Positions 1-64,000 of a stretch of 64,000 nt of DNA are shown one piece after another (position 1 is the first letter of the stretch; every line of letters begins with the position of its first letter). The stretch is from NCBI RefSeq assembly GCF_023015765.1, contig NZ_JALKAL010000018.1:1-64000 (forward strand), written 5' to 3'. Both the position numbers and the translations under genes were made by a program. The notes below the pieces were generated by a model. That model had not been told where the DNA came from. It saw nothing but the letters and a program-made list of their open reading frames with translations, and made no database searches. This DNA is from Ornithinimicrobium sp. F0845 (GTDB taxonomy: Bacteria > Actinomycetota > Actinomycetes > Actinomycetales > Dermatophilaceae).

Positions 1-99
1 CCACTAATCCACCCAGCAAGCTAGGCTTCATCGTTCGACTTGCATGTGTTAAGCACGCCGCCAGCGTTCGTCCTGAGCCAGGATCAAACTCTCCGATAA
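1..99 (-). rRNA. rrs: 16S ribosomal RNA, 5' end (partial)
   Basis: The reverse complement carries the universal 16S 5' primer site AGAGTTTGATCCTGGCTCAG at 92-73, followed by the expected GACGAACGCTGGCGGCG and TTAACACATGCAAGTCGAACG blocks. The mature 5' end should lie about 7 nt upstream of AGAGTTTG, near 99. Only the first ~100 nt are inside the window; the rest of the rRNA operon continues beyond position 1. The sequence after GTCGAACG (GATGAAGCC...) is of the actinobacterial V1 type. Confidence 0.97.
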
Positions 100-308
100 A
101 ATCACACACCCAACCAACCCACCACCACACAGGCAATGAACCAGTCAGGAAAAAATGACCCAAAGAAGGGCACAATCACTAGCCGACAGAACAAGCCATC
201 GCTGACTCGAATCCATCAATTCAAAGAAAATCTCGCCACCAGAACACACCACACACAAAACGCATGCACCATGCCCCAGGACGGGAAAAATTGGCATCGA
301 TTACTGAC

Positions 309-330
309 ACGCTGTTGAGTTCTCAAAGAT
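309..330 (-). promoter_or_regulatory. rRNA leader boxA-like antitermination element
   Basis: On the minus strand the leader contains TTTGAGAACTCAACAGCG about 215 nt upstream of 16S. This matches the TTTGAGAACTCAA motif usual in actinobacterial rRNA leaders, where it acts as a boxA-like Nus-factor site. Seen in sequence; the function is from family knowledge. Confidence 0.65.
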
Positions 331-532
331 CGGACACACACCAACCACCACACCAGAAACATCCGGCTCGGCGATTGGGGCGGCTTCCTACTGTACCACC
401 TTCCGGCGCGTTAACGCTCTCGGCTGCAGTGAACTGCGGCCGACTTCGGCTGGTGGGTTGCCATGCTCCTGCGGGACCGGCCACGCCGGTGATCCGAGTG
501 TCCGTGCCTCCCTGCTGGGCTGGCGAGGGACA

Positions 533-562
533 ACATTAGGTCAGGTTCGGCGACAAACACAA
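533..562 (-). promoter_or_regulatory. Candidate rRNA operon promoter
   Basis: On the minus strand, TTGTGT (562-557) is followed after 18 nt by TAATGT (538-533), a plausible sigma-A type -35/-10 pair about 430 nt upstream of 16S. The stretch between it and the 16S gene (100-532) is an untranslated leader with lower GC than the flanks and no convincing reading frame. Confidence 0.4.
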
Positions 563-611
563 ATCGGCTGGTCAGCGGCCTGGTGGACGGCTGTCGACGT
601 CGCCGGCGCGG

Positions 612-716
612 CCCCCACAGGCTCAACCGGCCGCCCCCGCAGGCGCAATCGGCCGCCGCCCGCGCAGGTTCAACCCGGCCGCCCAGGCTCAACCGCCGCC
701 CGCAGGCTCAACCGAC
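612..716. repeat. Degenerate tandem CAGGCTCAACCGGCCGCC repeat
   Basis: About five degenerate copies of an 18-24 nt unit related to CAGGCTCAACCGGCCGCC lie between the rRNA promoter region and the tyrS stop codon. No reading frame is convincing here. The repeats may help separate rRNA and tyrS transcription, but no classical terminator is seen. Confidence 0.6.
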
Positions 717-734
717 GGTGCGCCGGTCGTCGCT

Positions 735-1994
735 TTAGGCCCTGCGGGCCGCCGCCAGGTTCTTCCGGCCCCGCCTCAGGAGCGCGATGCTGCCGTGCAG
801 GAAGGAGTCCTCGGCAAGCACCTGCTCGGGGTCACTCACCTTCACGTTGTTGATGCTCACCCCACCCTCGGCCACGAGCCGCCGCGCGGCGCCGCGACTC
901 TCCGCGAGACCCGTGGCGACCAGGGCGTCCACGATGCTGGCCCCCACCTGAACGGGACCGCCAGGAAGCTCGGCGGTCGCGTCCGCGAGGGTCCGGGCGT
1001 CGATCTGCGCGGGCTCCCCCTTGCCGAACAGCACCTGGCTGGCGGCCTGAACCTGGGCGGTCGCCTCAGCACCGTGCACCAGTGTCGTCACATCGACGGC
1101 CAGCACCTTCTGTGCTTCTCGCAGGTGAGGGCGCTCCTGGGTCGACCGCTCGAGGTTTTCGATCTCCTCGGGAGTGCGCGTCGTGAAGACCTTGAGGAGC
1201 TTGGCCACCTCGGAGTCGGCGACGTTGATCCAGTACTGGTAGAAGGCGTAGGGGCTGGTCATGTCCGCGGACAACCAGACCGCGTTGCCCTCTGACTTGC
1301 CGTACTTCTGCCCGTTCTCGTCGGTCAGCAACGGAGTCGTCATAGCGTGCACGCTCGCACCCTCGACCCGGTGCACCAGGTCCACGCCGGCGGTGAGGTT
1401 GCCCCACTGGTCCTGGCCACCGGTCTGCAGCGTGCAACCGTGCTCACGGAACAGGTGCAGGTAGTCCAGCGCCTGCAGGATCTGGTAGCTGAACTCCGTG
1501 TAGCTGATGCCGGCCTCGCTCTCCAACCGGGCAGCGACGGCCTCCTTGCGGATCATCTGGTTCACGCGGAAGTGCTGGCCGACATCGCGCAGGAAGTCCA
1601 GGGCCGACAGTGGCGCCGTCCAGTCGAGGTTGTCCACCAGGAGCGCGGGGTTGTCCCCCTCGAAGTCCACGAACGGCCGCACCAGCTCCTTGATGCGCGC
1701 CACGTTCGCCGCGGTCTGCTCCTTCGTCTTGAGCACCCGCTCGCTCGTCGGCTTGGGGTCACCGATCTGCCCGGTCGACCCTCCGACCAGCACGATCACG
1801 CGATGTCCGGCACGCTGCAGGTGACGCAGCATGACCAGCTGGACCAGGTTGCCGAAGTGCAGCGACGGAGCTGTGGGGTCGAAACCGCAGTAGACCGTGA
1901 GTGGACTCTCGTTCAGCGCCGTGCGGAGCTCGGCCTCGTCGGTGGTCTGTGCCACCAGGCCTCGCCACTGCAGTTCCTCAAAGATGCCGCTCAC
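735..1994 (-). CDS. tyrS: Tyrosine--tRNA ligase
   Basis: This 419-aa class I aminoacyl-tRNA synthetase charges tRNA-Tyr in the cytoplasm. The HIGH-like signature is HFGN at residues 46-49 and the KMSKS-like loop is KYGKS at 230-234. A C-terminal S4 RNA-binding domain fills about residues 350-415. Length and domain order are normal for bacterial TyrS. The start is GTG with GAGGTAG just upstream. It lies downstream of argH and mpg on the same strand, the usual actinobacterial argH-mpg-tyrS neighbourhood, with a 94-nt gap after mpg that could hold its own promoter. Confidence 0.96.
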   Translation of the reverse strand: MSGIFEELQWRGLVAQTTDEAELRTALNESPLTVYCGFDPTAPSLHFGNLVQLVMLRHLQRAGHRVIVLVGGSTGQIGDPKPTSERVLKTKEQTAANVARIKELVRPFVDFEGDNPALLVDNLDWTAPLSALDFLRDVGQHFRVNQMIRKEAVAARLESEAGISYTEFSYQILQALDYLHLFREHGCTLQTGGQDQWGNLTAGVDLVHRVEGASVHAMTTPLLTDENGQKYGKSEGNAVWLSADMTSPYAFYQYWINVADSEVAKLLKVFTTRTPEEIENLERSTQERPHLREAQKVLAVDVTTLVHGAEATAQVQAASQVLFGKGEPAQIDARTLADATAELPGGPVQVGASIVDALVATGLAESRGAARRLVAEGGVSINNVKVSDPEQVLAEDSFLHGSIALLRRGRKNLAAARRA

Positions 1995-2088
1995 GTCTAC
2001 CTCGGGTCTCGTCGATCAGTGCTGAACCCCGCCATTGTCGCCGGTCGGGCGACGGCTCGGCGACACGGGTTCCCTGGGTGCGTCTTCC

Positions 2089-2733
2089 TCAGGTGCGTCG
2101 ACGCAGGGGCGCTGCGGGGCGATAGACCGACACGCTCGGCTCTCCCTCGAGCCAGAACCGCCAGGGGTATGCCGTGCCGTCACCTCCCGTGCCTCGCACC
2201 CCGACCCGTGGTCCGGTGCGGATCACAGGACTGGAGGTGGAGGCGGAAGCAACGGTGGACGTCGTGCCTGCCAGCAACCTCACCGGCCCGTCTCCCAGGA
2301 GATCGGCGCCGTAGTCGTCCATGGTGAGACCGAGCGCCTGGGCCAACCGGGCCGGACCGCGGGCGAGGTCCCGGTCCTCGGGCACCCTGCCGGTCCGTGC
2401 GGAGGTGCGGCGTTGCCTGGCCACCTCGATACCGCGCACGACCTCACCGGCCCGGAGCAGGACGGCCTGGGCGACCCCGTCGACCCCGCACACGACGTTG
2501 GCGCAAGTGTGCATCCCGTAGGTGAAGTAGACGTAGAGGAACCCGGCCGGCCCGAACATGACCCGGTTGCGCGGGGTGGGGCCACGGAAGGCGTGCGACC
2601 CCGGGTCCTGCTCCCCGGCATACGCCTCCACCTCGGTGAGGCGCACGGCGACGCCGTCGTGCTCGAGCACCGTCCCGAGCAGGTCCGGGGCCACCTCGAG
2701 GGCGGGGCGGGTCAGCGCCTCGCGGCTGAGCAT
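2089..2733 (-). CDS. mpg: DNA-3-methyladenine glycosylase (MPG/AAG family)
   Basis: A 214-aa protein of the AAG fold that excises 3-methyladenine and other alkylated purines, starting base-excision repair. It contains the family blocks RLTEVEAYAGEQDPGSHA, PTPRNRVMFG and GFLYVYFTYGMHTCANVV, which include the catalytic Glu (VEAY) and the intercalating-loop region. An upstream in-frame ATG at 2862 would give 43 extra residues encoded inside argH; the ATG at 2733, giving MLSREALTRPALEVAPDLLG, matches where the family begins. It starts 17 nt after the argH stop, so the two are probably cotranscribed. Confidence 0.93.
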   Translation of the reverse strand: MLSREALTRPALEVAPDLLGTVLEHDGVAVRLTEVEAYAGEQDPGSHAFRGPTPRNRVMFGPAGFLYVYFTYGMHTCANVVCGVDGVAQAVLLRAGEVVRGIEVARQRRTSARTGRVPEDRDLARGPARLAQALGLTMDDYGADLLGDGPVRLLAGTTSTVASASTSSPVIRTGPRVGVRGTGGDGTAYPWRFWLEGEPSVSVYRPAAPLRRRT

Positions 2734-2749
2734 CGGAGACGGCACTGGG

Positions 2750-4195
<1,446 letters not shown>

Positions 4196-4260
4196 TCAGG
4201 GGTATGTCGTGTGGTCGCCGCCTGCTCAAGCGCGGCGGGGGCGAGGTGGGGCGGCCGCCC

Positions 4261-4779
4261 TCACGACTCGTGGCCGGCCAGCCCCAGGAAGCGCGTGGCC
4301 ACCTGCTCGCCACCGTCTGGGTCCAGCGTGATCACCAGGATCGTGTCGTCTCCGGCGATGGTGCCGAGCACGTCGGGGTTGTCGCTGCGGTCGATGGCCG
4401 AGGCGAGATACTGGGCCGCCCCAGGCGGGGTCCGCAGCACCACCTGGTTGCCGGTCGCCCGGGCCGAGACGAGCAGCTCCTCGCAGAGCCTGGCCAGCCG
4501 GGTGCCGTCCTCCGCGGACGCCGGTCGCAGGGACTGGTCGCCGCCCTGGGCCGGCACGGCATACACCTGTCCCCGACCCTGGCGGACCTTGACCGCCCCG
4601 AGCTCCAGCAGGTCCCGGGACAGGGTCGCCTGCGTGACGGTGATGCCATCGCGAGCCAGGTGCTCCAGCAGGTCGGACTGCGAGGCGACCGGGTGCCGGT
4701 CGAGGACGTCGACGATCCGCTGGTGGCGCGCGGCGCGTGTCGTCGGGATCCCCCCTGGCTGAATCTCTGCGGTGCTCAC
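4261..4779 (-). CDS. argR: Arginine repressor
   Basis: A 172-aa ArgR/AhrC-type hexameric repressor that senses L-arginine. The N-terminal winged helix spans about residues 15-70 ([23 protein letters not shown], with TQATLSRDL as recognition helix). The C-terminal arginine-binding domain includes the [12 protein letters not shown] block. The GTG at 4779 is chosen because a -10-like TATAGT ends 7 nt upstream, indicating a leaderless mRNA; a longer in-frame extension to 5013 would run back into the APH-like gene. An ARG-box-like palindrome overlaps the promoter, which suggests autorepression. It precedes argH. Confidence 0.95.
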
Positions 4780-4786
4780 GTGTAGA

Positions 4787-4807
4787 ACTATACAAGGGCA
4801 TGCATAG
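4787..4807 (-). promoter_or_regulatory. argR promoter overlapping an ARG-box-like operator
   Basis: The -10 TATAGT (4792-4787) ends 7 nt before the argR GTG, giving a leaderless transcript. The minus-strand stretch 4807-4788, ending in the -10, reads CTATGCATGCCCTTGTATAG, close to the ARG boxes described upstream of Streptomyces arg genes (TGCATGCCCatTGCATA-like). The operator therefore covers the -10. Operator identity is an inference. Confidence 0.55.
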
Positions 4808-5809
4808 TCATGCGCCCGTGCGGGACGGCTGGGCGGCACTCGGCGGCCCCGCGCCCTCCCACCGTTCGCGCAGCCACGCGGCCGTGGCCACGCCCTGGAC
4901 GCGTTGGAACTCGCGCAGCGTGGGCAGACCGGGCGGCGCGGGCAGCCGGCTCTTGTGCACGAAGTAGGCGAGGATGCCCGCCAGGACCGCGTCGACGTCC
5001 TCCTCGGTGGCACCCAGAGCGTGCATCCGGGCGTCGTATGACGTGTGACCGGGTGTGCCGTAGAGGCGCAGGTTGAGCACGAGCATCAGGGTGTCGACCC
5101 ACGCCGCCCCTCGGCACGCGAACGGCCAGTCCACGACCCGCACCCTGCCCTCGGGGGTGACCAGCAGGTTGTCGGCGCGGACGTCGTTGTGCACGAGGTA
5201 GTCACCGCTCAGGCGCCCTCCGGCGATGCCGGCTACCGCGCTGAGCCGGTCGGCGTTGGCGGCGACCCAGGGGTCTAGGTCCGCGGGCGGGTCGGCCAGG
5301 ACGTCGGGCCAGTGCGCCAGCGTCCCCCTCCCCATGAAGTCCTCGAGCAGCGGCAGCTCCACGTCACCCGGCAGGGGTCGCGCGGCCACGCGAGCCAACT
5401 CCTCGAGGGTGGCGTTCGCCTCGGCCTCCACCCACGGCGTGTGCGGGTGCCGACCCGGGATGTCCTCGACGAGCAGGCCGACCCACCGCTCACCGTTGAT
5501 CCGCTCGTCGAGAGAGGCGAGGAGCACCGGCGCCCCGACATACTGCGGCAGTTGGCCCAGCACCCCGACCTCCTGTGCGAGGAGATCGGGGGCCTCCTGG
5601 TTCAGTCCCTCGCCGACCGCCTTGACGAACGCCCACCGGCGCTCTCCGTGCACGCGGTCCGCCACCCCCGGGGAGAACCCGCCCTGTTGCGGGAGCACCT
5701 CGAGGACTCCGCCGACCTCGTCGGCCACCCAGGCACGGACGGCGTCGGGCAGGTCGGCCCACGGGATGCGGACGCCGTGGGACCGGACCGGCTCGGTGGT
5801 GTCAGACAC
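4808..5809 (-). CDS. Aminoglycoside phosphotransferase (APH)/choline kinase-like protein
   Basis: A 333-aa protein with the eukaryotic-kinase-like APH fold. The catalytic loop is HNDVRADN at 207-214 and the metal-binding Asp is D227 in VRVVDWPF. An N-terminal small-molecule kinase lobe with FVKAV (probable ATP-binding Lys at 63) precedes them. Family members phosphorylate drugs, choline, homoserine or other metabolites; nothing in the sequence fixes the substrate. Its stop lies 28 nt upstream of argR on the same strand, with the argR promoter in between. Resistance function should not be assumed. Confidence 0.8.
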
Positions 5810-5880
5810 GCGAGCACGCTAACAACCCGCGGGGGCAGTCCGTCCGCCTCCTGCCGGTCACGCGTTGGCGCGGGGGCGCC

Positions 5881-6654
5881 TCACGCCAGCGGGTCGCCCT
5901 CACCCCAGGGCCGCAGGCGCAGCATCCGCTCGCCCTCGCCCAGGCCCTGAGCGGACTTCTCACGCAGCACGTCGAGGTTGTCGGCGCCGGCCCGCACCAT
6001 CCGACCGGAGAAGCCGTCCAGCTCGCCGTCGGCGATGGCCAGCGCGAGCGCGGCCAGGTCGTCCGGGCTCGTCCACTCGGTGCGGTCCCGGTGCATCTCC
6101 ATGCTGTGCGTCATGTCCGTCTCGATGACGCCCGGCGCGAGGTCGAAGGCCAGGACGCCGTGCTCGGCACCGGCCAGCGCCACGCCTCCGGTCAGCCGGG
6201 CCAGGGCGGACTTGCTGGCGTGGTATGCCGTCAGCACCGCGCTCTCCCGCGTCCCGGAGCCGCTGTTCAGGTTGATGACCCGCCCGCCGCCGGCGGCGAT
6301 CATGTGCGGCACCACCGCGCGGGTGACCAGGAACGGCCCGCGGACGTTGGTCTCCATGACCTGCCACCACTGCTCGGGGTCGCCCTCCCAGAGGGGCACC
6401 TCGCGCTCCACCAGGCCGGCGTTGTTGACCAGCAGGTCGATGCGGCCGTGCTCGGCGATCACCGCCTCGACGGCCGTTCCCACCGCCGCCTCGTCGGTCA
6501 CGTCGCAGGCGACAGTCGGCGAGCCGGTCGGGTCGTCGCTCCCGCCGCGGGACAGACCGACCACCTGCCACCCCGCCTCCCGGAAGGCCCCGGCGAGGAT
6601 GGCGCCGATGCCCCGGGAGGCGCCGGTGACCAGGGCGACCCTCTGCATACTCAC
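5881..6654 (-). CDS. Short-chain dehydrogenase/reductase
   Basis: A 257-aa classical SDR. The nucleotide-binding motif TGASRGIG is at 10-17, NNAG at 77-80, the catalytic Ser at about 131, and Tyr144/Lys148 in YHASK. The family catalyses NAD(P)-dependent carbonyl/alcohol interconversion; the substrate cannot be read from sequence. The GTG start overlaps the pheT stop in GTGA, so it is translationally coupled to pheT; MQRVALVTG two codons later is an alternative start. It is probably the last gene of the pheST operon. Confidence 0.85.
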   Translation of the reverse strand: MSMQRVALVTGASRGIGAILAGAFREAGWQVVGLSRGGSDDPTGSPTVACDVTDEAAVGTAVEAVIAEHGRIDLLVNNAGLVEREVPLWEGDPEQWWQVMETNVRGPFLVTRAVVPHMIAAGGGRVINLNSGSGTRESAVLTAYHASKSALARLTGGVALAGAEHGVLAFDLAPGVIETDMTHSMEMHRDRTEWTSPDDLAALALAIADGELDGFSGRMVRAGADNLDVLREKSAQGLGEGERMLRLRPWGEGDPLA

Positions 6655-9257
6655 CGCTGCACCGCCCCGTGGTCCCTGGCCGCGCGGGCGACGGCGGCGT
6701 CGCGGGCGGCGTTGACCTCCTCGGTCGTCAGCGTTCGGTCATCGGCGCGGAAGGTCAGGTGGAAGGCCAGGCTCTGCTGGTCGTCACCGATCTGGTCGCC
6801 CCGATAGACGTCGAACAGTCGCACCGACTCCAGCAGCTCCCCGGCGCCGGCGCGCACCGACTCGAGCAGGTCGCCGAAGCTGACGCTGCGAGAGACGGTC
6901 AGCGCGATGTCGGATCCCGCCGGCGGGTGGTTGGACAGCGGCGCACCCTGGGCACGGCGGTCACTGGCCGCGATCAGGACCTCGAGGTCGAGCTCGGCCG
7001 CGACGGTGCGGTCGGGGACACCCAGGGCCTTGACGACCTTGGGGTGCAGCTCACCGGCCCAGCCGATGGTCGTGCCGTCAGACAGCGTGAGCTCGACGCA
7101 GCGGCCGGGGTGGAACGGCTCGCGCTCGCTCTGCCGGCGCTCGACGCTCACGCCGAGAGCGTCGCAGACCGCGTGGGCCCAGCCCACGACGTCGGTGACG
7201 TCGGTGGCCCGGCCCGCGCCCCACCAGCCGGCGCGCTCGGCCTGGCCGGTCGCGACCATCGCGACGTGCCAGGGCTGGTGCGGGACGGCGGCCAGGATCT
7301 CCTCCAGCACCGCGTCGTCGGGCTTGACCCCGACGCCGGGCACCGGGGCCTTGCGGGCCAGGTCCGGCAGGGTGACGGTGTCGATCTCGAACAGGGCCAC
7401 GTCCTTGGCGCCGCGGCCCAGGTTGCGGCGCACCGCGTCCGGCAGCGTCTGGAGCAGCTCGGTGCGCATCAGCGGCGCCTCGTCGGACAGCGGGTTGGCC
7501 AGCCGCACCGCGTGCCGACGGTGGTCGTCCGCGCCCAGGCCCAGGTCGTCGAAGCGGGACTCGCCGACGAACGGATAGGTCAGCACCTCGTCCAGGCCCT
7601 GACCGGCCAGCGCGGCCGCAACGGTGCGCCGGACCCGCTGGGCATGGGTCAGGCCGCGTCCGCCCGGCGCGGTCGGCAGGACCGACGGGATCTGGTCGTA
7701 GCCGTCGATCCGCGCGACCTCCTCGACCAGGTCGGGAGGGGTGGTCAGGTCAGGACGCCACGAGGGTGGCGTGACGGTCAGTATGCCGTCACTCGCGCCC
7801 GCGGAACCTGTCCCGTCCGCACCGGTCGCCTCTGCCGGAGTCACTTCCGCACCCGCCGTGACCGTGCACCCGATCGTCTCGAGCACCTCGACCACGCGCT
7901 CACGGGGGTAGTCGACGCCCACGTACCGGGTCGGCATACTCACCTCGAAGGTGATCGGCTCCGGCGGGCTGACCTGGCCGGCGTCGGTGACCGCCGGGTC
8001 GGCGGTGCCACCGCCGTGCTCGACCATCAGCTCGACGATGAGCTGGGCCGCCTGCGGCGCGAGCTCGTGGTCGACGCCGCGCTCGAAGCGCTTGGAGGCC
8101 TCGGACGTCAGCTTGTGCCGGCGCGAGGTCCGGGCCACGGTGCGCGGGTCGAAGTGCGCGGCCTCGATGAGCACGTCGGTGGTGGTGTCGCTGACCTCGC
8201 TCGAGGCGCCACCCATCACGCCGGCGAGGCCGAGCACGGTCTCCCCACCGTCGGTGATCAGCAGGTCCTCGGGGTCCAGGGCGCGCTCGACGTCGTCGAG
8301 GGTCGTGAGCCGCTCGCCCGCACGGGCCCGGCGCACCACGATCGGGCCCGCGAGCTTGTGCAGGTCATAGGCGTGCGTCGGCTGGCCCAGTGCCAACATG
8401 ACGTAGTTGGAGATGTCGACGGCCAGGCTGATCGGCCGCATCCCCGCCTCGGTCAGGCGGGTCGCCATCCACGCGGGGGTCGGCGCCTGCGGGTCCAGCC
8501 CGCGCACGATGCGCGTGACGAACCGGTCGCAGCCCTGCACGCCGTCCAGCGGTGCCTCGTCGCGCAGCTCGACGCCGAATCCGTCGGCCGTCGCGGCCGG
8601 TGCCGTCAGCGGCTGCTCCTGCCCGTCGACCACGCGCACGAGAGCCGGGTCGCGATAGGCGGCGCCGGTGCTGTGGGAGTACTCCCGCGCGATGCCGCGC
8701 AGCGAGAAGCAATAGCCACGGTCAGGCGTGACATTGACCTCGACCGTCTCGCGGTCCAGGCCCAGCAGCGGGATCGCGTCCTGGCCCGGCTCCAGTCCCT
8801 CGGCTCCGGCGCCCAGCCAGTCGGTGAGCACGATGATGCCGTCGTGGTCGTCTCCGAGGCCCAGCTCGAGCGAGGAGCAGATCATGCCCGCGCTGACGTG
8901 GCCGTAGGTCTTGCGCGCGGAGATCTCGAAGTTCCCGGGCAGCACACCGCCGGGCAGGATCACCGGCACAAGGTCGCCCACGCCGAAGTTGTGTGCGCCG
9001 CAGACGATGCCCTGCGGCTCGCCGGTGCCGTTCGCCTCCCCGACGTCCACCTGGCACCAGTTGATGGTCTTGCCGTTCTTCTGCTTCTCCGGCGTGACCT
9101 CCAGGACCCGCCCCACGACGAGGGGACCCTGCACGTCCCCGCCGTGCAGTCCCTCCTCCTCCAACCCGACCCGGACCAGGTCGGCTGCCACCTGGGTGCC
9201 GGTCGTGCCGGCCGGCACCTCGGCATACTCCCGCAGCCAGTCAAGGGGAACCCGCAT
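6651..9257 (-). CDS. pheT: Phenylalanine--tRNA ligase beta subunit
   Basis: An 868-aa PheT beginning MRVPLDWLREYAEVPAGTTG. The EMAP-like tRNA-binding domain covers about residues 40-150, B3/B4 editing modules about 230-400, B5 about 420-490, and a C-terminal anticodon-binding FDX-ACB domain forms the last ~95 residues. It pairs with PheS as (alpha-beta)2. The reading frame is open well upstream into pheS, but the start is fixed by the TGATG overlap with the pheS stop. A low-complexity Ala/Gly/Thr insertion (AGAEVTPAEATGADGTGSAG) sits near residue 490. Confidence 0.96.
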   Translation of the reverse strand: MRVPLDWLREYAEVPAGTTGTQVAADLVRVGLEEEGLHGGDVQGPLVVGRVLEVTPEKQKNGKTINWCQVDVGEANGTGEPQGIVCGAHNFGVGDLVPVILPGGVLPGNFEISARKTYGHVSAGMICSSLELGLGDDHDGIIVLTDWLGAGAEGLEPGQDAIPLLGLDRETVEVNVTPDRGYCFSLRGIAREYSHSTGAAYRDPALVRVVDGQEQPLTAPAATADGFGVELRDEAPLDGVQGCDRFVTRIVRGLDPQAPTPAWMATRLTEAGMRPISLAVDISNYVMLALGQPTHAYDLHKLAGPIVVRRARAGERLTTLDDVERALDPEDLLITDGGETVLGLAGVMGGASSEVSDTTTDVLIEAAHFDPRTVARTSRRHKLTSEASKRFERGVDHELAPQAAQLIVELMVEHGGGTADPAVTDAGQVSPPEPITFEVSMPTRYVGVDYPRERVVEVLETIGCTVTAGAEVTPAEATGADGTGSAGASDGILTVTPPSWRPDLTTPPDLVEEVARIDGYDQIPSVLPTAPGGRGLTHAQRVRRTVAAALAGQGLDEVLTYPFVGESRFDDLGLGADDHRRHAVRLANPLSDEAPLMRTELLQTLPDAVRRNLGRGAKDVALFEIDTVTLPDLARKAPVPGVGVKPDDAVLEEILAAVPHQPWHVAMVATGQAERAGWWGAGRATDVTDVVGWAHAVCDALGVSVERRQSEREPFHPGRCVELTLSDGTTIGWAGELHPKVVKALGVPDRTVAAELDLEVLIAASDRRAQGAPLSNHPPAGSDIALTVSRSVSFGDLLESVRAGAGELLESVRLFDVYRGDQIGDDQQSLAFHLTFRADDRTLTTEEVNAARDAAVARAARDHGAVQR

Positions 9258-10351
9258 CAGATCTCCATCCCGAACTGCGCGTTGAAGCGCACGTCTCCCT
9301 CGATGATCTCCCGCATGTCGGCCAAGTGGTTGCGGAACATCAGGCTCCGCTCCACGCCCATGCCGAAGGCGAAACCCTGATAGCGCTGCGGGTCGATGCC
9401 GCACGCGCGCAGCACGTTGTGGTTGACCATGCCGCAGCCGCCCCACTCGATCCAGCCCGTGCCGCCACACGTCCGACACTCCGCGTCGTCGCCGCGGCAG
9501 ACGAAGCACTGGAAGTCCATCTCCGCGCTGGGCTCGGTGAAGGGGAAGTATGCCGGGCGCAGCCTGGTCTTCAGGCCCTCGCCGAAGAGCTCGCTGGCCA
9601 GGCGGTCGAGCGTGCCCTTGAGGTGGGCCATGGTCAGGCCCTCGTCGATCGCCAGGCCCTCCATCTGGTGGAAGACCGGCGTGTGCGTGGCGTCGAGCTC
9701 GTCGGTGCGGAACGTCTTGCCGGGCACGGCCACGTAGAGCGGCGCGCCGCGCTCGAGCAGCGAGCGGGCCTGGCCGGGCGAGGTATGGGTGCGCAGCACG
9801 ATCCCGGCGTCGGCGGGGTCGACGAAGAAGGTGTCCTGCATCTGCCGGGCCGGGTGGTCCTTGTCGAAGTTGAGCGCGTCGAAGTTGAACCACTCCGCCT
9901 CGACCCCGGGGCCTTCGGCGATCTCCCACCCCATGCCGACCATGACGTCGGCCATCCGCTCGGCGGTCAGCGTCAGCGGGTGGCGGTGCCCGAACGGGCG
10001 CCGGTCCGGGCGCACGGTCAGGTCCATGGCCTCCTCAACCAGGATCCGCTCGTCGCGCTCGGCCTCCAGCTCGGCCTGGCGAGTTGCGAGGGCCTTGTTG
10101 ACCTGCCCTCGTGCCTGGCCGACGCGCTTGCCGGCCTCGGCCTTCGCGCTCGGCGGCAGGGCCCCGATCTCTCGGTTGGCCAGCGCGAGCGGGCTCTTCT
10201 CCCCCGCGTGCGCGATGCGCGCGGCCTTGAGCTCCTCGAGGCTGGTGGCTGCGGTGATGGCGCTCAGGGCGTCAGCGACGTTCGCCTCGACCTGCTCAGG
10301 GTCGAGGGCGCTCACCTCGACAGGGTCATAGTTGGTGTTGGGTCCGGACAC
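9257..10351 (-). CDS. pheS: Phenylalanine--tRNA ligase alpha subunit
   Basis: A 364-aa class II synthetase catalytic subunit. An N-terminal coiled coil (about residues 15-110) precedes motif 2, FRTDELDATHTPVFHQMEG, and motif 3, GFAFGMGVERSLMFR. A Cys cluster CFVCRGDDAECRTCGGTG, common in this family, lies before motif 3. The GTG start at 10351 follows a TAGACT -10 by 7 nt, so the message is probably leaderless; there is no T-box-like leader. The stop overlaps pheT by one base. Confidence 0.96.
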   Translation of the reverse strand: MSGPNTNYDPVEVSALDPEQVEANVADALSAITAATSLEELKAARIAHAGEKSPLALANREIGALPPSAKAEAGKRVGQARGQVNKALATRQAELEAERDERILVEEAMDLTVRPDRRPFGHRHPLTLTAERMADVMVGMGWEIAEGPGVEAEWFNFDALNFDKDHPARQMQDTFFVDPADAGIVLRTHTSPGQARSLLERGAPLYVAVPGKTFRTDELDATHTPVFHQMEGLAIDEGLTMAHLKGTLDRLASELFGEGLKTRLRPAYFPFTEPSAEMDFQCFVCRGDDAECRTCGGTGWIEWGGCGMVNHNVLRACGIDPQRYQGFAFGMGVERSLMFRNHLADMREIIEGDVRFNAQFGMEI

Positions 10352-10358
10352 GCGCTTG

Positions 10359-10364
10359 AGTCTA
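10359..10364 (-). promoter_or_regulatory. pheST leaderless promoter (-10 TAGACT)
   Basis: TAGACT ends 7 nt upstream of the pheS GTG, so transcription should start at or next to the start codon. A 30-bp tandem duplication lies directly upstream, where the -35 would be. Confidence 0.6.
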
Positions 10365-10365
10365 A

Positions 10366-10425
10366 GTTGCCCGGCCGCCTGGCGGTGACGGGGCTGTTGC
10401 CCGGCCGTCTGGCGGTGACGAGGTT
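10366..10425. repeat. 30-bp tandem duplication upstream of pheS
   Basis: Two consecutive 30-nt copies (10366-10395 and 10396-10425), both beginning GTTGCCCGGCC and containing CTGGCGGTGACG, differ at only a few positions. They sit where the pheS -35 and upstream element would be, so copy number could influence expression. Confidence 0.75.
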
Positions 10426-10460
10426 CTTGCCCGACCCCTGCCCGTTAGCCCGGGGCGCTC

Positions 10461-10757
10461 CCCCGCCCACCGACCCCTCGTTGGCAGCTGGCATGGGCAC
10501 GTGCCTGGTTTCTACCCACGAAGTCGCCAGACCACGGGTAGATCCCGTGCACGTGCCCCCGCCCACCAACCCCTCGTGGGCGGCTGGCATGGGCACGTGC
10601 CTGGTTTCTACCCACGAAGTCGCCAGACCACGGGTAGATCCCGTGCACGTGCCCCGGCTGCCCCCGCCCACCGACCCCTCGTTGGCAGCTGGCATGGGCA
10701 CGTGCCCGGTTTCTACCCACGAAGCCACCAGACCACGGGTAGAACCCGTGCACGTGC
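10461..10757. repeat. Three tandem copies of a ~96-bp unit containing a 62-bp palindromic element
   Basis: Units at 10461-10557, 10557-10653 and 10662-10757 share the flank CCCCGCCCACC.ACCCCTCGT and a 62-bp imperfect palindrome. The palindrome begins GGCACGTGC and ends GCACGTGCC, with internal arms TCTACCCACG and CGGGTAGA. A fourth copy lies at 11813-11874 in the opposite orientation on the other side of the 10857 gene. An open frame through the repeats on the minus strand encodes only repeated peptide and is not a gene. The rest of 10352-10856 holds no other feature. Confidence 0.85.
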
Positions 10758-10856
10758 CCCGGTCAATCCGAAGGTGGACGGGCACGCCCGACCGCGAAGT
10801 GGGCCGCACTGTGGATAACCTCCGTCGCCGATTCCTGGATTCAGCACACTGCAAGC

Positions 10857-11767
10857 ATGGACCTCGACACACGCAGACCGTTTCGCTGGCGTGACGGGCG
10901 GCGTGCCGGCCTGTCAAACAACAAGCTCAACTCTGCGGCCTTCCGCAAGCTCGCCCGCGGCATATACATCAGCAGCGAGGTCACGGTCGACGCCCTCATT
11001 GAGGCGCAAGCTGCCGTCCTGGTGGCCGGCGCACAGGGCTTTACCTCCCACCACACGCGGCCCGCCTGTACCGCACAGTCGTGCCGGACGATCCGCGACT
11101 TCGCGCCAGTGTTCCGCCCGGTCGCCGACGGTCAGACAACCCTGATGTGGCGGTTCACCGGTCCAGGAGGAAGCCCGTGACCTTCCGCGGCGTCACCATC
11201 ACGAGCCCGGTCGACACCTTCCTCGACCTCGCCTGTCATCTCGGTCTCGTGGACCTGGTGGTGTTGGGCGACTCCCTCGTCAAGCGGGGCCGCACCACAC
11301 CCGAGAAGCTCGTCGCTGCGGCAGCCGCTGCGAGCGGATGTGGCTCCCGGCTCGCCCGCCGCGCTGCTTCCTTGGTGCGAGCCGGTGTGGACTCCCCCAT
11401 GGAGACTCGGTCTCGCATGCTACGGGTTCTGAGCGGGCTGCCCGAGCTCGAGACCGACATCCGCTTCTACGACCCGGTGACCCACGCGCTCACCAGGCGC
11501 CTCGACGCCGGGGATCGGGTCACCCGCACGGCGGTCGAGTACGACGGAAGGCAGCACGTCCAGAGAGAACAGCAGTGGGAGTCCGACATCGCGCGACGCG
11601 AGGAGTTCGACGATGAAGAGTGGCGCATCGTCACGCTGATCAGCAAGGACATCTACACCACCCCTGGCAACACGGTGCGTCAACTGGAGCGTGTCCTGCG
11701 GAAACGGGGACTGAAGTTCGGTCCGCTCAAGGACGAGTGGCGTCTGCATTTCCGCGACCGCTCCTGA
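10857..11767 (+). pseudogene. AbiEi-antitoxin-like / DUF559 endonuclease-domain protein, frameshifted
   Basis: The N-terminal half (from ATG 10857, MDLDTRRPFRWRDGRRAG) and the C-terminal half (to 11767) lie in different frames. Reading SHHT then AARLYRTVVPDDPRL restores the typical continuous protein, so one base appears missing near 11056. The N-terminus resembles the AbiEi-type winged-helix region. The C-terminus has the Vsr/PD-(D/E)XK-like core AVEYDGRQH...WESDIARREEFDDEEWRIVTLISKDIY seen in many actinobacterial DUF559 proteins. Such genes are usually intact at about 290-310 aa; a sequencing error is possible. Copies of a palindromic element flank it. Confidence 0.75.
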
Positions 11768-11812
11768 GACGACCGCCGGGCCTACGCTTCGGCCCGGTCC
11801 CGCCTGGACCGA

Positions 11813-11874
11813 GGCACGTGCACGGGAACCACCCATCCCGCCGCCGAGTCGTGGGTAGTTCCCGGTCACGTGCC
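11813..11874. repeat. 62-bp palindromic element, inverted fourth copy
   Basis: This element starts GGCACGTGCACGGGAA and ends GGTCACGTGCC, with arms ACCACCCA and TGGGTAGT. It matches the reverse complement of the three copies at 10496-10757 in length (62 bp), ends and arm positions. It lies between the nuclease pseudogene and the rRNA methylase stop. Confidence 0.8.
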
Positions 11875-11894
11875 TGACGTTGACCGGCAGCGAA

Positions 11895-12809
11895 TCATGA
11901 ACGGGCCGCGGATGCCGAGGCGTGCAGGCAGACGGTGGCGGCCATCGCGAGGTTGAGGGACTCCGCGCGGACGATCGGGATCGACACCACCTCATCGCAC
12001 AGGTCGCGGACCTCCGGCTCCAGTCCCCAGGCCTCGTTCCCCATCACCCAGGCGTGCGGGACCGACAGGTCGACGTCAGGCAGGGACGTCTCGCCGGAAC
12101 CATCAGCTGCGAAGAGTCGTAGGCCAGCGTCCCGGCAGGCAGCCAGGAGTTCCGGCACCGGCGTCCCAACGCTCACCGGCAGGTGGAACAGCGACCCCAC
12201 GGTGGAGCGCACGACCTTCGGGTTGTAGACATCGACGCTCGCGTCGCTGACCAGCACGGCGGCGGAACCGAAGGCGTCGGCGGCGCGCAACACGGTGCCG
12301 GCGTTCCCCGGGTCGCGCACATTGGTGAGCACGACGACGAAGGGGTGGCTGGCAGTCGCTCCGGTCGAGCCGCTCTTGTCGGCGTTCGCAGAACCCGCAC
12401 GGGACACGGCCGCCAGCGCCTCCGCGAGGGGCACGTCGGTAGGAGTGGCGACGGCGATCATCCCCTGCGGGTGCGGGGTGTCGGTCATCGCTGCCAGCAC
12501 CTCGTCGGTGCACAGCCGGACCCGTAGCCCTCCGTCACCGCGCCCGGGCCCGGGTCCCGGCCCGCCGTCGCCACCCGAGGCGAGATCTTCGGCGAGGGCC
12601 ACGATGTCGGTATGCCGTGCGGCGGCAGGGTGGGTGAGGTACAGATCGAGGGCGGCCGGCGCGGCATACTGCAGCAGCTCACGGACGGCCTGGGGACCCT
12701 CGACGACAAACTTGCGCTGCCGCTCACGGACAGCACGACGGCCCAGGGACCGGACCGACCGGACCCGCTCGCTGCGAGGGTTGCTCAGCAGCGGCAGGTC
12801 GGTGGTCAC
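11895..12809 (-). CDS. TrmH/SpoU-family RNA 2'-O-methyltransferase
   Basis: A 304-aa SPOUT methyltransferase. An N-terminal substrate-binding domain (FVVEGPQAVRELLQ) precedes the SpoU knot with its three motifs: VLTNVRDPGNAGTVLRAADAFG, AWVMGNEAWGLEPEV and VSIPIVRAESLNLAMAATVCL. Such enzymes methylate ribose 2'-OH in tRNA or 23S rRNA using SAM; the target is not predictable here. A Gly/Pro-rich linker (GGDGGPGPGPGRGDGG) separates the domains. It begins with GTG 32 nt after rplT and probably belongs to the infC-rpmI-rplT operon, the usual actinobacterial arrangement. Confidence 0.9.
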   Translation of the reverse strand: MTTDLPLLSNPRSERVRSVRSLGRRAVRERQRKFVVEGPQAVRELLQYAAPAALDLYLTHPAAARHTDIVALAEDLASGGDGGPGPGPGRGDGGLRVRLCTDEVLAAMTDTPHPQGMIAVATPTDVPLAEALAAVSRAGSANADKSGSTGATASHPFVVVLTNVRDPGNAGTVLRAADAFGSAAVLVSDASVDVYNPKVVRSTVGSLFHLPVSVGTPVPELLAACRDAGLRLFAADGSGETSLPDVDLSVPHAWVMGNEAWGLEPEVRDLCDEVVSIPIVRAESLNLAMAATVCLHASASAARS

Positions 12810-12841
12810 AGTGCCCTGGGCCGTCGGGATGCTGCGGTGGC

Positions 12842-13237
12842 TCAGGCGGCAGACGTGTCGTCGGCCTTGGCGTCGGCCTGCGCCGGGACGTTGGCCTTGG
12901 CGATCTCGACGAGCTGCGCGAAGGCGGCCTCGTCGTGCACGGCCAGCTCGGCCAGCATGCGGCGGTCGACCTCGATCTCCGCGGCCTTCAGGCCCTGGAT
13001 GAACCGGTTGTAGGTCATGCCGTTGGCGCGGGCCGCGGCGTTGATGCGCTGGATCCAGAGGCGACGGAAGTCACCCTTGCGGGCGCGACGGTCGCGGTAG
13101 CTGTAGACCAGCGAGTGGGTGACCTGCTCCTTGGCCTTGCGGTAGAGGCGGGACCGCTGGCCCCGGTAGCCGCTGGCGCGCTCGAGGGTAACCCGGCGCT
13201 TCTTGTGGGCGTTGACCGCCCGCTTCACGCGTGCCAC
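12842..13237 (-). CDS. rplT: 50S ribosomal protein L20
   Basis: A 131-aa L20, [26 protein letters not shown], with the conserved basic N-terminal extension and globular RNA-binding domain needed for early 50S assembly. A C-terminal tail rich in Ala/Asp follows the conserved core, common in actinobacteria. The start is GTG with a strong AAAGGAG Shine-Dalgarno. Third gene of the infC-rpmI-rplT operon. Confidence 0.97.
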
Positions 13238-13269
13238 GTGAGTACTCCTTTAGTTGATGGGTGCTGGGC

Positions 13270-13464
13270 TCAGCGGCCGAGCAGCTTCTTGGCGGTCTTC
13301 TCGTCCGGCCCGGACAGGACCTTGTCGTTGGCCAGGCGGCGGGCCGCGGTGGCGGTGCGCTCCTGGAACTTGTGGACGTGGCGGGCGCGCTGGTGCATGA
13401 TCTTGCCCGTCCCGGTGACCCGGAAGCGCTTCTTGGCGCCGCTGTGCGTCTTCATCTTCGGCAT
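13270..13464 (-). CDS. rpmI: 50S ribosomal protein L35
   Basis: A 64-aa L35, MPKMKTHSGAKKRFRVTGTG, with the usual highly basic sequence. The ATG at 13464 is preceded by GAGGAG at 8-nt spacing; a longer upstream extension in the same frame is not L35. It lies between infC and rplT in the conserved translation operon. Confidence 0.97.
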   Translation of the reverse strand: MPKMKTHSGAKKRFRVTGTGKIMHQRARHVHKFQERTATAARRLANDKVLSGPDEKTAKKLLGR

Positions 13465-13537
13465 GTGCCGATCTCCTCGTTGCGTCATTGCGGCTCGGTC
13501 GAGCCGCGTTCCTGCGTGGAAAACTGTGGTGCCGGCC

Positions 13538-14155
13538 TCAGCTGGCTGTGCTGTCGACCTCGGGGCTGGACTCCGCATTCGGCTCGGTGTCCTCAGCCTG
13601 CTGCCGGGCGGCCTTCTCGGCGCGCTTCTCGTTGCGCACGGCGGTCTTCTTCTTGGCCGGCCCGAGGACCATCACCATGTTGCGACCGTCCTGCTTGGGG
13701 GCGCTCTCGACGAAGCCCAGCTCGGCCACGTCCTCGGCCAGCTTCTGCAACAGGCGGAAGCCCAGCTCGGGGCGCGACTGCTCGCGACCGCGGAACATGA
13801 TCGTCACCTTGACCTTGTCGCCACCCTTGAGGAAGCGCACGACGTGACCCTTCTTGGTCTCGTAGTCGTGGCTGTCGATCTTCGGGCGGAGCTTGATCTC
13901 CTTGATGATCGTGTTGACCTGGTTCTTCCGCGCCTCACGGGCCTTCACGGCGGCTTCGTACTTGTACTTGCCGAAGTCCATGAGCTTGGCGACCGGTGGG
14001 CGCGCCATGGGAGCCACCTCAACCAGGTCGAGATCGGCTTCGGCGGCCAGGCGCAGCGCGTCCTCGACGCGCACGATCCCGACCTGCTCACCGTTAGGGC
14101 CAACCAACCGCACTTCCGGGACCCGGATGCGGTCGTTGATTCGAGGCTCGCTGAT
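13538..14155 (-). CDS. infC: Translation initiation factor IF-3 (AUC start codon)
   Basis: IF-3 binds the 30S subunit and polices start-codon choice. Conserved N-domain ([28 protein letters not shown]) and C-domain ([42 protein letters not shown]) are present, with an Ala/Glu-rich C-terminal tail. The conserved N-terminus begins at an ATC codon (14155-14153), 6 nt after AAGGAG. No ATG, GTG or TTG lies in the right place; the first GTG (14113) would delete 14 conserved residues. Use of AUU/AUC for infC is known in other bacteria and allows IF-3 to repress its own translation. Length 205 aa. Confidence 0.93.
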
Positions 14156-14200
14156 TGCCTACTCCTTCTTCTCTGTCAGTGGACACCCCCGGACGAGAAG

Positions 14201-14359
14201 AGGCCCCTCGCACGGGTGCACGAGAGGCCTGGAGTTCCGCACGATCATGGAGTATGCCGACGGGTTGCGTCGGCAGCCACCCCACCCTCACGGGCGGCGG
14301 ACCTAGTAACCCGGCAACCTGCTGGTCGACGCGGGTGGAAGCTCAGGGCCTCTCTTGCA
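14201..14359 (-). promoter_or_regulatory. infC operon leader with mutually exclusive hairpins (putative attenuator)
   Basis: On the minus strand, segment A TGCAAGAGAGGCCCT (14359-14345), segment B AGGCCTCTCGTGCA (14230-14217) and segment C GTGCGAGGGGCCT (14213-14201) are present. B pairs with C as a tight hairpin about 45 nt upstream of infC. A can instead pair with B nearly perfectly. This is a classical attenuation layout, though the run after C is CTTCTC rather than a pure U tract. The structure is seen in sequence; the regulation is inferred. Confidence 0.5.
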
Positions 14360-14408
14360 CGATGTCCCTTGGTGCTGCTGCACGCGTGCACCGGCTCCTC
14401 AGAACATC

Positions 14409-14420
14409 TGGATTAATCCA
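14409..14420. promoter_or_regulatory. 12-bp palindrome TGGATTAATCCA upstream of the infC leader
   Basis: A perfect 12-bp palindrome lies in an AT-richer patch that also holds a TAACAT -10-like hexamer (14425-14420, minus). This is the most promoter-like stretch upstream of the infC leader. No convincing -35 is seen. From here to 14530 nothing else is recognisable. Confidence 0.3.
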
Positions 14421-14530
14421 TGTTAACAGGGTCACCCCCCTGCCTTCGAATCACATCCACAACCTCGCCCGCGCTACAGCACCGCCGCGGTGTGTGGGGG
14501 CACTTCGGGACGTCGGCAGCCAGCTGACGC

Positions 14531-14597
14531 GATGAGGACGGTATGTCGATCACTCAGCAGACGCGATGGGTCAGTATGGATGAGGTCAGTATGTCGG
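14531..14597. repeat. Degenerate repeats beside the sseB-like stop
   Basis: Partial copies of GACGCGATG and GGTCAGTATG/GGTATGTCG recur within about 65 nt (GACGCGATGAGGACGGTATG, then GACGCGATGGGTCAGTATG, then GAGGTCAGTATGTCGGTCAG). They look like a decayed tandem duplication just downstream of the sseB-like gene. No gene is present. Confidence 0.5.
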
Positions 14598-15509
14598 TCA
14601 GCCGGCAGCCACGCTGAACGCCAGCGCGTCGATGCGCGCCCGCACCTCGCCGTCCAGGGCGATCCGCTCACCGATGCGCCTGGCCAGCTGCTGCAGGTCC
14701 TCCGGACCGAGACCCGGTCGGAGCCGGAGCTCGATGCGCAGGGCACCCTGGGGACCGCCGGCCAGGTCGACGCCGAGCACGGAGGGCTCCTCGGCCACCG
14801 CAGCCTCGACGCCCGCCCGCACCTGGGGGTCCCGGTGGGGCGGGAGCCACGGCCGGTCCATCGCCAGCGCCCACACCATCGAGCCGCGCAAGGTCGCAGA
14901 GGTGGGTGCCCCGACGTCGAGCACGATCTCGTGGCACCCCTCCTGCACCGCGGCCTGAGCGGCGCGCGAGGCGGTGACCGGCACCGGACGCGCGGAAGCG
15001 TCCCAGTCGGCGAGGGTCTGCAGGCTGCTGAAGGCGGGCAGGGCACGGTGCCCGTCCGGGGCGACAAGCGTGACAGCGGCCATGTCGCTCGAAGCGTCGC
15101 TGACGAGCCCGTCAACCTCGACGGTCTCTCCGGCGACGGCGACCACCGGGACCAGCAGCCTGGCCCTCGCGACCAGGGACACCAGGTGGGCGTCGGCGTC
15201 GAAGGCTGCCTCGGTGTCGGCGGATGTGGGGTCGTGCGGAGCTGAGCCCGTGGACGCCGCCGTCGCAGAGTGGGCGGCGAGTGCCGCGAGAAGTTCTGGG
15301 GCGGCCTCGCCGGTGTCACCGTCGAAGCCGGTGCTGGTCAGCTGGCGACCGGCCCACGGGGTGCCGCCCGTGTCGTGGCCGGCTGACGGGTCGTGCTCCT
15401 GGAAGCGCCGTCGAATCCGCTCTGCCGGGTCCTGCCCGTTCGTGCCCAGCTCGGCCGCGTCCTGCCCGTTCGGGCCCAGGCCGGCCGGGTCCCGTCCACG
15501 GTCAGTCAT
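14598..15509 (-). CDS. SseB-family protein
   Basis: A 303-aa protein. An N-terminal disordered region with near-repeats (GPNGQDAAELGTNGQDPAE) precedes an SseB-type N-terminal domain (about residues 95-190, PVVAVAGETVEVDGLVSDASSDMAAVTLVAPDGHRALPAFSS) and a C-terminal domain. SseB-like proteins are common in this locus in actinobacteria, but their biochemical role is unclear. The ATG at 15509 overlaps the priA stop as ATGA; an upstream extension in the same frame would run inside priA. Third gene of the hyp-priA-sseB operon. Confidence 0.75.
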   Translation of the reverse strand: MTDRGRDPAGLGPNGQDAAELGTNGQDPAERIRRRFQEHDPSAGHDTGGTPWAGRQLTSTGFDGDTGEAAPELLAALAAHSATAASTGSAPHDPTSADTEAAFDADAHLVSLVARARLLVPVVAVAGETVEVDGLVSDASSDMAAVTLVAPDGHRALPAFSSLQTLADWDASARPVPVTASRAAQAAVQEGCHEIVLDVGAPTSATLRGSMVWALAMDRPWLPPHRDPQVRAGVEAAVAEEPSVLGVDLAGGPQGALRIELRLRPGLGPEDLQQLARRIGERIALDGEVRARIDALAFSVAAG

Positions 15510-16249
15510 CGTCCCTCCCCTCGTGCCACGGCGAGCGCCTCGCCCAAGGTGAACGCCCCGTGGTAGAGCGCCGCACCGAGCACGACCCCGCGGACCCCGA
15601 CCTCGGCGAGCGTGCACAGCCGGCGCAGGTCATCGAGTGAGGCGACTCCCCCGGACGCGATCACCTGGCCGTCGACCCGCTCGGCGACGTGCCGGAACAG
15701 GTCGATGTCGGCGCCGTGCAGGCTGCCGTCCCGGGTGGCATCGGCCACGATATAGGTCCGGCAGCCCGTCCGGTCCAGGTCCGCCAGCACGTCGTCGAGC
15801 GGTCCCAGGCGCACCTCGGTGCCGCGCGCCACGACCTCACCGGCCCGCACGTCGACTCCCACGGCGATCCGGTCGCCGTGCTCGCGCACAGTCGCGGCCA
15901 CCCACTCCCGGTCCCGCAGCGAGGTGCTGGCCAGGTTGACCCGGGCGGCCCCGGACGCCAGGGCCCGCCGCAGGGAGTCCTCGTCGTCGATACCCCCGGA
16001 CACCTGCACCGGCACCGGCTGGGCCGCCACCAGCTCGGTGATCAGGTCCGCGTTGTCGCCCCGCCGGAAGGCCCGGTCGAGGTCGACGAGGTGAATCCAC
16101 TCGGCACCGTCGGCCACCCAGGACGCGGCCAGGATGGCGGGATCATCATCGGCGTCTCCCACCACCTGGCTGGCCCGACCTCCTGCGATATCGACGGCCG
16201 CCAGCAGCGTCAGCGAACGGGTCGGGCTCGGCACCCGGAGTGGAGTCAC
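15506..16249 (-). CDS. priA: Phosphoribosyl isomerase A (HisA/PriA)
   Basis: A 247-aa (beta/alpha)8 barrel that isomerises ProFAR in histidine synthesis. In actinobacteria the PriA form also does the TrpF reaction of tryptophan synthesis. Catalytic Asp residues lie in LLAAVDIAGG and in YIVADATRDGSLHGAD; phosphate-binding loops are QVSGGIDDE and IASGGVASLDDL. GTG start overlapping the upstream hypothetical gene as GTGA. No hisH or hisF is adjacent in this window, unlike the usual his cluster, so bifunctionality is inferred from taxonomy, not shown. Confidence 0.92.
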   Translation of the reverse strand: MTPLRVPSPTRSLTLLAAVDIAGGRASQVVGDADDDPAILAASWVADGAEWIHLVDLDRAFRRGDNADLITELVAAQPVPVQVSGGIDDEDSLRRALASGAARVNLASTSLRDREWVAATVREHGDRIAVGVDVRAGEVVARGTEVRLGPLDDVLADLDRTGCRTYIVADATRDGSLHGADIDLFRHVAERVDGQVIASGGVASLDDLRRLCTLAEVGVRGVVLGAALYHGAFTLGEALAVARGEGR

Positions 16250-16875
16250 GCCTCCAGCTCCTGCCTCAGCCGCACGGCGTCCTTCACCGCGTCGTTGAAG
16301 TAGCCGATCTCCTTGGGTGCCGGCAGCACCGAGACGGCGTCAGGCAGGTCTTCCGCGCCGGCGGGGTCGATGAGCGTCCGCGCACCCGGCAGCTCCAGGA
16401 CGGAGACCACCGCTGCGAGCAGGCGGTCGGGCTGGACGTAGAGCTCGCGCAGGATCTCCACGAGCTCGGCGCGGTTGCCACCGCCGGCCACCCGCTGGAT
16501 CGTCACCGGTCCGGCGACCGTCAGCCCCGGCGGGGAGACGATGCCTCGCTCCGGCTCCCACACGACATACCGGATCCCGCCGCGTCCCTTGGTCTGGACG
16601 GTGATGATCGCGCGGCCGTCGACGACCCAGAAACCGAGAGCCGGACCAAGTTTGCGTGGGATGGGGCGGCTGGCGGTGACCATCGATCCGTCGGCGTACG
16701 GCGGGTCGGCAAAGGATCGCCCCTCCGGGAAGACGGCGGTCCAGCCGTCCATCGGCACAACGGTCGCGGGGACCACACCCTTGCGGAGCCAGGCACTCAC
16801 CTCGGCCACGGAGCCGCGCAGAAGGAGCAACCCCGCCGGGTCGTCCCCGACGTCGGGGCGGGGACTGGTGCTCAC
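16246..16875 (-). CDS. Conserved hypothetical protein upstream of priA
   Basis: A 209-aa soluble protein, MSTSPRPDVGDDPAGLLLLRGSVAEVSAWLRKG, without signal peptide or membrane segment. I do not recognise a domain. It is mostly beta-rich (GMVTASRP, LGFWVVDGRAIITVQTKGRGGIRYVVWEPERG) with an amphipathic C-terminal half. GTGA coupling to priA and a leaderless promoter in front make it the first gene of the hyp-priA-sseB operon. Its position beside priA suggests a conserved actinobacterial locus rather than a mobile gene. Confidence 0.75.
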   Translation of the reverse strand: MSTSPRPDVGDDPAGLLLLRGSVAEVSAWLRKGVVPATVVPMDGWTAVFPEGRSFADPPYADGSMVTASRPIPRKLGPALGFWVVDGRAIITVQTKGRGGIRYVVWEPERGIVSPPGLTVAGPVTIQRVAGGGNRAELVEILRELYVQPDRLLAAVVSVLELPGARTLIDPAGAEDLPDAVSVLPAPKEIGYFNDAVKDAVRLRQELEA

Positions 16876-16881
16876 ACAGTC

Positions 16882-16887
16882 ATCCTA
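16882..16887 (-). promoter_or_regulatory. Leaderless promoter of hyp-priA-sseB (-10 TAGGAT)
   Basis: TAGGAT ends 6 nt before the GTG start at 16875, consistent with transcription beginning at the start codon. It supports this GTG as the true start. Confidence 0.5.
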
Positions 16888-16924
16888 CGAAGTTAGAGGG
16901 CACAAGCAGCGCTGCGACGCGGGG

Positions 16925-16945
16925 ACGGCTAGCCCCGGCTAGCCC
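16925..16945. other. Small GGCTAGCC double palindrome in glnE 3' gap
   Basis: The sequence GGCTAGCCCCGGCTAGCC can fold into a short GC-rich hairpin between the glnE stop and the priA-operon promoter. It may limit read-through from glnE, but no U tract follows. The remaining bases of the 139-nt gap hold nothing recognisable. Confidence 0.35.
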
Positions 16946-17014
16946 GGAGGGAACAGGATGTCCTGTGACGGAACGCTTTCAGCTTCGGACAGGAGGCATA
17001 GCAGCAGCGGCGAA

Positions 17015-20000
17015 TCACGCGCGTTGCGCGCGGTGACCACCAGGACCCGCGCTGCCACGCGAACGACCGGGCGAACGCGAGTGCCCCAGCGGGCCTCCGT
17101 AGAGCAGCCGCTCGACGACAGCCCGGCAGCGACGAGCGGCGCGCCGCCACTCCTCGGCCAGTTCACCACCGTGACCGGGTGGGCGGTCGAGGATCCGCGA
17201 GATCCCCTCGGCCTCACGGCTGTCACTGGGCACTGAGTCAACGGCACGACCCCGCCAGAGCACACCGGCGTCCCGCAGGCGTGAGGCCAGCGTCCACGAC
17301 CGGCGCAGCACCGAGGCGTCGCCCTCCGCGATCAACCCCGCCTCGACTGCGGCGTTCAGCGCCGCGAGGGTGCCTGTCGTCCGCAGGCCGCTGTGCTCGT
17401 GCGCGTGCTGCAGCTGGGTCAACTGCACGACCCACTCAACGTCGCTGAGACCACCCAGACCGAGCTTGAAGTGGGTGCGTGGGTCGGCGCCGCGGGGCAG
17501 CCGCTCCCCCTCCATGCGGGCCTTGAGCCTGCGTATGTCGCGCACAGCGCCCTGGTCGATCCCGTCGTCAGGCCAGCGCAACGGGTCGATCAGTGCGGTG
17601 AACCGCTGCGCCAGGTCCTGGTCGCCAGCGACCGACCGGGCCCGGAGCAGGGCCTGGGACTCCCAGCCTGCGGACCAGCGATCGTAGTAGACCGCGTAGG
17701 ACTCCAGGCTGCGCACCAGCGGACCCGACTTGCCCTCCGGACGCAGGTCCGCATCGAGCTCCAGCACCGGGTCGGGACCGTTGCCGGACAGTCCCTTGCG
17801 CAGCACCGCGATGATCTCCGAGGCCTGCGCCTGCGCGCCTTCGGCACCCTCGACGGGCTCGAAGACGTACATCACGTCGGCGTCACTGGCATAGCCCATC
17901 TCACGGCCCCCGAGCCGGCCCATCCCCACCACGAGCATCCGGGCGGCCGGGTCGGCGTCCCCGACCACCGCACGGGTCGCGATCAGCAGGGCCGCGGACA
18001 GCAGCTCGTCGGTGAGCTCGGTCAGCGCCGCCCGCAGCGCCGGCTGGTCGATCTCCCCGACCAGGTCGGCCAGCACCAGGCGCAGCAGCTCACGGGCCCG
18101 GACCGCCCGGATCCCGGTGAAGGCGTCGGCCGGGTCCTCGTGCCGCTCGGCCGCGGCGACCATCCTGCTGTGCAGCGTCTCCCGGCTGACCGGCTGCAGG
18201 CCGGTCGGCTCACCCAGCAGCGAGACCGACTCGGGGGCCTGGATCAGCAGCTCCACGGCATACCGGCTGGTGGCGAGCACGTGGGCCAGCCGCTCGGCGG
18301 CGCTGCCCTCATCGCGGAGCATCTTCAGATACCAGTGGGTGGTGCCCAGGGTGTCGCTGATCCGGCGGAAGGCGAGGAGTCCGGCGTCCGGGTCGGCGCC
18401 GTCGGCGAACCAGCCCAGCATCACCGGCAGCAGGTGCCGCTGGATCGTGGCGCGGCGCGAGACCCCGTCGGTGAGCGACTCCAGGTGTCGCATCGCCCCC
18501 GCAGGGTCGCGGAAGCCCAGGGCACCCAGCCGCACCCTGGCCGCCTCGGGCGAGAGCCGCACCTCGTCGCTACTCAGCTTGGCCACGGCAGCCAGCAGGG
18601 GCCGGTAGAAGAGGCGCTCGTGCAGCCGCCGGACCTCCCGCTGCTGGGCGCGCCAGCGCTGCACCACCGCGGTCGCGGCGTCCCCGCGCTCCCCCAGCGA
18701 GCGTCCGAGCCGGCGCTGGTCGGCCTCGGTCGAGGGCATCAGGTGGGTGCGGCGCAGACGGTGCAGCTGCACCCGGTGCTCGAGGACCCGCAGGAAGCGG
18801 TAGGCGTCGTCGAGTGCGTGCGCGTCGTCCCGCGCGACATACCCGCCGTCGCGCAGCGCCGCCAGAGCCTCCAGCGTGGTGCCCGAGTGCAGCTCCTCGT
18901 CGGTCCTGCCGTGGACCAGCTGGAGCAGCTGCACGCTGAACTCGATGTCCCGCAGGCCGCCCGGACCGAGCTTGAGCTGCCACGGGGCCTCCGCCGCGGG
19001 CACGTGCTCCTCGACCCGGCGCCGCATGGCCTGCACGTTCTCGACGAAGCCGTCTCGGGCGCTGGCCTCCCACACCATCGGCCGCACCAGGTCCAGCCAC
19101 TCCTCGGACAGCGTCTCGTCGCCAGCTACGTGCCGGGCCTTGAGCAGCGCCTGGAACTCCCAGGTCCTGGCCCAGCGCTGGTAGTACTCCCGGTGCGACT
19201 CCAGCGAGCGCAGCAGCGGACCGTTCTTGCCCTCGGGGCGCAGGGCGGCGTCGACCTGCCACAGCGATCCCTCGCCCGTGGACTGCCCGCAGATCCGCAT
19301 GACCGCGGTGGCCAGCGAGGTGCCGACCGCGATGGCGTCATCGAGCGAGGAGTATGCCGACCGCTCACCGGCGTCGGCATCGGTGCGGGCGTCGGTCTGC
19401 CGGGGAGCGACGAGGAAGACGACGTCCACGTCGGAGATGTAGTTGAGCTCGCGCCCGCCGGTCTTGCCCATCCCGATCACCGCGAACCGGACGTTCTCGG
19501 CACCCTCGGTCTCCGCCCGCGCCAGCACGACGGCGGCCTCCAGGGCAGCTGCGGCCAGGTCGGCCAGGGCCGCCGCCACGTCGGGGAGCAGCTCGACCGG
19601 GTCCTCGGCGACCAGGTCGGCGGCCGCGATCAGCAGCAGCTCGCGGCGGTAGGCGACCCGCAGTGCGTCCATCCCCTCCCGGCCGGTGAGCCCGGCCACG
19701 GCCGCCGTCAGCCGCTCGCACAGCGGCTCCGGGTCCGGGAAGCGCTGACCCCGGCCGAACGGCTCCGGGTCCGCGAGCACCGTGGCGTGCTCGGGGTGGC
19801 GCACCAGGTGGTCCCCGAGGGCGCTCGATCCACCGAGGACCGCGAGCAGGCGGTCCCGCGCGGTCCCCGCCTCGGCGAGCAGGGCACCGGTCGCGGGGTC
19901 CGCCTCGACCAGCCGCACCGCGGCGAGCAGCGCCTGGTCGGGGTCCGCGGTGACCGACAACGCTCCGGTGAGGTCGTCCCCGGCCGGCTCACCCGGCATA

Positions 20001-20098
20001 CTCCCGAGCAGTTCGGCGAGCAACCGCTCGGCCCGGCGCGCGTCGGTGAACCCGGCCCGGACCAGCTCCCCCGGCAGGGGTTGCGGCGGTGTGCTCAC
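17015..20098 (-). CDS. glnE: Bifunctional glutamine synthetase adenylyltransferase/deadenylase
   Basis: A 1027-aa GlnE that adenylylates and deadenylylates glutamine synthetase according to nitrogen status. Two nucleotidyltransferase domains are clear: GMGKTGGRELNYISDVDVVF at 209-228 and GMGRLGGREMGYASDADVMYVF near 716-737, each followed by a PII-uridylyl-transferase-like helical domain (KLGPGGLRDIEFSVQ; KLGLGGLSDVEWVVQ). GTG start overlaps the glnA2 stop as GTGA. The C-terminus has an Arg/Gly/Ser-rich tail beyond the conserved domain. Confidence 0.96.
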   Translation of the reverse strand: MSTPPQPLPGELVRAGFTDARRAERLLAELLGSMPGEPAGDDLTGALSVTADPDQALLAAVRLVEADPATGALLAEAGTARDRLLAVLGGSSALGDHLVRHPEHATVLADPEPFGRGQRFPDPEPLCERLTAAVAGLTGREGMDALRVAYRRELLLIAAADLVAEDPVELLPDVAAALADLAAAALEAAVVLARAETEGAENVRFAVIGMGKTGGRELNYISDVDVVFLVAPRQTDARTDADAGERSAYSSLDDAIAVGTSLATAVMRICGQSTGEGSLWQVDAALRPEGKNGPLLRSLESHREYYQRWARTWEFQALLKARHVAGDETLSEEWLDLVRPMVWEASARDGFVENVQAMRRRVEEHVPAAEAPWQLKLGPGGLRDIEFSVQLLQLVHGRTDEELHSGTTLEALAALRDGGYVARDDAHALDDAYRFLRVLEHRVQLHRLRRTHLMPSTEADQRRLGRSLGERGDAATAVVQRWRAQQREVRRLHERLFYRPLLAAVAKLSSDEVRLSPEAARVRLGALGFRDPAGAMRHLESLTDGVSRRATIQRHLLPVMLGWFADGADPDAGLLAFRRISDTLGTTHWYLKMLRDEGSAAERLAHVLATSRYAVELLIQAPESVSLLGEPTGLQPVSRETLHSRMVAAAERHEDPADAFTGIRAVRARELLRLVLADLVGEIDQPALRAALTELTDELLSAALLIATRAVVGDADPAARMLVVGMGRLGGREMGYASDADVMYVFEPVEGAEGAQAQASEIIAVLRKGLSGNGPDPVLELDADLRPEGKSGPLVRSLESYAVYYDRWSAGWESQALLRARSVAGDQDLAQRFTALIDPLRWPDDGIDQGAVRDIRRLKARMEGERLPRGADPRTHFKLGLGGLSDVEWVVQLTQLQHAHEHSGLRTTGTLAALNAAVEAGLIAEGDASVLRRSWTLASRLRDAGVLWRGRAVDSVPSDSREAEGISRILDRPPGHGGELAEEWRRAARRCRAVVERLLYGGPLGHSRSPGRSRGSAGPGGHRAQRA

Positions 20099-21432
20099 AG
20101 CCGGACCAGGTAGCGGTCCAGCTCGAAGGGGGTGACCTGGGCGCGGTAGTCGTACCACTCCTGCCGCTTGTTGCGCAGGAAGAAGTCGAAGACCGTCTCC
20201 CCCAGGGTCTCGGCGACCAGCTCGCTGGACTCCATGACCTGGATCGCCTCGGAGAGTGACTGCGGCAGCTCGTCGATGCCCATCGCGCGGCGCTCGCCGT
20301 CGGTCAGGGCCCACACGTCGTCCTCGGCCTCCGGCGGCAGCTCGTAGCCCTCGCGGACCCCCTTGAGCCCGGCGGCCAGGATCAGCGCGAACGAGAGGTA
20401 GGGGTTGCAGGCGGAGTCCATCGACCGGATCTCGATGCGACGGCTGTGGCCCTTGCCGATGGAGTACATCGGGACCCGGACCAGAGCACTGCGGTTGTTG
20501 TGGCCCCAGCAGACGTGCGCCGGCGCCTCGCCGCCGCCCCAGATCCGTTTGTAGGAGTTGACCCACTGGTTGGTGACCGCCGTGATCTCGCGGGCGTGGC
20601 GCAGCACGCCGGCGGTGAACCGGCGGCCGGTCTGGCTGAGCTCGTAGCTCGCGGTCGGCTCGTAGAAGGCGTTCTTGTCGCCCTCGAAGAGCGAGACGTG
20701 GGTGTGCATGGCCGAGCCGGGGTGGTCCGCGAGGGGCTTGGGCATGAAGGAGGCCAGCGCCCCGTGCTGCAGCGCGACCTCGCGCACCACGGTCCGGAAG
20801 GTCATGATGTTGTCCGCCATCGACAGCGCGTCGGCGTAGCGCAGGTCGATCTCGTTCTGGCCGGGGCCGCCCTCGTGGTGGGAGTACTCCACCGAGATGC
20901 CCATCTTCTCCAGCATGGTGATCGCGGCACGACGGAAGTCGTGGCCGTCGCCGCGCGCGACGTGGTCGAAGTAGCCTGCCTGGTCGATCGGGATGGGCCC
21001 GACGCTCGCGTCGTAGGGCTCCTTGAACAGGTAGAACTCGATCTCGGGATGGGTGTAGAAGGTGAACCCGTCCTCGGCGGCGGAGTCGAGCGCGCGCCGC
21101 AGGACGTTGCGCGAGTCGCTGCCGGCGGGTGAGCCGTCCGGCATCCGGATGTCGCAGAACATGCGCGCGGTGCCCGGGTTGTCGCCCCGCCACGGGATCA
21201 CCGTGAACGTGCTGGCGTCGGGCTGGACGATCATGTCCGCCTCGTAGACGCGCGTGAACCCCTCGATGGCGCTGCCGTCGAAGCCGATCCCCTCGGCGAA
21301 GGCCTGCTCGAGCTCGGCCGGCGCGACCGCGACCGACTTCAGCGCACCGAGCACGTCGGTGAACCAGAGCCGGACGAACCGGATGTCGCGCTCCTCGATG
21401 GTCCGGAGGACATACTCCTGCTGACGATCCAT
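20095..21432 (-). CDS. glnA2: Glutamine synthetase, GlnA2-type
   Basis: A 445-aa type I glutamine synthetase that makes glutamine from glutamate, ammonia and ATP. Key blocks are GFDGSAIEGF, HPEIEFYLFK, HHEGGPGQNEIDLRYADAL, HTHVSLFEG and NNRSALVRVP. Direct coupling to glnE and overall length fit the actinobacterial glnA2, a paralogue of the main glnA1. The ATG at 21432 (MDRQQEYVLRTIEERD) with AGGATGAG upstream is chosen over an in-frame start 30 nt earlier. A Tyr-containing EGYELPPEAEDD segment sits where the adenylylation loop of GSI-beta lies, but whether it is modified is unknown. Confidence 0.95.
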   Translation of the reverse strand: MDRQQEYVLRTIEERDIRFVRLWFTDVLGALKSVAVAPAELEQAFAEGIGFDGSAIEGFTRVYEADMIVQPDASTFTVIPWRGDNPGTARMFCDIRMPDGSPAGSDSRNVLRRALDSAAEDGFTFYTHPEIEFYLFKEPYDASVGPIPIDQAGYFDHVARGDGHDFRRAAITMLEKMGISVEYSHHEGGPGQNEIDLRYADALSMADNIMTFRTVVREVALQHGALASFMPKPLADHPGSAMHTHVSLFEGDKNAFYEPTASYELSQTGRRFTAGVLRHAREITAVTNQWVNSYKRIWGGGEAPAHVCWGHNNRSALVRVPMYSIGKGHSRRIEIRSMDSACNPYLSFALILAAGLKGVREGYELPPEAEDDVWALTDGERRAMGIDELPQSLSEAIQVMESSELVAETLGETVFDFFLRNKRQEWYDYRAQVTPFELDRYLVRL

Positions 21433-21502
21433 GGGCTCATCCTGCCGTATGCCGTCCGCCACCTTCGACCGAGCGCGCCGTCAGCGCGGGCCTGCCTCGC
21501 GA

Positions 21503-21600
21503 CCGTGTGTGGACTTCGTGCCCGTGTGTGGCTTTCGGTCCCGATACGGGGTCAAAAGCCACACACGGGAACGGACTCCACACGGCAACGGGCTCCACAC
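21503..21600. repeat. Long palindromic CCGTGTGTGG element between fgd and glnA2
   Basis: A 15-bp perfect inverted repeat (CCCGTGTGTGGCTTT at 21521-21535, AAAGCCACACACGGG at 21555-21569) is nested between further CCGTGTGTGGACT and AGTCC/CTCCACACG copies on both sides. It could terminate fgd transcripts on the minus strand or be a REP-like unit. It differs from the GGCACGTGC family at 10.5 kb. Confidence 0.7.
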
Positions 21601-21637
21601 GCGGCCCCGGACCCCAGGCGGTCCACCACCGTGTGAC

Positions 21638-22651
21638 TCACCCGAGCGAGCGCAGGCGCGGGGCGAGGTCCTCCTCGAACTGGGTCAGGAACCGCTCCTG
21701 GTCGTGCCCGGGGCCGTGGAAGACCAGGTGGTTGAACCCGGCGTCGACATAGGGCTGGACCTGCGCCACGACCTCCTCGGGGTCCGAGGCGACGATCCAC
21801 CGCTTGGCCACCTGCTCGATCGGCAGCTCGTCGGCGAAGCGCTCCATCTCGATCGGGTCGTCGATGCTGTGCTTCTGCTCCGGCGTCAGCGACAACGGCG
21901 CCCAGAACCGGGTGTTCTCCAACGCGGTCTCGGCGTCCCGGTCATACGACAGCTTGATCTCGATCATCCGGTCGATGTCACCCAGCGACCGGCCGGACTT
22001 CTCCAGTCCCTCCTCCACCGCCGGCACCAGCTTGTCCGTGTACAGCTCCATCCCCTTGCCCGAGGTGCAGATGAAACCATCACCGGAGCGCCCGGCATAC
22101 CGCGCCACCACCGGCCCACCCGCCGCGACATAGACCGGCACCCCACCCTCGGGCACGTCATAGATGCTGGCGCCCCGTGTCTGGTAGTACTCCCCGTCGA
22201 AGTCGACCCGGTCGCCACGCCACAGCTCGCGCATCAGCCGCACCGCCTCCCGCAGCCGGGCGAACCGCTCCTTGAACTCCGGCCACTGCCCCTGCAACCC
22301 ACCGGTGGCGATCTCGTTCAGCGCCTCACCGGTGCCCACCCCCAGCACCACCCGGCCCGGGAACAGGCACCCCATCGTCGCGAACGCCTGCGCCACCACC
22401 GCCGGGTTGTAGCGGAACGTCGGAGTCATCACCGACGTGCCCAGCACCAACCGCTCGGTGCGGGCACCCACCGCACTCATCCACGAGATCGCGAACGGCG
22501 CGTGACCCCCGTCGTGCCGCCACGGCTGGAAGTGGTCGGAGACGAACGCCGAGTCCATCCCGTGCGCCTCCGCCCGCACACCCAGATCCACCAGCTCGGC
22601 CGGACCGAACTGCTCCGCGGACGCCTTGTATCCCAACTTGAGGTTGCTCAC
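21638..22651 (-). CDS. fgd: F420-dependent glucose-6-phosphate dehydrogenase
   Basis: A 337-aa luciferase-like (LLM) flavin/F420 enzyme that oxidises glucose 6-phosphate to 6-phosphogluconolactone while reducing F420, supplying F420H2. The sequence follows mycobacterial FGD1 nearly end to end: [65 protein letters not shown] and [13 protein letters not shown]1 is about 336 aa. The GTG at 22651 ([15 protein letters not shown]) is chosen by this alignment. Polyphosphate glucokinase, which makes its substrate, lies 1.3 kb away. Confidence 0.95.
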
Positions 22652-22735
22652 GGTCCCACTCTTCCAGAGCCTCGGCCCGGCGAGGACGTGGGGCGCCTCC
22701 TCAGCCGCCGGGCACGGCATACTCCCCCGCGGTGT

Positions 22736-22969
22736 TCAGCCGTTGAACGGGTTGTTGTCCCACGTGTTGGAGTCGGGGTCACCGGTCTCCCACTCGCGCT
22801 CCCGGCGGTCCTCCTCGTCCCACGCCTCGGTGCGCTTGCGGGCGGTCTCCAGCGCGTCGGCGGCCTCGGCCTCGGTCTCGTAGGGACCCATCAGATCGCC
22901 GCCCTGCGCGCGGCCCGGGTCCTCGTGTGCCTCGACCTTGCCGGTCCGGATGTTGAACCAGTAGGGCAT
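22736..22969 (-). CDS. Small SPOR-like actinobacterial protein
   Basis: A 77-aa acidic, Trp-containing protein, [19 protein letters not shown], with [33 protein letters not shown]. The block resembles small actinobacterial proteins annotated as SPOR-domain-like; no membrane segment is seen. It is divergent from map with about 45 nt between starts, so the promoters overlap. Function unknown. Confidence 0.75.
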
Positions 22970-23000
22970 CGCTGTCTCCTCACCGTCGGGACCTGTTGCC

Positions 23001-23006
23001 TAGACT
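23001..23006 (+). promoter_or_regulatory. Leaderless promoter of map (-10 TAGACT)
   Basis: TAGACT ends 7 nt before the ATG at 23014, supporting that start over an in-frame TTG at 22996. Confidence 0.55.
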
Positions 23007-23013
23007 CCACAGT

Positions 23014-23877
23014 ATGCCGAGCGTCACCGCAACCGTTGCCCCCGGACAGGTCTCTCCGCGGCGGGCCGTCCCCTCCTCCATCCAGCGACCGGAGTATGTC
23101 GACCGGCCGGCTCCGGCGAAGTACACCGGGTCGGAGGTCAAGGACGCCGACACGATCGAGCGGATGCGGGTCGCCGGGCGGATCGGCGCCCAGGCGCTGG
23201 CCGAGGTCGGCCGGGCGGTCGCGCCGGGCGTGACCACCGACGAGCTGGACCGGATCGGCCACGAGTTCCTGGTCGACCACGGCGCCTACCCCTCGACCCT
23301 GGGCTACCGCGGCTTCCCGAAGTCGCTGTGCACCTCGGTCAACGAGGTGATCTGCCACGGCATCCCGGACTCCCGGCGGCTGGAGGACGGCGACATCGTC
23401 AACGTCGACATCACCGCCTACATCGGCGGGGTGCACGGCGACAACAACGCGACCTTCCTCGTGGGTGACGTGGACGAGGAGTCCCGCCTGCTGGTGGAGC
23501 GCACCGAGGAGGCGCTGCGGCGCGCGATCAAGGCGGCGCTGCCCGGCCGGCCGATCAACGTCATCGGGCGGGTCATCGAGTCCTACGCCAAGCGCTTCGG
23601 TTACGGCGTCGTGCGCGACTACACCGGCCACGGCATCGGCGAGAGCTTCCACTCCGGGCTGGTCATTCCGCACTACGACGCGGCCCCCGAGTACTCCCAG
23701 CTCATCGAGCCGGGCATGACCTTCACGATCGAGCCGATGCTCAACCTGGGCACCCCGGACTGGACGGAGTGGGACGACGGGTGGACGGTGGTCACCGCCG
23801 ACCTGCGCCGGTCGGCCCAGTTCGAGCACATGATCCTGATCACCGAGACCGGGAACGAGATCCTCACCCTGCCGTGA
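23014..23877 (+). CDS. map: Methionine aminopeptidase, type I
   Basis: A 287-aa metallo-aminopeptidase that removes initiator Met from nascent proteins. The pita-bread fold and metal ligands are evident: [42 protein letters not shown] (two Asp), GHGIGESFH (His), FTIEPMLN (Glu) and [11 protein letters not shown] (Glu). The ~45-residue N-terminal extension with prolines ([18 protein letters not shown]) is typical of actinobacterial MetAP1c-type enzymes. Confidence 0.95.
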
Positions 23878-23953
23878 CCCGGCCCGTGGCACTCTGGCGC
23901 AGAGCAGTTGACGACCCGCTCGCGACAACCAGTTCGACGACGAGGAGGACCGC

Positions 23954-24715
23954 ATGGGCGGCAAGGACACGGAGCTGATCCTGGGGATCGACATCGGTGG
24001 CAGCGGCATCAAGGGTGCGCCGGTCGATCTGAGGAAGGGGGAGTTCGCGACCGACCGCAGCCGCATCGACACCCCCCAGAAGGCCAAGCCCGATGAGGTC
24101 GCCGAGATCGTCGCGCAGATCGCCGAGGAGTTCGTGGACGAGGTCGGTGCGGACTCCCCGGTCGGCGTCACGGTCCCGGCGGTCGTGCACCACGGGGTCG
24201 CCCGTAGCGCCGCCAACATCGACGACTCGTGGATCGACACCGACGTCGACAAACTGTTCACGAAGGTGCTCGGGCGGCCGGTCGTCGTGATGAACGACGC
24301 CGACGCCGCCGGTGAGGCCGAGGTGCACTACGGCGCCGGCAAGGACGTTGCGGGCGTGGTGCTCATGACGACGCTGGGCACCGGCATCGGCTCGGCGCTC
24401 TTCCTCGACGGTGCGCTCGTCCCCAACACCGAGCTGGGTCACCTCGAGCTGGACGGCAAGGACGCCGAGGACCGCGCGGCCTCCAGCGTGCGGGAGGAGA
24501 AGGACCTCTCCTGGAAGGAGTGGGCCAAGCGGCTGCAGCGCTTCTACCGCCACGTCGAGGACCTGTTCTGGCCGGATCTGATCATCGTCGGCGGCGGCGT
24601 CTCCAAGCACGCCGACGAGTTCCTGCCCCTGCTGGACCTGCGCACGCAGATCGTGCCCGCCCAACTGCGCAACGACGCCGGCATCATCGGCGCCGCCTGG
24701 CACGCCTCCCGCTGA
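23954..24715 (+). CDS. ppgK: Polyphosphate glucokinase
   Basis: A 253-aa ROK-family kinase phosphorylating glucose with polyphosphate (or ATP). [20 protein letters not shown] is the polyphosphate/ATP-binding start typical of PpgK, followed by [11 protein letters not shown] (catalytic Asp), [14 protein letters not shown] and NTELGHLEL. It lacks the longer zinc motif of other ROK proteins, as PpgK does. An AGGAGGACCGC Shine-Dalgarno precedes ATG. It follows map by 76 nt and may share its transcript; together with fgd it channels glucose into F420 reduction. Confidence 0.93.
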
Positions 24716-24717
24716 CC

Positions 24718-24744
24718 AATTCTTGGGGAGGTTTGTACGCGCCC
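24718..24744 (+). repeat. Short dispersed motif AATTCTTGGGGAGGTTTGTACGCG-like, copy 1
   Basis: This motif directly follows the ppgK stop and recurs twice, in variant form, at 41655-41716. The shared features are TTcTtGGGGAgGTtT followed by TG..CGC. It could be a dispersed intergenic repeat. Confidence 0.45.
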
Positions 24745-24845
24745 CGCTCGCCAGTGCACCCGGTCGGCGCCACTGCACCCGGTCGGTGCGAGCAACACGC
24801 CGTCGGTGTCATGGCACAGTGCTCGCATCGACGGCGATTCGCTCG

Positions 24846-24934
24846 CACCGATCGTGACGGTGGTGTGCACCGATCTCGACTGCTACCAGTCCCACCGATC
24901 GTGACGGTGGTGTGCACCGATCTCGACTGCTACC
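24846..24934. repeat. Two 42-bp direct repeats (period 47)
   Basis: Identical 42-nt segments at 24846-24887 and 24893-24934 begin CACCGATCGTGACGGTGG and end CGACTGCTACC. They lie in the 279-nt gap between ppgK and guaB1 (convergent stops). Related pieces (CACTGCACCCGGTCGG, GCGAGC/GCTCGC) precede them. No gene is evident in the gap. Confidence 0.85.
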
Positions 24935-24994
24935 GGTTCGCATCGATCACTCGCAGCGCACCCAGAGGCCGGGCGCGACGACCACCGCTCCCGA

Positions 24995-27270
<2,276 letters not shown>

Positions 27271-27274
<4 letters not shown>

Positions 27275-27618
27275 AGCTGCAGGTGGAGACGTAGCGCGTC
27301 ATCCAGCGCGCGCATGGCCGTGACGCCGAGTCGCCCCACCACCGGGCCGAGGCGCTGCAGGTCCACCGATCGCACCTGCTCTGCCTGGGCCTTCGAGTCC
27401 ACGCGGAGGCCGGTGTCACCTGCCTCCAGGAACACCTGGAACGAGAAGACCCTCTCGACGTTGCTGGTCAAGGGCACGACGGTGATGACGCCTCGCCCGT
27501 GGCGTGCGGCGCTGGCGTTGGCCCGGTCGTTGCTCACCAGCACAGCGGGCCTCCGCTTGCTCGCCCCACTGCCCCGGACCGGCTCCAGGTCGGTGAGCCT
27601 GATCTCACCGCGGAGCAT
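27271..27618 (-). CDS. mazF: MazF/PemK-family toxin
   Basis: A 115-aa PemK/MazF-like endoribonuclease toxin. The N-terminal [31 protein letters not shown] and central [28 protein letters not shown] blocks are the family core. It overlaps the preceding antitoxin gene by 14 nt, a normal toxin-antitoxin coupling. Convergent and slightly overlapping with the metallo-hydrolase gene. Confidence 0.88.
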
Positions 27619-27835
27619 CCGCCAGCCCGTCCGCGGCCGTGGCCGACCAGGCGTCTGCGTCGCCTGACTCCTGCCACTCCTCCCACGCTGCCGCGTAGTC
27701 CTCCTCGAGCTGCGGGTCGTCCAGCAGGCGGATCGCGTGCTGGATCACCGCGGACCGCGACGTCAGGCCGGTCGCGCGGGCATAGGCGTCCAGCGCGGCC
27801 ACCTCCGCGGGCGACAGGCTGATGCTGAGCTTCAT
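27605..27835 (-). CDS. mazE: MazE-like (ribbon-helix-helix) antitoxin
   Basis: A 76-aa antitoxin: an N-terminal ribbon-helix-helix DNA-binding segment ([38 protein letters not shown]) followed by an acidic, Trp-rich C-terminal tail that would bind MazF. Start ATG at 27835; 14-nt overlap with mazF. Likely autoregulates the pair. Confidence 0.85.
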
Positions 27836-27903
27836 GCCGTGATGCTACCGCAGGCCCTACTCAGGTGCTACCGCGTGACGGACAGCGTCCCGGACCACCC
27901 GCG

Positions 27904-27909
27904 TACCAT
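27904..27909 (+). promoter_or_regulatory. Leaderless promoter of the P450 gene (-10 TACCAT)
   Basis: TACCAT ends 6 nt before ATG 27916, supporting MEPTARFLDL as the N-terminus. Confidence 0.5.
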
Positions 27910-27915
27910 CTGGTC

Positions 27916-29142
27916 ATGGAGCCCACCGCCCGCTTCCTCGACCTGGCCGACCCGACCTTCGACGTCACGAGTCCCACCGTCCTCCAGGCCCGTGAGGAGT
28001 CCTTCTGGGCGCGCACCAGTTACGGACACGCCGTCCTGCGGCACGCCGAGGTGACGGCGCTGCTCAAGGACCGACGGTTCCGGCAGGGCAACGCCCGGTG
28101 GCCGGCACAGAACGGCATCCACTCCGGGATGTTCAGCGACTGGTGGCACAAGGTCCTGCTGTCGTTGGAGGGCGAGGAGCACCTGCGGCTGCGTCGACTC
28201 CTCAACCCCGCGTTCAAGCAGCAGGTCATCGCCGCGATGGTGCCCGGCTTCGCCGAGCTGGCGCACGAGCTCGTCGACGGGTTCAGCGAGCGCGGCCGGG
28301 TGGAGTTCATCTCCGAGTTCGCCGAGCCCTACTCCTCGCGGGTGCTCTGCCGGCTCATCGGGCTCCCCGAGGAGGAGTGGGCTCAGGTGGCGCGCTGGGC
28401 GGACGACCTGGGCAAGTGCTTCGGCGTCCGGATCAAGGAGGACCTGCCCCGCATCGAGGCGGCGCTGGAGGGCCTCTACGGCTACTGCGACGAGGTCGTC
28501 CGGGACCGGACGGCACACCCTCGCGACGACCTGGTCTCGGACCTGGTGCGCCACCAGCAGGACGGCAGGCTGTCCGCGGAGGAGCTGTCGGTCGCGCTGG
28601 TCTTCCTGGTGTTCGCCGGCATGGAGACCACGCGCAACCAGCTCGGCCTCGCCCTGCAGACGCTCTTCGCCCACCCCGGCCAGTGGGAGCTGCTGGCGCA
28701 GCGCCCGGACCTGGGGCGCAACGCCGTCGAGGAGGTCATGCGGGTCAACCCGACGGTCACCTGGATCACCCGGGAGGCGTTGGAGGACGTCGACCTCGGT
28801 GAGGGCCTGGTGCTGCGCCCGGGGGACATCGTCCAGGTGCTGTCCCACAGCGCCGGCACCGACCCGCGGGCCCAGCCGGACCCGTCCTTCGACATCGCCG
28901 TCGAGCACCCGATGCACATGGGTTTCGGCGGCGGCATGCACCACTGCCTGGGCCACTGGGTGGCCCGGATGGACATGGCCGTGGCCCTGCCGATCCTGGC
29001 CGCCCGGATGCCCGATGCCCGGGCGGACGGCGCGGGCGAGTGGCTGCCGGTCTCGGGCAACACCGGGGCGATCCGCTACCCGATCGCCTTCACGCCGACG
29101 CCGAGGGTTGCCCGGCCGACAGCGGAACCCGTGCCGCAGTGA
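27916..29142 (+). CDS. Cytochrome P450
   Basis: A 408-aa soluble bacterial P450. Heme ligand Cys344 lies in GFGGGMHHCLG (about 336-345), the I-helix oxygen-activation motif is AGMETT at 234-239, ExxR is E273-R276, and the C-helix HLRLRR at 89-94 would contact heme propionates. The family hydroxylates small molecules with electrons from ferredoxin partners; no ferredoxin or reductase gene is adjacent, so the substrate and redox partner are unknown. The usual basic residue after the Cys-loop is replaced by HWVAR. Convergent with the VIT1 gene, 9 nt apart. Confidence 0.93.
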   Translation: MEPTARFLDLADPTFDVTSPTVLQAREESFWARTSYGHAVLRHAEVTALLKDRRFRQGNARWPAQNGIHSGMFSDWWHKVLLSLEGEEHLRLRRLLNPAFKQQVIAAMVPGFAELAHELVDGFSERGRVEFISEFAEPYSSRVLCRLIGLPEEEWAQVARWADDLGKCFGVRIKEDLPRIEAALEGLYGYCDEVVRDRTAHPRDDLVSDLVRHQQDGRLSAEELSVALVFLVFAGMETTRNQLGLALQTLFAHPGQWELLAQRPDLGRNAVEEVMRVNPTVTWITREALEDVDLGEGLVLRPGDIVQVLSHSAGTDPRAQPDPSFDIAVEHPMHMGFGGGMHHCLGHWVARMDMAVALPILAARMPDARADGAGEWLPVSGNTGAIRYPIAFTPTPRVARPTAEPVPQ

Positions 29143-29151
29143 GCGACGCGG

Positions 29152-30255
29152 TCAGCCCACGAGCCCGGTGGCCCCGAAGGCCAGGCCCAGCAGATAGGTG
29201 ACGACGGCGGCGCCGTAGCCGATCGCCAGCTGGCGCAGTGCGCGCCGCAGGGGCGATGCGCCAGACAGCAGACCGACCACACTGCCGGTGATCATCAGCG
29301 CCACGCCCACCAGCACGGCCGCGACGGCCAGCGCGGCATAACCGGACATGCCGAAGAGGAAGGGCAGCACGGGGATCAGGGCACCGCTGGCGAAGAACGC
29401 GAAGCTGGACGAGGCGGCGCCGACCGCGCTGCCCATCGCCTCCTCCCGGTCGACGTCGACCTCGGCGTCCGGCATCGCACCTGAGGGGACCGCCCGCTCC
29501 GGATGGCCGTGCACCGCGGACATCACCTCGCGCGCCTTGACGGAGGCCTCTCCCGGGCTCATGCCGCGCGAGCGGTAGACGAGCATCAGCTCGTTCTCCT
29601 CGAGGTCGAGCTCGGACAGCGCGTCCCTGGCCCCGTCACTGGTGCGCGAGGCCGCCAGCAGCTCGCGCGCGGACTGCACCGAGATGTACTCCCCCGCTCC
29701 CATCGACAGCGCACCGGCCAGCAGGCCCGCGATGCCCGCCGCCAGGACGACGCCCGGCCCCGCGCCGGTCCCCGCCATGCCCATCACCAAGGCGAGGTTG
29801 GAGACCAGCCCGTCGTTCGCGCCGAACACGGCGGCCCGGAAGTTGCCGGTCATCTGGGCCCTGCCGCGGGCCGCGAGCCCGCGCAGGACCTCCTCGTGGA
29901 TCATCTCGTCGGCGGCCATCTGCGGGGTGGCGGCGGCCTCGGCGAAGTATGGCGTGCGGGACTCCGCGTTCTGCGCGAGCGCCAGCACGAAGACCGAGCC
30001 GAACCGCTGGGCGAGGGCCCCGAGCGCCCGGTTGCGGAAGCCGGCACGCACCGGCTTGCCAACCTCGTCCCCCAGCAGGTCGACCCAGTGCTGCTCGTGG
30101 CGCTTCTCAGCCTCCGCCAGTCCGAGCAGGATCTCGCGCTCCTCACCCTCGCGGCGCTCCGCCAGGTTGCGGTAGACCTGGGCCTCCGCACGCTCGTCGG
30201 CGAGATAGCGGCGCCACCGGCGGGCGTCCTGGGGCGAGGGGGTCAGACTGCTCAT
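29152..30255 (-). CDS. Ferritin-like/VIT1 fusion iron (manganese) transporter
   Basis: A 367-aa membrane protein. An N-terminal erythrin/ferritin-like helical domain (about 10-140) carries Glu/His metal ligands in ADERAEAQVYRNLAERREGE, EAEKRHEQHW and MAADEMIHEEVL. It is fused to a CCC1/VIT1 transporter domain (about 145-367) with GANDGLVSNLALVMG, MGAGEYISVQSARE and several hydrophobic helices. Such MbfA-like fusions export iron or manganese. ATG 30255 follows a TAGGCT hexamer by 8 nt. Confidence 0.88.
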   Translation of the reverse strand: MSSLTPSPQDARRWRRYLADERAEAQVYRNLAERREGEEREILLGLAEAEKRHEQHWVDLLGDEVGKPVRAGFRNRALGALAQRFGSVFVLALAQNAESRTPYFAEAAATPQMAADEMIHEEVLRGLAARGRAQMTGNFRAAVFGANDGLVSNLALVMGMAGTGAGPGVVLAAGIAGLLAGALSMGAGEYISVQSARELLAASRTSDGARDALSELDLEENELMLVYRSRGMSPGEASVKAREVMSAVHGHPERAVPSGAMPDAEVDVDREEAMGSAVGAASSSFAFFASGALIPVLPFLFGMSGYAALAVAAVLVGVALMITGSVVGLLSGASPLRRALRQLAIGYGAAVVTYLLGLAFGATGLVG

Positions 30256-30361
30256 GGTGCCCCAGCCTAAGGACGGTCGGGGCAGAAGCTCTCATCCGGG
30301 GGCGGAGGCAGGCGGCGACCTTGCCGGGCGGGTGAGGGTGCACCGGCCCTGGGCCGTGACG

Positions 30362-30841
30362 TCAGCCGACCGACGGCTGCTCGCTGGAGCCGGAGGAGCT
30401 TCCCTCGTCGGTGAAGAAGCTGAGCTGTCCGTTGGCCTCCAGCACCGCCAGCTTGATGTCGGCGGTCCGCTCGATCCCCTGTCCCCGGCACGCGGCCAAC
30501 AGGTCATCGAGCCCGAGTCGCTCGCGACGCAGCACCTCATGCAGCAGCTCACCGTCCTTGGCCACGACGACGGGGACCCCGTGGGTGACCTGGGCCGGCC
30601 CGCGCCACCGGGAGTTGACCCAGGAGACGCTGATGGTCAGCACCGCCATGGTGCCGACCGCCAGGATCGCGGCGGTCGCCGAGTAGTCCTGCCCGATGAC
30701 CCCCTCGGCCACCAGGTCCCCCATCGTGATGAAGAGGATCAGCTCGAAGGAGCTGAGCTCACCCAGGGTCGAGCGCCCGGCCAGCCGGGTGACGCACCAC
30801 AGCAGGATGAAGATCACCGCGGCGCGGATGACGATGTCCAT
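30362..30841 (-). CDS. YetF/DUF421-family membrane protein
   Basis: A 159-aa protein with two to three N-terminal membrane helices (VIRAAVIFILLWCVTRLAG, LILFITMGDLVAEGVIG, AAILAVGTMAVLTISVSWV) and a soluble YetF-type C-terminal domain (GVPVVVAKDGELLHEVLRRERLGLDDLLAACRGQGIE). The role of the family is not well defined. It follows the next membrane-anchored protein by 35 nt and is probably cotranscribed with it. Confidence 0.8.
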   Translation of the reverse strand: MDIVIRAAVIFILLWCVTRLAGRSTLGELSSFELILFITMGDLVAEGVIGQDYSATAAILAVGTMAVLTISVSWVNSRWRGPAQVTHGVPVVVAKDGELLHEVLRRERLGLDDLLAACRGQGIERTADIKLAVLEANGQLSFFTDEGSSSGSSEQPSVG

Positions 30842-30876
30842 GAGGCCTCCGGATTCGTGGAATGACCGCCGAGCGG

Positions 30877-31392
30877 TCAGGGGAACAGGACGGTGCGGAA
30901 GGACAGCGGGTCGACCGGCTCACCGTCCACGACGACGGCGAGCTCTCCCGAGCGGGCCCGCAGGGCGTTGGGCTGGATGTAGGCGTCGAAGTCGATGACC
31001 ATCACCGGCTGCCCCTCGGTGGCGAAGGTGAGGTAGACCCACTCACCGTCTCGGGTCATCTCGGTGGCCTCCGGGTACCACCCCTGGGTCTCGAACATGT
31101 CGAGGTACTCCCCGGTGAGTGCGAGCGTCACCTCGGGGTCGAGACCCTCCGGCCTGGTGACCGTGATCTCGAACGGGACATCCATCCCCGGACGGGCGCT
31201 CTCGGCATACTCCAGCCGCAGGTGGTGACCATCAGCGGCCGGTCCCTCCACGACCCCCTCGCGGTCCCCCAGGAAACCGAAGACGCCGGCGGCGACAAAC
31301 AGGACGAGGAGGCCGAATCCACCCCGGCGCCAGAGAAGCGACCGCGGACCGGCCGAGGCCGGCCGCACCCCGTCAAGGGTTGACTGTGACAT
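30877..31392 (-). CDS. Single-pass membrane-anchored hypothetical protein
   Basis: A 171-aa protein with one N-terminal membrane helix (FGLLVLFVAAGVFGFLG, about 28-44) and an exported beta-rich domain of about 120 residues (LRLEYAESARPGMDVPFEITVTRPEGL). No known domain recognised. First gene of a two-gene unit with the YetF protein, so a shared envelope role is possible. Confidence 0.7.
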   Translation of the reverse strand: MSQSTLDGVRPASAGPRSLLWRRGGFGLLVLFVAAGVFGFLGDREGVVEGPAADGHHLRLEYAESARPGMDVPFEITVTRPEGLDPEVTLALTGEYLDMFETQGWYPEATEMTRDGEWVYLTFATEGQPVMVIDFDAYIQPNALRARSGELAVVVDGEPVDPLSFRTVLFP

Positions 31393-31454
31393 ACCCCGTG
31401 TCTACACCTTCCCGCGCGGTCCGGCACGGCGGACGAGCGCGGGTGGACGGGCCC

Positions 31455-31460
31455 TAGAGT
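31455..31460 (+). promoter_or_regulatory. Leaderless promoter of the phosphatase gene (-10 TAGAGT)
   Basis: TAGAGT ends 6 nt before ATG 31467; CAGGGG between them is a possible weak ribosome site. Confidence 0.45.
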
Positions 31461-31466
31461 CAGGGG

Positions 31467-32216
31467 ATGAGTAGCTCCGCCCCCGGCGCCGCGGTGAGCC
31501 GTCTCGAGGTGCCCCGCACCTACAACTTCCGCGCGGTCGCACCCCGCGCTCTGACCCCCGGGCGCCTCTACCGCTCCGACGCCCTGCACCGGCTGTCCCG
31601 AGCCGGGCGACGGCGGCTGGCCGACCTCGGGATCCGGGTCGTGATCGACCTGCGCTCCGACTTCGACCGCAGGATCGGCGGGCGCGACCGGCTGCGGGGC
31701 ACGGGCGCGGAACGCGTGGCCATCCCCATCTCCGGCGCGTCGCCGGGGACCGACCCCGGCAGTCTCGACCTGCGCGGGGTCTATCGCTCCATCCTGACCC
31801 ACCATCGCGACGACCTGGCGACGGCCATCCGGACCATCGCCGCAGCCGACGGGCCCGTGCTGGTGCACTGCACCGCGGGCAAGGACCGGACCGGCCTGGT
31901 GGTGGCCCTGGTGCTCACGGCGGTCGGCGTGGACGAGGAGACCGTCGTCGCGGACTACGCCGCCACCCAGGCCAACCTCGCCGGCGAGTGGACCGAGACC
32001 ATGCTGCGCAAGGTGCGGCGATTCCGGGTGCCGGTCACCGACAACCTGTTCGAGGTGATGGCGCACTCCCCCGCGTCCGTGCTGCGCGACACCCTCGCCT
32101 GGCTGGAGGACGAGCACGGGGGCGTCAGGAGCTACCTGGACACGGCGGGCGTCGACGACGCCGTCGTCGACCGGCTGCGACGCGCCCTGCTGCCCGCGGC
32201 CGAGATGGGTGGATGA
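31467..32216 (+). CDS. Tyrosine-protein phosphatase (PtpB-like)
   Basis: A 249-aa dual-specificity/PtpB-type phosphatase. The P-loop is HCTAGKDRTG (about 132-141), with general-acid and substrate loops upstream (YRSDALHRLSRAG, VIDLRSDFDRRIGG). The family removes phosphate from Tyr/Ser/Thr or phosphoinositides. No signal peptide is seen. The stop codon overlaps the 3' end of rnpB on the opposite strand. Confidence 0.88.
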   Translation: MSSSAPGAAVSRLEVPRTYNFRAVAPRALTPGRLYRSDALHRLSRAGRRRLADLGIRVVIDLRSDFDRRIGGRDRLRGTGAERVAIPISGASPGTDPGSLDLRGVYRSILTHHRDDLATAIRTIAAADGPVLVHCTAGKDRTGLVVALVLTAVGVDEETVVADYAATQANLAGEWTETMLRKVRRFRVPVTDNLFEVMAHSPASVLRDTLAWLEDEHGGVRSYLDTAGVDDAVVDRLRRALLPAAEMGG

Positions 32217-32597
32217 GTCGGTCGATACGCCGGGTCCTGTCCCGTCGCGCCGTTGCCGGCACTGCGACGGTGGCGACCATCCATCTCGGGTGACCGTTGC
32301 CGGCCACCTCTAGCGGTCTACCCGCACGCTCGGGCGGGCCGCCCTCAGACGCGTGCTGTCTGACCTTGCTCCCGGTGGGGTTTACCTAGCCGCGCCGGTC
32401 ACCCGGCGCGCTGGTGGTCTCTTACACCACCCTTTCACCCTTACCTCCGGCCGGGGCCGGGGGCGGTCTGCTTTCTGTGGCACTGTCCCGCGGGTCACCC
32501 CGGGTGGCCGTTAGCCACCACCGTGCCCTGTGGAGCCCGGACGTTCCTCGGCGAGTCCCCGAAGGGCTCGACGCGGCCGCCTGACCGACTCATCCAC
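32211..32597 (-). ncRNA. rnpB: RNase P RNA (bacterial type A)
   Basis: On the minus strand the P1 stem GGATGAGTCGGTC (from about 32595) pairs with GACCGACTCATCC (32223-32211). Universal conserved blocks GAGGAACGTCCGGGCTCC, CAGGGTGAAAGGGTG-like GGTAAGGGTGAAAGGGTG, GTAAGAGACCACC and AGATGGATGGTCGCC are present in order. Length about 385 nt is normal for type A. The 3' end overlaps the phosphatase stop codon by about 6 nt in antisense. Ends are set by the P1 pairing and may be a few nt off. Confidence 0.95.
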
Positions 32598-32658
32598 CGG
32601 TCCAGTCTACGTGCTCCTGACGAGGCAGTATGCCGAGTGGCCGGGGCCGGTAGGTCCC

Positions 32659-34065
32659 TCACCCCATCCGGTGGTCGGTGTGCTCCTTGACCCGCACCAT
32701 CGCCAGGGCGCCGGCGGCCAGGATGAGCACGATGCCGAGGATGCCCCAGTACTGGGTGTTCTCCTCCCCGGTGACGCGGGCGCCGAGCCAGATCCCGACG
32801 CCGAAGGCCGCCGGGGAGAGGAAGGACACCACCCGACCGGTCGTGGCGTAGAGCCCGAAGATCTCGCCGCTCTTCCCCTCCGGGATGAGCCGGGCCAGGA
32901 ACGACCGCGAGGCGGCCTGGGCCGGCCCGACGAAGACCGTCAGTCCCAGACCCAGGACCCAGAAGACCGTCTTGCCCCCGTCGTGGAGGACGAAGATCAG
33001 CAGTCCCAGGACGACCAGGGCCGCGAGGGACAGCAGGATGACCTTCTTCGGCCCGATGCGGTCGTCGAGCAGTCCGAAGGCGATGGTGGCGACACCGGCC
33101 ACGATGTTGGCGGCGGCGCCGAAGATGATCACCTCACCGGCGCTCATCCCGAACGTCCCCGCGGCCAGCACCGCGCCGAAGGCGAAGACACCGGCCAGCC
33201 CGTCGCGGAAGAGCGCCGAGGCCAGCAGGAACCAGACGGTGTGGCGCGAGGTGCTCCACAGGCGCCGGATCGTCCCGAAGAGCAGCCGGTAGGAGTCCAC
33301 GACACCCACCCGGGGTGCCCGCTCCACCGGTCGGTCCTTGAGGGAGACCAGCGCCGGGATGGTGAACAGCGCGATCCAGATGCCGCACATGAGCATCGAG
33401 ACGCGGATGTCCATCCCGTCCTCGCCCGTCACCCCGAACAGGCCGACCTCGGGCTGGATGAACAGGAAGTACATCACCAGCAGAGCGACGATGCCGCCGA
33501 GATAGCCGAAGCCCCAGCCGTAGCCGGACACCCGCCCGATCGTCCGGGGCGTGGCCACCTGCTCGATCGTGGAGTTGTAGTTCACCCCGGCGATCTCGGA
33601 CACGACGGAGCCGATCCCCAGCAGCACGAGGCCCAGGACCAGGTAGCCGGGGTCGGCCCGCACGAAGAACAGGCTGGCGGCGATGAGTGCCAGGAGCCAG
33701 GTCTGCCACCGCAGGTTGCGCACGGTGCGTCCGGAGCGGTCCGAGTTCTGGCCGAGGACGGGGGCGAGCACTGCGACGAAGAACCCGGAGATCGCCGTGA
33801 AGATGGCCAGCATCTGGGAGGTGTGGTTGGTTGACCCGAAGCTCTCGCTCGTGAGGTAGACCGCGAAGACGAAGGTCGTGATGACGGTGTTCCACGGCTG
33901 GGCCCCCCAGTCCCAGAACGCCCACGCCGTGATCTTGCCCTTGGACGCCCCGCCCGAGGCCTCCAGGGCGGTGGTGGTCTCGTCGGGGTCGAAGGACGGG
34001 GCGATCGCCGGGTCGACCGGCCCGTCTCCCGGGCCGGTGCCGGTGGTGTCATCGCGCGTGCTCAC
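32659..34065 (-). CDS. MFS transporter, UMF1/Atg22-like family
   Basis: A 468-aa integral membrane protein with about 12 predicted helices. The N-terminal soluble leader rich in Asp/Thr (about 40 residues) precedes AWAFWDWGAQPWNTVITTFVFAVYL, the UMF1-type start. A cytoplasmic loop follows helix 6 (VSLKDRPVERAPRVGVVDSYRLLFG). Substrate unknown; amino-acid or solute efflux is proposed for the family. The GTG at 34065 follows TACGGT by 7 nt. Confidence 0.88.
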   Translation of the reverse strand: MSTRDDTTGTGPGDGPVDPAIAPSFDPDETTTALEASGGASKGKITAWAFWDWGAQPWNTVITTFVFAVYLTSESFGSTNHTSQMLAIFTAISGFFVAVLAPVLGQNSDRSGRTVRNLRWQTWLLALIAASLFFVRADPGYLVLGLVLLGIGSVVSEIAGVNYNSTIEQVATPRTIGRVSGYGWGFGYLGGIVALLVMYFLFIQPEVGLFGVTGEDGMDIRVSMLMCGIWIALFTIPALVSLKDRPVERAPRVGVVDSYRLLFGTIRRLWSTSRHTVWFLLASALFRDGLAGVFAFGAVLAAGTFGMSAGEVIIFGAAANIVAGVATIAFGLLDDRIGPKKVILLSLAALVVLGLLIFVLHDGGKTVFWVLGLGLTVFVGPAQAASRSFLARLIPEGKSGEIFGLYATTGRVVSFLSPAAFGVGIWLGARVTGEENTQYWGILGIVLILAAGALAMVRVKEHTDHRMG

Positions 34066-34072
34066 ACCAGAG

Positions 34073-34078
34073 ACCGTA
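34073..34078 (-). promoter_or_regulatory. Leaderless promoter of the MFS gene (-10 TACGGT)
   Basis: TACGGT ends 7 nt before the GTG at 34065. Confidence 0.45.
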
Positions 34079-34147
34079 TTGCCCCGGGCACCGGATCAGG
34101 TGCTGAACCCGCCGAGTTCACCCAGCGGACACCCGTCCCCCGGTGGT

Positions 34148-34846
34148 TCAGGCGGCGGCAGTATGCCGATCGGCCAGGTCCGCGAGGATCGTCGCCAGCT
34201 CCTGGGGCGTGCTGGTCATCGGCCAGTGACCACTGTCGATATCGACGTAGTCCAGCGCGGTGGCGGCCGCCAGCTCGGGCAGGTCGCCGGAGGCGATCCA
34301 CTCCCGGGCTTCGTCGGGCCCGAACTCGGGACAGATCAGGGTGACGGGCACCGCGGACCGGCGCGGATCGGCATACTGCACCGTGCCACTGCTCACGCCG
34401 ACGGGGACCGGCACCATCGCCGCCTCCATCCGCGCCCGGGTCGCCTCGTCCAGATCCGCAAAGTCCGGCCCCTCGAACGCCTCCCAGCCGGGGAAGGCCA
34501 TCTGCCCGTCCACCGGCTCGAAGAAATCGGCATAGGTGGTGCCGTCGCTGGGGGGGAAGCCGCCGATCAGCCCGACCCCAGCGACCCGGTCCGGCCGTCG
34601 GTCCGCGGCGAGCCAGGCGAGCGTCGCAGCCGCCGAGTGACCGATGACCAGCGGTTTCCCGTCCGTCCCGTCCACCGCCGCGAGCACGGTCGCCACCTGG
34701 TCCTCGAACGTTGCCAGCTGGTTGCCGTCGCCCTGACCCGGCAGCGCCAGCGGCACCACCCGGTGTCCCCGCGCCCGCACGCCCTCGGCGACCTCACGCC
34801 ATACGTCCGCGGTGAGCCACAGGCCACCGATGAGGATCACATCCAT
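34148..34846 (-). CDS. Alpha/beta hydrolase
   Basis: A 232-aa alpha/beta hydrolase. The nucleophile elbow is GHSAA (VIGHSAAATLAW), the acid Asp is in LICPEFGPDEARE, and the catalytic His in DSGHWPMTSTP. The N-terminus MDVILIGGLWLTADVWREVAEGVRARGHRVVPLALPGQG has the oxyanion region of the fold. GGAG precedes ATG 34846. Substrate unknown. It diverges from the FMN reductase gene with 135 nt between the starts. Confidence 0.85.
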   Translation of the reverse strand: MDVILIGGLWLTADVWREVAEGVRARGHRVVPLALPGQGDGNQLATFEDQVATVLAAVDGTDGKPLVIGHSAAATLAWLAADRRPDRVAGVGLIGGFPPSDGTTYADFFEPVDGQMAFPGWEAFEGPDFADLDEATRARMEAAMVPVPVGVSSGTVQYADPRRSAVPVTLICPEFGPDEAREWIASGDLPELAAATALDYVDIDSGHWPMTSTPQELATILADLADRHTAAA

Positions 34847-34981
34847 CGCTGCTCCATCTCCCTGTCGTCTCGTCCCGACCACCGTAGAGGCCGACCCGGA
34901 CGGTCTGCTTCCGGGAAGACTCGGGCGCGCTCCACCGCGGCTTCGGCCAGGATGGGAGCTGCACCCGAGACGAGGAGAGAC

Positions 34982-35542
34982 ATGAAGATTGCCATCATCA
35001 TCGGATCCGTGCGTGACGACCGGAAGGGCGACGACGTGGGCAGCTGGCTGAGCAAGCTGGCTCAGGCCCGGGACGGCGCGGCGACCTATGAGCTCGTGGA
35101 CCTGCGCCAGTTCGACCTGCCGGTGCTGACCTCGGCGACGGTGCCCGGCGCGGCGAACCGGCAGTATGACGACGAGCGCGTCACCCGGTGGGGCCAGGTG
35201 GTCGACGGGTACGACGGGTTCGTCTTCGTCACGCCCGAGTACAACCACGGGGTGCCGGGCGGCTTCAAGAACGCCTTCGACGTGATCTACCCGGAGTGGG
35301 TCAAGAAGGCCGTCGCCTTCGTCTCCTACGGCGCGATGTCCGGCGCCCGTGCGGTCGAGGCCTGGCGCATCGTCGTCGCCAACGCGGACATGTACGACAT
35401 CCGCACGCAGGTGGCGCTGAGCACCTTCACCGAGTTCGACGGGGAGACCTTCACGCCGGCCGACCGCAACGCCGACGAGGCGGCCGACCTGTTCGACTCG
35501 CTGGAGGCGGCCACCCGGGCCATGGCGACGCTGCGCGGCTGA
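34982..35542 (+). CDS. NADPH-dependent FMN reductase
   Basis: A 186-aa flavodoxin-like protein with the FMN-binding motif IIGSVRDDRKGDDVGSWL at the N-terminus and TPEYNHGVPGGFKNAFD as the family's conserved middle block. It transfers electrons from NAD(P)H to FMN, azo or quinone acceptors. A strong GAGGAGAGAC Shine-Dalgarno precedes ATG 34982. Stop is 36 nt from the convergent RNB gene stop. Confidence 0.9.
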   Translation: MKIAIIIGSVRDDRKGDDVGSWLSKLAQARDGAATYELVDLRQFDLPVLTSATVPGAANRQYDDERVTRWGQVVDGYDGFVFVTPEYNHGVPGGFKNAFDVIYPEWVKKAVAFVSYGAMSGARAVEAWRIVVANADMYDIRTQVALSTFTEFDGETFTPADRNADEAADLFDSLEAATRAMATLRG

Positions 35543-35578
35543 GGGCCTGGCCTGCCGGTCGACGGACCGACCCGCCCC

Positions 35579-37015
35579 TCACACGATCCGGAAGCGCACC
35601 TGCTGGGTGGCGATCTCGGCCTGCACGAGTTCGACCCGGACCTCGCTGCCCAGCTCGGCCCGGCCCTCGGCGACGGCGTTGACCGCGGGGTCGGTGAGCT
35701 GCACCTGCCAGCCCTTCTTGCCCGCGTCGTCCACGACGACCGCGTCGAACTGCTCCCCGACCCGGTGCGCGAGCACAGCGGCCTCGGTGGCGTCGGTGCA
35801 GGCACGCTCCACGGCCTTGGCCAGGCGCCCGGACTCGTCCATGATCTCGGGCAGCGTCGGCAGTGCCTCCCGCGCCCAGCCCGGGATCTCCCGCCCCTGC
35901 GTGAGCGCCTCGCAGACCACCAGCACGAACCGGTCGATGAGCCGACGCAGCGGTGCCGTGACGTGAGTGTAGGGCGCGGCGATCGCCGCCTGCTCGGTCT
36001 GCTCGGGCGGCGTCCCGTCGAAGGCCTCATAGCTCGCGCCGCGGAACAGCGCCGTGGCGTCGTGGATGATCGCCAGGTGCCTGGAGTCGGTGCGGTCCAG
36101 GGTGCGCAGGAAGTCGCCGTAGGCCATCCCCTTGGGCCACGTCACACCCAGTGCCCTGACCTGGCGCCGGAACCGGTCGACGTCGCGCTGCTGCGCCGGA
36201 GGCATCGTGCGCAGGATGCCGACCTTGCCGTCGAGCATGATCTGCGCGGCGACGATGCCGGTCAGCAGGCTGATCTGGGCGTTCCAGTCCTCGACCGGCA
36301 GCAGCGGCCGGAACTGCAGCGAGTAGGTCCCGTCGTCGTCGACGTGCACCTCCTGCTCGGGCATCGGCAGGCTGGCTCCCCCGCGCTCGGACTCCCGTCG
36401 GATCCGGTGCTCACCCACCTCCCTGAGCAGCAGGAGCGTCTCCTCCGCCTCCCCGGCGTCGATGAGCTCCTGGACCTCCTCGTAGGTGTAGCGCCGCACC
36501 GAGCGCACCATCGCGCGATACAGCTCCGCCGAGTCCCGCACCCCCTCGGGTGTCAACGACATGTCCCAGACGTAGGCCGGGCGGCTGGCCTCCGGCAGCA
36601 GGCTCGCCGCCGCCTCGCTCAGCTCCCTCGGGTGCAACGGCACGCTGGTGTCGGGGCAGTAGATGGTCTGTCCGCGCAGGCGCACCTCGACATCAAGCGC
36701 ACCGCCGGGCTCGACGAAGGCCGGCACGTCGGCGATGGCGTAGCGGATGCGATATCCCTCGCCGGCCCGCTCGATATGCATGGCCTGGTCCAGGTCCATC
36801 GACCCCGGTGGGTCGATGGTGATGAACGGGACCGACGTCTCGTCCCGCTCGGGCAGCTGCGGGCTGTCGGCTGCGGCGCGGGCAGCCGCGAGCGCGGCCT
36901 CCGGAAACTCCTGGCGCACCTCCATGCGGGTCCGGATGTCGGCGAAGGCCGCCTCCAGCTCGGTGCCGTTGCCGTCGGTGCGGTCGTCCCGGATCGTCGT
37001 CGCTCGCTGCCCCAT
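35579..37015 (-). CDS. RNB-domain ribonuclease (RNase II/R family)
   Basis: A 478-aa exoribonuclease-like protein. The RNB catalytic core ITIDPPGSMDLDQAMHIERAGEGYRIRYAIADVPAFV holds the metal-binding Asp cluster (DPPGSMDLD), and TAPLRRLIDRFV near the end is the usual RNB C-terminal signature. No cold-shock or S1 domain is recognisable, so it is the short actinobacterial form. The ATG at 37015 follows TAGGGT by 7 nt; an earlier in-frame start is less likely. Confidence 0.9.
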   Translation of the reverse strand: MGQRATTIRDDRTDGNGTELEAAFADIRTRMEVRQEFPEAALAAARAAADSPQLPERDETSVPFITIDPPGSMDLDQAMHIERAGEGYRIRYAIADVPAFVEPGGALDVEVRLRGQTIYCPDTSVPLHPRELSEAAASLLPEASRPAYVWDMSLTPEGVRDSAELYRAMVRSVRRYTYEEVQELIDAGEAEETLLLLREVGEHRIRRESERGGASLPMPEQEVHVDDDGTYSLQFRPLLPVEDWNAQISLLTGIVAAQIMLDGKVGILRTMPPAQQRDVDRFRRQVRALGVTWPKGMAYGDFLRTLDRTDSRHLAIIHDATALFRGASYEAFDGTPPEQTEQAAIAAPYTHVTAPLRRLIDRFVLVVCEALTQGREIPGWAREALPTLPEIMDESGRLAKAVERACTDATEAAVLAHRVGEQFDAVVVDDAGKKGWQVQLTDPAVNAVAEGRAELGSEVRVELVQAEIATQQVRFRIV

Positions 37016-37022
37016 AGCCGCA

Positions 37023-37028
37023 ACCCTA
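37023..37028 (-). promoter_or_regulatory. Leaderless promoter of the RNB gene (-10 TAGGGT)
   Basis: TAGGGT ends 7 nt before ATG 37015. Confidence 0.5.
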
Positions 37029-37070
37029 AGCAGAACTGGCCCCACACAGCGCAGGCAGCGCTGCGTGACG

Positions 37071-37469
37071 TCAGCGTTCAGGCACGGGGCCGCCCCACCA
37101 CGTGGGCGGCGGGTAGGCGTCCAACGTCCGGTCGGCGGTCACCAGGAGGCAGTCCTCTGCCAGGGCCTGCGCCACGAGGAGGCGGTCAAACGGGTCGCGG
37201 TGGTGCCACGGAAGCAACCCGACCCCGGCGGCATGCTCCGCCGAGATGGGCAGGTGCTCAAGGTCGAGTCTCATCAGGACTCGATGCCATGACTCGCCGA
37301 TAGCGAGCTTCCCGAGGGAGCGCTTGATGGCGATCTCCCACACGGAGGTCGCACTCACGAGGACCGCGGACGACGGTTTCGCGAGCGCGTCGGCAACATC
37401 CGGGGGAATTGACCGCCGCTGTCCGAGCAGCAGCCAGACGACGACATTGGTGTCCAGCAGCAACCTCAT
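37071..37469 (-). CDS. vapC: PIN-domain toxin VapC
   Basis: A 132-aa PIN ribonuclease. Acidic active-site residues are in LLLDTNVVVWLL (Asp6), SVWEIAIKRSLGKL (Glu), HRDPFDRLLVAQA (Asp) and LVTADRTLDAY. Family toxins cleave tRNA or rRNA and are neutralised by the antitoxin. The ATG overlaps the antitoxin stop as ATGA, so the pair is translationally coupled. Confidence 0.9.
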   Translation of the reverse strand: MRLLLDTNVVVWLLLGQRRSIPPDVADALAKPSSAVLVSATSVWEIAIKRSLGKLAIGESWHRVLMRLDLEHLPISAEHAAGVGLLPWHHRDPFDRLLVAQALAEDCLLVTADRTLDAYPPPTWWGGPVPER

Positions 37470-37687
37470 GAGCGATAAGGGGCAAGGTCGTCCAGTGGTT
37501 CATCGAACTCGTCGGTCAGTTCGCCCTCGACGTCACCCCAGATGTCGCGACGTTCGGTCACGACCGGTGCAGGACTGAGCACGGCGACCCGCACGCGGCC
37601 ACGCCGGATGACGATGGACTCTCCCGCCTCCACCCGACGCAGCAGTCGGGACAGGTGGGTCTTGGCTTCCTGGACGGTGACCTCCAT
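37466..37687 (-). CDS. vapB: Phd/YefM-family antitoxin VapB
   Basis: A 73-aa Phd-type antitoxin: MEVTVQEAKTHLSRLLRRVEAGESIVIRRGRVRVAVLSP is the DNA-binding fold, and an acidic tail (DVEGELTDEFDEPLDDLAPYRS) would mask VapC. ATG 37687 is preferred to the adjacent GTG because the -10 lies 6 nt upstream. The promoter spacer contains a palindrome that fits autorepression. Confidence 0.9.
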   Translation of the reverse strand: MEVTVQEAKTHLSRLLRRVEAGESIVIRRGRVRVAVLSPAPVVTERRDIWGDVEGELTDEFDEPLDDLAPYRS

Positions 37688-37693
37688 CACTCA

Positions 37694-37723
37694 AGGGTAA
37701 GTCGACCAACTTGACTTGGTCAA
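37694..37723 (-). promoter_or_regulatory. vapBC promoter with internal operator palindrome
   Basis: On the minus strand the -35 TTGACC (37723-37718) and -10 TACCCT (37699-37694) are 18 nt apart, and the ATG begins 6 nt later. A perfect GACCAA-N6-TTGGTC inverted repeat (37704-37721) overlaps the -35 and fills most of the spacer, the expected place for antitoxin/complex binding. Confidence 0.65.
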
Positions 37724-37810
37724 TGCTCGGCCCGAGACACCTCTCTGCGCAAACCATGACGAGCTCAGCCGTTGACTGACCCGGCGGCGGTGCCAGCAGC
37801 ACGCACTGCC

Positions 37811-37816
37811 TACCCT
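37811..37816 (+). promoter_or_regulatory. Leaderless promoter of yaaA (-10 TACCCT)
   Basis: TACCCT ends 6 nt before the GTG at 37823. Confidence 0.5.
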
Positions 37817-37822
37817 GCTCAG

Positions 37823-38572
37823 GTGCTGATCTTGCTTCCTCCGTCCGAGTCCAAGGCTGGTCGCACCCGTGGACGCGCTCTCGATCTTGACCGCCTGTCG
37901 CTGCCGACCCTCAATGCGCACCGCGCCGAGGTCGTCGCTGCGCTGGCCGAAGCGAGCAGCCGGCCGGACGCGGCCGCCACACTGGGCGTCAGCCCCAACC
38001 TGACCGAGGAGATCGCCCGCAACGTCCGGCTCACGACCGCGCCGTCGGTGCCGGTGGCCGACCTCTACACCGGCGTGCTCTATGACGCCCTCGATCTGCC
38101 CTCGTTGGACGCCCCGGCTCGCCGCCGTGCGAACCGGCGCGTCCTCGTCGTCTCCGCCCTGTTCGGCGCGCTCCGGCTGACCGACCGGGTGCCGCCCTAC
38201 CGGCTGTCGATGGCGGTCAACCTGCCCGGCGTCGGGCCGCTCGCAGGCCACTGGCGCGGCCCCCTGGCCGAGACGCTGCCCGACCTCGTCGGCCGCGGTC
38301 TGATCATCGACTGCCGCTCCAGCACGTATGCCGCGGCCTGGCTCCCGCAGGGCGACCTCACCAGGCGCTGGGTCCAGATCCGCGTGCCGGGGGCGACGCA
38401 CATGGCCAAGCACACCCGCGGCCTGGTCACCCGTGCCCTGTGTCAGGCGGATCAGGACCCGCGCGCCCCGGCCGGGCTCGCCGAGGTGCTCGCCGAGACC
38501 TTCCGGGTCGAGCTGCACGAGCCCGCGTCCGCGTCCCGGCCGTGGGTGCTCGACGTCTACCCGCCGGCGTAG
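37823..38572 (+). CDS. yaaA: Peroxide-stress protein YaaA (UPF0246)
   Basis: A 249-aa YaaA/UPF0246 protein. The diagnostic N-terminus VLILLPPSESKAGRTRGRALDL is preceded by a leaderless promoter; the rest has the family blocks ADLYTGVLYDAL, VVSALFGALRLTDRVPPYRLSM and VIRVPGATHMAKHTRGLV-like VRVPGATHMAKHTRG. E. coli YaaA limits free iron and oxidative DNA damage. Convergent with the GH15 gene, 8 nt apart. Confidence 0.92.
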   Translation: MLILLPPSESKAGRTRGRALDLDRLSLPTLNAHRAEVVAALAEASSRPDAAATLGVSPNLTEEIARNVRLTTAPSVPVADLYTGVLYDALDLPSLDAPARRRANRRVLVVSALFGALRLTDRVPPYRLSMAVNLPGVGPLAGHWRGPLAETLPDLVGRGLIIDCRSSTYAAAWLPQGDLTRRWVQIRVPGATHMAKHTRGLVTRALCQADQDPRAPAGLAEVLAETFRVELHEPASASRPWVLDVYPPA

Positions 38573-38580
38573 TCCGGAGG

Positions 38581-40440
38581 TCAGGAGGCGAGGGCGTCGG
38601 CGGCCCTGATCAGGCTCAGGTGGCTGAAGGCCTGCGGGTAGTTGCCGGCCAGCCGCCCGGTCTCGGGGTCGTACTCCTCCGAGAGCAGCCCGACCCCGCT
38701 GGAGTAGTCGAGGAGCTGGGTCATCAGACTTCTGGCCTCGTCCATCCGCCCGCTCATCGCGTACTGCTCGACCAACCAGAAGCAGCACATGAGGAACGGG
38801 TACTCCGCCCCCTCCAGACCGTCCAGACCCGCGGCGGTGCGGTAGCGGTGCAGCAGCCCGGTCGGACCCTGCAGGTCCTCCTCGATCGCGGCGACGGTGC
38901 CGAGCATCAGCTCGTCGTCGTAGGCGACGAAGCCGGTGTGCGGCAGCTGCAGCAGCGAGGCGTCGACCTCGTCGTTGTCGTAGGTCTGGGTGAAGGTGCC
39001 GCGGCCCTGGTCGTAGCCCTGCTCGAGGATCTCCGTGCGCAGCTGGTCGCGCAGCGTGCGCCAGTGCTCGACGTCCCCTGCCAGACCGTGCTCCTCGACC
39101 GCCCGGACGCCCTCGTTGAACGCCGCCCACATCATCACCCGGCCGTGGGTGAAGTGGTGCAGGTCGCCACGCATCTCCCACAGCCCGTGGTCCTTGCGGG
39201 AGAGGTTGGCCTCGCAGTACCGCAGCAGGTTGCGCTGGAGTCCCCAGCTGTACCCGTCCTCGGACCCCTCCGCGTCGCGCAGCCGGGCCAGGGCGAGCAT
39301 GACCTCCCCGGGCACGTCGGCCTGGTACTGACCTGCCGCACCGTTGCCGATCCGGACCGGCCGTGAGTCCTCGTAGCCGGACAGGTGGTCCAGCTCCTTC
39401 TCGTCCAGCTCCCGCTCACCGCCCAGGCCGTACATGATCCGCAGGTCGTCGATGTCCCCGGCCACCGCCCGCAACAACCAGTCGCGCCACAGCAGGGCGC
39501 CCTGGGTGAAGCCGTGGTCGACCATGACCTCGATCGTCAGGGAGGCGTCCCGCAGCCAGGTGTAGCGGTAGTCCCAGTTGCGGGAGCCCCCGAACTCCTC
39601 GGGGAGCGAGGCGGTCGGGGCGGCGACGATGCCCCCGGTCTGCGCGTGGGTCATCGCCCGCAGCGTGAGCAGCGAGCGGGTGATGGCCAGGGCGTGCAGT
39701 CCCTCGGCCTCGATCTGGTCCGCCCACTCGGTCCAGAAGCGCCGGGTCCGTTCCAGCGCCTCCCGGGCGTCGACGCCCTCGGGCTGCTCCTCCCACGAGG
39801 GATACCAGGTCAGGTCCCAGGCCGTCTCCTCACCCTCGCTCAGCATCCGGCTGCCGACGAGCCGGTGGGCCCGGCCGCCATCCCGGGTGTCCGGCGAGCC
39901 CTCGTCGTCGTCCGGTGCGGCCCTGCCGGCGCCGGACGTCCCCTCCGTCAGTTCCTGGGCCGCGTGCAGGGGCGGCCCGGTGAGCAGCAGGCCGTCGGGT
40001 CCGGCCAGTGAGCTGAGCCGCTCCCGGCCGTCCGCGGTGTCCTCCAGCCGTCGGACCCACGGGGTGGCCCGGGCGTAGTTGAACCGGATCCGCAGGTCGT
40101 GCACCACCTCGACGCGCCCCTCCAGGCACTCCACGATCCTGACCAGGTCACCCTGGGTGTCGGCCGGCGGCAGGAAGTCCAGCACCCGCGCCCGGCCGGT
40201 AGGGGAACGCCACACCGTCTCCAGGACGAACGTCGAGGGCTCGTAGCCCCAGCTCTCCACGGTGCCGTCCGCGATCGAGAGCTGCCAGCGACCGTCGTCC
40301 GGGCCCCCGAGGAGCGCGGAGAAGACCGCCTGACTGTCGAAGCGGGGTAGGCACAGCCAGTCGACGCTCCCCTCGCGCGACACCAGGGGCCCGGTCCGCA
40401 GGTCCGAGAGCAGTGCGTAGTCCTCAAGTGGTGTGCTCAT
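38581..40440 (-). CDS. Glycoside hydrolase family 15 protein
   Basis: A 619-aa GH15-type protein: an N-terminal beta-sandwich (about 1-230, YALLSDLRTGPLVSREGSVDWLCLPRFDS) and an (alpha/alpha)6 barrel (about 240-619). Catalytic-region blocks are YRYTWLRDASLTIEVM and GAEYPFLMCCFWLVEQYAMSGR. Actinobacterial members include trehalases and glucoamylases. No signal peptide, so it acts in the cytoplasm; trehalose is a reasonable but unproven substrate. ATG 40440 chosen because MSTPLEDYALLSDL is the family start. Confidence 0.88.
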   Translation of the reverse strand: MSTPLEDYALLSDLRTGPLVSREGSVDWLCLPRFDSQAVFSALLGGPDDGRWQLSIADGTVESWGYEPSTFVLETVWRSPTGRARVLDFLPPADTQGDLVRIVECLEGRVEVVHDLRIRFNYARATPWVRRLEDTADGRERLSSLAGPDGLLLTGPPLHAAQELTEGTSGAGRAAPDDDEGSPDTRDGGRAHRLVGSRMLSEGEETAWDLTWYPSWEEQPEGVDAREALERTRRFWTEWADQIEAEGLHALAITRSLLTLRAMTHAQTGGIVAAPTASLPEEFGGSRNWDYRYTWLRDASLTIEVMVDHGFTQGALLWRDWLLRAVAGDIDDLRIMYGLGGERELDEKELDHLSGYEDSRPVRIGNGAAGQYQADVPGEVMLALARLRDAEGSEDGYSWGLQRNLLRYCEANLSRKDHGLWEMRGDLHHFTHGRVMMWAAFNEGVRAVEEHGLAGDVEHWRTLRDQLRTEILEQGYDQGRGTFTQTYDNDEVDASLLQLPHTGFVAYDDELMLGTVAAIEEDLQGPTGLLHRYRTAAGLDGLEGAEYPFLMCCFWLVEQYAMSGRMDEARSLMTQLLDYSSGVGLLSEEYDPETGRLAGNYPQAFSHLSLIRAADALAS

Positions 40441-40500
40441 GCCGGCCAGTGTGTCAGCGGGCACGTGCCGTCGCCCTGGCCAGCCGGCACCCCCGGCGGC

Positions 40501-41646
40501 TTACCCCAGGCGTCCGAGCGCCTCCTGCACGTCCGCGACCAGGTCGGCCTCGTCCTCGATCCCCACGGAGAGCCGGATGATGTTGTCCGGCACCTCCAGC
40601 TCGGTGCCCCGCACCGAGGCATGGGTCATCTCGGCCGGGTAGTTCACCAGCGACTCGACCCCGCCCAGGCTCTCGGCGAGCTGGAAGACCGACGTCGACT
40701 CCGCGAACCGACGGGCCGCGCCAGCGCCACCGGCGAGCCCCAGTGACACCATCCCGCCGAAGGCGCTCATCTGCCTCGCCGCGATCTCGTGCCCCGGGTG
40801 GTCGGCCAGCCCCGGGTAGTAGACCCGTTCCACCGCGGGATGCCCGACCAGCGCCTGCGCGATCGCGGCAGCGTTGGAGCTGTGCCTCTCCATGCGCAGC
40901 GCCAGGGTCTTGATGCCGCGGATGGTCAGGAACACCTCCCACGGCGCGGACACCCCGCCGGCCGCGAACTGGAGGAACTGGATCTTCTCGGCGTGCTCCT
41001 CGCTCGCGGTCACGACGACGCCGCCGAGGACGTCGGAGTGTCCTCCGAGGTACTTCGTCGCCGAGTGCACCACGATGTCGGCGCCGAGGCTGATCGGCGT
41101 CTGCAGTGCGGGAGAGGCGAAGGTGTTGTCCACCACGACGATCAGGCCGTGCTCGTGCCCCAGCGCGGCGACCGCCTCCATGTCGGTGATCTTCATCAGC
41201 GGGTTGCTGGGCGTCTCCAGCCAGAGCATCTTCGTCTCTGGCAGTATGCCGGCACGCACCGCGTCGAGGTCGCTCATCTCCGCGGTGCTCAGGTCCAGGC
41301 CCCACGGCCTGAGGATCCTGTTCACCAGCCGGTGGGTCCCGCCGTAGACGTCGTTGCCCATCAGCACGTGGTCACCGGCGCTGAGCAGCGCGCGGAAGGT
41401 CGCGTCCTCGGCCGCAAGGCCCGAGGCGAACGAGAGCCCGCGCACGCCGCCCTCGAGGTCGGCGACGAGCTCCTGCAGCGCGTCACGCGTCGGGTTGGTG
41501 CCGCGGGTGTACTCATAGCCGCCCCGCAGACCGCCGACGTGCTCCTGCACGAAGGTCGAGGTCTGGTAGACCGGCGGGATCACCGAGCCCGTGGTCGGGT
41601 CGAAGGCCTGGCCGGTGTGGATGGCGCGGGTGGAGAATCCGGTCAC
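40501..41646 (-). CDS. metB: Cystathionine gamma-synthase/lyase (PLP enzyme)
   Basis: A 381-aa Cys/Met-metabolism PLP enzyme. Lys198 in HSATKYLGGHSD forms the Schiff base; YEYTRGTNPTRDALQ, SFASGLAAE and ETPSNPLM are also conserved. Together with the upstream cbs it forms the transsulfuration pair. Gamma-synthase and gamma-lyase activities cannot be separated by reading; pairing with cbs favours a role in reverse transsulfuration (cystathionine to cysteine). GTG start with GGAG about 8 nt upstream. Confidence 0.9.
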   Translation of the reverse strand: MTGFSTRAIHTGQAFDPTTGSVIPPVYQTSTFVQEHVGGLRGGYEYTRGTNPTRDALQELVADLEGGVRGLSFASGLAAEDATFRALLSAGDHVLMGNDVYGGTHRLVNRILRPWGLDLSTAEMSDLDAVRAGILPETKMLWLETPSNPLMKITDMEAVAALGHEHGLIVVVDNTFASPALQTPISLGADIVVHSATKYLGGHSDVLGGVVVTASEEHAEKIQFLQFAAGGVSAPWEVFLTIRGIKTLALRMERHSSNAAAIAQALVGHPAVERVYYPGLADHPGHEIAARQMSAFGGMVSLGLAGGAGAARRFAESTSVFQLAESLGGVESLVNYPAEMTHASVRGTELEVPDNIIRLSVGIEDEADLVADVQEALGRLG

Positions 41647-41654
41647 GTCTGCTC

Positions 41655-41716
41655 CAATTCTTGGGGAAGTCTTGCACGCGCTGTGCGCATTTTGAGGGAG
41701 GTTTTGTCCGCTCGGG
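41655..41716 (+). repeat. Dispersed motif, copies 2 and 3
   Basis: Two imperfect adjacent copies, AATTCTTGGGGAAGTCTTGCACGC (41655 on) and TTTTGAGGGAGGTTTTGTCCGC (41688 on), match the motif after ppgK at 24718. They occupy most of the gap between cbs and metB. Confidence 0.5.
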
Positions 41717-41719
41717 TCC

Positions 41720-43078
<1,359 letters not shown>

Positions 43079-43236
43079 CAGTGGTCTGCTCCCGGGTCGG
43101 TGGATGGCCACGGCCAGCGTATGGCATCAACCACACAGGTTCTGTTCACGGTCAGGTGTGACCAGCACAAGTTGAAGATCTGTGTTCCGCAGAGATCCAG
43201 AGCCCACTGTCGGTACACGACCATTACCAGCGTGTC

Positions 43237-43464
43237 GTGGCGGGTGTACGTTCACAACCCCCCGCCGTACACTGGCGAGCGAACCGCACAGTGGAGGTGA
43301 CACCACCCGGCTATGGCTCTGGTAGCACACTCTTCTTCTACGGCGGCAGTGCCTACATGGTTCGGACCACCGGCGGATACCTGACCGGAGGGGAGTGGGT
43401 TGTCTACACGCTGAACGGTGATGTGGACCGTTCTCAAACCTACGACGCGTGTGTCGAGCCGTAA
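43237..43464 (+). CDS. Short hypothetical ORF in lower-GC patch
   Basis: The frame encodes up to 75 aa; the plausible part from GTG 43291 reads VEVTPPGYGSGSTLFFYGGSAYMVRTTGG and ends YDACVEP. Composition (Gly/Tyr/Thr) resembles an exported protein fragment, but no signal peptide is present. It overlaps the start of the lipoprotein gene. It may be the remnant of a larger gene; weakly supported. Confidence 0.3.
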   Translation: MAGVRSQPPAVHWRANRTVEVTPPGYGSGSTLFFYGGSAYMVRTTGGYLTGGEWVVYTLNGDVDRSQTYDACVEP

Positions 43465-43993
43465 TCTCGAACGTCCCAGGATCGGGGCTCTGACCGCCCT
43501 TGCCTTGAGCGTTTCAGTTGCAATGATCCTATCGTCCTGCTCGACGGACTCGACCGCACCCGGGGATGAGCACGTCGACCGGCAGGCCGAGGCGGAGGCA
43601 CTTGTAGCGTTCTCGCGCGGAATGGCGGACTGTCTCACCGAGGCGGGGTTCCCGTCGACCTACCGCGAAGTCGACGGCGGTATCTCCGTGAGCGGTGGCA
43701 CACCAGCGGAGCGCCGCGCCGCCATGGCGACCTGTGAGGAGACGCTAGGCGGTGCCCCGGAGTCGCCACCGTTGTCACGCGAGGAGCTGGTAGCGCTCCA
43801 CGAACTGGAGGTCGAGGCCTACAAGTGCCTCGTCGACCACGGCTATGAACCTGCGCCGCCGTCGAGCAAGGAGCAGTTCGTCGCGACCTATGCCACTGGA
43901 GAGTCGTGGTATGCACACAAGTCGTCCGTCGAGGGTAGCGTGATCCCGGACACGCAGTGCCCCTACCCCGAACCGGCAGACATCGACTGGTAG
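43451..43993 (+). CDS. Putative lipoprotein
   Basis: About 180 aa. The signal peptide ends in the lipobox-like LSSC (ALTALALSVSVAMILSSC), followed by a Ser/Thr-rich linker and a small domain with four further cysteines (MADCLTEAGF, MATCEETLGG, YKCLVDHGY, TQCPYPEP) that may form disulfides. The GTG at 43451 gives a ~30-residue signal peptide; ATG at 43418/43421 is possible. GC content and codon use are lower than in neighbours, which suggests recent acquisition. Function unknown. Confidence 0.7.
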   Translation: MSSRNLERPRIGALTALALSVSVAMILSSCSTDSTAPGDEHVDRQAEAEALVAFSRGMADCLTEAGFPSTYREVDGGISVSGGTPAERRAAMATCEETLGGAPESPPLSREELVALHELEVEAYKCLVDHGYEPAPPSSKEQFVATYATGESWYAHKSSVEGSVIPDTQCPYPEPADIDW

Positions 43994-44029
43994 CGGCTTC
44001 GCGGGAACCAAACCCGGTTCGCCCCGGCG

Positions 44030-45286
44030 TCAGAGGTCGTGCAGGTGGTGCGTGTCGTTGACGAAGGCGACCTGCGCCCCGCCATCGGGCCAGAACTCGA
44101 AGGCGGTGAGCGACGCGGGCGCCGTGGCGATGGACCAGGCACGGTTGCTGTCGATGCCCAGCACCTGGGAGAGCACCACCATGAGCGGCAGCCGGTGGGT
44201 CGCGACAACCACGGTGCCGCCGCGGGCGATGGCCCTGCCCAGGGCGGAGACCACGCGTCCGGTCAGCTGGGTGCGGCTCTCCCCGCCGGGGCGGGAGTAT
44301 GCCGGATCCTGGCGGAGCGCGAGCAGCTCCTGCCCGGAGCGGGTCACCAGGTCGGCCATCGTCGCGCCGTCCCAGTCACCGAAGGCCTGCTCGTCCCAGT
44401 CCCGGTCGACCTCTGGGGTGACGCCCAGCGCCTCGGCGATCGCTCCCCCGGTCTGCATGGCGCGGGTCAGGGAGGAGGTCAGCACCTGGATCGGGGCGGG
44501 ACCGGACCGGTCGATGAGTCGTCTGACGGCCCCCGCTGCGGCCGCGGCCTGGGCCAGGCCCTCCTCGTTGAGCGGCGGGTTGGCGCCACCCCGGCCGTCC
44601 AGCTTGTGGGCGCGGGTGAAGTCGGTGACGCCGTGGCGCACCAGGATCAGCCGGCACGATCCCTCCAGGGTCGGGTCGGTCTCGGTGCTGAAGACCTCCT
44701 CGCCGACGGGCGCCTTGACCTCGCCGAAGGTCGGCTCGGCCTTCACGGGCGGCGCCGGATCGTCGAGGTCGAACAGACTCGGAGCCGGCTCCGCCTCGCG
44801 AGCGCCCGGGCGGACGACGGACTCGACGTGGTCCCGGCGCACCGTCTCACCGTCCATGCCGTCGTTGGACAGCGCGTCCGCGGCCGAGTTCTCCGCCCGC
44901 GGGATCCAGGCGTAGGTCACGCGGCCTCCGGCGGCCTGGATCTGGCGCGCCAGGTCACGGGCCTGCAGCGCGAGGCGACGCATGTCCTCGTGCTTGATCT
45001 TCCACCGGCCGCTCATCTGCTCGACGACGAGCTTGGAGTCCATCCGCACCTCGACCGTGGCGCCGTCGGCCAGCCCGAGGTCCAGGACCGCGCGCAGCCC
45101 CTCGATCAACCCGGTGTACTCCGCGACGTTGTTGGACGCCGTGCCCAGCGGTGCCGCCCGCTCGGCGAGCAGCGTGCCGTCGGCGTCCCGCACCAGTGCT
45201 CCGTAGCCCGCCACCCCCGGGTTGCCCCGGGACCCACCGTCGGCCTCGACGACGAGGCGCCGCCCCCGGCCCGACGGCATACTCAC
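44030..45286 (-). CDS. rnhA: Bifunctional RNase H / acid phosphatase (histidine phosphatase)
   Basis: A 418-aa fusion known in actinobacteria (Rv2228c type). N-terminal RNase HI domain (about 10-145): Asp16 in VVEADGGSRGNPG, Glu56 in NNVAEYTGL, Asp83 in RMDSKL and an Asp in NSAADALSNDG. C-terminal histidine-phosphatase domain (about 215-418) with LVRHGVTDF (RHG) and ATHRLPLMV. The phosphatase part resembles alpha-ribazole phosphatase (CobC). GTG start overlaps the zinc-ribbon gene stop as GTGA. Confidence 0.93.
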   Translation of the reverse strand: MSMPSGRGRRLVVEADGGSRGNPGVAGYGALVRDADGTLLAERAAPLGTASNNVAEYTGLIEGLRAVLDLGLADGATVEVRMDSKLVVEQMSGRWKIKHEDMRRLALQARDLARQIQAAGGRVTYAWIPRAENSAADALSNDGMDGETVRRDHVESVVRPGAREAEPAPSLFDLDDPAPPVKAEPTFGEVKAPVGEEVFSTETDPTLEGSCRLILVRHGVTDFTRAHKLDGRGGANPPLNEEGLAQAAAAAGAVRRLIDRSGPAPIQVLTSSLTRAMQTGGAIAEALGVTPEVDRDWDEQAFGDWDGATMADLVTRSGQELLALRQDPAYSRPGGESRTQLTGRVVSALGRAIARGGTVVVATHRLPLMVVLSQVLGIDSNRAWSIATAPASLTAFEFWPDGGAQVAFVNDTHHLHDL

Positions 45287-46020
45287 AGACCGGACTCGGC
45301 CGTGCGCACCAGGATGCGGCGGCACTCCTCGCAGCGCAGCACCTCGTCCGCCTCGGCCGACCGGATGCGACCCAGGTCGACCTGGTTGAGCTCCAGCTGG
45401 CAGCCGCCGCAGCGGCGCTGCTGCAGGGGGGCCGCGCCGGTGCCGGACTGGGCGCGGATCTTGTCGTAGAGCGCGACCAGCTCGTCGCTGATGTCGGCCA
45501 CGATCGCGTCGCGGCCGGCAGCGACCTCGGCCCGGTCGGCCTGCAGCGCCTGAGCCTTGGTGTCGCGGCTGGCGGTGACCTCGGCGATCTGCGCGGCGAG
45601 GGCGTCCCGGTCGGCCTCCGCCTTAGCGACCTCGGCGTCCAGCGCCTCGGCCCGCTCCATGACCTCCAGCTCCTCGTCCTCGAGGGTGGTCTGCCGCCGG
45701 GCGAGGGACTCCAGCTCGTGCTGGATGGCCTGCAGGTCCTTGGCGCTGCCGAGGCCGGCGTCCAGGCGCTGCTGGTCGCGGGCGGCCCGGTCCCGGACCA
45801 GCTGGACGTCCTGCTCGGCCTTGGCCAGCTCGCGCTGCACGTCGCCGCGGGCCGTGGTGGTGCGCACCACCTCGGCGTCCAGGTCGGCGGCGCGGGCGGT
45901 CAGGGTCTCGAGCTCGGCGTGCTCGGGCAGGCCCCGGAGCTGGTGGTCCAGCTGACCGAGCCGGGTGTCGAGGGCCTGCAGGTCGAGCAGCCGCTGCTGC
46001 TGCGTCGGGTCGGCTTTCAC
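45283..46020 (-). CDS. C4-type zinc-ribbon coiled-coil protein (DUF164)
   Basis: A 245-aa protein with a long antiparallel coiled coil (about 1-190, heptad-rich LQALDTRLGQLDHQLRGL...) and a C-terminal zinc ribbon CGGCQLELNQ...LRCEEC. Function uncertain; nucleic-acid or ribosome-related roles have been suggested for the family. Coupled by GTGA overlaps to nif3 upstream and rnhA downstream, the conserved Rv2230c-2229c-2228c order. Confidence 0.9.
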   Translation of the reverse strand: MKADPTQQQRLLDLQALDTRLGQLDHQLRGLPEHAELETLTARAADLDAEVVRTTTARGDVQRELAKAEQDVQLVRDRAARDQQRLDAGLGSAKDLQAIQHELESLARRQTTLEDEELEVMERAEALDAEVAKAEADRDALAAQIAEVTASRDTKAQALQADRAEVAAGRDAIVADISDELVALYDKIRAQSGTGAAPLQQRRCGGCQLELNQVDLGRIRSAEADEVLRCEECRRILVRTAESGL

Positions 46021-46928
46021 GCGTGGTCTCCTGCGTCGTCGGTGCGGGGTGCGCTCGGGGGGTTCTGCTGCGGTCCGGCCGCTCCGAGGACGAAGTCCCA
46101 CGGGTCGGTCCGCACCTGCGAAACGTGGATCTCCAACCTAGCCGCAGCCGCCCCCAGCTCCGCACCCAGGCGTGCGGCGAGACCGGGCAGCCACAGCGAC
46201 TCGCTCGCATAGTGCCCCGCGTCGATCAAGTATGGCGTGCCGCCGGCCAGGACCGCTTCCTCCCGGGCCTCCAGGGCCGGGTGGTGGCGCAGGTCGGCCG
46301 TCACGTAGACGTCGGCGCCGCTGGCCCGGACCGCCCCGAAGCTGGTGTCCCCTGCGCCGCCCAGGACGGCCACGCGGCGCACGGTCCCGTCGGCCGGACC
46401 GGCCACCCGGATCCCGGCGGCGGTCGCCGGCAGGTTCTCGTGCAGGCCGTGGGCGAAGTCGGCGAGCGTGGTCGGCCGGGGCAGGTCCCCGACGCGGCCG
46501 AGCTCCTGGCCCTCGGTGATCTCCAGCGCCTCGGTCTCGGTCAGACCGCACGCCTGCGCGAGCGCCTGGCCCACGCCGGGGTCTGCCACGTCGGCGTTGG
46601 TGTGGGCGCAGTAGAGCGCGATGTCGTTGACGATCAGCTCGGTCACGGCTGCCCCCTTGGCGCTCGTCGTGGCCACCGAGTGGATGCCGCGCAGCAGCAG
46701 CGGGTGGTGGGTGATGACCAGGTCAGCGCCTGCGTCCCTGGCCTCCTCGATGACCGCCAGCGTGGGGTCGACGGCCAGGTGGATGCGGCTGACCGGCTGG
46801 TCCGGGTCGCCGGCCACGAGACCGACCTGGTCCCACGACTGCGCGGTGTCCGGCGGGTAGAGCCGCTCGAGCACGGCGACCACGTCGCGCAGGGTGAGCT
46901 GCTCCTCATACTGACCTGTCTGCGTCAC
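46017..46928 (-). CDS. NIF3-like metal-binding protein
   Basis: A 303-aa Nif3/YbgI-family protein, often labelled GTP cyclohydrolase 1 type 2-like. Metal-binding His/Glu/Asp blocks include WDQVGLVAGD, VITHHPLLLRG, ALYCAHTNAD and GHYASESLWLPG. Role unknown; likely dinuclear metal hydrolase. The GTG at 46928 is 7 nt after a TACCAT -10; ATG at 46937 would place the start inside that hexamer's downstream edge and is less likely. Confidence 0.88.
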   Translation of the reverse strand: MTQTGQYEEQLTLRDVVAVLERLYPPDTAQSWDQVGLVAGDPDQPVSRIHLAVDPTLAVIEEARDAGADLVITHHPLLLRGIHSVATTSAKGAAVTELIVNDIALYCAHTNADVADPGVGQALAQACGLTETEALEITEGQELGRVGDLPRPTTLADFAHGLHENLPATAAGIRVAGPADGTVRRVAVLGGAGDTSFGAVRASGADVYVTADLRHHPALEAREEAVLAGGTPYLIDAGHYASESLWLPGLAARLGAELGAAAARLEIHVSQVRTDPWDFVLGAAGPQQNPPSAPRTDDAGDHA

Positions 46929-46935
46929 GTGGCCC

Positions 46936-46941
46936 ATGGTA
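46936..46941 (-). promoter_or_regulatory. Leaderless promoter of nif3-zinc ribbon-rnhA (-10 TACCAT)
   Basis: TACCAT ends 7 nt before GTG 46928. Confidence 0.45.
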
Positions 46942-47042
46942 GGCGTCACGCCAGCGGATGGACGGCGTGGCGTGAACTGGCGTGAGTTGCTGGCACAATG
47001 GTGCGCCGCAGCGCCGCGCCGGACCGTCCGGGCCGACGCTCA

Positions 47043-47115
47043 GGGCCTGTAGCTCAGGTGGTAGAGCACCGCGTTTACACCGCGGTTGTCGTCGGTTCGA
47101 GCCCGGCCGGGCCCA
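47043..47115 (+). tRNA. tRNA-Val (UAC anticodon)
   Basis: A 73-nt cloverleaf folds completely: acceptor GGGCCTG/CGGGCCC, D arm GCTC/GAGC, anticodon stem CCGCG/CGCGG with loop TTTACAC (anticodon TAC), variable TTGTC, and T arm GTCGG/CCGGC with loop TTCGAGC. Discriminator A; CCA is not encoded. Its 3' half is antisense to the end of ctlX. Confidence 0.97.
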
Positions 47116-48055
47116 CTCCTTCCGGCAGCGGGAGACGGGCGTCCAGGTGGATGCCCGCCACCATGCAACGCACCGAGCCTCCGGCCAGCTCGATGGTCGG
47201 CACGTCCAGGGGCAGGAGCGTGCAGGTGCGCTCGATGATCGCCCGCTGCTCGGCGGTCAGGGTGGCCGCCGCCCGGGTCGACAGCGCCAGGAACCGCTCC
47301 CCGTCATGACCCTCGAGCTCGATCGCGTTGCCCGCGAAGTCGTGGATCTGCCGGGGGCTCAGGTTGATCACCGGCCGGGTGCCGCGGCGACCGCTCAACC
47401 GCTGGGCCACCACCTGGCGCCGGTGCGGGTCGGTGATCATGTCCAGTCCGATCAGCACGAAGTCCGCGGCGATGCACATCAGCACGTTGGTGTGGTAGAT
47501 CGGCGTGCCGTCGGCGTCCGCGGCGTCGAAGGCCATCGGCTCATAACCGAAGGCGGTGCAGAACCGCTCCAGGACGACCGGGTCGGCGCGGCGCGACCGT
47601 GCGGCGTAGGCGATCCGCGACACGTGGTCCAGGACCATCGCCCCGGTCCCCTCCAGGAAGATGTCGTCATACTCCAGCCCGGAGTAGTCGATGACGTCCT
47701 GGACGCGGTACTGCTCCTTAAGCATCTCGATGATGTCCGGTCGGCGCTCCGTGCGGCGACTCGCGGCGTACATCGGGTAGAGCGCGACCCGGCCACCCGC
47801 GTGGGTGGAGAACCAGTTGTTCGGGAAGACGCTGTCTGGCCGGGTCGCGTCCTCGTCGTCGAAGAGGTGGACCGTGATGCCGGCGGCCTCGAGCACCTCG
47901 GCAGCCCGCGTGACCTCCTGGTAGGCGGCCTCGGCCAGCGCGACCGGGTCGCCGTGAGCCGCCACCTGGAAAGCGTTGTCGGCCGCCGTCTCGGGGTTCG
48001 GCGTGAAGCGGTGGGGACGAATCAGAACGACCGCGTGGGGAGCCTGGACGGGCAT
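47075..48055 (-). CDS. ctlX: Citrulline/arginine hydrolase-like protein CtlX
   Basis: A 326-aa amidinotransferase/arginine-deiminase-fold protein. Conserved blocks are VFPNNWFSTH, YDDIFLEGTGAMVLD, YHTNVLMCIAADFVLIG and, with the probable catalytic Cys, GGSVRCMVAGIHL. The ATG at 48055 has AGAGG 5 nt upstream, preferred to a GTG two codons earlier. The stop codon lies inside the oppositely transcribed tRNA-Val gene, so the last ~13 residues (PAGLEPTTTAV) are antisense tRNA sequence. Confidence 0.88.
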   Translation of the reverse strand: MPVQAPHAVVLIRPHRFTPNPETAADNAFQVAAHGDPVALAEAAYQEVTRAAEVLEAAGITVHLFDDEDATRPDSVFPNNWFSTHAGGRVALYPMYAASRRTERRPDIIEMLKEQYRVQDVIDYSGLEYDDIFLEGTGAMVLDHVSRIAYAARSRRADPVVLERFCTAFGYEPMAFDAADADGTPIYHTNVLMCIAADFVLIGLDMITDPHRRQVVAQRLSGRRGTRPVINLSPRQIHDFAGNAIELEGHDGERFLALSTRAAATLTAEQRAIIERTCTLLPLDVPTIELAGGSVRCMVAGIHLDARLPLPEGVGPAGLEPTTTAV

Positions 48056-48232
48056 GGACACCTCTTCCCTCAGATGGTGGAAGCGCTGACTCTGGTCGGC
48101 GCTGACTGGAGTGTCCCACCCTCCGGGCGCGGAAGCGAAAGTCGCCGGGCGACGCGCTCGCGGGGGCTGCAGTCAGCACCCCCGCGCTCGGTGACCTGCA
48201 GGTCCCCCACCCGACGCGCTCGGGGACGACGG

Positions 48233-48715
48233 TCAGAGGTCCTTGACCGCCGCGTGGAGGACGCCGATGTCGCGCTGCTCGCCGGGGCCGTGGACCAGGG
48301 CCCACTTCACGCGCATCTGCGGGTCGACCACGAAGGTGCCGCGCACGGCCATGCCGGACCTCTCGTCGAAGACCCCGTAGGACCGCGCCACCTCGCCGTG
48401 CGGCCAGAAGTCGGACAGCAGCGGGAAGCGGTAGCCCTCGTGCGCCGCCCAGGCAGCCTGCGTGTGCCGGGCGTCGCAGGAGATGGCGTAGACGTTGACC
48501 CGGTCGTTGACGAACTCATCGACGTTGAGCTGGATCTCCAGCAGCTCACCGGTGCAGATGCTGGAGAACGCGAACGGGAAGAAGACCAGCAGCGCGTGCC
48601 GGTCCTGCACCGCCTCGGAGAGCCGCACCCGCGCCCGGTCCTGGTCACGCAGCGTGAAGTCCGGGGCCAGGTCGCCGACCGCCGGGACGGAGGCCGCGTG
48701 GACGCCCGCGATCAC
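48233..48715 (-). CDS. ahpE: AhpE-type peroxiredoxin
   Basis: A 160-aa peroxiredoxin. The peroxidatic Cys54 lies in FFPFAFSSICTGEL; a second Cys80 (YAISCDA) is in the AhpE position, and no 2-Cys C-terminal resolving Cys is present. It reduces peroxides with mycothiol/mycoredoxin-type donors in actinobacteria. GTG start overlaps the DUF3052 stop as GTGA. The DUF3052-ahpE pair divergent from aceE matches the mycobacterial locus. Confidence 0.92.
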   Translation of the reverse strand: MIAGVHAASVPAVGDLAPDFTLRDQDRARVRLSEAVQDRHALLVFFPFAFSSICTGELLEIQLNVDEFVNDRVNVYAISCDARHTQAAWAAHEGYRFPLLSDFWPHGEVARSYGVFDERSGMAVRGTFVVDPQMRVKWALVHGPGEQRDIGVLHAAVKDL

Positions 48716-49131
48716 CGTCGGCCGACCAGGCGCTGGGCGTGCCACTCGCCGTCGTCGCCGAGCGGCACCGCGCCGCTGGCGGTCAGCCCCGCGGTGGCAC
48801 AGGCCTCCTGGACGTCGTGCGCGGGCACCCGGTCGCCGCGCCCGCTGCCCGGGGTGACGAGGGCGATGAAACCGCCCTCCTCGAGCAGCGCCAGGCAGTC
48901 CACCAGCTCGTCGGTGAGGTCGCCCTCGCCGTCACGCCACCAGAGCAGCACCGCGTCCACGACACCGGTGTAGTCCTCCTCCTCGAGCGGACTCCCGACG
49001 ACCTCGATGACGCGTTCGCGGAAGGTCTCGTCGACGTCGTCGTCGTAGCCGTACTCCAGCACGATCATGTCGTGGGCGAACCCGAGCCGCTCCACCGCTC
49101 CACCCTGACGGTGGTTCCCTTCGTTAGCCAT
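48712..49131 (-). CDS. DUF3052 family protein
   Basis: A 139-aa acidic protein (MANEGNHRQGGAVERLGFAHDMIVLEYGYDDDVDETF) with the family's DAVLLWWRDGEGDLTDELVDCLALLEEGGFIALVTPGSGRG block. Function unknown. Coupled to ahpE and divergent from aceE; the arrangement is conserved in actinobacteria. Confidence 0.9.
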   Translation of the reverse strand: MANEGNHRQGGAVERLGFAHDMIVLEYGYDDDVDETFRERVIEVVGSPLEEEDYTGVVDAVLLWWRDGEGDLTDELVDCLALLEEGGFIALVTPGSGRGDRVPAHDVQEACATAGLTASGAVPLGDDGEWHAQRLVGRR

Positions 49132-49378
49132 AGTGCGCACAGTCCACTAGAGAACGGCGGGAGAGGCAAGACGCGACACGCGAGCGGTCCTCTGACGGGG
49201 ATGCCCAGGGGGCAGTATGACGAGGTGCCGGCGGGGGTGCGCAGCGGCGAGTATGACGGGGGTCTGGTGGTCCGGCACACGACCGGTCCGCGGAGCTGGG
49301 GTGGCCCATGCGGCCACCGTACCTGGCGTGCAAGGATGGACCGGCAGGAGAGTGCTGCTCCCAGTGGAAGGAACGTCA
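49132..49378. promoter_or_regulatory. DUF3052-aceE divergent intergenic region
   Basis: 247 nt between divergent starts. It contains two AGTATGACG(A/G)GG copies about 38 nt apart. No clear -10 for aceE is seen except CACCGTACCT near 49316. A short in-frame stretch from ATG 49201 ([21 protein letters not shown]) has no good ribosome site and is not called. Confidence 0.4.
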
Positions 49379-52129
49379 GTGACAACCAACACGCCGGGCC
49401 CGATCGTCAACGGTCTGCCCAGTCAGATCCCCGACACCGACCCCGAGGAGACCCAGGAGTGGCTGGACTCCCTCGACGGGGCGATCGAGGCGGGCGGCCG
49501 TCGTCGTGCCCGTTACCTGATGCTGAAGATGTTGGAGCGCGCCCGCGAGTCCCAGGTCGGCATCCCGTCCCTGACCACGACGGACTACGTCAACACGATC
49601 CCGCCGGAGCGCGAGCCCTGGTTCCCCGGTGATGAGGAGGTCGAGCGTCGCTACCGCGCCTGGATCCGCTGGAACGCCGCGGTCATGGTGCACCGCGCCC
49701 AGCACCCGGACATCTCGGTCGGCGGACACATCTCCACCTACGCCTCCGCCGCCACCCTCTACGAGGTGGGCTTCAACCACTTCTGGCGCGGCCGCGACCA
49801 CGAGGGCGGCGGCGACCAGATCTTCTTCCAGGGACACGCCTCCCCCGGCATGTATGCCCGGGCCTTCCTCGAGGGACGGCTCGAGGAGGAGGACCTGATG
49901 GGCTTCCGGCAGGAGAAGTCCCACATCGTCGACGGCGAGGTCCGCGCGGTCCCCTCCTACCCCCACCCGCGGAACATGCCGGACTTCTGGCAGTTCCCGA
50001 CGGTGTCGATGGGGCTGGGCCCGATGAACGCCATCTACCAGGCGCAGTTCAACAAGTACCTCCACAACCGGGGCCTGAAGGACACCTCGCAGCAGCATGT
50101 GTGGGCCTTCCTCGGCGACGGTGAGATGGACGAGCCGGAGTCGCGCGGCCTGCTGCACGTGGCCGCGAACGACGAGCTGGACAACCTCACCTTCGTCATC
50201 AACTGCAACCTGCAGCGCCTCGACGGCCCGGTCCGGGGCAACGGCAAGATCATCCAGGAGCTGGAGTCCTTCTTCCGCGGCGCCGGCTGGAACGTCATCA
50301 AGGTGGTCTGGGGCCGTGGGTGGGACCAGCTGCTGGCCGCCGACCCCTCCGGTGCCCTGGTCAACCTGATGAACTCCACGCCGGACGGTGACTACCAGAC
50401 CTACCGCGCCAAGGACGGCGCCTTCATCCGGGACCACTTCTTCGGCCGCGACCCACGCACCAAGGAGCTGGTCAAGGACTGGTCCGACGAGCAGGTGTGG
50501 TGGGCGCTCAAGCGCGGCGGCCACGACTACCGCAAGGTCTACGCCGCCTACAAGGAGGCGCTGGAGCACACCGGCCAGCCGACCGTCATCCTGGCCAAGA
50601 CCATCAAGGGCTACAGCCTCGGGTCCAACTTCGCCGGCCGCAACGCCACGCACCAGATGAAGAAGATGACGGTGGAGGACCTGAAGGCCTTCCGCGACGG
50701 TCTGAAGATCCCGATCACCGACGAGCAGATCGAGAAGGACCCCTACGCCCCGCCGTTCTACCGCCCCGCGGACGACGACCCGACCCTGCAGTACATGCGG
50801 GAGCGTCGCACCAAGCTAGGTGGTGGCCTGCCCAAGCGGCAGCCGGAGAAGGCCAAGCCCCTGCAGCTGCCCGGTGACGACACCTACAAGGTCGGCAAGA
50901 AGGGGTCGGGCAAGCAGGCGATCGCCACGACCATGGCCTTCGTGCGCATCTTCAAGGACCTGATGCGCGACAAGGAGTTCGGCAAGCACATCGTGCCGAT
51001 CATCCCGGACGAGGCGCGCACCTTCGGGATGGACTCCTTCTTCCCGACGGCCAAGATCTACAACGTCCACGGGCAGAACTACACCTCCGTGGACGCCGAG
51101 CTGATGCTGGCCTACAAGGAGTCGGAGTCCGGGCAGATCCTGCACGTCGGGATCAACGAGGCCGGCTCGGTCGCCGCCCTCACCGCCGCGGGCACGTCAT
51201 ACGACACGCACGCGCTGCCGATGGTGCCGTTCTATGTCTTCTACTCGATGTTCGGCTTCCAGCGCACCGGTGACGGCATCTACGCCGCTACCGACCAGCT
51301 GGCCCGCGGCTTCATGATCGCCGCGACCGCCGGGCGGACCACCCTGACCGGTGAGGGGCTGCAGCACGCCGACGGCCACAGCCTCCTGCTGGCCTCCACC
51401 AACCCGGCCGTGGTGTCCTACGACCCGGCCTACGCCTACGAGATCGCCCACATAGTGCAGGACGGCATCCGGCGGATGTATGGCGAGGACCCCGAGGACA
51501 TCCTCTACTACCTCACGGTCTACAACGAGCCGGCGGTGCAGCCGGCCGAGCCCGAGGACGTGGACGCCGAGGGCATCCTCAAGGGCATGTACCGGGTCGC
51601 GGACGGCGGTGAGGGCGACAAGAACGTGCGCCTGCTCGCCTCCGGGGTCGGGGTGCCGTGGGCCCTGGAGGCCCGTGAGCTGCTCCAGGAGGACTGGGGT
51701 GTCACGGCGGAGGTATGGTCGGTGACGTCGTGGACCGAGCTGCGCCGCGAGGCGATGGCCTGCGACGAGGACCGGTTCCTGCACCCGGACAAGGAGCGGC
51801 GGGTGCCCTATGTCACCCAGCGGCTGTCCGAGGGCACCGGCCCCGTCGTGGCGACCAGCGACTGGATGCGCGCCGTGCACGACCAGATCGCCCCGTGGGT
51901 CCCGGAGGACTTCTACGCCCTCGGCGCGGACGGCTTCGGCTTCGCCGACACCCGGGCGGCGGCCCGCCGGTTCTTCCACATCGACGGCCCGTCGATGGTG
52001 GTCAAGGCCCTGCAGATGCTCGCCGACCGCGGCGAGATCGACGAGAGCGTCCCGCAGCAGGCGATCGAGAAGTACCAGCTGCACGACGTCCGCGCCGGCA
52101 CCAGCGGCGTCACCGGCGGCGACTCCTAG
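49379..52129 (+). CDS. aceE: Pyruvate dehydrogenase E1 component (homodimeric)
   Basis: A 916-aa thiamine-diphosphate enzyme decarboxylating pyruvate and acetylating the E2 lipoyl domains. ThDP/metal block [49 protein letters not shown] and [22 protein letters not shown] are present. GTG 49379 has AAGGAAC upstream; the frame is open for 54 codons earlier without homology. The last 208 bp (51922-52129) are duplicated 9,954 bp downstream. In other actinobacteria a PucR-type regulator follows aceE directly. Confidence 0.96.
51922..52129 (+). repeat. aceE 3'-end direct repeat, left copy
   Basis: This 208-bp segment, ending with the aceE stop TAG, is repeated at 61876-62083. Three mismatches fall in the first 34 bp (51942, 51951, 51955); the following 174 bp are identical by reading. 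Sequences diverge immediately after TAG (GAGGCT here, AGCGCA at the right copy). Confidence 0.95.
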
Positions 52130-52278
52130 GAGGCTGGTGTTTTCGTCGCGTGGCGGCCCCGGGGGCCGGCGGTCGTTTCGGGAGGATTGATGGATGACGT
52201 GAGGACTGACACCGAGCCAGCGTGACCTGTTCCGATCGACGACCGGGTTCTGTGAGGTCGGGTGGACACGGGCTCGAT

Positions 52279-53033
52279 CTACGGGTTGTTACACGCCTCG
52301 TGCTTGTGGGTGGAGTAGTTGTCCAGGATCAGGTGGACCGCCAGCCCGTCGGGAACCTCCTCATCGACGGTCTCAAGGAACTTGAGGAACTCCTCTTGCC
52401 GGTGTCGGGGTAGGCACTGACCGATGACCTTGCCGGTGAGCATGTCCAGGGCGGCGAACCGGGTCGTGGTGCCGTTGCGCTTGTAGTCATGAGTCATCGT
52501 CCTGGCCCGACCCTTCTTCATCGCCTTCTCCGGTGGGTCCAGGTACAGGCCGACAACGTCGATGAGCTTCTCGGTGGTTACGAGTCGTTGCTGACCTTGA
52601 ACGTGTCCACCCGGTGCGGCTGCAGACCCAGCTCGGACCAGATCCGCTGCACGCTGGCCGGGCTGACCCCGACCCGCTTCGCCATCGTGCGACACGACCA
52701 GTGCGTCTGGCCCGGCGGTGTGGTCTTCGTCGTGAGCTCGACGATCTCGGCGACCTGCTCCTCGGTGATCGTGGGCTTACGACCCCGCCCGGACCTGACC
52801 TTGCCCCAGTTGGTCAGCCCCTCATCCGCAAACGCCTTGCGCCACGCCCGCACGGTCACCGGGCTCACCCCGTGGTCGTCGGCGATCCTCTTGTTCCCGA
52901 CCCCCTCGGCGGCAGCGAGCAGCACCCGGGCACGCACCACCTCCCGGGGCGCAGACGCCGAGGACCGAGCGACTCGCTCCAGCACCTCTCGTTGGGCCGG
53001 TGAGACAGCGAGCGGGGCAGCGGGTGAAGTCAT
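52279..53033 (-). pseudogene. IS630-family transposase, degraded
   Basis: The N-terminal part (from ATG 53033) has the IS630 helix-turn-helix ([78 protein letters not shown]) and then hits a stop after a frameshift. The C-terminal part continues in another frame ([58 protein letters not shown]). Between PPEKA and MKKGRA the usual segment with the first catalytic Asp (CVDEK) is missing, and the DDE C-terminus is cut off. It cannot be active. Confidence 0.9.
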
Positions 53034-53287
53034 ACCCTGATTCTACGCCAACAGGGATTAGTTATTTGCGAGACGCACCACTTGAGGCCGTGGTTCTCGA
53101 CCAGGGGGCGAGGCTTGGCAGGATATCGTTTGGCTCCTGCTCGACCAACGGCGCCGACGGCGTGACCGCGCTCGCGCAGGCGCGGCGCTCCGGCTTCACC
53201 GGCCAGGTGGTGGCCTCGACGGCGAAGACCGCGATCGCCCGGATCTTGGAGCGCTCCTCCGGCTCACCGCGACCGGATACCCTGCAG

Positions 53288-53407
53288 TCAGGCGGGGAGC
53301 CACTCGTCATCGTCGGGGAGCCACTCGCCGTCGTCGGAGTCATCGACGGGTCGGGAGGCCGGTGGCACTTCCTCGGCTTCGGGGCGGGGACAGGGGACTG
53401 GCGGCAT
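53288..53407 (-). CDS. Small acidic ORF (39 aa) with repeated DDxEWLP
   Basis: ATG 53407, preceded by GGAAGAG, opens a 39-aa frame ending DDSDDGEWLPDDDEWLPA. A 21-bp tandem duplication (53294-53335) encodes the two DEWLP copies. It may be a short gene downstream of the LAL regulator or the tail of a lost one. The rest of 53034-53472 shows no convincing gene, only a plus-strand frame without recognisable homology. Confidence 0.3.
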   Translation of the reverse strand: MPPVPCPRPEAEEVPPASRPVDDSDDGEWLPDDDEWLPA

Positions 53408-53472
53408 GGCTCTTCCGGTTCGACGAGTGGGGCAACGATCAGAAGAAGTCTTCCTTGCCGGAGCCGTCCTCG

Positions 53473-56430
53473 CTATGGGGAGAAACCTCCAGAATTGTCA
53501 GAGCCAAGGAGGATTCTGGCGAACGCAGCACGGGTGGGGGCGTCCAGCTTCTGCTTAGCTGCTGCCACGTGCTTCTCGACCGTCTTGACCGAGAGGTGCA
53601 GGTCTCGGCCGATCTGAGCGTTGGTGTGGCCCACGGCGACCAGTTCCGCGACTTCGCGTTCGCGGGGGGAGAGCGCGTCGCCGTATCCCTGCCGACCGCC
53701 GCGATGCCGGCCAGGCACCGCCACCCCGAGCCGCCGCGCCAGCCGGTGGGCGCGGGCCTCGTCCCACGAGGCCCCCAGTCGGCGGTAGCCGTCCAGTGCG
53801 GCACGCAGGGCGTCACCTGCCGCGACCGGGTCCGCTGAGGTCAGCCGACCGGCGATCGCCTCCCGGCACTGGGCCGCCTCGTAGGTGCAGTCGAGAGCGG
53901 CGTACGTCTTCGCCGCCCTTTCGAGCAGGGCTGCGGCCGCGACGGGGTCGGCGGCGAGGAGGCCGTCGGCGTGCATCAGCACCGAGTCGGCCAGGGGTGC
54001 ATCCAGGTCCGCCACGGCGCGTCGGACGCCGGCGACCCAGTCGCCGGCCTCCCCTGCTCGGTCGGCGGTTGCCAGGAGAGCCTCGACGAATACCGGCAAC
54101 ACGCGCAGGGCCGGCGCCCAGACCCCCTTCCGCTCGGCGGTCGCGAGGACGCGCACTCCGAGCTCCACCGCCGAGTCGAACTCATCGCGACTGAGCCGGA
54201 GGCGGACGAGGGCCGTAGCGGGCACCGACAGCAGGTCGTTGGCGCCCAGAGATTCCGTCCGATCCACGGCGGCCTCGAGCAGCGACTGCGCGGACTCGAT
54301 CTCACCGCGCGCCAGGCTGAGGCAGGCATGGACCGACTCGACATCGACGCCAGCACGGGAGAAGTCGCTCAGGTCGTCGACCAGGCCGGCGACCCGCTCC
54401 GCGAGCCCGGTCCACCGGCCCCTGCAATAGTCCAGCAGCGCCAAGGATCGGCGCAGCCGCAACTCCAGTCGCGGACTCCCACACTCCCGTGCGCCGTCGA
54501 GGCCGACGGTGAGGTACGTCGCGGCGACGCCGTGATGGCCGGCGTAGCAGGCCTGGATCCCGATGGTGTCGTAAGCGTTGACCTCCCGGCGCAGCCGCGG
54601 GGTCCCGCCGGTGTCCACGGCCACCCCCTCGGCGAGGGCGCGCCAGGCCGGGTCACCCATGACCACCAGCACCATCGCGACCTTGCCGCGCAAGAAAACG
54701 CGGGTCACCGGATCGTCCACCCGGGGCAACTGTCCGAGGGCACCGTGGAGCCAATGCCGATGCTCCGCCGGTTCGACACCGTCGGTGTGGGGGATGCCCA
54801 GCCCGATCATCGCCCAGGCGCGTAAGGCCGGGTCGGTGAGGTCGTCCAGGGCCTCGAGGTAGAGCCTGCGCAGCGACTCGGAGTCACCACCGGTCTGCTC
54901 GAGCTGCAGGGCGAGTCGGAGCCGTAGCTCCCCCCGCCACTCCGCCTGGATCCGGGACGCGGCCACCGACGGGTCCGACATGACGTCGATCGCCTGGGCG
55001 ATCAGCTGGGGAAGGTCGGAGATCTCTGGGATGACATCGTTGGCAACCCGAGCCAGTCGCAGCGCGACCCGGCTGCGGGCCTCCCCGTCCAGGGGAGCCT
55101 CCCGGAGGACGTCCGCGAGGAGGCGGCAGGCTTGCTCGTCGTCGTACAGCTCGACAGCCCGAACCGCCGCGCGCTCGGCGGCCACCGCCCACGCGGCTAG
55201 CCGGCCAGCACGGTGCAGATGGTGGGCTTCCACCCAGGGTTGGTCCTCGACCGAGCCGGCCGGCCCGGAGAGTGCGGTGGCGGCGCGGGCGTGCAGTCGC
55301 CGACGGCGTACGCCGGAGATCGACTCGTAGACCGCCTGCGCGGTGAGCAGATGGCGGAAACCGACCCGGTCACCGTCCTCGCTGAGGAGCCCAGCGGCGA
55401 GTGCCTCCTCAAGACCGTCCTCGACCGCGTCGGAGGCGGCCGAGCAGATCGCGGCGATGACCTCGACGGGCTGGGCGACCTGGAGGACCGCGGCGGCCTC
55501 GAGTGCCTCCCGAGCGGGGCGACTCAGGCGGCTCGCGCGTTCGAGCACGGCATCCCGGATGCGGTACGGCACGTCGAGCCGGTCCAGCGTGCGGCGTACC
55601 CAGCGCGATCCATGGCGGATCAGCGTGCCCCGTGCCTGCAGCAGCGCGAGCAACTCCTCGATGGCGAACGGGATCCCGGAGGCGCGTTCCCACAGGTACG
55701 TCGCGAACTCCTCTGACAGGTCGTCCACACCCAGGATGGCGGAGGCCAGGGGCCGCGTGTCGGCCGGACCGAGCGCGCCGAGCCGGAGGCGCAATGGCGG
55801 TACCGGGCCGGTGACCGCGAGCGCGCCGCGTACCCACGGCTCCACCTCGTCGTCGCGGACACTGACCACGAGCGCCAGTCCGGGCGGAGGAGCAGTGATC
55901 AGCTGGCCTACCAGTTCGACGGTCTGCGCGTCGGCGCAGTGCAGGTCCTCGATGACCAGCACGACCGGACCGAGGGCGTGCAGCAGGTCGGCGACCGCGC
56001 GGAAGACCCGGTGGCGCTCCGCCAGAGGGTCATCGAGGGGCTCGAGAGCGGGCGGAAGGATCGCGGCGAGCTCGGGCAGCAATGGTCGCAGCCCGCCGGT
56101 GACCGCTGGAAGCACGGCCTCGGCGAGGCGCTTCTGCTGCCCGCGGAGCGTTTCGACCAGTGGGCCGAGAGGAAACGGGTCGCCGAGCCGACGGCATGAC
56201 CCCCGGAGCACGGGAAGCCCGCCAAGCCGGGGGTCGGCCTCGAGCTCGGCTAGCAGCCGGGTCTTGCCGGCCCCGGCCTCGCCCTCGATCACCACCACGG
56301 CCGGCGGGCTCGTGACCGCGGTGACCAGGGCGTCCAACTCACGGTCGCGTCCGACCATGTGCGTGCTCACCCGCGCGACCTGGGGTGGGGGCGCGGTCTC
56401 CGGCCCCGGTCGAGTCACCGGGCTCTGCAT
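53473..56430 (-). CDS. LAL-type LuxR transcriptional regulator
   Basis: A 985-aa large ATP-binding LuxR regulator. Walker A GEAGAGKT is at 50-57, Walker B VVLVIEDLHCAD near 155-166, then a long helical TPR-like middle region, and a C-terminal LuxR helix-turn-helix (LSPREREVAELVAVGHTNAQIGRDLHLSVKTVEKHVAAAKQKL, about 922-965). Such proteins are usually pathway activators responding to a small ligand or protein. It lies directly downstream of the subtilase gene (180 nt, same strand) inside the island. Tyr/Val codon choice (GTAC) differs from the flanking chromosome. Confidence 0.93.
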   Translation of the reverse strand: MQSPVTRPGPETAPPPQVARVSTHMVGRDRELDALVTAVTSPPAVVVIEGEAGAGKTRLLAELEADPRLGGLPVLRGSCRRLGDPFPLGPLVETLRGQQKRLAEAVLPAVTGGLRPLLPELAAILPPALEPLDDPLAERHRVFRAVADLLHALGPVVLVIEDLHCADAQTVELVGQLITAPPPGLALVVSVRDDEVEPWVRGALAVTGPVPPLRLRLGALGPADTRPLASAILGVDDLSEEFATYLWERASGIPFAIEELLALLQARGTLIRHGSRWVRRTLDRLDVPYRIRDAVLERASRLSRPAREALEAAAVLQVAQPVEVIAAICSAASDAVEDGLEEALAAGLLSEDGDRVGFRHLLTAQAVYESISGVRRRRLHARAATALSGPAGSVEDQPWVEAHHLHRAGRLAAWAVAAERAAVRAVELYDDEQACRLLADVLREAPLDGEARSRVALRLARVANDVIPEISDLPQLIAQAIDVMSDPSVAASRIQAEWRGELRLRLALQLEQTGGDSESLRRLYLEALDDLTDPALRAWAMIGLGIPHTDGVEPAEHRHWLHGALGQLPRVDDPVTRVFLRGKVAMVLVVMGDPAWRALAEGVAVDTGGTPRLRREVNAYDTIGIQACYAGHHGVAATYLTVGLDGARECGSPRLELRLRRSLALLDYCRGRWTGLAERVAGLVDDLSDFSRAGVDVESVHACLSLARGEIESAQSLLEAAVDRTESLGANDLLSVPATALVRLRLSRDEFDSAVELGVRVLATAERKGVWAPALRVLPVFVEALLATADRAGEAGDWVAGVRRAVADLDAPLADSVLMHADGLLAADPVAAAALLERAAKTYAALDCTYEAAQCREAIAGRLTSADPVAAGDALRAALDGYRRLGASWDEARAHRLARRLGVAVPGRHRGGRQGYGDALSPREREVAELVAVGHTNAQIGRDLHLSVKTVEKHVAAAKQKLDAPTRAAFARILLGSDNSGGFSP

Positions 56431-56610
56431 CGTCCTCTTCGCTACGAGATGGATCGGGGTGCCGATATCCTCTCACTCCGCGCCGCTGCCGGGAAAAGGA
56501 AGCCGTGGGTGAGGCTCGCCATGTCGCGGGTTCGTCACGATCCGAGGTACGCCGACAGGGCGGCCGGGTCACGCGACCCGACCGCCCCGGGGAGTATCCG
56601 GCTGCACTGC

Positions 56611-59600
56611 TCAGGAACAGCCGACCTCGTCGAGATCGAGGGCGACCTCGCTGGTCTTACCGGCCGACACCCTGACCGACTCGGACTCGATCGAGTAGCC
56701 ATCCTTCGCCGCGAACACGGTGAGCTCGCCGTTGCGCTTGCTGTTGCGCTTCTTGTCGAGCCAGTGTGCGAACGACCCGTCGGCGTCGGTACGGAAGGTC
56801 CGTTCCATCACCGGGGAGGAGAACTGCACGGTGGCACCGTCGAGCAGTGTCGTCAACCCGTCGCACGCGACGCCGGAGACCACGCCGGCGACCTTGGACC
56901 ACGACCTGGGCGGGGTCACGATCATCGAGACCTCCACTTCTGGCTGCGGGTAGGGCGTGCTCTCCAGGATCGCCAGACCCGCGGTGTAGGTCCCCGGCTG
57001 GTCGACCGTCGAGTCGGTGGTGACCAGGATCTCGGTGGTCTCGCCCACCGCGAGGGTGGCAGTGGACTTGTCCGTCGAGACCCAGCCGACGTCGGCCGAG
57101 CCGTCGCTGCACTGGTCGTAGCCAGGCAGCATCTCTGCAGCGGCGTTGGGGTTGTAGCCCTGCGGCGAGCCGCCCACCTTGTAGAGTCCGCAGGCACCCC
57201 CGCCGCGGTAGAGCACCGTGTTGGCCCCGGGCAGTCCGGTCCAGGAGTCGGCGACCGGGTCGTAGCCGAAGGCCTGGTTGGTGATCTGGCCGCGCTGGAC
57301 GCCACCGACGATGACCAGCAGGTCGTTGGCGACGCTGTTGGCGCTGCCCCAGACGTCGTACGGCGCATCGGCCTTTCGCACCCAGGTGTCGGCGCCCGGG
57401 TCGTAGGCGTAGGTCCGGTTCGTGACGTCGGAGCCGATGCCGCCGCTGCAGTAGATCGTCCAGTCGATCGTGCCGCAGGCGCTGTACGCGAGCGCCATCG
57501 GATAGTCGGACATCCGCTGCCACTCGTCGGAAGCGACGTCGTAGGCCATCGCGCTGGCCGACATCGGGTTGCACTGCGCGGTGGTGCAGCCCCCGATCGC
57601 GAACAGCCGCCCGTTGACCACCGCCGCCGCGGCACCCGCGCGGCCCTCGGGGTTCGTGGCCACCGGCGCCCAGCTGTTGGCGCCGGGGTCGTAGACCCAG
57701 GTGTCGCCCTGCGTGACGTCGTTCTCGTCCCAACCACCGGTGGCCACGATGCGGCCGTCGATGACCCCGGCGGTCATACCGCTGCGCGGCGCCGGCAGGG
57801 AGGCGACCTCGGACCAGGCCAGGGTGGCCGGGTCGTAGGCCCACGCCGAGCTCAGCGCACCGCCGCTGCCGTAGCCGGCGATCGAGTAGATCTTGCCATC
57901 CAGCCGGACCACGGCGTTGTCCATCACCGCCGCCGGAGAGTCCGCAATGTCGATCCATGGGTCGACATGCGGTGCCGACTCCTGCTCGACCGAGTCACCA
58001 CCGCCGGATGCGCCAGGCGCGCCCACCTCGACCGGGGCGTCCGACCAGTGCACCGGGGCACCCTCGGCCGCCGTGATCGAGTTCCGACTCGTCGTGCGCC
58101 CGTCGGCGCCCTGGAGCACGAAGCCGCGGTCGCGTTCGCCGACTCGGATATCCAACGGCGCGGTGCCGGTGTTGGTCAGGGTGATGCTCCGGGTCTCGGT
58201 GCCGCTGCCGAGCTCCTGGGTGAGTTCCACCTCTGCCGGGGTGACCGAGAGCTGCCCGGCGTTCAGAGTGGCGTCGGCGACGGCGAAGCCGTCCAGGTCG
58301 ACCGGGCCGGTCCAAGTCTCGTACTTCGGCGCGGTGACAGTCAGCTGCTGCTGACCGTCGGCCGGGCTGTAGAGCCAGTACGAACCGCTCGCCGGGGTGG
58401 CCGTGGACTCGGTGCTGACGTCACCGACGCTGATCTGGGCACCGATGAGGCCCTCACCGGTGTTGGCGTCGGTCACCGTGCCGACCAGCATGGCGCCACC
58501 CTCATCGGCAGCACAGGCGAACGCCTGGTCGGAGGGGTTGGCCCAGTCGAGCGCGTTCCAGAAGATCTTCTCCGACTCGGGCAGCCAGGAGCCGGCGCCG
58601 CGCGCGTGCATCGACAGCAGCACGTGCCGGTTGTTGGCCCGCTCCTGGACGCCGATGCCCGGACCCGAGACGCCGCGGGTGGCGTCGCCGGCACCGGCGA
58701 GGACCTGGCGGCCCTCACCCTCGTAGCCGGTGAACCAGGCGGTCTGGGCGCCGCCGAGATGACCGATCCGGTCGCCTGCCTGGAAGTCGGCCAGGACCGG
58801 GTGCTCCTGGGTCACCTCGTAGAACGTGCCGGAACCGCTCGCGTTGCGACGCTCTAGGGTCATCGGATTGCCGGTCACCTTCGACAGCGCGGCGACTCCG
58901 TTCCCGAGGCCGAACGCGAAGTCGGTGAACACGATCCCGGTGCCGCTGGCATCGGTGCGGGCCAGCAGGTCCTGGAACGCCTCCGTGGTGGGCAGCGTGT
59001 AGTTCGAGGTCCACAGCACCAGGTCATAGCCCTGGATCTGGGCCAATTGCGAAGTGGTGAAGAAGGTGGCATCGATCCCGTACCCGCCCAAGTACTCCTC
59101 GTACTCGAAGCCGGGGTCGTTGGAGACGAGCGCGATCTTCGGCTGCTGCTGGTGGTATCCGGGCGCGACGCACGGGCTTTGCTGGACCGGGACTGCCAGG
59201 TCGACGGTAGTGTCACCGCTGACCTCGACGCTCCGGGTCAGCGTCTGGTAGCCCGGGTAGGCCGGCGACACCGAAAGGTCGTACGACGTCCCGGTCGGCA
59301 CGTCGAGACTGAAGCTGCCGTCCCGAGGATCCGTGTGCAGGGTCAGTGCGGGTGCGCCTGCGACGCTCACCTGGGCGTACAACGGCCAGCCCTGTCCGGA
59401 GCCATCGGTGACCGTACCGGAGACGGTGGCCGTGGGCAGCGCGGTGAGGGAGAAGTCCTGGGTGGTGGTCGTGCCCTCGCTCACGGTGACCGACGCGGAC
59501 TCCTCGCCGTAGCCGAAGCTGGTCGCGGTGACCTCGTAGTCGCCGACGGGCAGCTTGGTGATGAAGTGTCCCTCGTCGTCGACCGTGACCTCGCGATCGA

Positions 59601-61200
59601 CCGCGGACTCGCCCTCGCCGCCGGTCACCTCGACGGTGGCGGCGGCCAGTGGGGTGCCCTCCTCGGCGTCGGTGACGTCACCGGCCAGGGTGCCGATCGG
59701 GCCACGGTCACCGGCCTCCACCAGCGCCAGGGCGTCCAGTCGGCCTTCGCCGTACACGTTGTTGTTCTCGGCGGTACCGCCGCACTGCAGGTCCTCGGTG
59801 TCGATGGCGGTCTCGTCGAGGATCTCGGTGGTGCCTGGCAGGTCGCCGATCAGGTCGGGCTGTGCGGACCAGAGCAGCGCCAGCGCACCGGAGGTGTGCG
59901 GCGCAGCCATCGAGGTACCGCTGAGAACCTTGTAGCCGCCGCCGGGGGCAGCGGACCGAACGTTGACGCCAGGCGCGGAGATGTGGGGCTTGATCCCGCC
60001 GTCCTGGCCCGACCCGCGGGAGGAGAACGAGCCGATCGTGTTGTTCATGTCGTAGGCCCCGACGGAGTAGTTGATCGTGCGAGAGCCCGGGGAGCCGGCC
60101 GTCTGACATTCCGGTCCGTTGTTGCCGTTGGACCAGATCGCGAAGATCCCGGAGGCCGCCCAGGCCTCGGAGATGTCCTCCATGAAGGGGTCGTTGGAGG
60201 GGATCCTTGTGCCCCAGGAGTTGTTGATGATGTGCGGGCGCTTGCTGGGATCGGCCGCCGAACCGTCCAGCTTAGTCGGTGCCAGCATCCATTGTCCTGC
60301 CTCGATCAGGTCGACGTCGGAGCAGGTGGAGCAGCCGTTGGCGGTGATCCAGGTGGCCCCGGGAGCGACGCCGATCTGGTTGTCACCGCCGTCGGAGCCG
60401 ACCATGGTGCCCATCGTGTGGGTGCCGTGACCGTCGTGGTCACACGGGCCAGCGGAGCAGCTGCCGTCGGTGTCCAGCCAGTTGTAGTCGTGGGTGAAGG
60501 TGCCGTCGCCGTTGGTGCCGCGGTACTGCTCCACCAGCGCCGGGTGGTCGAACTGCACGCCGCTGTCGATGTTGGCGATCACGATGCCCTCACCGGAGTC
60601 GCCCTCGGCCCAGACCTGGTCGGCCTTGATGTTCGCCACGCCCCACTCGACGGCATCCGCCGTCGCCTGGGCGTCGTGGTTTGAGACCGGTTCGACGGAC
60701 TGGTAGGTGCGCGACGGCCAGAGCCCGTCGACAGCGGGCACGACGGCGAGCTCCTCGGCCAGCGCGCGGCTGCCGTTCTCGACGTACACCGCGTCTGTGG
60801 CCCAGAACGTCTTGTACGACGCGTTGGACCGCTTCAGCGCGGTAATCACCTCGGCCTGGTGGTCGGCAGACTCCTCCTTCAGCGCCTCGACCACCTCCGC
60901 TCCGCGCTGATCCCAGTCGCCGTTCGCGGCGGCCGCGCTCAGGTCGGTGTCGTCGTCCCGTTCGAAGCGGACCCAGAAGTCCACCTTCGCTGACTTCTCG
61001 AACTTCCTCGCCAACCCCGGCTGGACCTTGTCCTCCGGTCGGGGTGACTGCTGGCGCGCGGCGTCGTACTCGACCGGACCAGCCGAGGAGTCAGGATCGC
61101 TGGCCTGGACCGCCGGTGCAGGTCCCGCAAGGGTGGCGGCTGCGAACAGAGCGGCACCGGCGGTGACACTGGCGGCCCGAGCCATCCAGTTGCGGCTCAT
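56611..61200 (-). CDS. Secreted S8 subtilase with kelch repeats
   Basis: A 1529-aa exported protein. A Sec signal peptide (1-33, ending PAVQA) and a pro-region precede the subtilisin domain with Asp212 (ANIDSGVQFDHP), His258 (DGHGTH), the oxyanion Asn360 region (SNGNNGP) and Ser430 (SGTSMAAPH). Two carboxypeptidase-regulatory-like beta domains (about 505-680), a ThuA-like/glutamine-amidotransferase-like segment (about 690-890), another beta domain, then about five kelch repeats (about 1083-1336, e.g. GKIYSIAGYG, GRIVATGGWD, GRLFAIGGCT) and a C-terminal beta domain. No LPXTG anchor, so probably released. Largest gene of the island. Confidence 0.93.
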   Translation of the reverse strand: MSRNWMARAASVTAGAALFAAATLAGPAPAVQASDPDSSAGPVEYDAARQQSPRPEDKVQPGLARKFEKSAKVDFWVRFERDDDTDLSAAAANGDWDQRGAEVVEALKEESADHQAEVITALKRSNASYKTFWATDAVYVENGSRALAEELAVVPAVDGLWPSRTYQSVEPVSNHDAQATADAVEWGVANIKADQVWAEGDSGEGIVIANIDSGVQFDHPALVEQYRGTNGDGTFTHDYNWLDTDGSCSAGPCDHDGHGTHTMGTMVGSDGGDNQIGVAPGATWITANGCSTCSDVDLIEAGQWMLAPTKLDGSAADPSKRPHIINNSWGTRIPSNDPFMEDISEAWAASGIFAIWSNGNNGPECQTAGSPGSRTINYSVGAYDMNNTIGSFSSRGSGQDGGIKPHISAPGVNVRSAAPGGGYKVLSGTSMAAPHTSGALALLWSAQPDLIGDLPGTTEILDETAIDTEDLQCGGTAENNNVYGEGRLDALALVEAGDRGPIGTLAGDVTDAEEGTPLAAATVEVTGGEGESAVDREVTVDDEGHFITKLPVGDYEVTATSFGYGEESASVTVSEGTTTTQDFSLTALPTATVSGTVTDGSGQGWPLYAQVSVAGAPALTLHTDPRDGSFSLDVPTGTSYDLSVSPAYPGYQTLTRSVEVSGDTTVDLAVPVQQSPCVAPGYHQQQPKIALVSNDPGFEYEEYLGGYGIDATFFTTSQLAQIQGYDLVLWTSNYTLPTTEAFQDLLARTDASGTGIVFTDFAFGLGNGVAALSKVTGNPMTLERRNASGSGTFYEVTQEHPVLADFQAGDRIGHLGGAQTAWFTGYEGEGRQVLAGAGDATRGVSGPGIGVQERANNRHVLLSMHARGAGSWLPESEKIFWNALDWANPSDQAFACAADEGGAMLVGTVTDANTGEGLIGAQISVGDVSTESTATPASGSYWLYSPADGQQQLTVTAPKYETWTGPVDLDGFAVADATLNAGQLSVTPAEVELTQELGSGTETRSITLTNTGTAPLDIRVGERDRGFVLQGADGRTTSRNSITAAEGAPVHWSDAPVEVGAPGASGGGDSVEQESAPHVDPWIDIADSPAAVMDNAVVRLDGKIYSIAGYGSGGALSSAWAYDPATLAWSEVASLPAPRSGMTAGVIDGRIVATGGWDENDVTQGDTWVYDPGANSWAPVATNPEGRAGAAAAVVNGRLFAIGGCTTAQCNPMSASAMAYDVASDEWQRMSDYPMALAYSACGTIDWTIYCSGGIGSDVTNRTYAYDPGADTWVRKADAPYDVWGSANSVANDLLVIVGGVQRGQITNQAFGYDPVADSWTGLPGANTVLYRGGGACGLYKVGGSPQGYNPNAAAEMLPGYDQCSDGSADVGWVSTDKSTATLAVGETTEILVTTDSTVDQPGTYTAGLAILESTPYPQPEVEVSMIVTPPRSWSKVAGVVSGVACDGLTTLLDGATVQFSSPVMERTFRTDADGSFAHWLDKKRNSKRNGELTVFAAKDGYSIESESVRVSAGKTSEVALDLDEVGCS

Positions 61201-61509
61201 CGCGGGTCACCGGACTCTCCGCGCGGCGGGCACCAACAGGAGACAGGCAAACAGAACGGGGGCATGGGACCTCCACCGGTAAGGGGGACGCGGACACCCT
61301 GGTGGTGCCTGCACAGTTCTTCCAAATTTTCGAGCTCCACCCGCTCCCGTCGCCATGGGGAGGTTCCCCCATTTTTGCTCAGAGGTCTGTTGCGGGCCGT
61401 CACCCAGCCGTTGATCGCCATCCCGCACGGGAGGGCGAACCGGCCGGCGACGTCCAGTGCGACGGTGTCCAGCTCGTACTGGCGATGTCTACTCCACGAC
61501 GCCCGCGGC
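61201..61509. other. Island segment upstream of the subtilase gene
   Basis: About 300 nt containing the subtilase ribosome site (GGAGAG upstream of ATG 61200) and GC-poor spots such as CCCCCATTTTTGC near 61367. I see no supported gene here; open frames on both strands lack recognisable homology. Confidence 0.5.
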
Positions 61510-61875
61510 GCTCCCTCAGCAGAGGGGTATCGGAACGTGTGGATCCACTCCAGCGCCAAGGCCAGCCGCGATGCCCAGGCACGGCCCGGGCGGATCGACG
61601 CCGGCGTCGCCGCGACCGAACCCCTCGAGGGCAAGCCCGCAGGGCTACGGAGCCGGTGCAAGACCCGCGTCGCGGTCGAGCAAGCCGCGGTCAAAGCTCT
61701 CGCCGGTGCCGGGGCAGACCGGTGGGTCACCGCCTCGGTGAGCGAGACGACGCAGCCAGAGACGGCTGCTTCCCGCTCATCACCAACGACCACCTACTCA
61801 GCGACGCCGACAGGGCGCCAACCGATACCAGCCGAACCTCGAACGCCTCCACCCCCTGCTCAAGAGCGTCCAGAA
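61510..61875 (+). pseudogene. IS1634-family transposase relic fused to aceE fragment
   Basis: One frame reads YRNVWIHSSAKASRDAQA, then LRSRCKTRVAVEQAAVKAL and ADRWVTASVSET, matching IS1634-type transposases. A second frame continues DGCFPLITNDHLLSDAD, and a third YQPNLERLHPLLKSVQN, the region with the last catalytic Glu. The segments are separated by a deletion and frameshifts, so it is inactive. The last residues SVQN run directly into GADGFG of the aceE copy at 61876. Confidence 0.75.
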
Positions 61876-62083
61876 CGGCGCGGACGGCTTCGGCTGCGCC
61901 GACATCCGTGCGGCGGCCCGCCGGTTCTTCCACATCGACGGCCCGTCGATGGTGGTCAAGGCCCTGCAGATGCTCGCCGACCGCGGCGAGATCGACGAGA
62001 GCGTCCCGCAGCAGGCGATCGAGAAGTACCAGCTGCACGACGTCCGCGCCGGCACCAGCGGCGTCACCGGCGGCGACTCCTAG
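61876..62083 (+). repeat. aceE 3'-end direct repeat, right copy
   Basis: This 208-bp copy encodes [18 protein letters not shown]... to the stop TAG; Phe-to-Cys and Thr-to-Ile differences lie at its left end. Its terminal CTAG is shared with the stop codon of the convergent GDPD gene (TAG on the minus strand at 62082-62080). This is probably the original chromosomal junction. Confidence 0.95.
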
Positions 62084-63078
62084 AGCGCACCCGCCCGAGC
62101 CTGCACGCCCAGGTCGGTGTGGTCGGTGAAGAAGCCGTCCACACCGGCCGCCAGGTGTGCCCGGATCTCGGTGACGACGTCCCCGGTGCCGTCCGGGCCG
62201 CGCAGGTCGGTCGGGAGGAACTCGTTCTCCTGGCGGAAGGTCCACGGATGCACCTGCAGGCCGGCTGAGTGGGCGTCCCCGACCAGCGAGGTGGGCTCCC
62301 CCAGCCCGCCGTCCGGGCGCCGACCGACCACCAGGTCCTTGTCCGGTCCGACACCGTCGACCGCCTGCGCCAGGTCGGCCAGCCCCTCCGGCGTGAGCAG
62401 GTCGACGTAGGTCCGCGGGTCGCCGGCCGAGACCAGGTCGAAGGGCGCCCCGGTCCGCTCCGCCAGGAAGATCAGCGGCACCCGGGCACCCAGCTCCTGC
62501 CGCAGCGCGACGAGGTTGCCCAGCTCGAAGGACTGCAGGAAGACCGGCGCCCCGGGCCGGTTGAGCCCGGCATCCTCCAGCGCCACCATGAGCGGCTCCT
62601 CCAGCGGCAGCGCGATCGCGCGGAAGTAGGTCGGGAACTTGGTCTCCACATAGACCCCGAGGTCCCGTCCGAGCTCCACCGACAACCGGGCGCGCAGGTC
62701 CAGGATCTCGGCCAGCGTGGGGACGGTGAACTGCCCGTCGTATGCCGTGTTGCCGGGTCGCAGGGCAGGCAGCCGTTCGCGGCAGCGCAGGGTGCGCAGC
62801 TCCTCCAGGGTCAGGTCCTCGGTGAACCACCCGGTGACCCGGTGGTCGCCGAAGACCTTGGTGGTGCGCCGGTCGGCGAACTCGGGGCGGTCGGCGATGT
62901 CGGTGGTGCCCGAGATCTCGTTCTCGTGGCGCGCCACGAGGTGCCCGTCGGCCGTCGCGACCAGGTCCGGCTCCAGGTAGTCCGCGCCCGACCGGGCCGC
63001 CAGCTCGTAGGCCGCCAGCGTGTGCTCGGGCCGCGCACCGCTGGCCCCGCGGTGCGCGATGAGGATCGGCCGGCTCAC
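62080..63078 (-). CDS. Glycerophosphodiester phosphodiesterase
   Basis: A 332-aa GDPD barrel hydrolysing glycerophosphodiesters to glycerol 3-phosphate and an alcohol. HRGASGARPEHT (His9, Arg10, Glu18), LEPDLVATADGHLVARHE (Glu, Asp, His), VETKFP and QVHPWTFRQENE (His) are the usual ligands. No signal peptide, so cytoplasmic. The GTG start overlaps the DinB stop as GTGA, and its stop coincides with the aceE copy as CTAG. Confidence 0.93.
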   Translation of the reverse strand: MSRPILIAHRGASGARPEHTLAAYELAARSGADYLEPDLVATADGHLVARHENEISGTTDIADRPEFADRRTTKVFGDHRVTGWFTEDLTLEELRTLRCRERLPALRPGNTAYDGQFTVPTLAEILDLRARLSVELGRDLGVYVETKFPTYFRAIALPLEEPLMVALEDAGLNRPGAPVFLQSFELGNLVALRQELGARVPLIFLAERTGAPFDLVSAGDPRTYVDLLTPEGLADLAQAVDGVGPDKDLVVGRRPDGGLGEPTSLVGDAHSAGLQVHPWTFRQENEFLPTDLRGPDGTGDVVTEIRAHLAAGVDGFFTDHTDLGVQARAGAL

Positions 63079-63689
63079 GGCCGTGCGTCGAGGCCCACGT
63101 CATACAGATGGTGCGCCAGGTCGTGCACGAGGTAGCGACCGAGGGTCAGCGCCGTGAACGAGGCCCCGTCCGAGCGCACCGCTGTCCGCTCCCACCGCCC
63201 CGTTCGTGTCGTGGTCTCGCTCCCCTCCTCCGCGCTGCCGTCGTGGGGTTCCACTCCCTGGTCAGCAGGGCCGGACGTCGCGAACGCTGCGAGGACGTGC
63301 ACCAGCTCCTCGGCGCGCTCCGGGATCTCGCGGGCCACCCGCTCCAGGTCCGCCTCGGCATACTTCCCCTCCGTCGCGGCGGCGTCCTGGTCCCAGTTGG
63401 GCAGCGAGGGGTTGTCCTCGGCGAGGATGAGCTCGAAGCGACCCCGGAAGACCTCGAGCACCTCGTGGATGTGACAGGCGTACTCCAGCGGCGACCAGGT
63501 GGTCGGGACCGGACGCTGGCGCGCGTCGGCGGCGGCCAGCCGCTGCCCCCACGGTGCGGTGACGCCACGGATCACAGACGGCAGCTCGCTGGCCTGCACC
63601 TGGGAGGCGTCGAAACCGCACTCCGGGCACACGCGCTCCACGGTCCACGTCCAGTCCTTGGTGTCGGGCTCGATGGCCTCCTCGGTCAT
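63075..63689 (-). CDS. DinB-family protein
   Basis: A 204-aa protein with a DinB/DUF664-like four-helix fold: PTTWSPLEYACHIHEVLEVFRGR and LVHDLAHHLYDVGLD carry the three likely metal-binding His. An N-terminal zinc-like CPECGF motif (VERVCPECGFDA) precedes them. Members are often thiol- or mycothiol-dependent enzymes. GAGGAGAC precedes ATG 63689. Coupled to the GDPD gene. Confidence 0.82.
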   Translation of the reverse strand: MTEEAIEPDTKDWTWTVERVCPECGFDASQVQASELPSVIRGVTAPWGQRLAAADARQRPVPTTWSPLEYACHIHEVLEVFRGRFELILAEDNPSLPNWDQDAAATEGKYAEADLERVAREIPERAEELVHVLAAFATSGPADQGVEPHDGSAEEGSETTTRTGRWERTAVRSDGASFTALTLGRYLVHDLAHHLYDVGLDARP

Positions 63690-63773
63690 GGTGTCTCCTC
63701 GGTCCTCGCGCGGATGCTGTCGGCACGAACCTATCGCCGTGCCCGGCGGCCGGTGCCGACCGGTCACCGAGCG

Positions 63774-63790
63774 TTGTGTGGCTCACACAA
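63774..63790. promoter_or_regulatory. 17-bp palindromic operator TTGTGTG-GCT-CACACAA
   Basis: A perfect 7-3-7 inverted repeat lies 12 nt upstream of the -10 of the PucR-type gene and 85 nt upstream of dinB, covering the -35 region. It is a candidate operator for autoregulation or control of the divergent pair. Confidence 0.55.
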
Positions 63791-63801
63791 ACGGCGAGGG
63801 C

Positions 63802-63807
63802 TACAGT
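63802..63807 (+). promoter_or_regulatory. Leaderless promoter of the PucR-type gene (-10 TACAGT)
   Basis: TACAGT ends 6 nt before ATG 63814. Confidence 0.5.
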
Positions 63808-63813
63808 GCCCGG

Positions 63814-64000
63814 ATGGACACCCCGCCGGGCACCTCCGCACGGGAGCCGGCCCTGCGCAACGTCGGTGCGGTCGCCACCCTGGCGGCACAGCGGATGGAG
63901 CGCGAGCACCAGTGGTACCGCGAGCTGGCGGCGGAGGACCGATCGTGGGTCGGGCTCGTCGCCCAGGCCGGCATCCACGCCTTCCTCGGGTGGTATCGCC
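63814..64000 (+). CDS. PucR-family transcriptional regulator, N-terminal part (FasR-like position)
   Basis: The first 62 residues (MDTPPGTSAREPALRNVGAVATLAAQ, EREHQWYRELAAEDRSWVGLVAQAGIHAFLGWYR) match the N-terminus of the PucR-type regulator that follows aceE in actinobacteria (Rv2242 position), upstream of fabD and fatty-acid synthesis genes. The gene runs off the window, so the helix-turn-helix is not visible. Here it is separated from aceE by the island, GDPD and DinB genes. Confidence 0.8.
   Translation, partial: MDTPPGTSAREPALRNVGAVATLAAQRMEREHQWYRELAAEDRSWVGLVAQAGIHAFLGWYR

Follow-up and report, generated by a model that had tools for sequence, protein, structure and literature searches.

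A 9.7-kb island between 208-bp direct repeats at the 3' end of aceE in Ornithinimicrobium sp. F0845 as a probable scar of recombination between occupied and empty alleles

We have analyzed a window of 64,000 nucleotides (the whole stretch of DNA examined) from Ornithinimicrobium sp. F0845, in which the aceE gene is followed by an island of 9.7 kb lying between two copies of the last part of the gene. The reading that we favour, with a probability of roughly 60%, is that the locus is a hybrid: an allele with an IS1182-family element and accreted DNA at the aceE stop would have been joined to an empty aceE-GDPD allele by means of one illegitimate junction and one homologous crossover, probably as a recircularised fragment. 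The island would then probably be an ordinary genome scar and not a new kind of mobile element. The features of the locus are the following:

49217-52129, plus strand: complete aceE (pyruvate dehydrogenase E1), an ORF with PDH E1 and transketolase domains
51922-52129, plus strand: left copy of the 208-bp repeat, the last 208 bp of aceE
52126-52129, no strand: CTAG at the end of aceE, target of the IS1182-family insertion
52130-52293, plus strand: IS1182-family relic, with the left terminal inverted repeat from 52130 and then the start of the transposase gene
52279-53033, minus strand: relic of an IS630-family transposase, split between two frames (72 and 85 bits), C-terminal part missing
53034-53472, no strand: sequence without assigned family between the IS630 relic and the regulator (ORF scan)
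53473-56430, minus strand: LAL/LuxR-type regulator of 985 aa, AAA_16 ATPase and GerE
56611-61200, minus strand: subtilase of 1529 aa, Peptidase_S8, CarboxypepD_reg and kelch
61201-61486, no strand: sequence without assigned family between the subtilase and the IS1634 relic (ORF scan)
61487-61876, plus strand: decayed interior of an IS1634-family transposase, with frame changes and an internal deletion, broken off where the right aceE copy starts
61876-62083, plus strand: right copy of the repeat, fused to the IS1634 relic and with CTAG at its end
62080-63078, minus strand: GDPD (glycerophosphodiester phosphodiesterase), stop codon within the CTAG common to the right repeat copy

The preliminary description had claimed a direct repeat of 208 bp at the aceE 3' end, 9,954 bp apart, with three mismatches in its first 34 bp and the final 174 bp identical, and the alignment bears out both claims. 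The copies are 9,954 bp apart from start to start, with 9,746 bp in between, and match at 205/208 bases, the mismatches being at repeat positions 21, 30 and 34. An exact repeat of 174 bp does not arise by chance. Beyond the repeat, identity falls to chance level (25/100 upstream, 29/100 downstream). Strong matches to the repeat in the genome itself (59 contigs) were found at two places, namely both copies, and a third match covered 27 bp (E 4e-4). At positions 21 and 30 the left copy has the bases of the relatives (32/32 loci compared). The right copy carries F to C and T to I changes within its first 34 bp, and since the bases affected are conserved in 32/32 loci, these changes are unlikely to be ordinary donor alleles and would call for damage at the end, an error-prone joint or decay at a later time. 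The confinement of the three mismatches to the 34 bp adjoining the illegitimate junction has P = 0.004 under a model of three random sites and one end, tested after the pattern had been noticed. This is the side that the joined molecule would have contributed, which speaks for the hybrid history.

The left copy is the genuine 3' end of the complete aceE ORF, whose start is given as that of the longest ORF and may truly lie further in. Its stop TAG (52127-52129) is inside the CTAG. An empty site in close relatives, to which the preliminary description had looked for a check, is indeed found there: a GDPD gene is located 300 bp or less from the aceE tail in 23/30 other genomes of the genus, and in the closest relative (G005) aceE and GDPD overlap by the same CTA. 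In the right repeat copy this overlap of the empty site is preserved at the GDPD stop. The comparison supports the view that the island was inserted into such an aceE-GDPD site, once empty. In none of the 30 other genomes of the genus was the aceE tail found a second time at E<=1e-20. Weaker matches exist, such as the one in G006 (53 bp at 78%, beyond GDPD, E 3.6e-4). Two tail matches appeared in 5/155 genomes of other genera (4 candidates scored per genome); where the place of the second was listed, in G048 and G162, it is on a different contig, and the other three genomes are G034, G047 and G116. Recurrent use of the aceE site, as would be expected of an integrative element, was not seen in relatives.

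At the left edge of the island (52130) an IS1182-family element has inserted at the CTAG of the aceE stop, and the edge is its left terminal inverted repeat. Both marks of such an insertion were found, the terminal repeat at the boundary and CTAG at the insertion point: the window reads CTAG and then GAGGCTGGTGTTTTCG..., as do the left ends of this family when aligned from their CTAG. Among related copies, CTAG precedes 12/12 left ends bearing the end motif (six of the 12 being near-identical copies in one genome), and of the nine right ends found it follows seven, with CTACTAG at the other two. There were 14 other IS1182-like loci without this end motif; three of them have a different terminal repeat with CTAG on both sides, and in the rest no ends were recognised. 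The left-end motif occurs once in the window and CTAG 20 times. The relic shares the left terminal inverted repeat, the CTAG at the left end and the transposase start with IS1182-family elements of actinobacteria, such as those on the Rhodococcus plasmid pRWAY02 and on the plasmids of strains DMU1 and M8-35, and its transposase start (52195-52293) is 78% identical to a Rhodococcus plasmid copy. Unlike them, it is recognisable only over about its first 165 bp; the remainder of the transposase gene was not detected, and neither the right terminal repeat motif nor an intact right end with CTAG is present in the window. The window piece is short and frame-broken, and its family name comes through the relatives, from their NCBIfam matches. 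Some members of the family target palindromes according to PMC5678879, an article in which the word CTAG does not occur. Nor is CTAG named as target of this subgroup in the titles and abstract beginnings shown for the literature on IS1182 target sites, and we claim no novelty for it.

The right edge (61876) can be read as the decayed interior of an IS1634-family element fused to the interior of aceE, a clear non-homologous junction. The alignment of 61487-61881 with an IS1634 transposase gene of a relative (L194; 74-78%) extends just into the start of the aceE copy, so that the edge is an internal break. The piece was identified only via this genome of the same family, and its name was taken from NCBIfam for L194. 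A plasmid origin of the right flank was considered and rejected, as no meaningful plasmid match was obtained for its pieces: 61201-62083 had none, 61501-61900 gave only short matches (17 records, best E 7e-4), and tblastn of the IS1634 piece against plasmids gave nothing at 1e-5 and one meaningless match at E 2.

That everything between the repeats is accessory, IS relics with a LAL regulator and a giant subtilase, is supported. The closest match found for the cargo is in Nocardioides albus. There a kelch-subtilase is followed by the regulator in the same gene order; the subtilase is 70% identical to the N. albus protein over residues 50-1528, and the regulator 53%, its best match within the genus being 39%. 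This pair looks transferred. The name LAL fits the AAA_16 and GerE domains of the regulator. The IS630 relic abuts the IS1182 relic at about 52293-52299; both of its frames score below the model cut-off of 100 bits, and PHROGs gave only weak transposase and HTH matches. No family was found for ORFs of the two spacers, and pieces from them (61374-61496 and 53054-53284) matched plasmids only at E 0.6 or worse. Further copies of these elements were not found in the genome itself for IS1182 (E<=1e-30), IS1634 (E<=0.01) or IS630 (DNA beyond 48 bp), which fits the import of an assembled segment.

The hybrid history could have run as follows. An IS1182-family element entered the CTAG of the overlapping aceE and GDPD stop codons, the step that is read directly from the sequence and that sets the edge at 52130. 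Further pieces of mobile elements and the transferred subtilase-regulator pair may then have gathered there, while the right part of the IS was lost. The two junctions point to a third step, in which a fragment that began 208 bp ahead of the aceE stop and reached, via the IS1182 relic, the regulator and the subtilase, to the IS1634 interior would have had its ends joined at 61876. Its likeliest route is as a recircularised molecule entering a chromosome with the empty aceE-GDPD site through one RecA-type crossover within the 208 bp of aceE. Such a crossover would leave aceE complete, add a second aceE tail and keep the original CTAG-GDPD junction, with no need for an integrase. The locus has the marks of a single crossover, the direct repeat being the common homology, with the original junction at one copy and the complete gene at the other. 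The history would need more than one step, spread over time, given that the IS relics are decayed and the tail is not. The earlier proposal, that a circular molecule with a piece of aceE had recombined at the site, comes close to the best route. Neither a donor with the occupied allele nor a circle was found. Between the two tails, RecA-dependent recombination is still expected to release a 9,954-bp circle on rare occasions.

Campbell-type integration of recircularised linear DNA has been described in Escherichia coli (Amarir-Bouhram et al., 2011; PMC3240628). In that work, PCR on 60 candidate recombinants yielded, for 56 of them, the product that marks a partly duplicated target gene, and 14 sequenced recombinants had duplications of 109-950 bp, ascribed to recircularised deleted DNA and a single crossover. 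The partial duplication of the end of the target gene (208 bp here) and the one non-homologous junction are common to both cases, but there a laboratory non-replicative plasmid was used, whereas the 9.7-kb segment here is a natural one for which no donor was found.

Homology-facilitated illegitimate recombination is an unlikely explanation, although one to be taken seriously. A linear fragment of the empty allele, with the last 208 bp of aceE and the GDPD side, would have undergone homologous exchange with an occupied chromosome on the GDPD side. An illegitimate joint between the fragment and the IS1634 relic would have removed the right end of the earlier insertion. The two junctions and the end product are the same as in the hybrid history, and the sequence fits both. 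It would account for the lost right end of IS1182 and for the changes close to the illegitimate joint. It too would combine one homologous and one non-homologous junction; at the locus the non-homologous one is clear (61876), and the sequence does not show on which side the homologous exchange took place. For this process the E. coli study expects target DNA to be deleted upon insertion, whereas a duplication is found here. According to the same source (PMC3240628), it had by 2011 been described for three species with natural competence, and in E. coli it was about tenfold rarer than the route by degradation, ligation and single crossover.

An assembly artefact is improbable. In that case the contig would be mis-joined, or a 9,954-bp circle would exist apart from a chromosome whose aceE-GDPD site is empty. 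The draft genome is in 59 contigs with 174 identical bases in the repeat, and the same reads could presumably be threaded both ways. Against it, the scanned ORFs include no recognised gene for replication or transfer, and an artefact alone would not explain why an IS1182 left end, the product of an insertion, abuts the aceE stop. Even less probable is a tandem duplication of the IS1182-occupied unit by a template switch from the IS1634 relic to aceE, after which the second insertion would have been lost precisely via the CTAG duplication. It would use resident DNA only, and CTAG at the IS ends would permit the precise loss, but two rare steps are required, and neither the flanking relics nor the regulator occur a second time at full length in the genome. 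We give very little credence to the 9,954-bp unit with its aceE tail being a recombinase-free mobile island, which would leave as a circle and re-enter other strains by RecA at aceE with the captured tail as homing sequence.

Integrase-dependent genomic islands at gene 3' ends have direct repeats of the gene end around accessory DNA. The locus resembles them, with direct repeats at a gene 3' end and the gene end restored, which would make the 208 bp an att site of an integrative element whose integrase has since been lost. We reject this reading, the least credible of all, and the integration restoring the target gene 3' end that the preliminary description had suggested did not hold: both repeat edges are explained by transposon sequence (the IS1182 terminal repeat at CTAG and the break inside IS1634), so that the repeat does not define both ends of an element, and the genus genomes lack second tails at the threshold given above. 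The absence of a visible integrase, also noted there, was borne out by Pfam, NCBIfam and PHROGs scans of the island ORFs, frames free of stops, in which no integrase or recombinase was found. Integration linked to a tRNA was likewise rejected, the sole tRNA of the window being at 47043-47116, and Rfam at gathering score gave no structured RNA match in 51000-63000.

The locus suggests a route to a long direct-repeat island at the 3' end of a core gene without integrase, by a CTAG-targeting IS on overlapping stops and later recombination of occupied and empty alleles; island finders based on repeats would probably label it an integrative element. By its choice of CTAG, the IS can enter between convergent genes with overlapping TAG stops and neither gene is harmed.

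The 208-bp direct repeat reported in the preliminary description was confirmed at both ends of the island, with 205 of 208 positions identical, including the last 174, and unrelated sequence on either side beyond both copies. The locus is arranged as follows:

51922-52129, left copy of the repeat (last 208 bp of aceE)
52195 onwards, 99 bp related to an IS1182-family transposase
about 52293-52299, internal relic junction, IS1182 to IS630
53473-56430 (-), LAL-type regulator
56611-61200 (-), kelch-subtilase
61487-61876, decayed transposase
61876-62083, right copy of the repeat
62080-63078 (-), glycerophosphodiester phosphodiesterase (GDPD) gene

These two places were the only strong repeat matches in the window's own genome (4.2 Mb, 59 contigs), the third match being of 27 bp (E 4e-4). 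An assembly error in the 174-bp exact stretch is an unlikely but possible alternative.

The two copies differ at positions 21, 30 and 34. The left copy has, at 21 and 30, the bases found in all the 32 loci compared (three genomes of other genera and, of the 30 other members of the genus, the 29 that have the locus), and the right copy shows changes of F to C and of T to I at positions where all 32 agree with the left one. G005, which at 94% over the repeat is the closest of the relatives searched, has no insertion, and its aceE tail and GDPD stop codon share the three bases that overlap in the window. An empty site with both stops joined by CTAG had been proposed as a check; the uninterrupted overlap is there, but aceE of this relative ends in TAA, so that, of the loci compared, only the window's lineage has the CTAG. 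Judged from match coordinates, 23 of the 30 other genomes of the genus have a GDPD gene no more than 300 bp from the aceE tail; elsewhere GDPD matches were only weak (G008, G009), far from the tail on the same contig (G001) or on a different contig (G014, G023, G024, G030). Since the right copy retains the overlap, it represents the old chromosomal junction with GDPD.

At the left edge, the CTAG that holds the aceE stop is followed without a gap by GAGGCTGGTGTTTTCG. The 99 bp match, at 78%, the start of a transposase gene on the Rhodococcus plasmid pRWAY02, both halves of which are related to IS1182 by NCBIfam below the model cut-off; its relative L230, from a different Rhodococcus plasmid, scores above it. 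The pRWAY02 element starts with GTGGCTGGTGTTTTT immediately after CTAG and terminates in the inverted repeat of this end. All 12 left ends that carry this motif have CTAG immediately before it; G063 contributes six of them, from near-identical copies, G005 and G179 one apiece, and three Rhodococcus records the other four. Of nine right ends found, seven had CTAG next and two CTACTAG. The motif was carried by 11 of the 25 IS1182-type loci compared (L205, L207-L209, L218, L222, L224, L226, L228-L230), with one stray match in L229 away from any element end. The other 14 were less similar and without it: three (L211, L215, L219) had a different terminal repeat, flanked left and right by CTAG, and the remaining 11 gave no recognised ends. 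Aligned from CTAG, the left end in the window, where CTAG occurs 20 times in 64 kb, resembles six of the IS1182-family copies; a matching right terminal repeat motif is absent from the window. Insertion of an IS1182-family element at this point thus explains why the repeat goes no further than 52129. On a plasmid of Rhodococcus sp. DMU1 (L229, 2775-2786), two IS1182 copies stand end to end, separated by one CTAG, which suggests that one inserted at the target of the other.

The decayed transposase aligns at 74-78% to a 513-aa gene (L194) of another genus of the family (G074), assigned to IS1634 by NCBIfam (E 2.6e-73, above cut-off). This alignment continues up to the opening bases of the aceE copy; the interior of a transposase is thus fused to the interior of aceE, with few shared bases at most, ruling out the right repeat edge as an IS end or att boundary. 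Searches of the own genome gave no further copy of IS1182 (protein E<=1e-30) or of the IS1634 piece (E<=0.01), and for the IS630 region, at the DNA level, nothing beyond a further 48 bp.

We interpret the left part of the locus as an occupied allele (aceE, CTAG, IS1182 relic and accreted DNA) and the right part as an empty one (aceE tail, CTAG, GDPD), joined at one illegitimate junction. For the steps later than the IS insertion, we infer that a fragment had its two ends joined, which put the interior of IS1634 against that of aceE; a single recombination with an empty chromosome would then give exactly the observed locus. A study of E. coli conjugation with linearised DNA describes 56 of 60 candidate clones with a PCR product diagnostic of partial target duplication, and duplications of 109-950 bp in 14 sequenced clones, ascribed by its authors to DNA that had lost some sequence, recircularised and integrated by a single crossover, a route about ten times commoner there than homology-facilitated illegitimate recombination (PMC3240628). 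The latter, with a linear empty-allele fragment, would leave the same product and is the rival route. Both routes are compatible with the position of all three changes within the 34 bp next to the illegitimate junction, a clustering with P = 0.004 if the sites fall at random (for one end and tested after the pattern was seen).

Nocardioides albus gave the best match found for the subtilase (1529 aa; 70% across residues 50-1528), among 80 of 84 relatives, a selection that may leave out near records, and also the best match found for the regulator (985 aa, 53%), the pair having there the same order and orientation. Inside the genus, subtilase matches reached 57-58% over part of the protein only. 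Regulator matches at E<=1e-60 appeared in 4 of 186 family genomes, the own included (best other 39%; four candidates scored per genome). On these comparisons the pair was probably transferred. Kelch-repeat subtilase and LAL-type regulator recur as neighbours in actinobacteria, and either may come first (window 53473-61200; L066 9863-21850); in G002, G007 and G017 (L190-L192) a relative of the regulator adjoins a subtilase in the order opposite to the window's. In raw counts not adjusted for chance proximity, the fetched flanks of 10 of 80 subtilase loci held a regulator match (E<1e-30), and in 5 of 80 it was within 1.5 kb. A regulator-protease module is possible. The pair in N. albus is followed by a gene for an M36 fungalysin metallopeptidase. 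The own genome has nine subtilase-matching stretches at E<=1e-60, the island's included, an expanded family; one lies in an ORF of 3,320 aa, and several relatives have similar giant ORFs. Elsewhere in the window, 10460-10772 is a tandem array of about three copies of a 96-105 bp unit.
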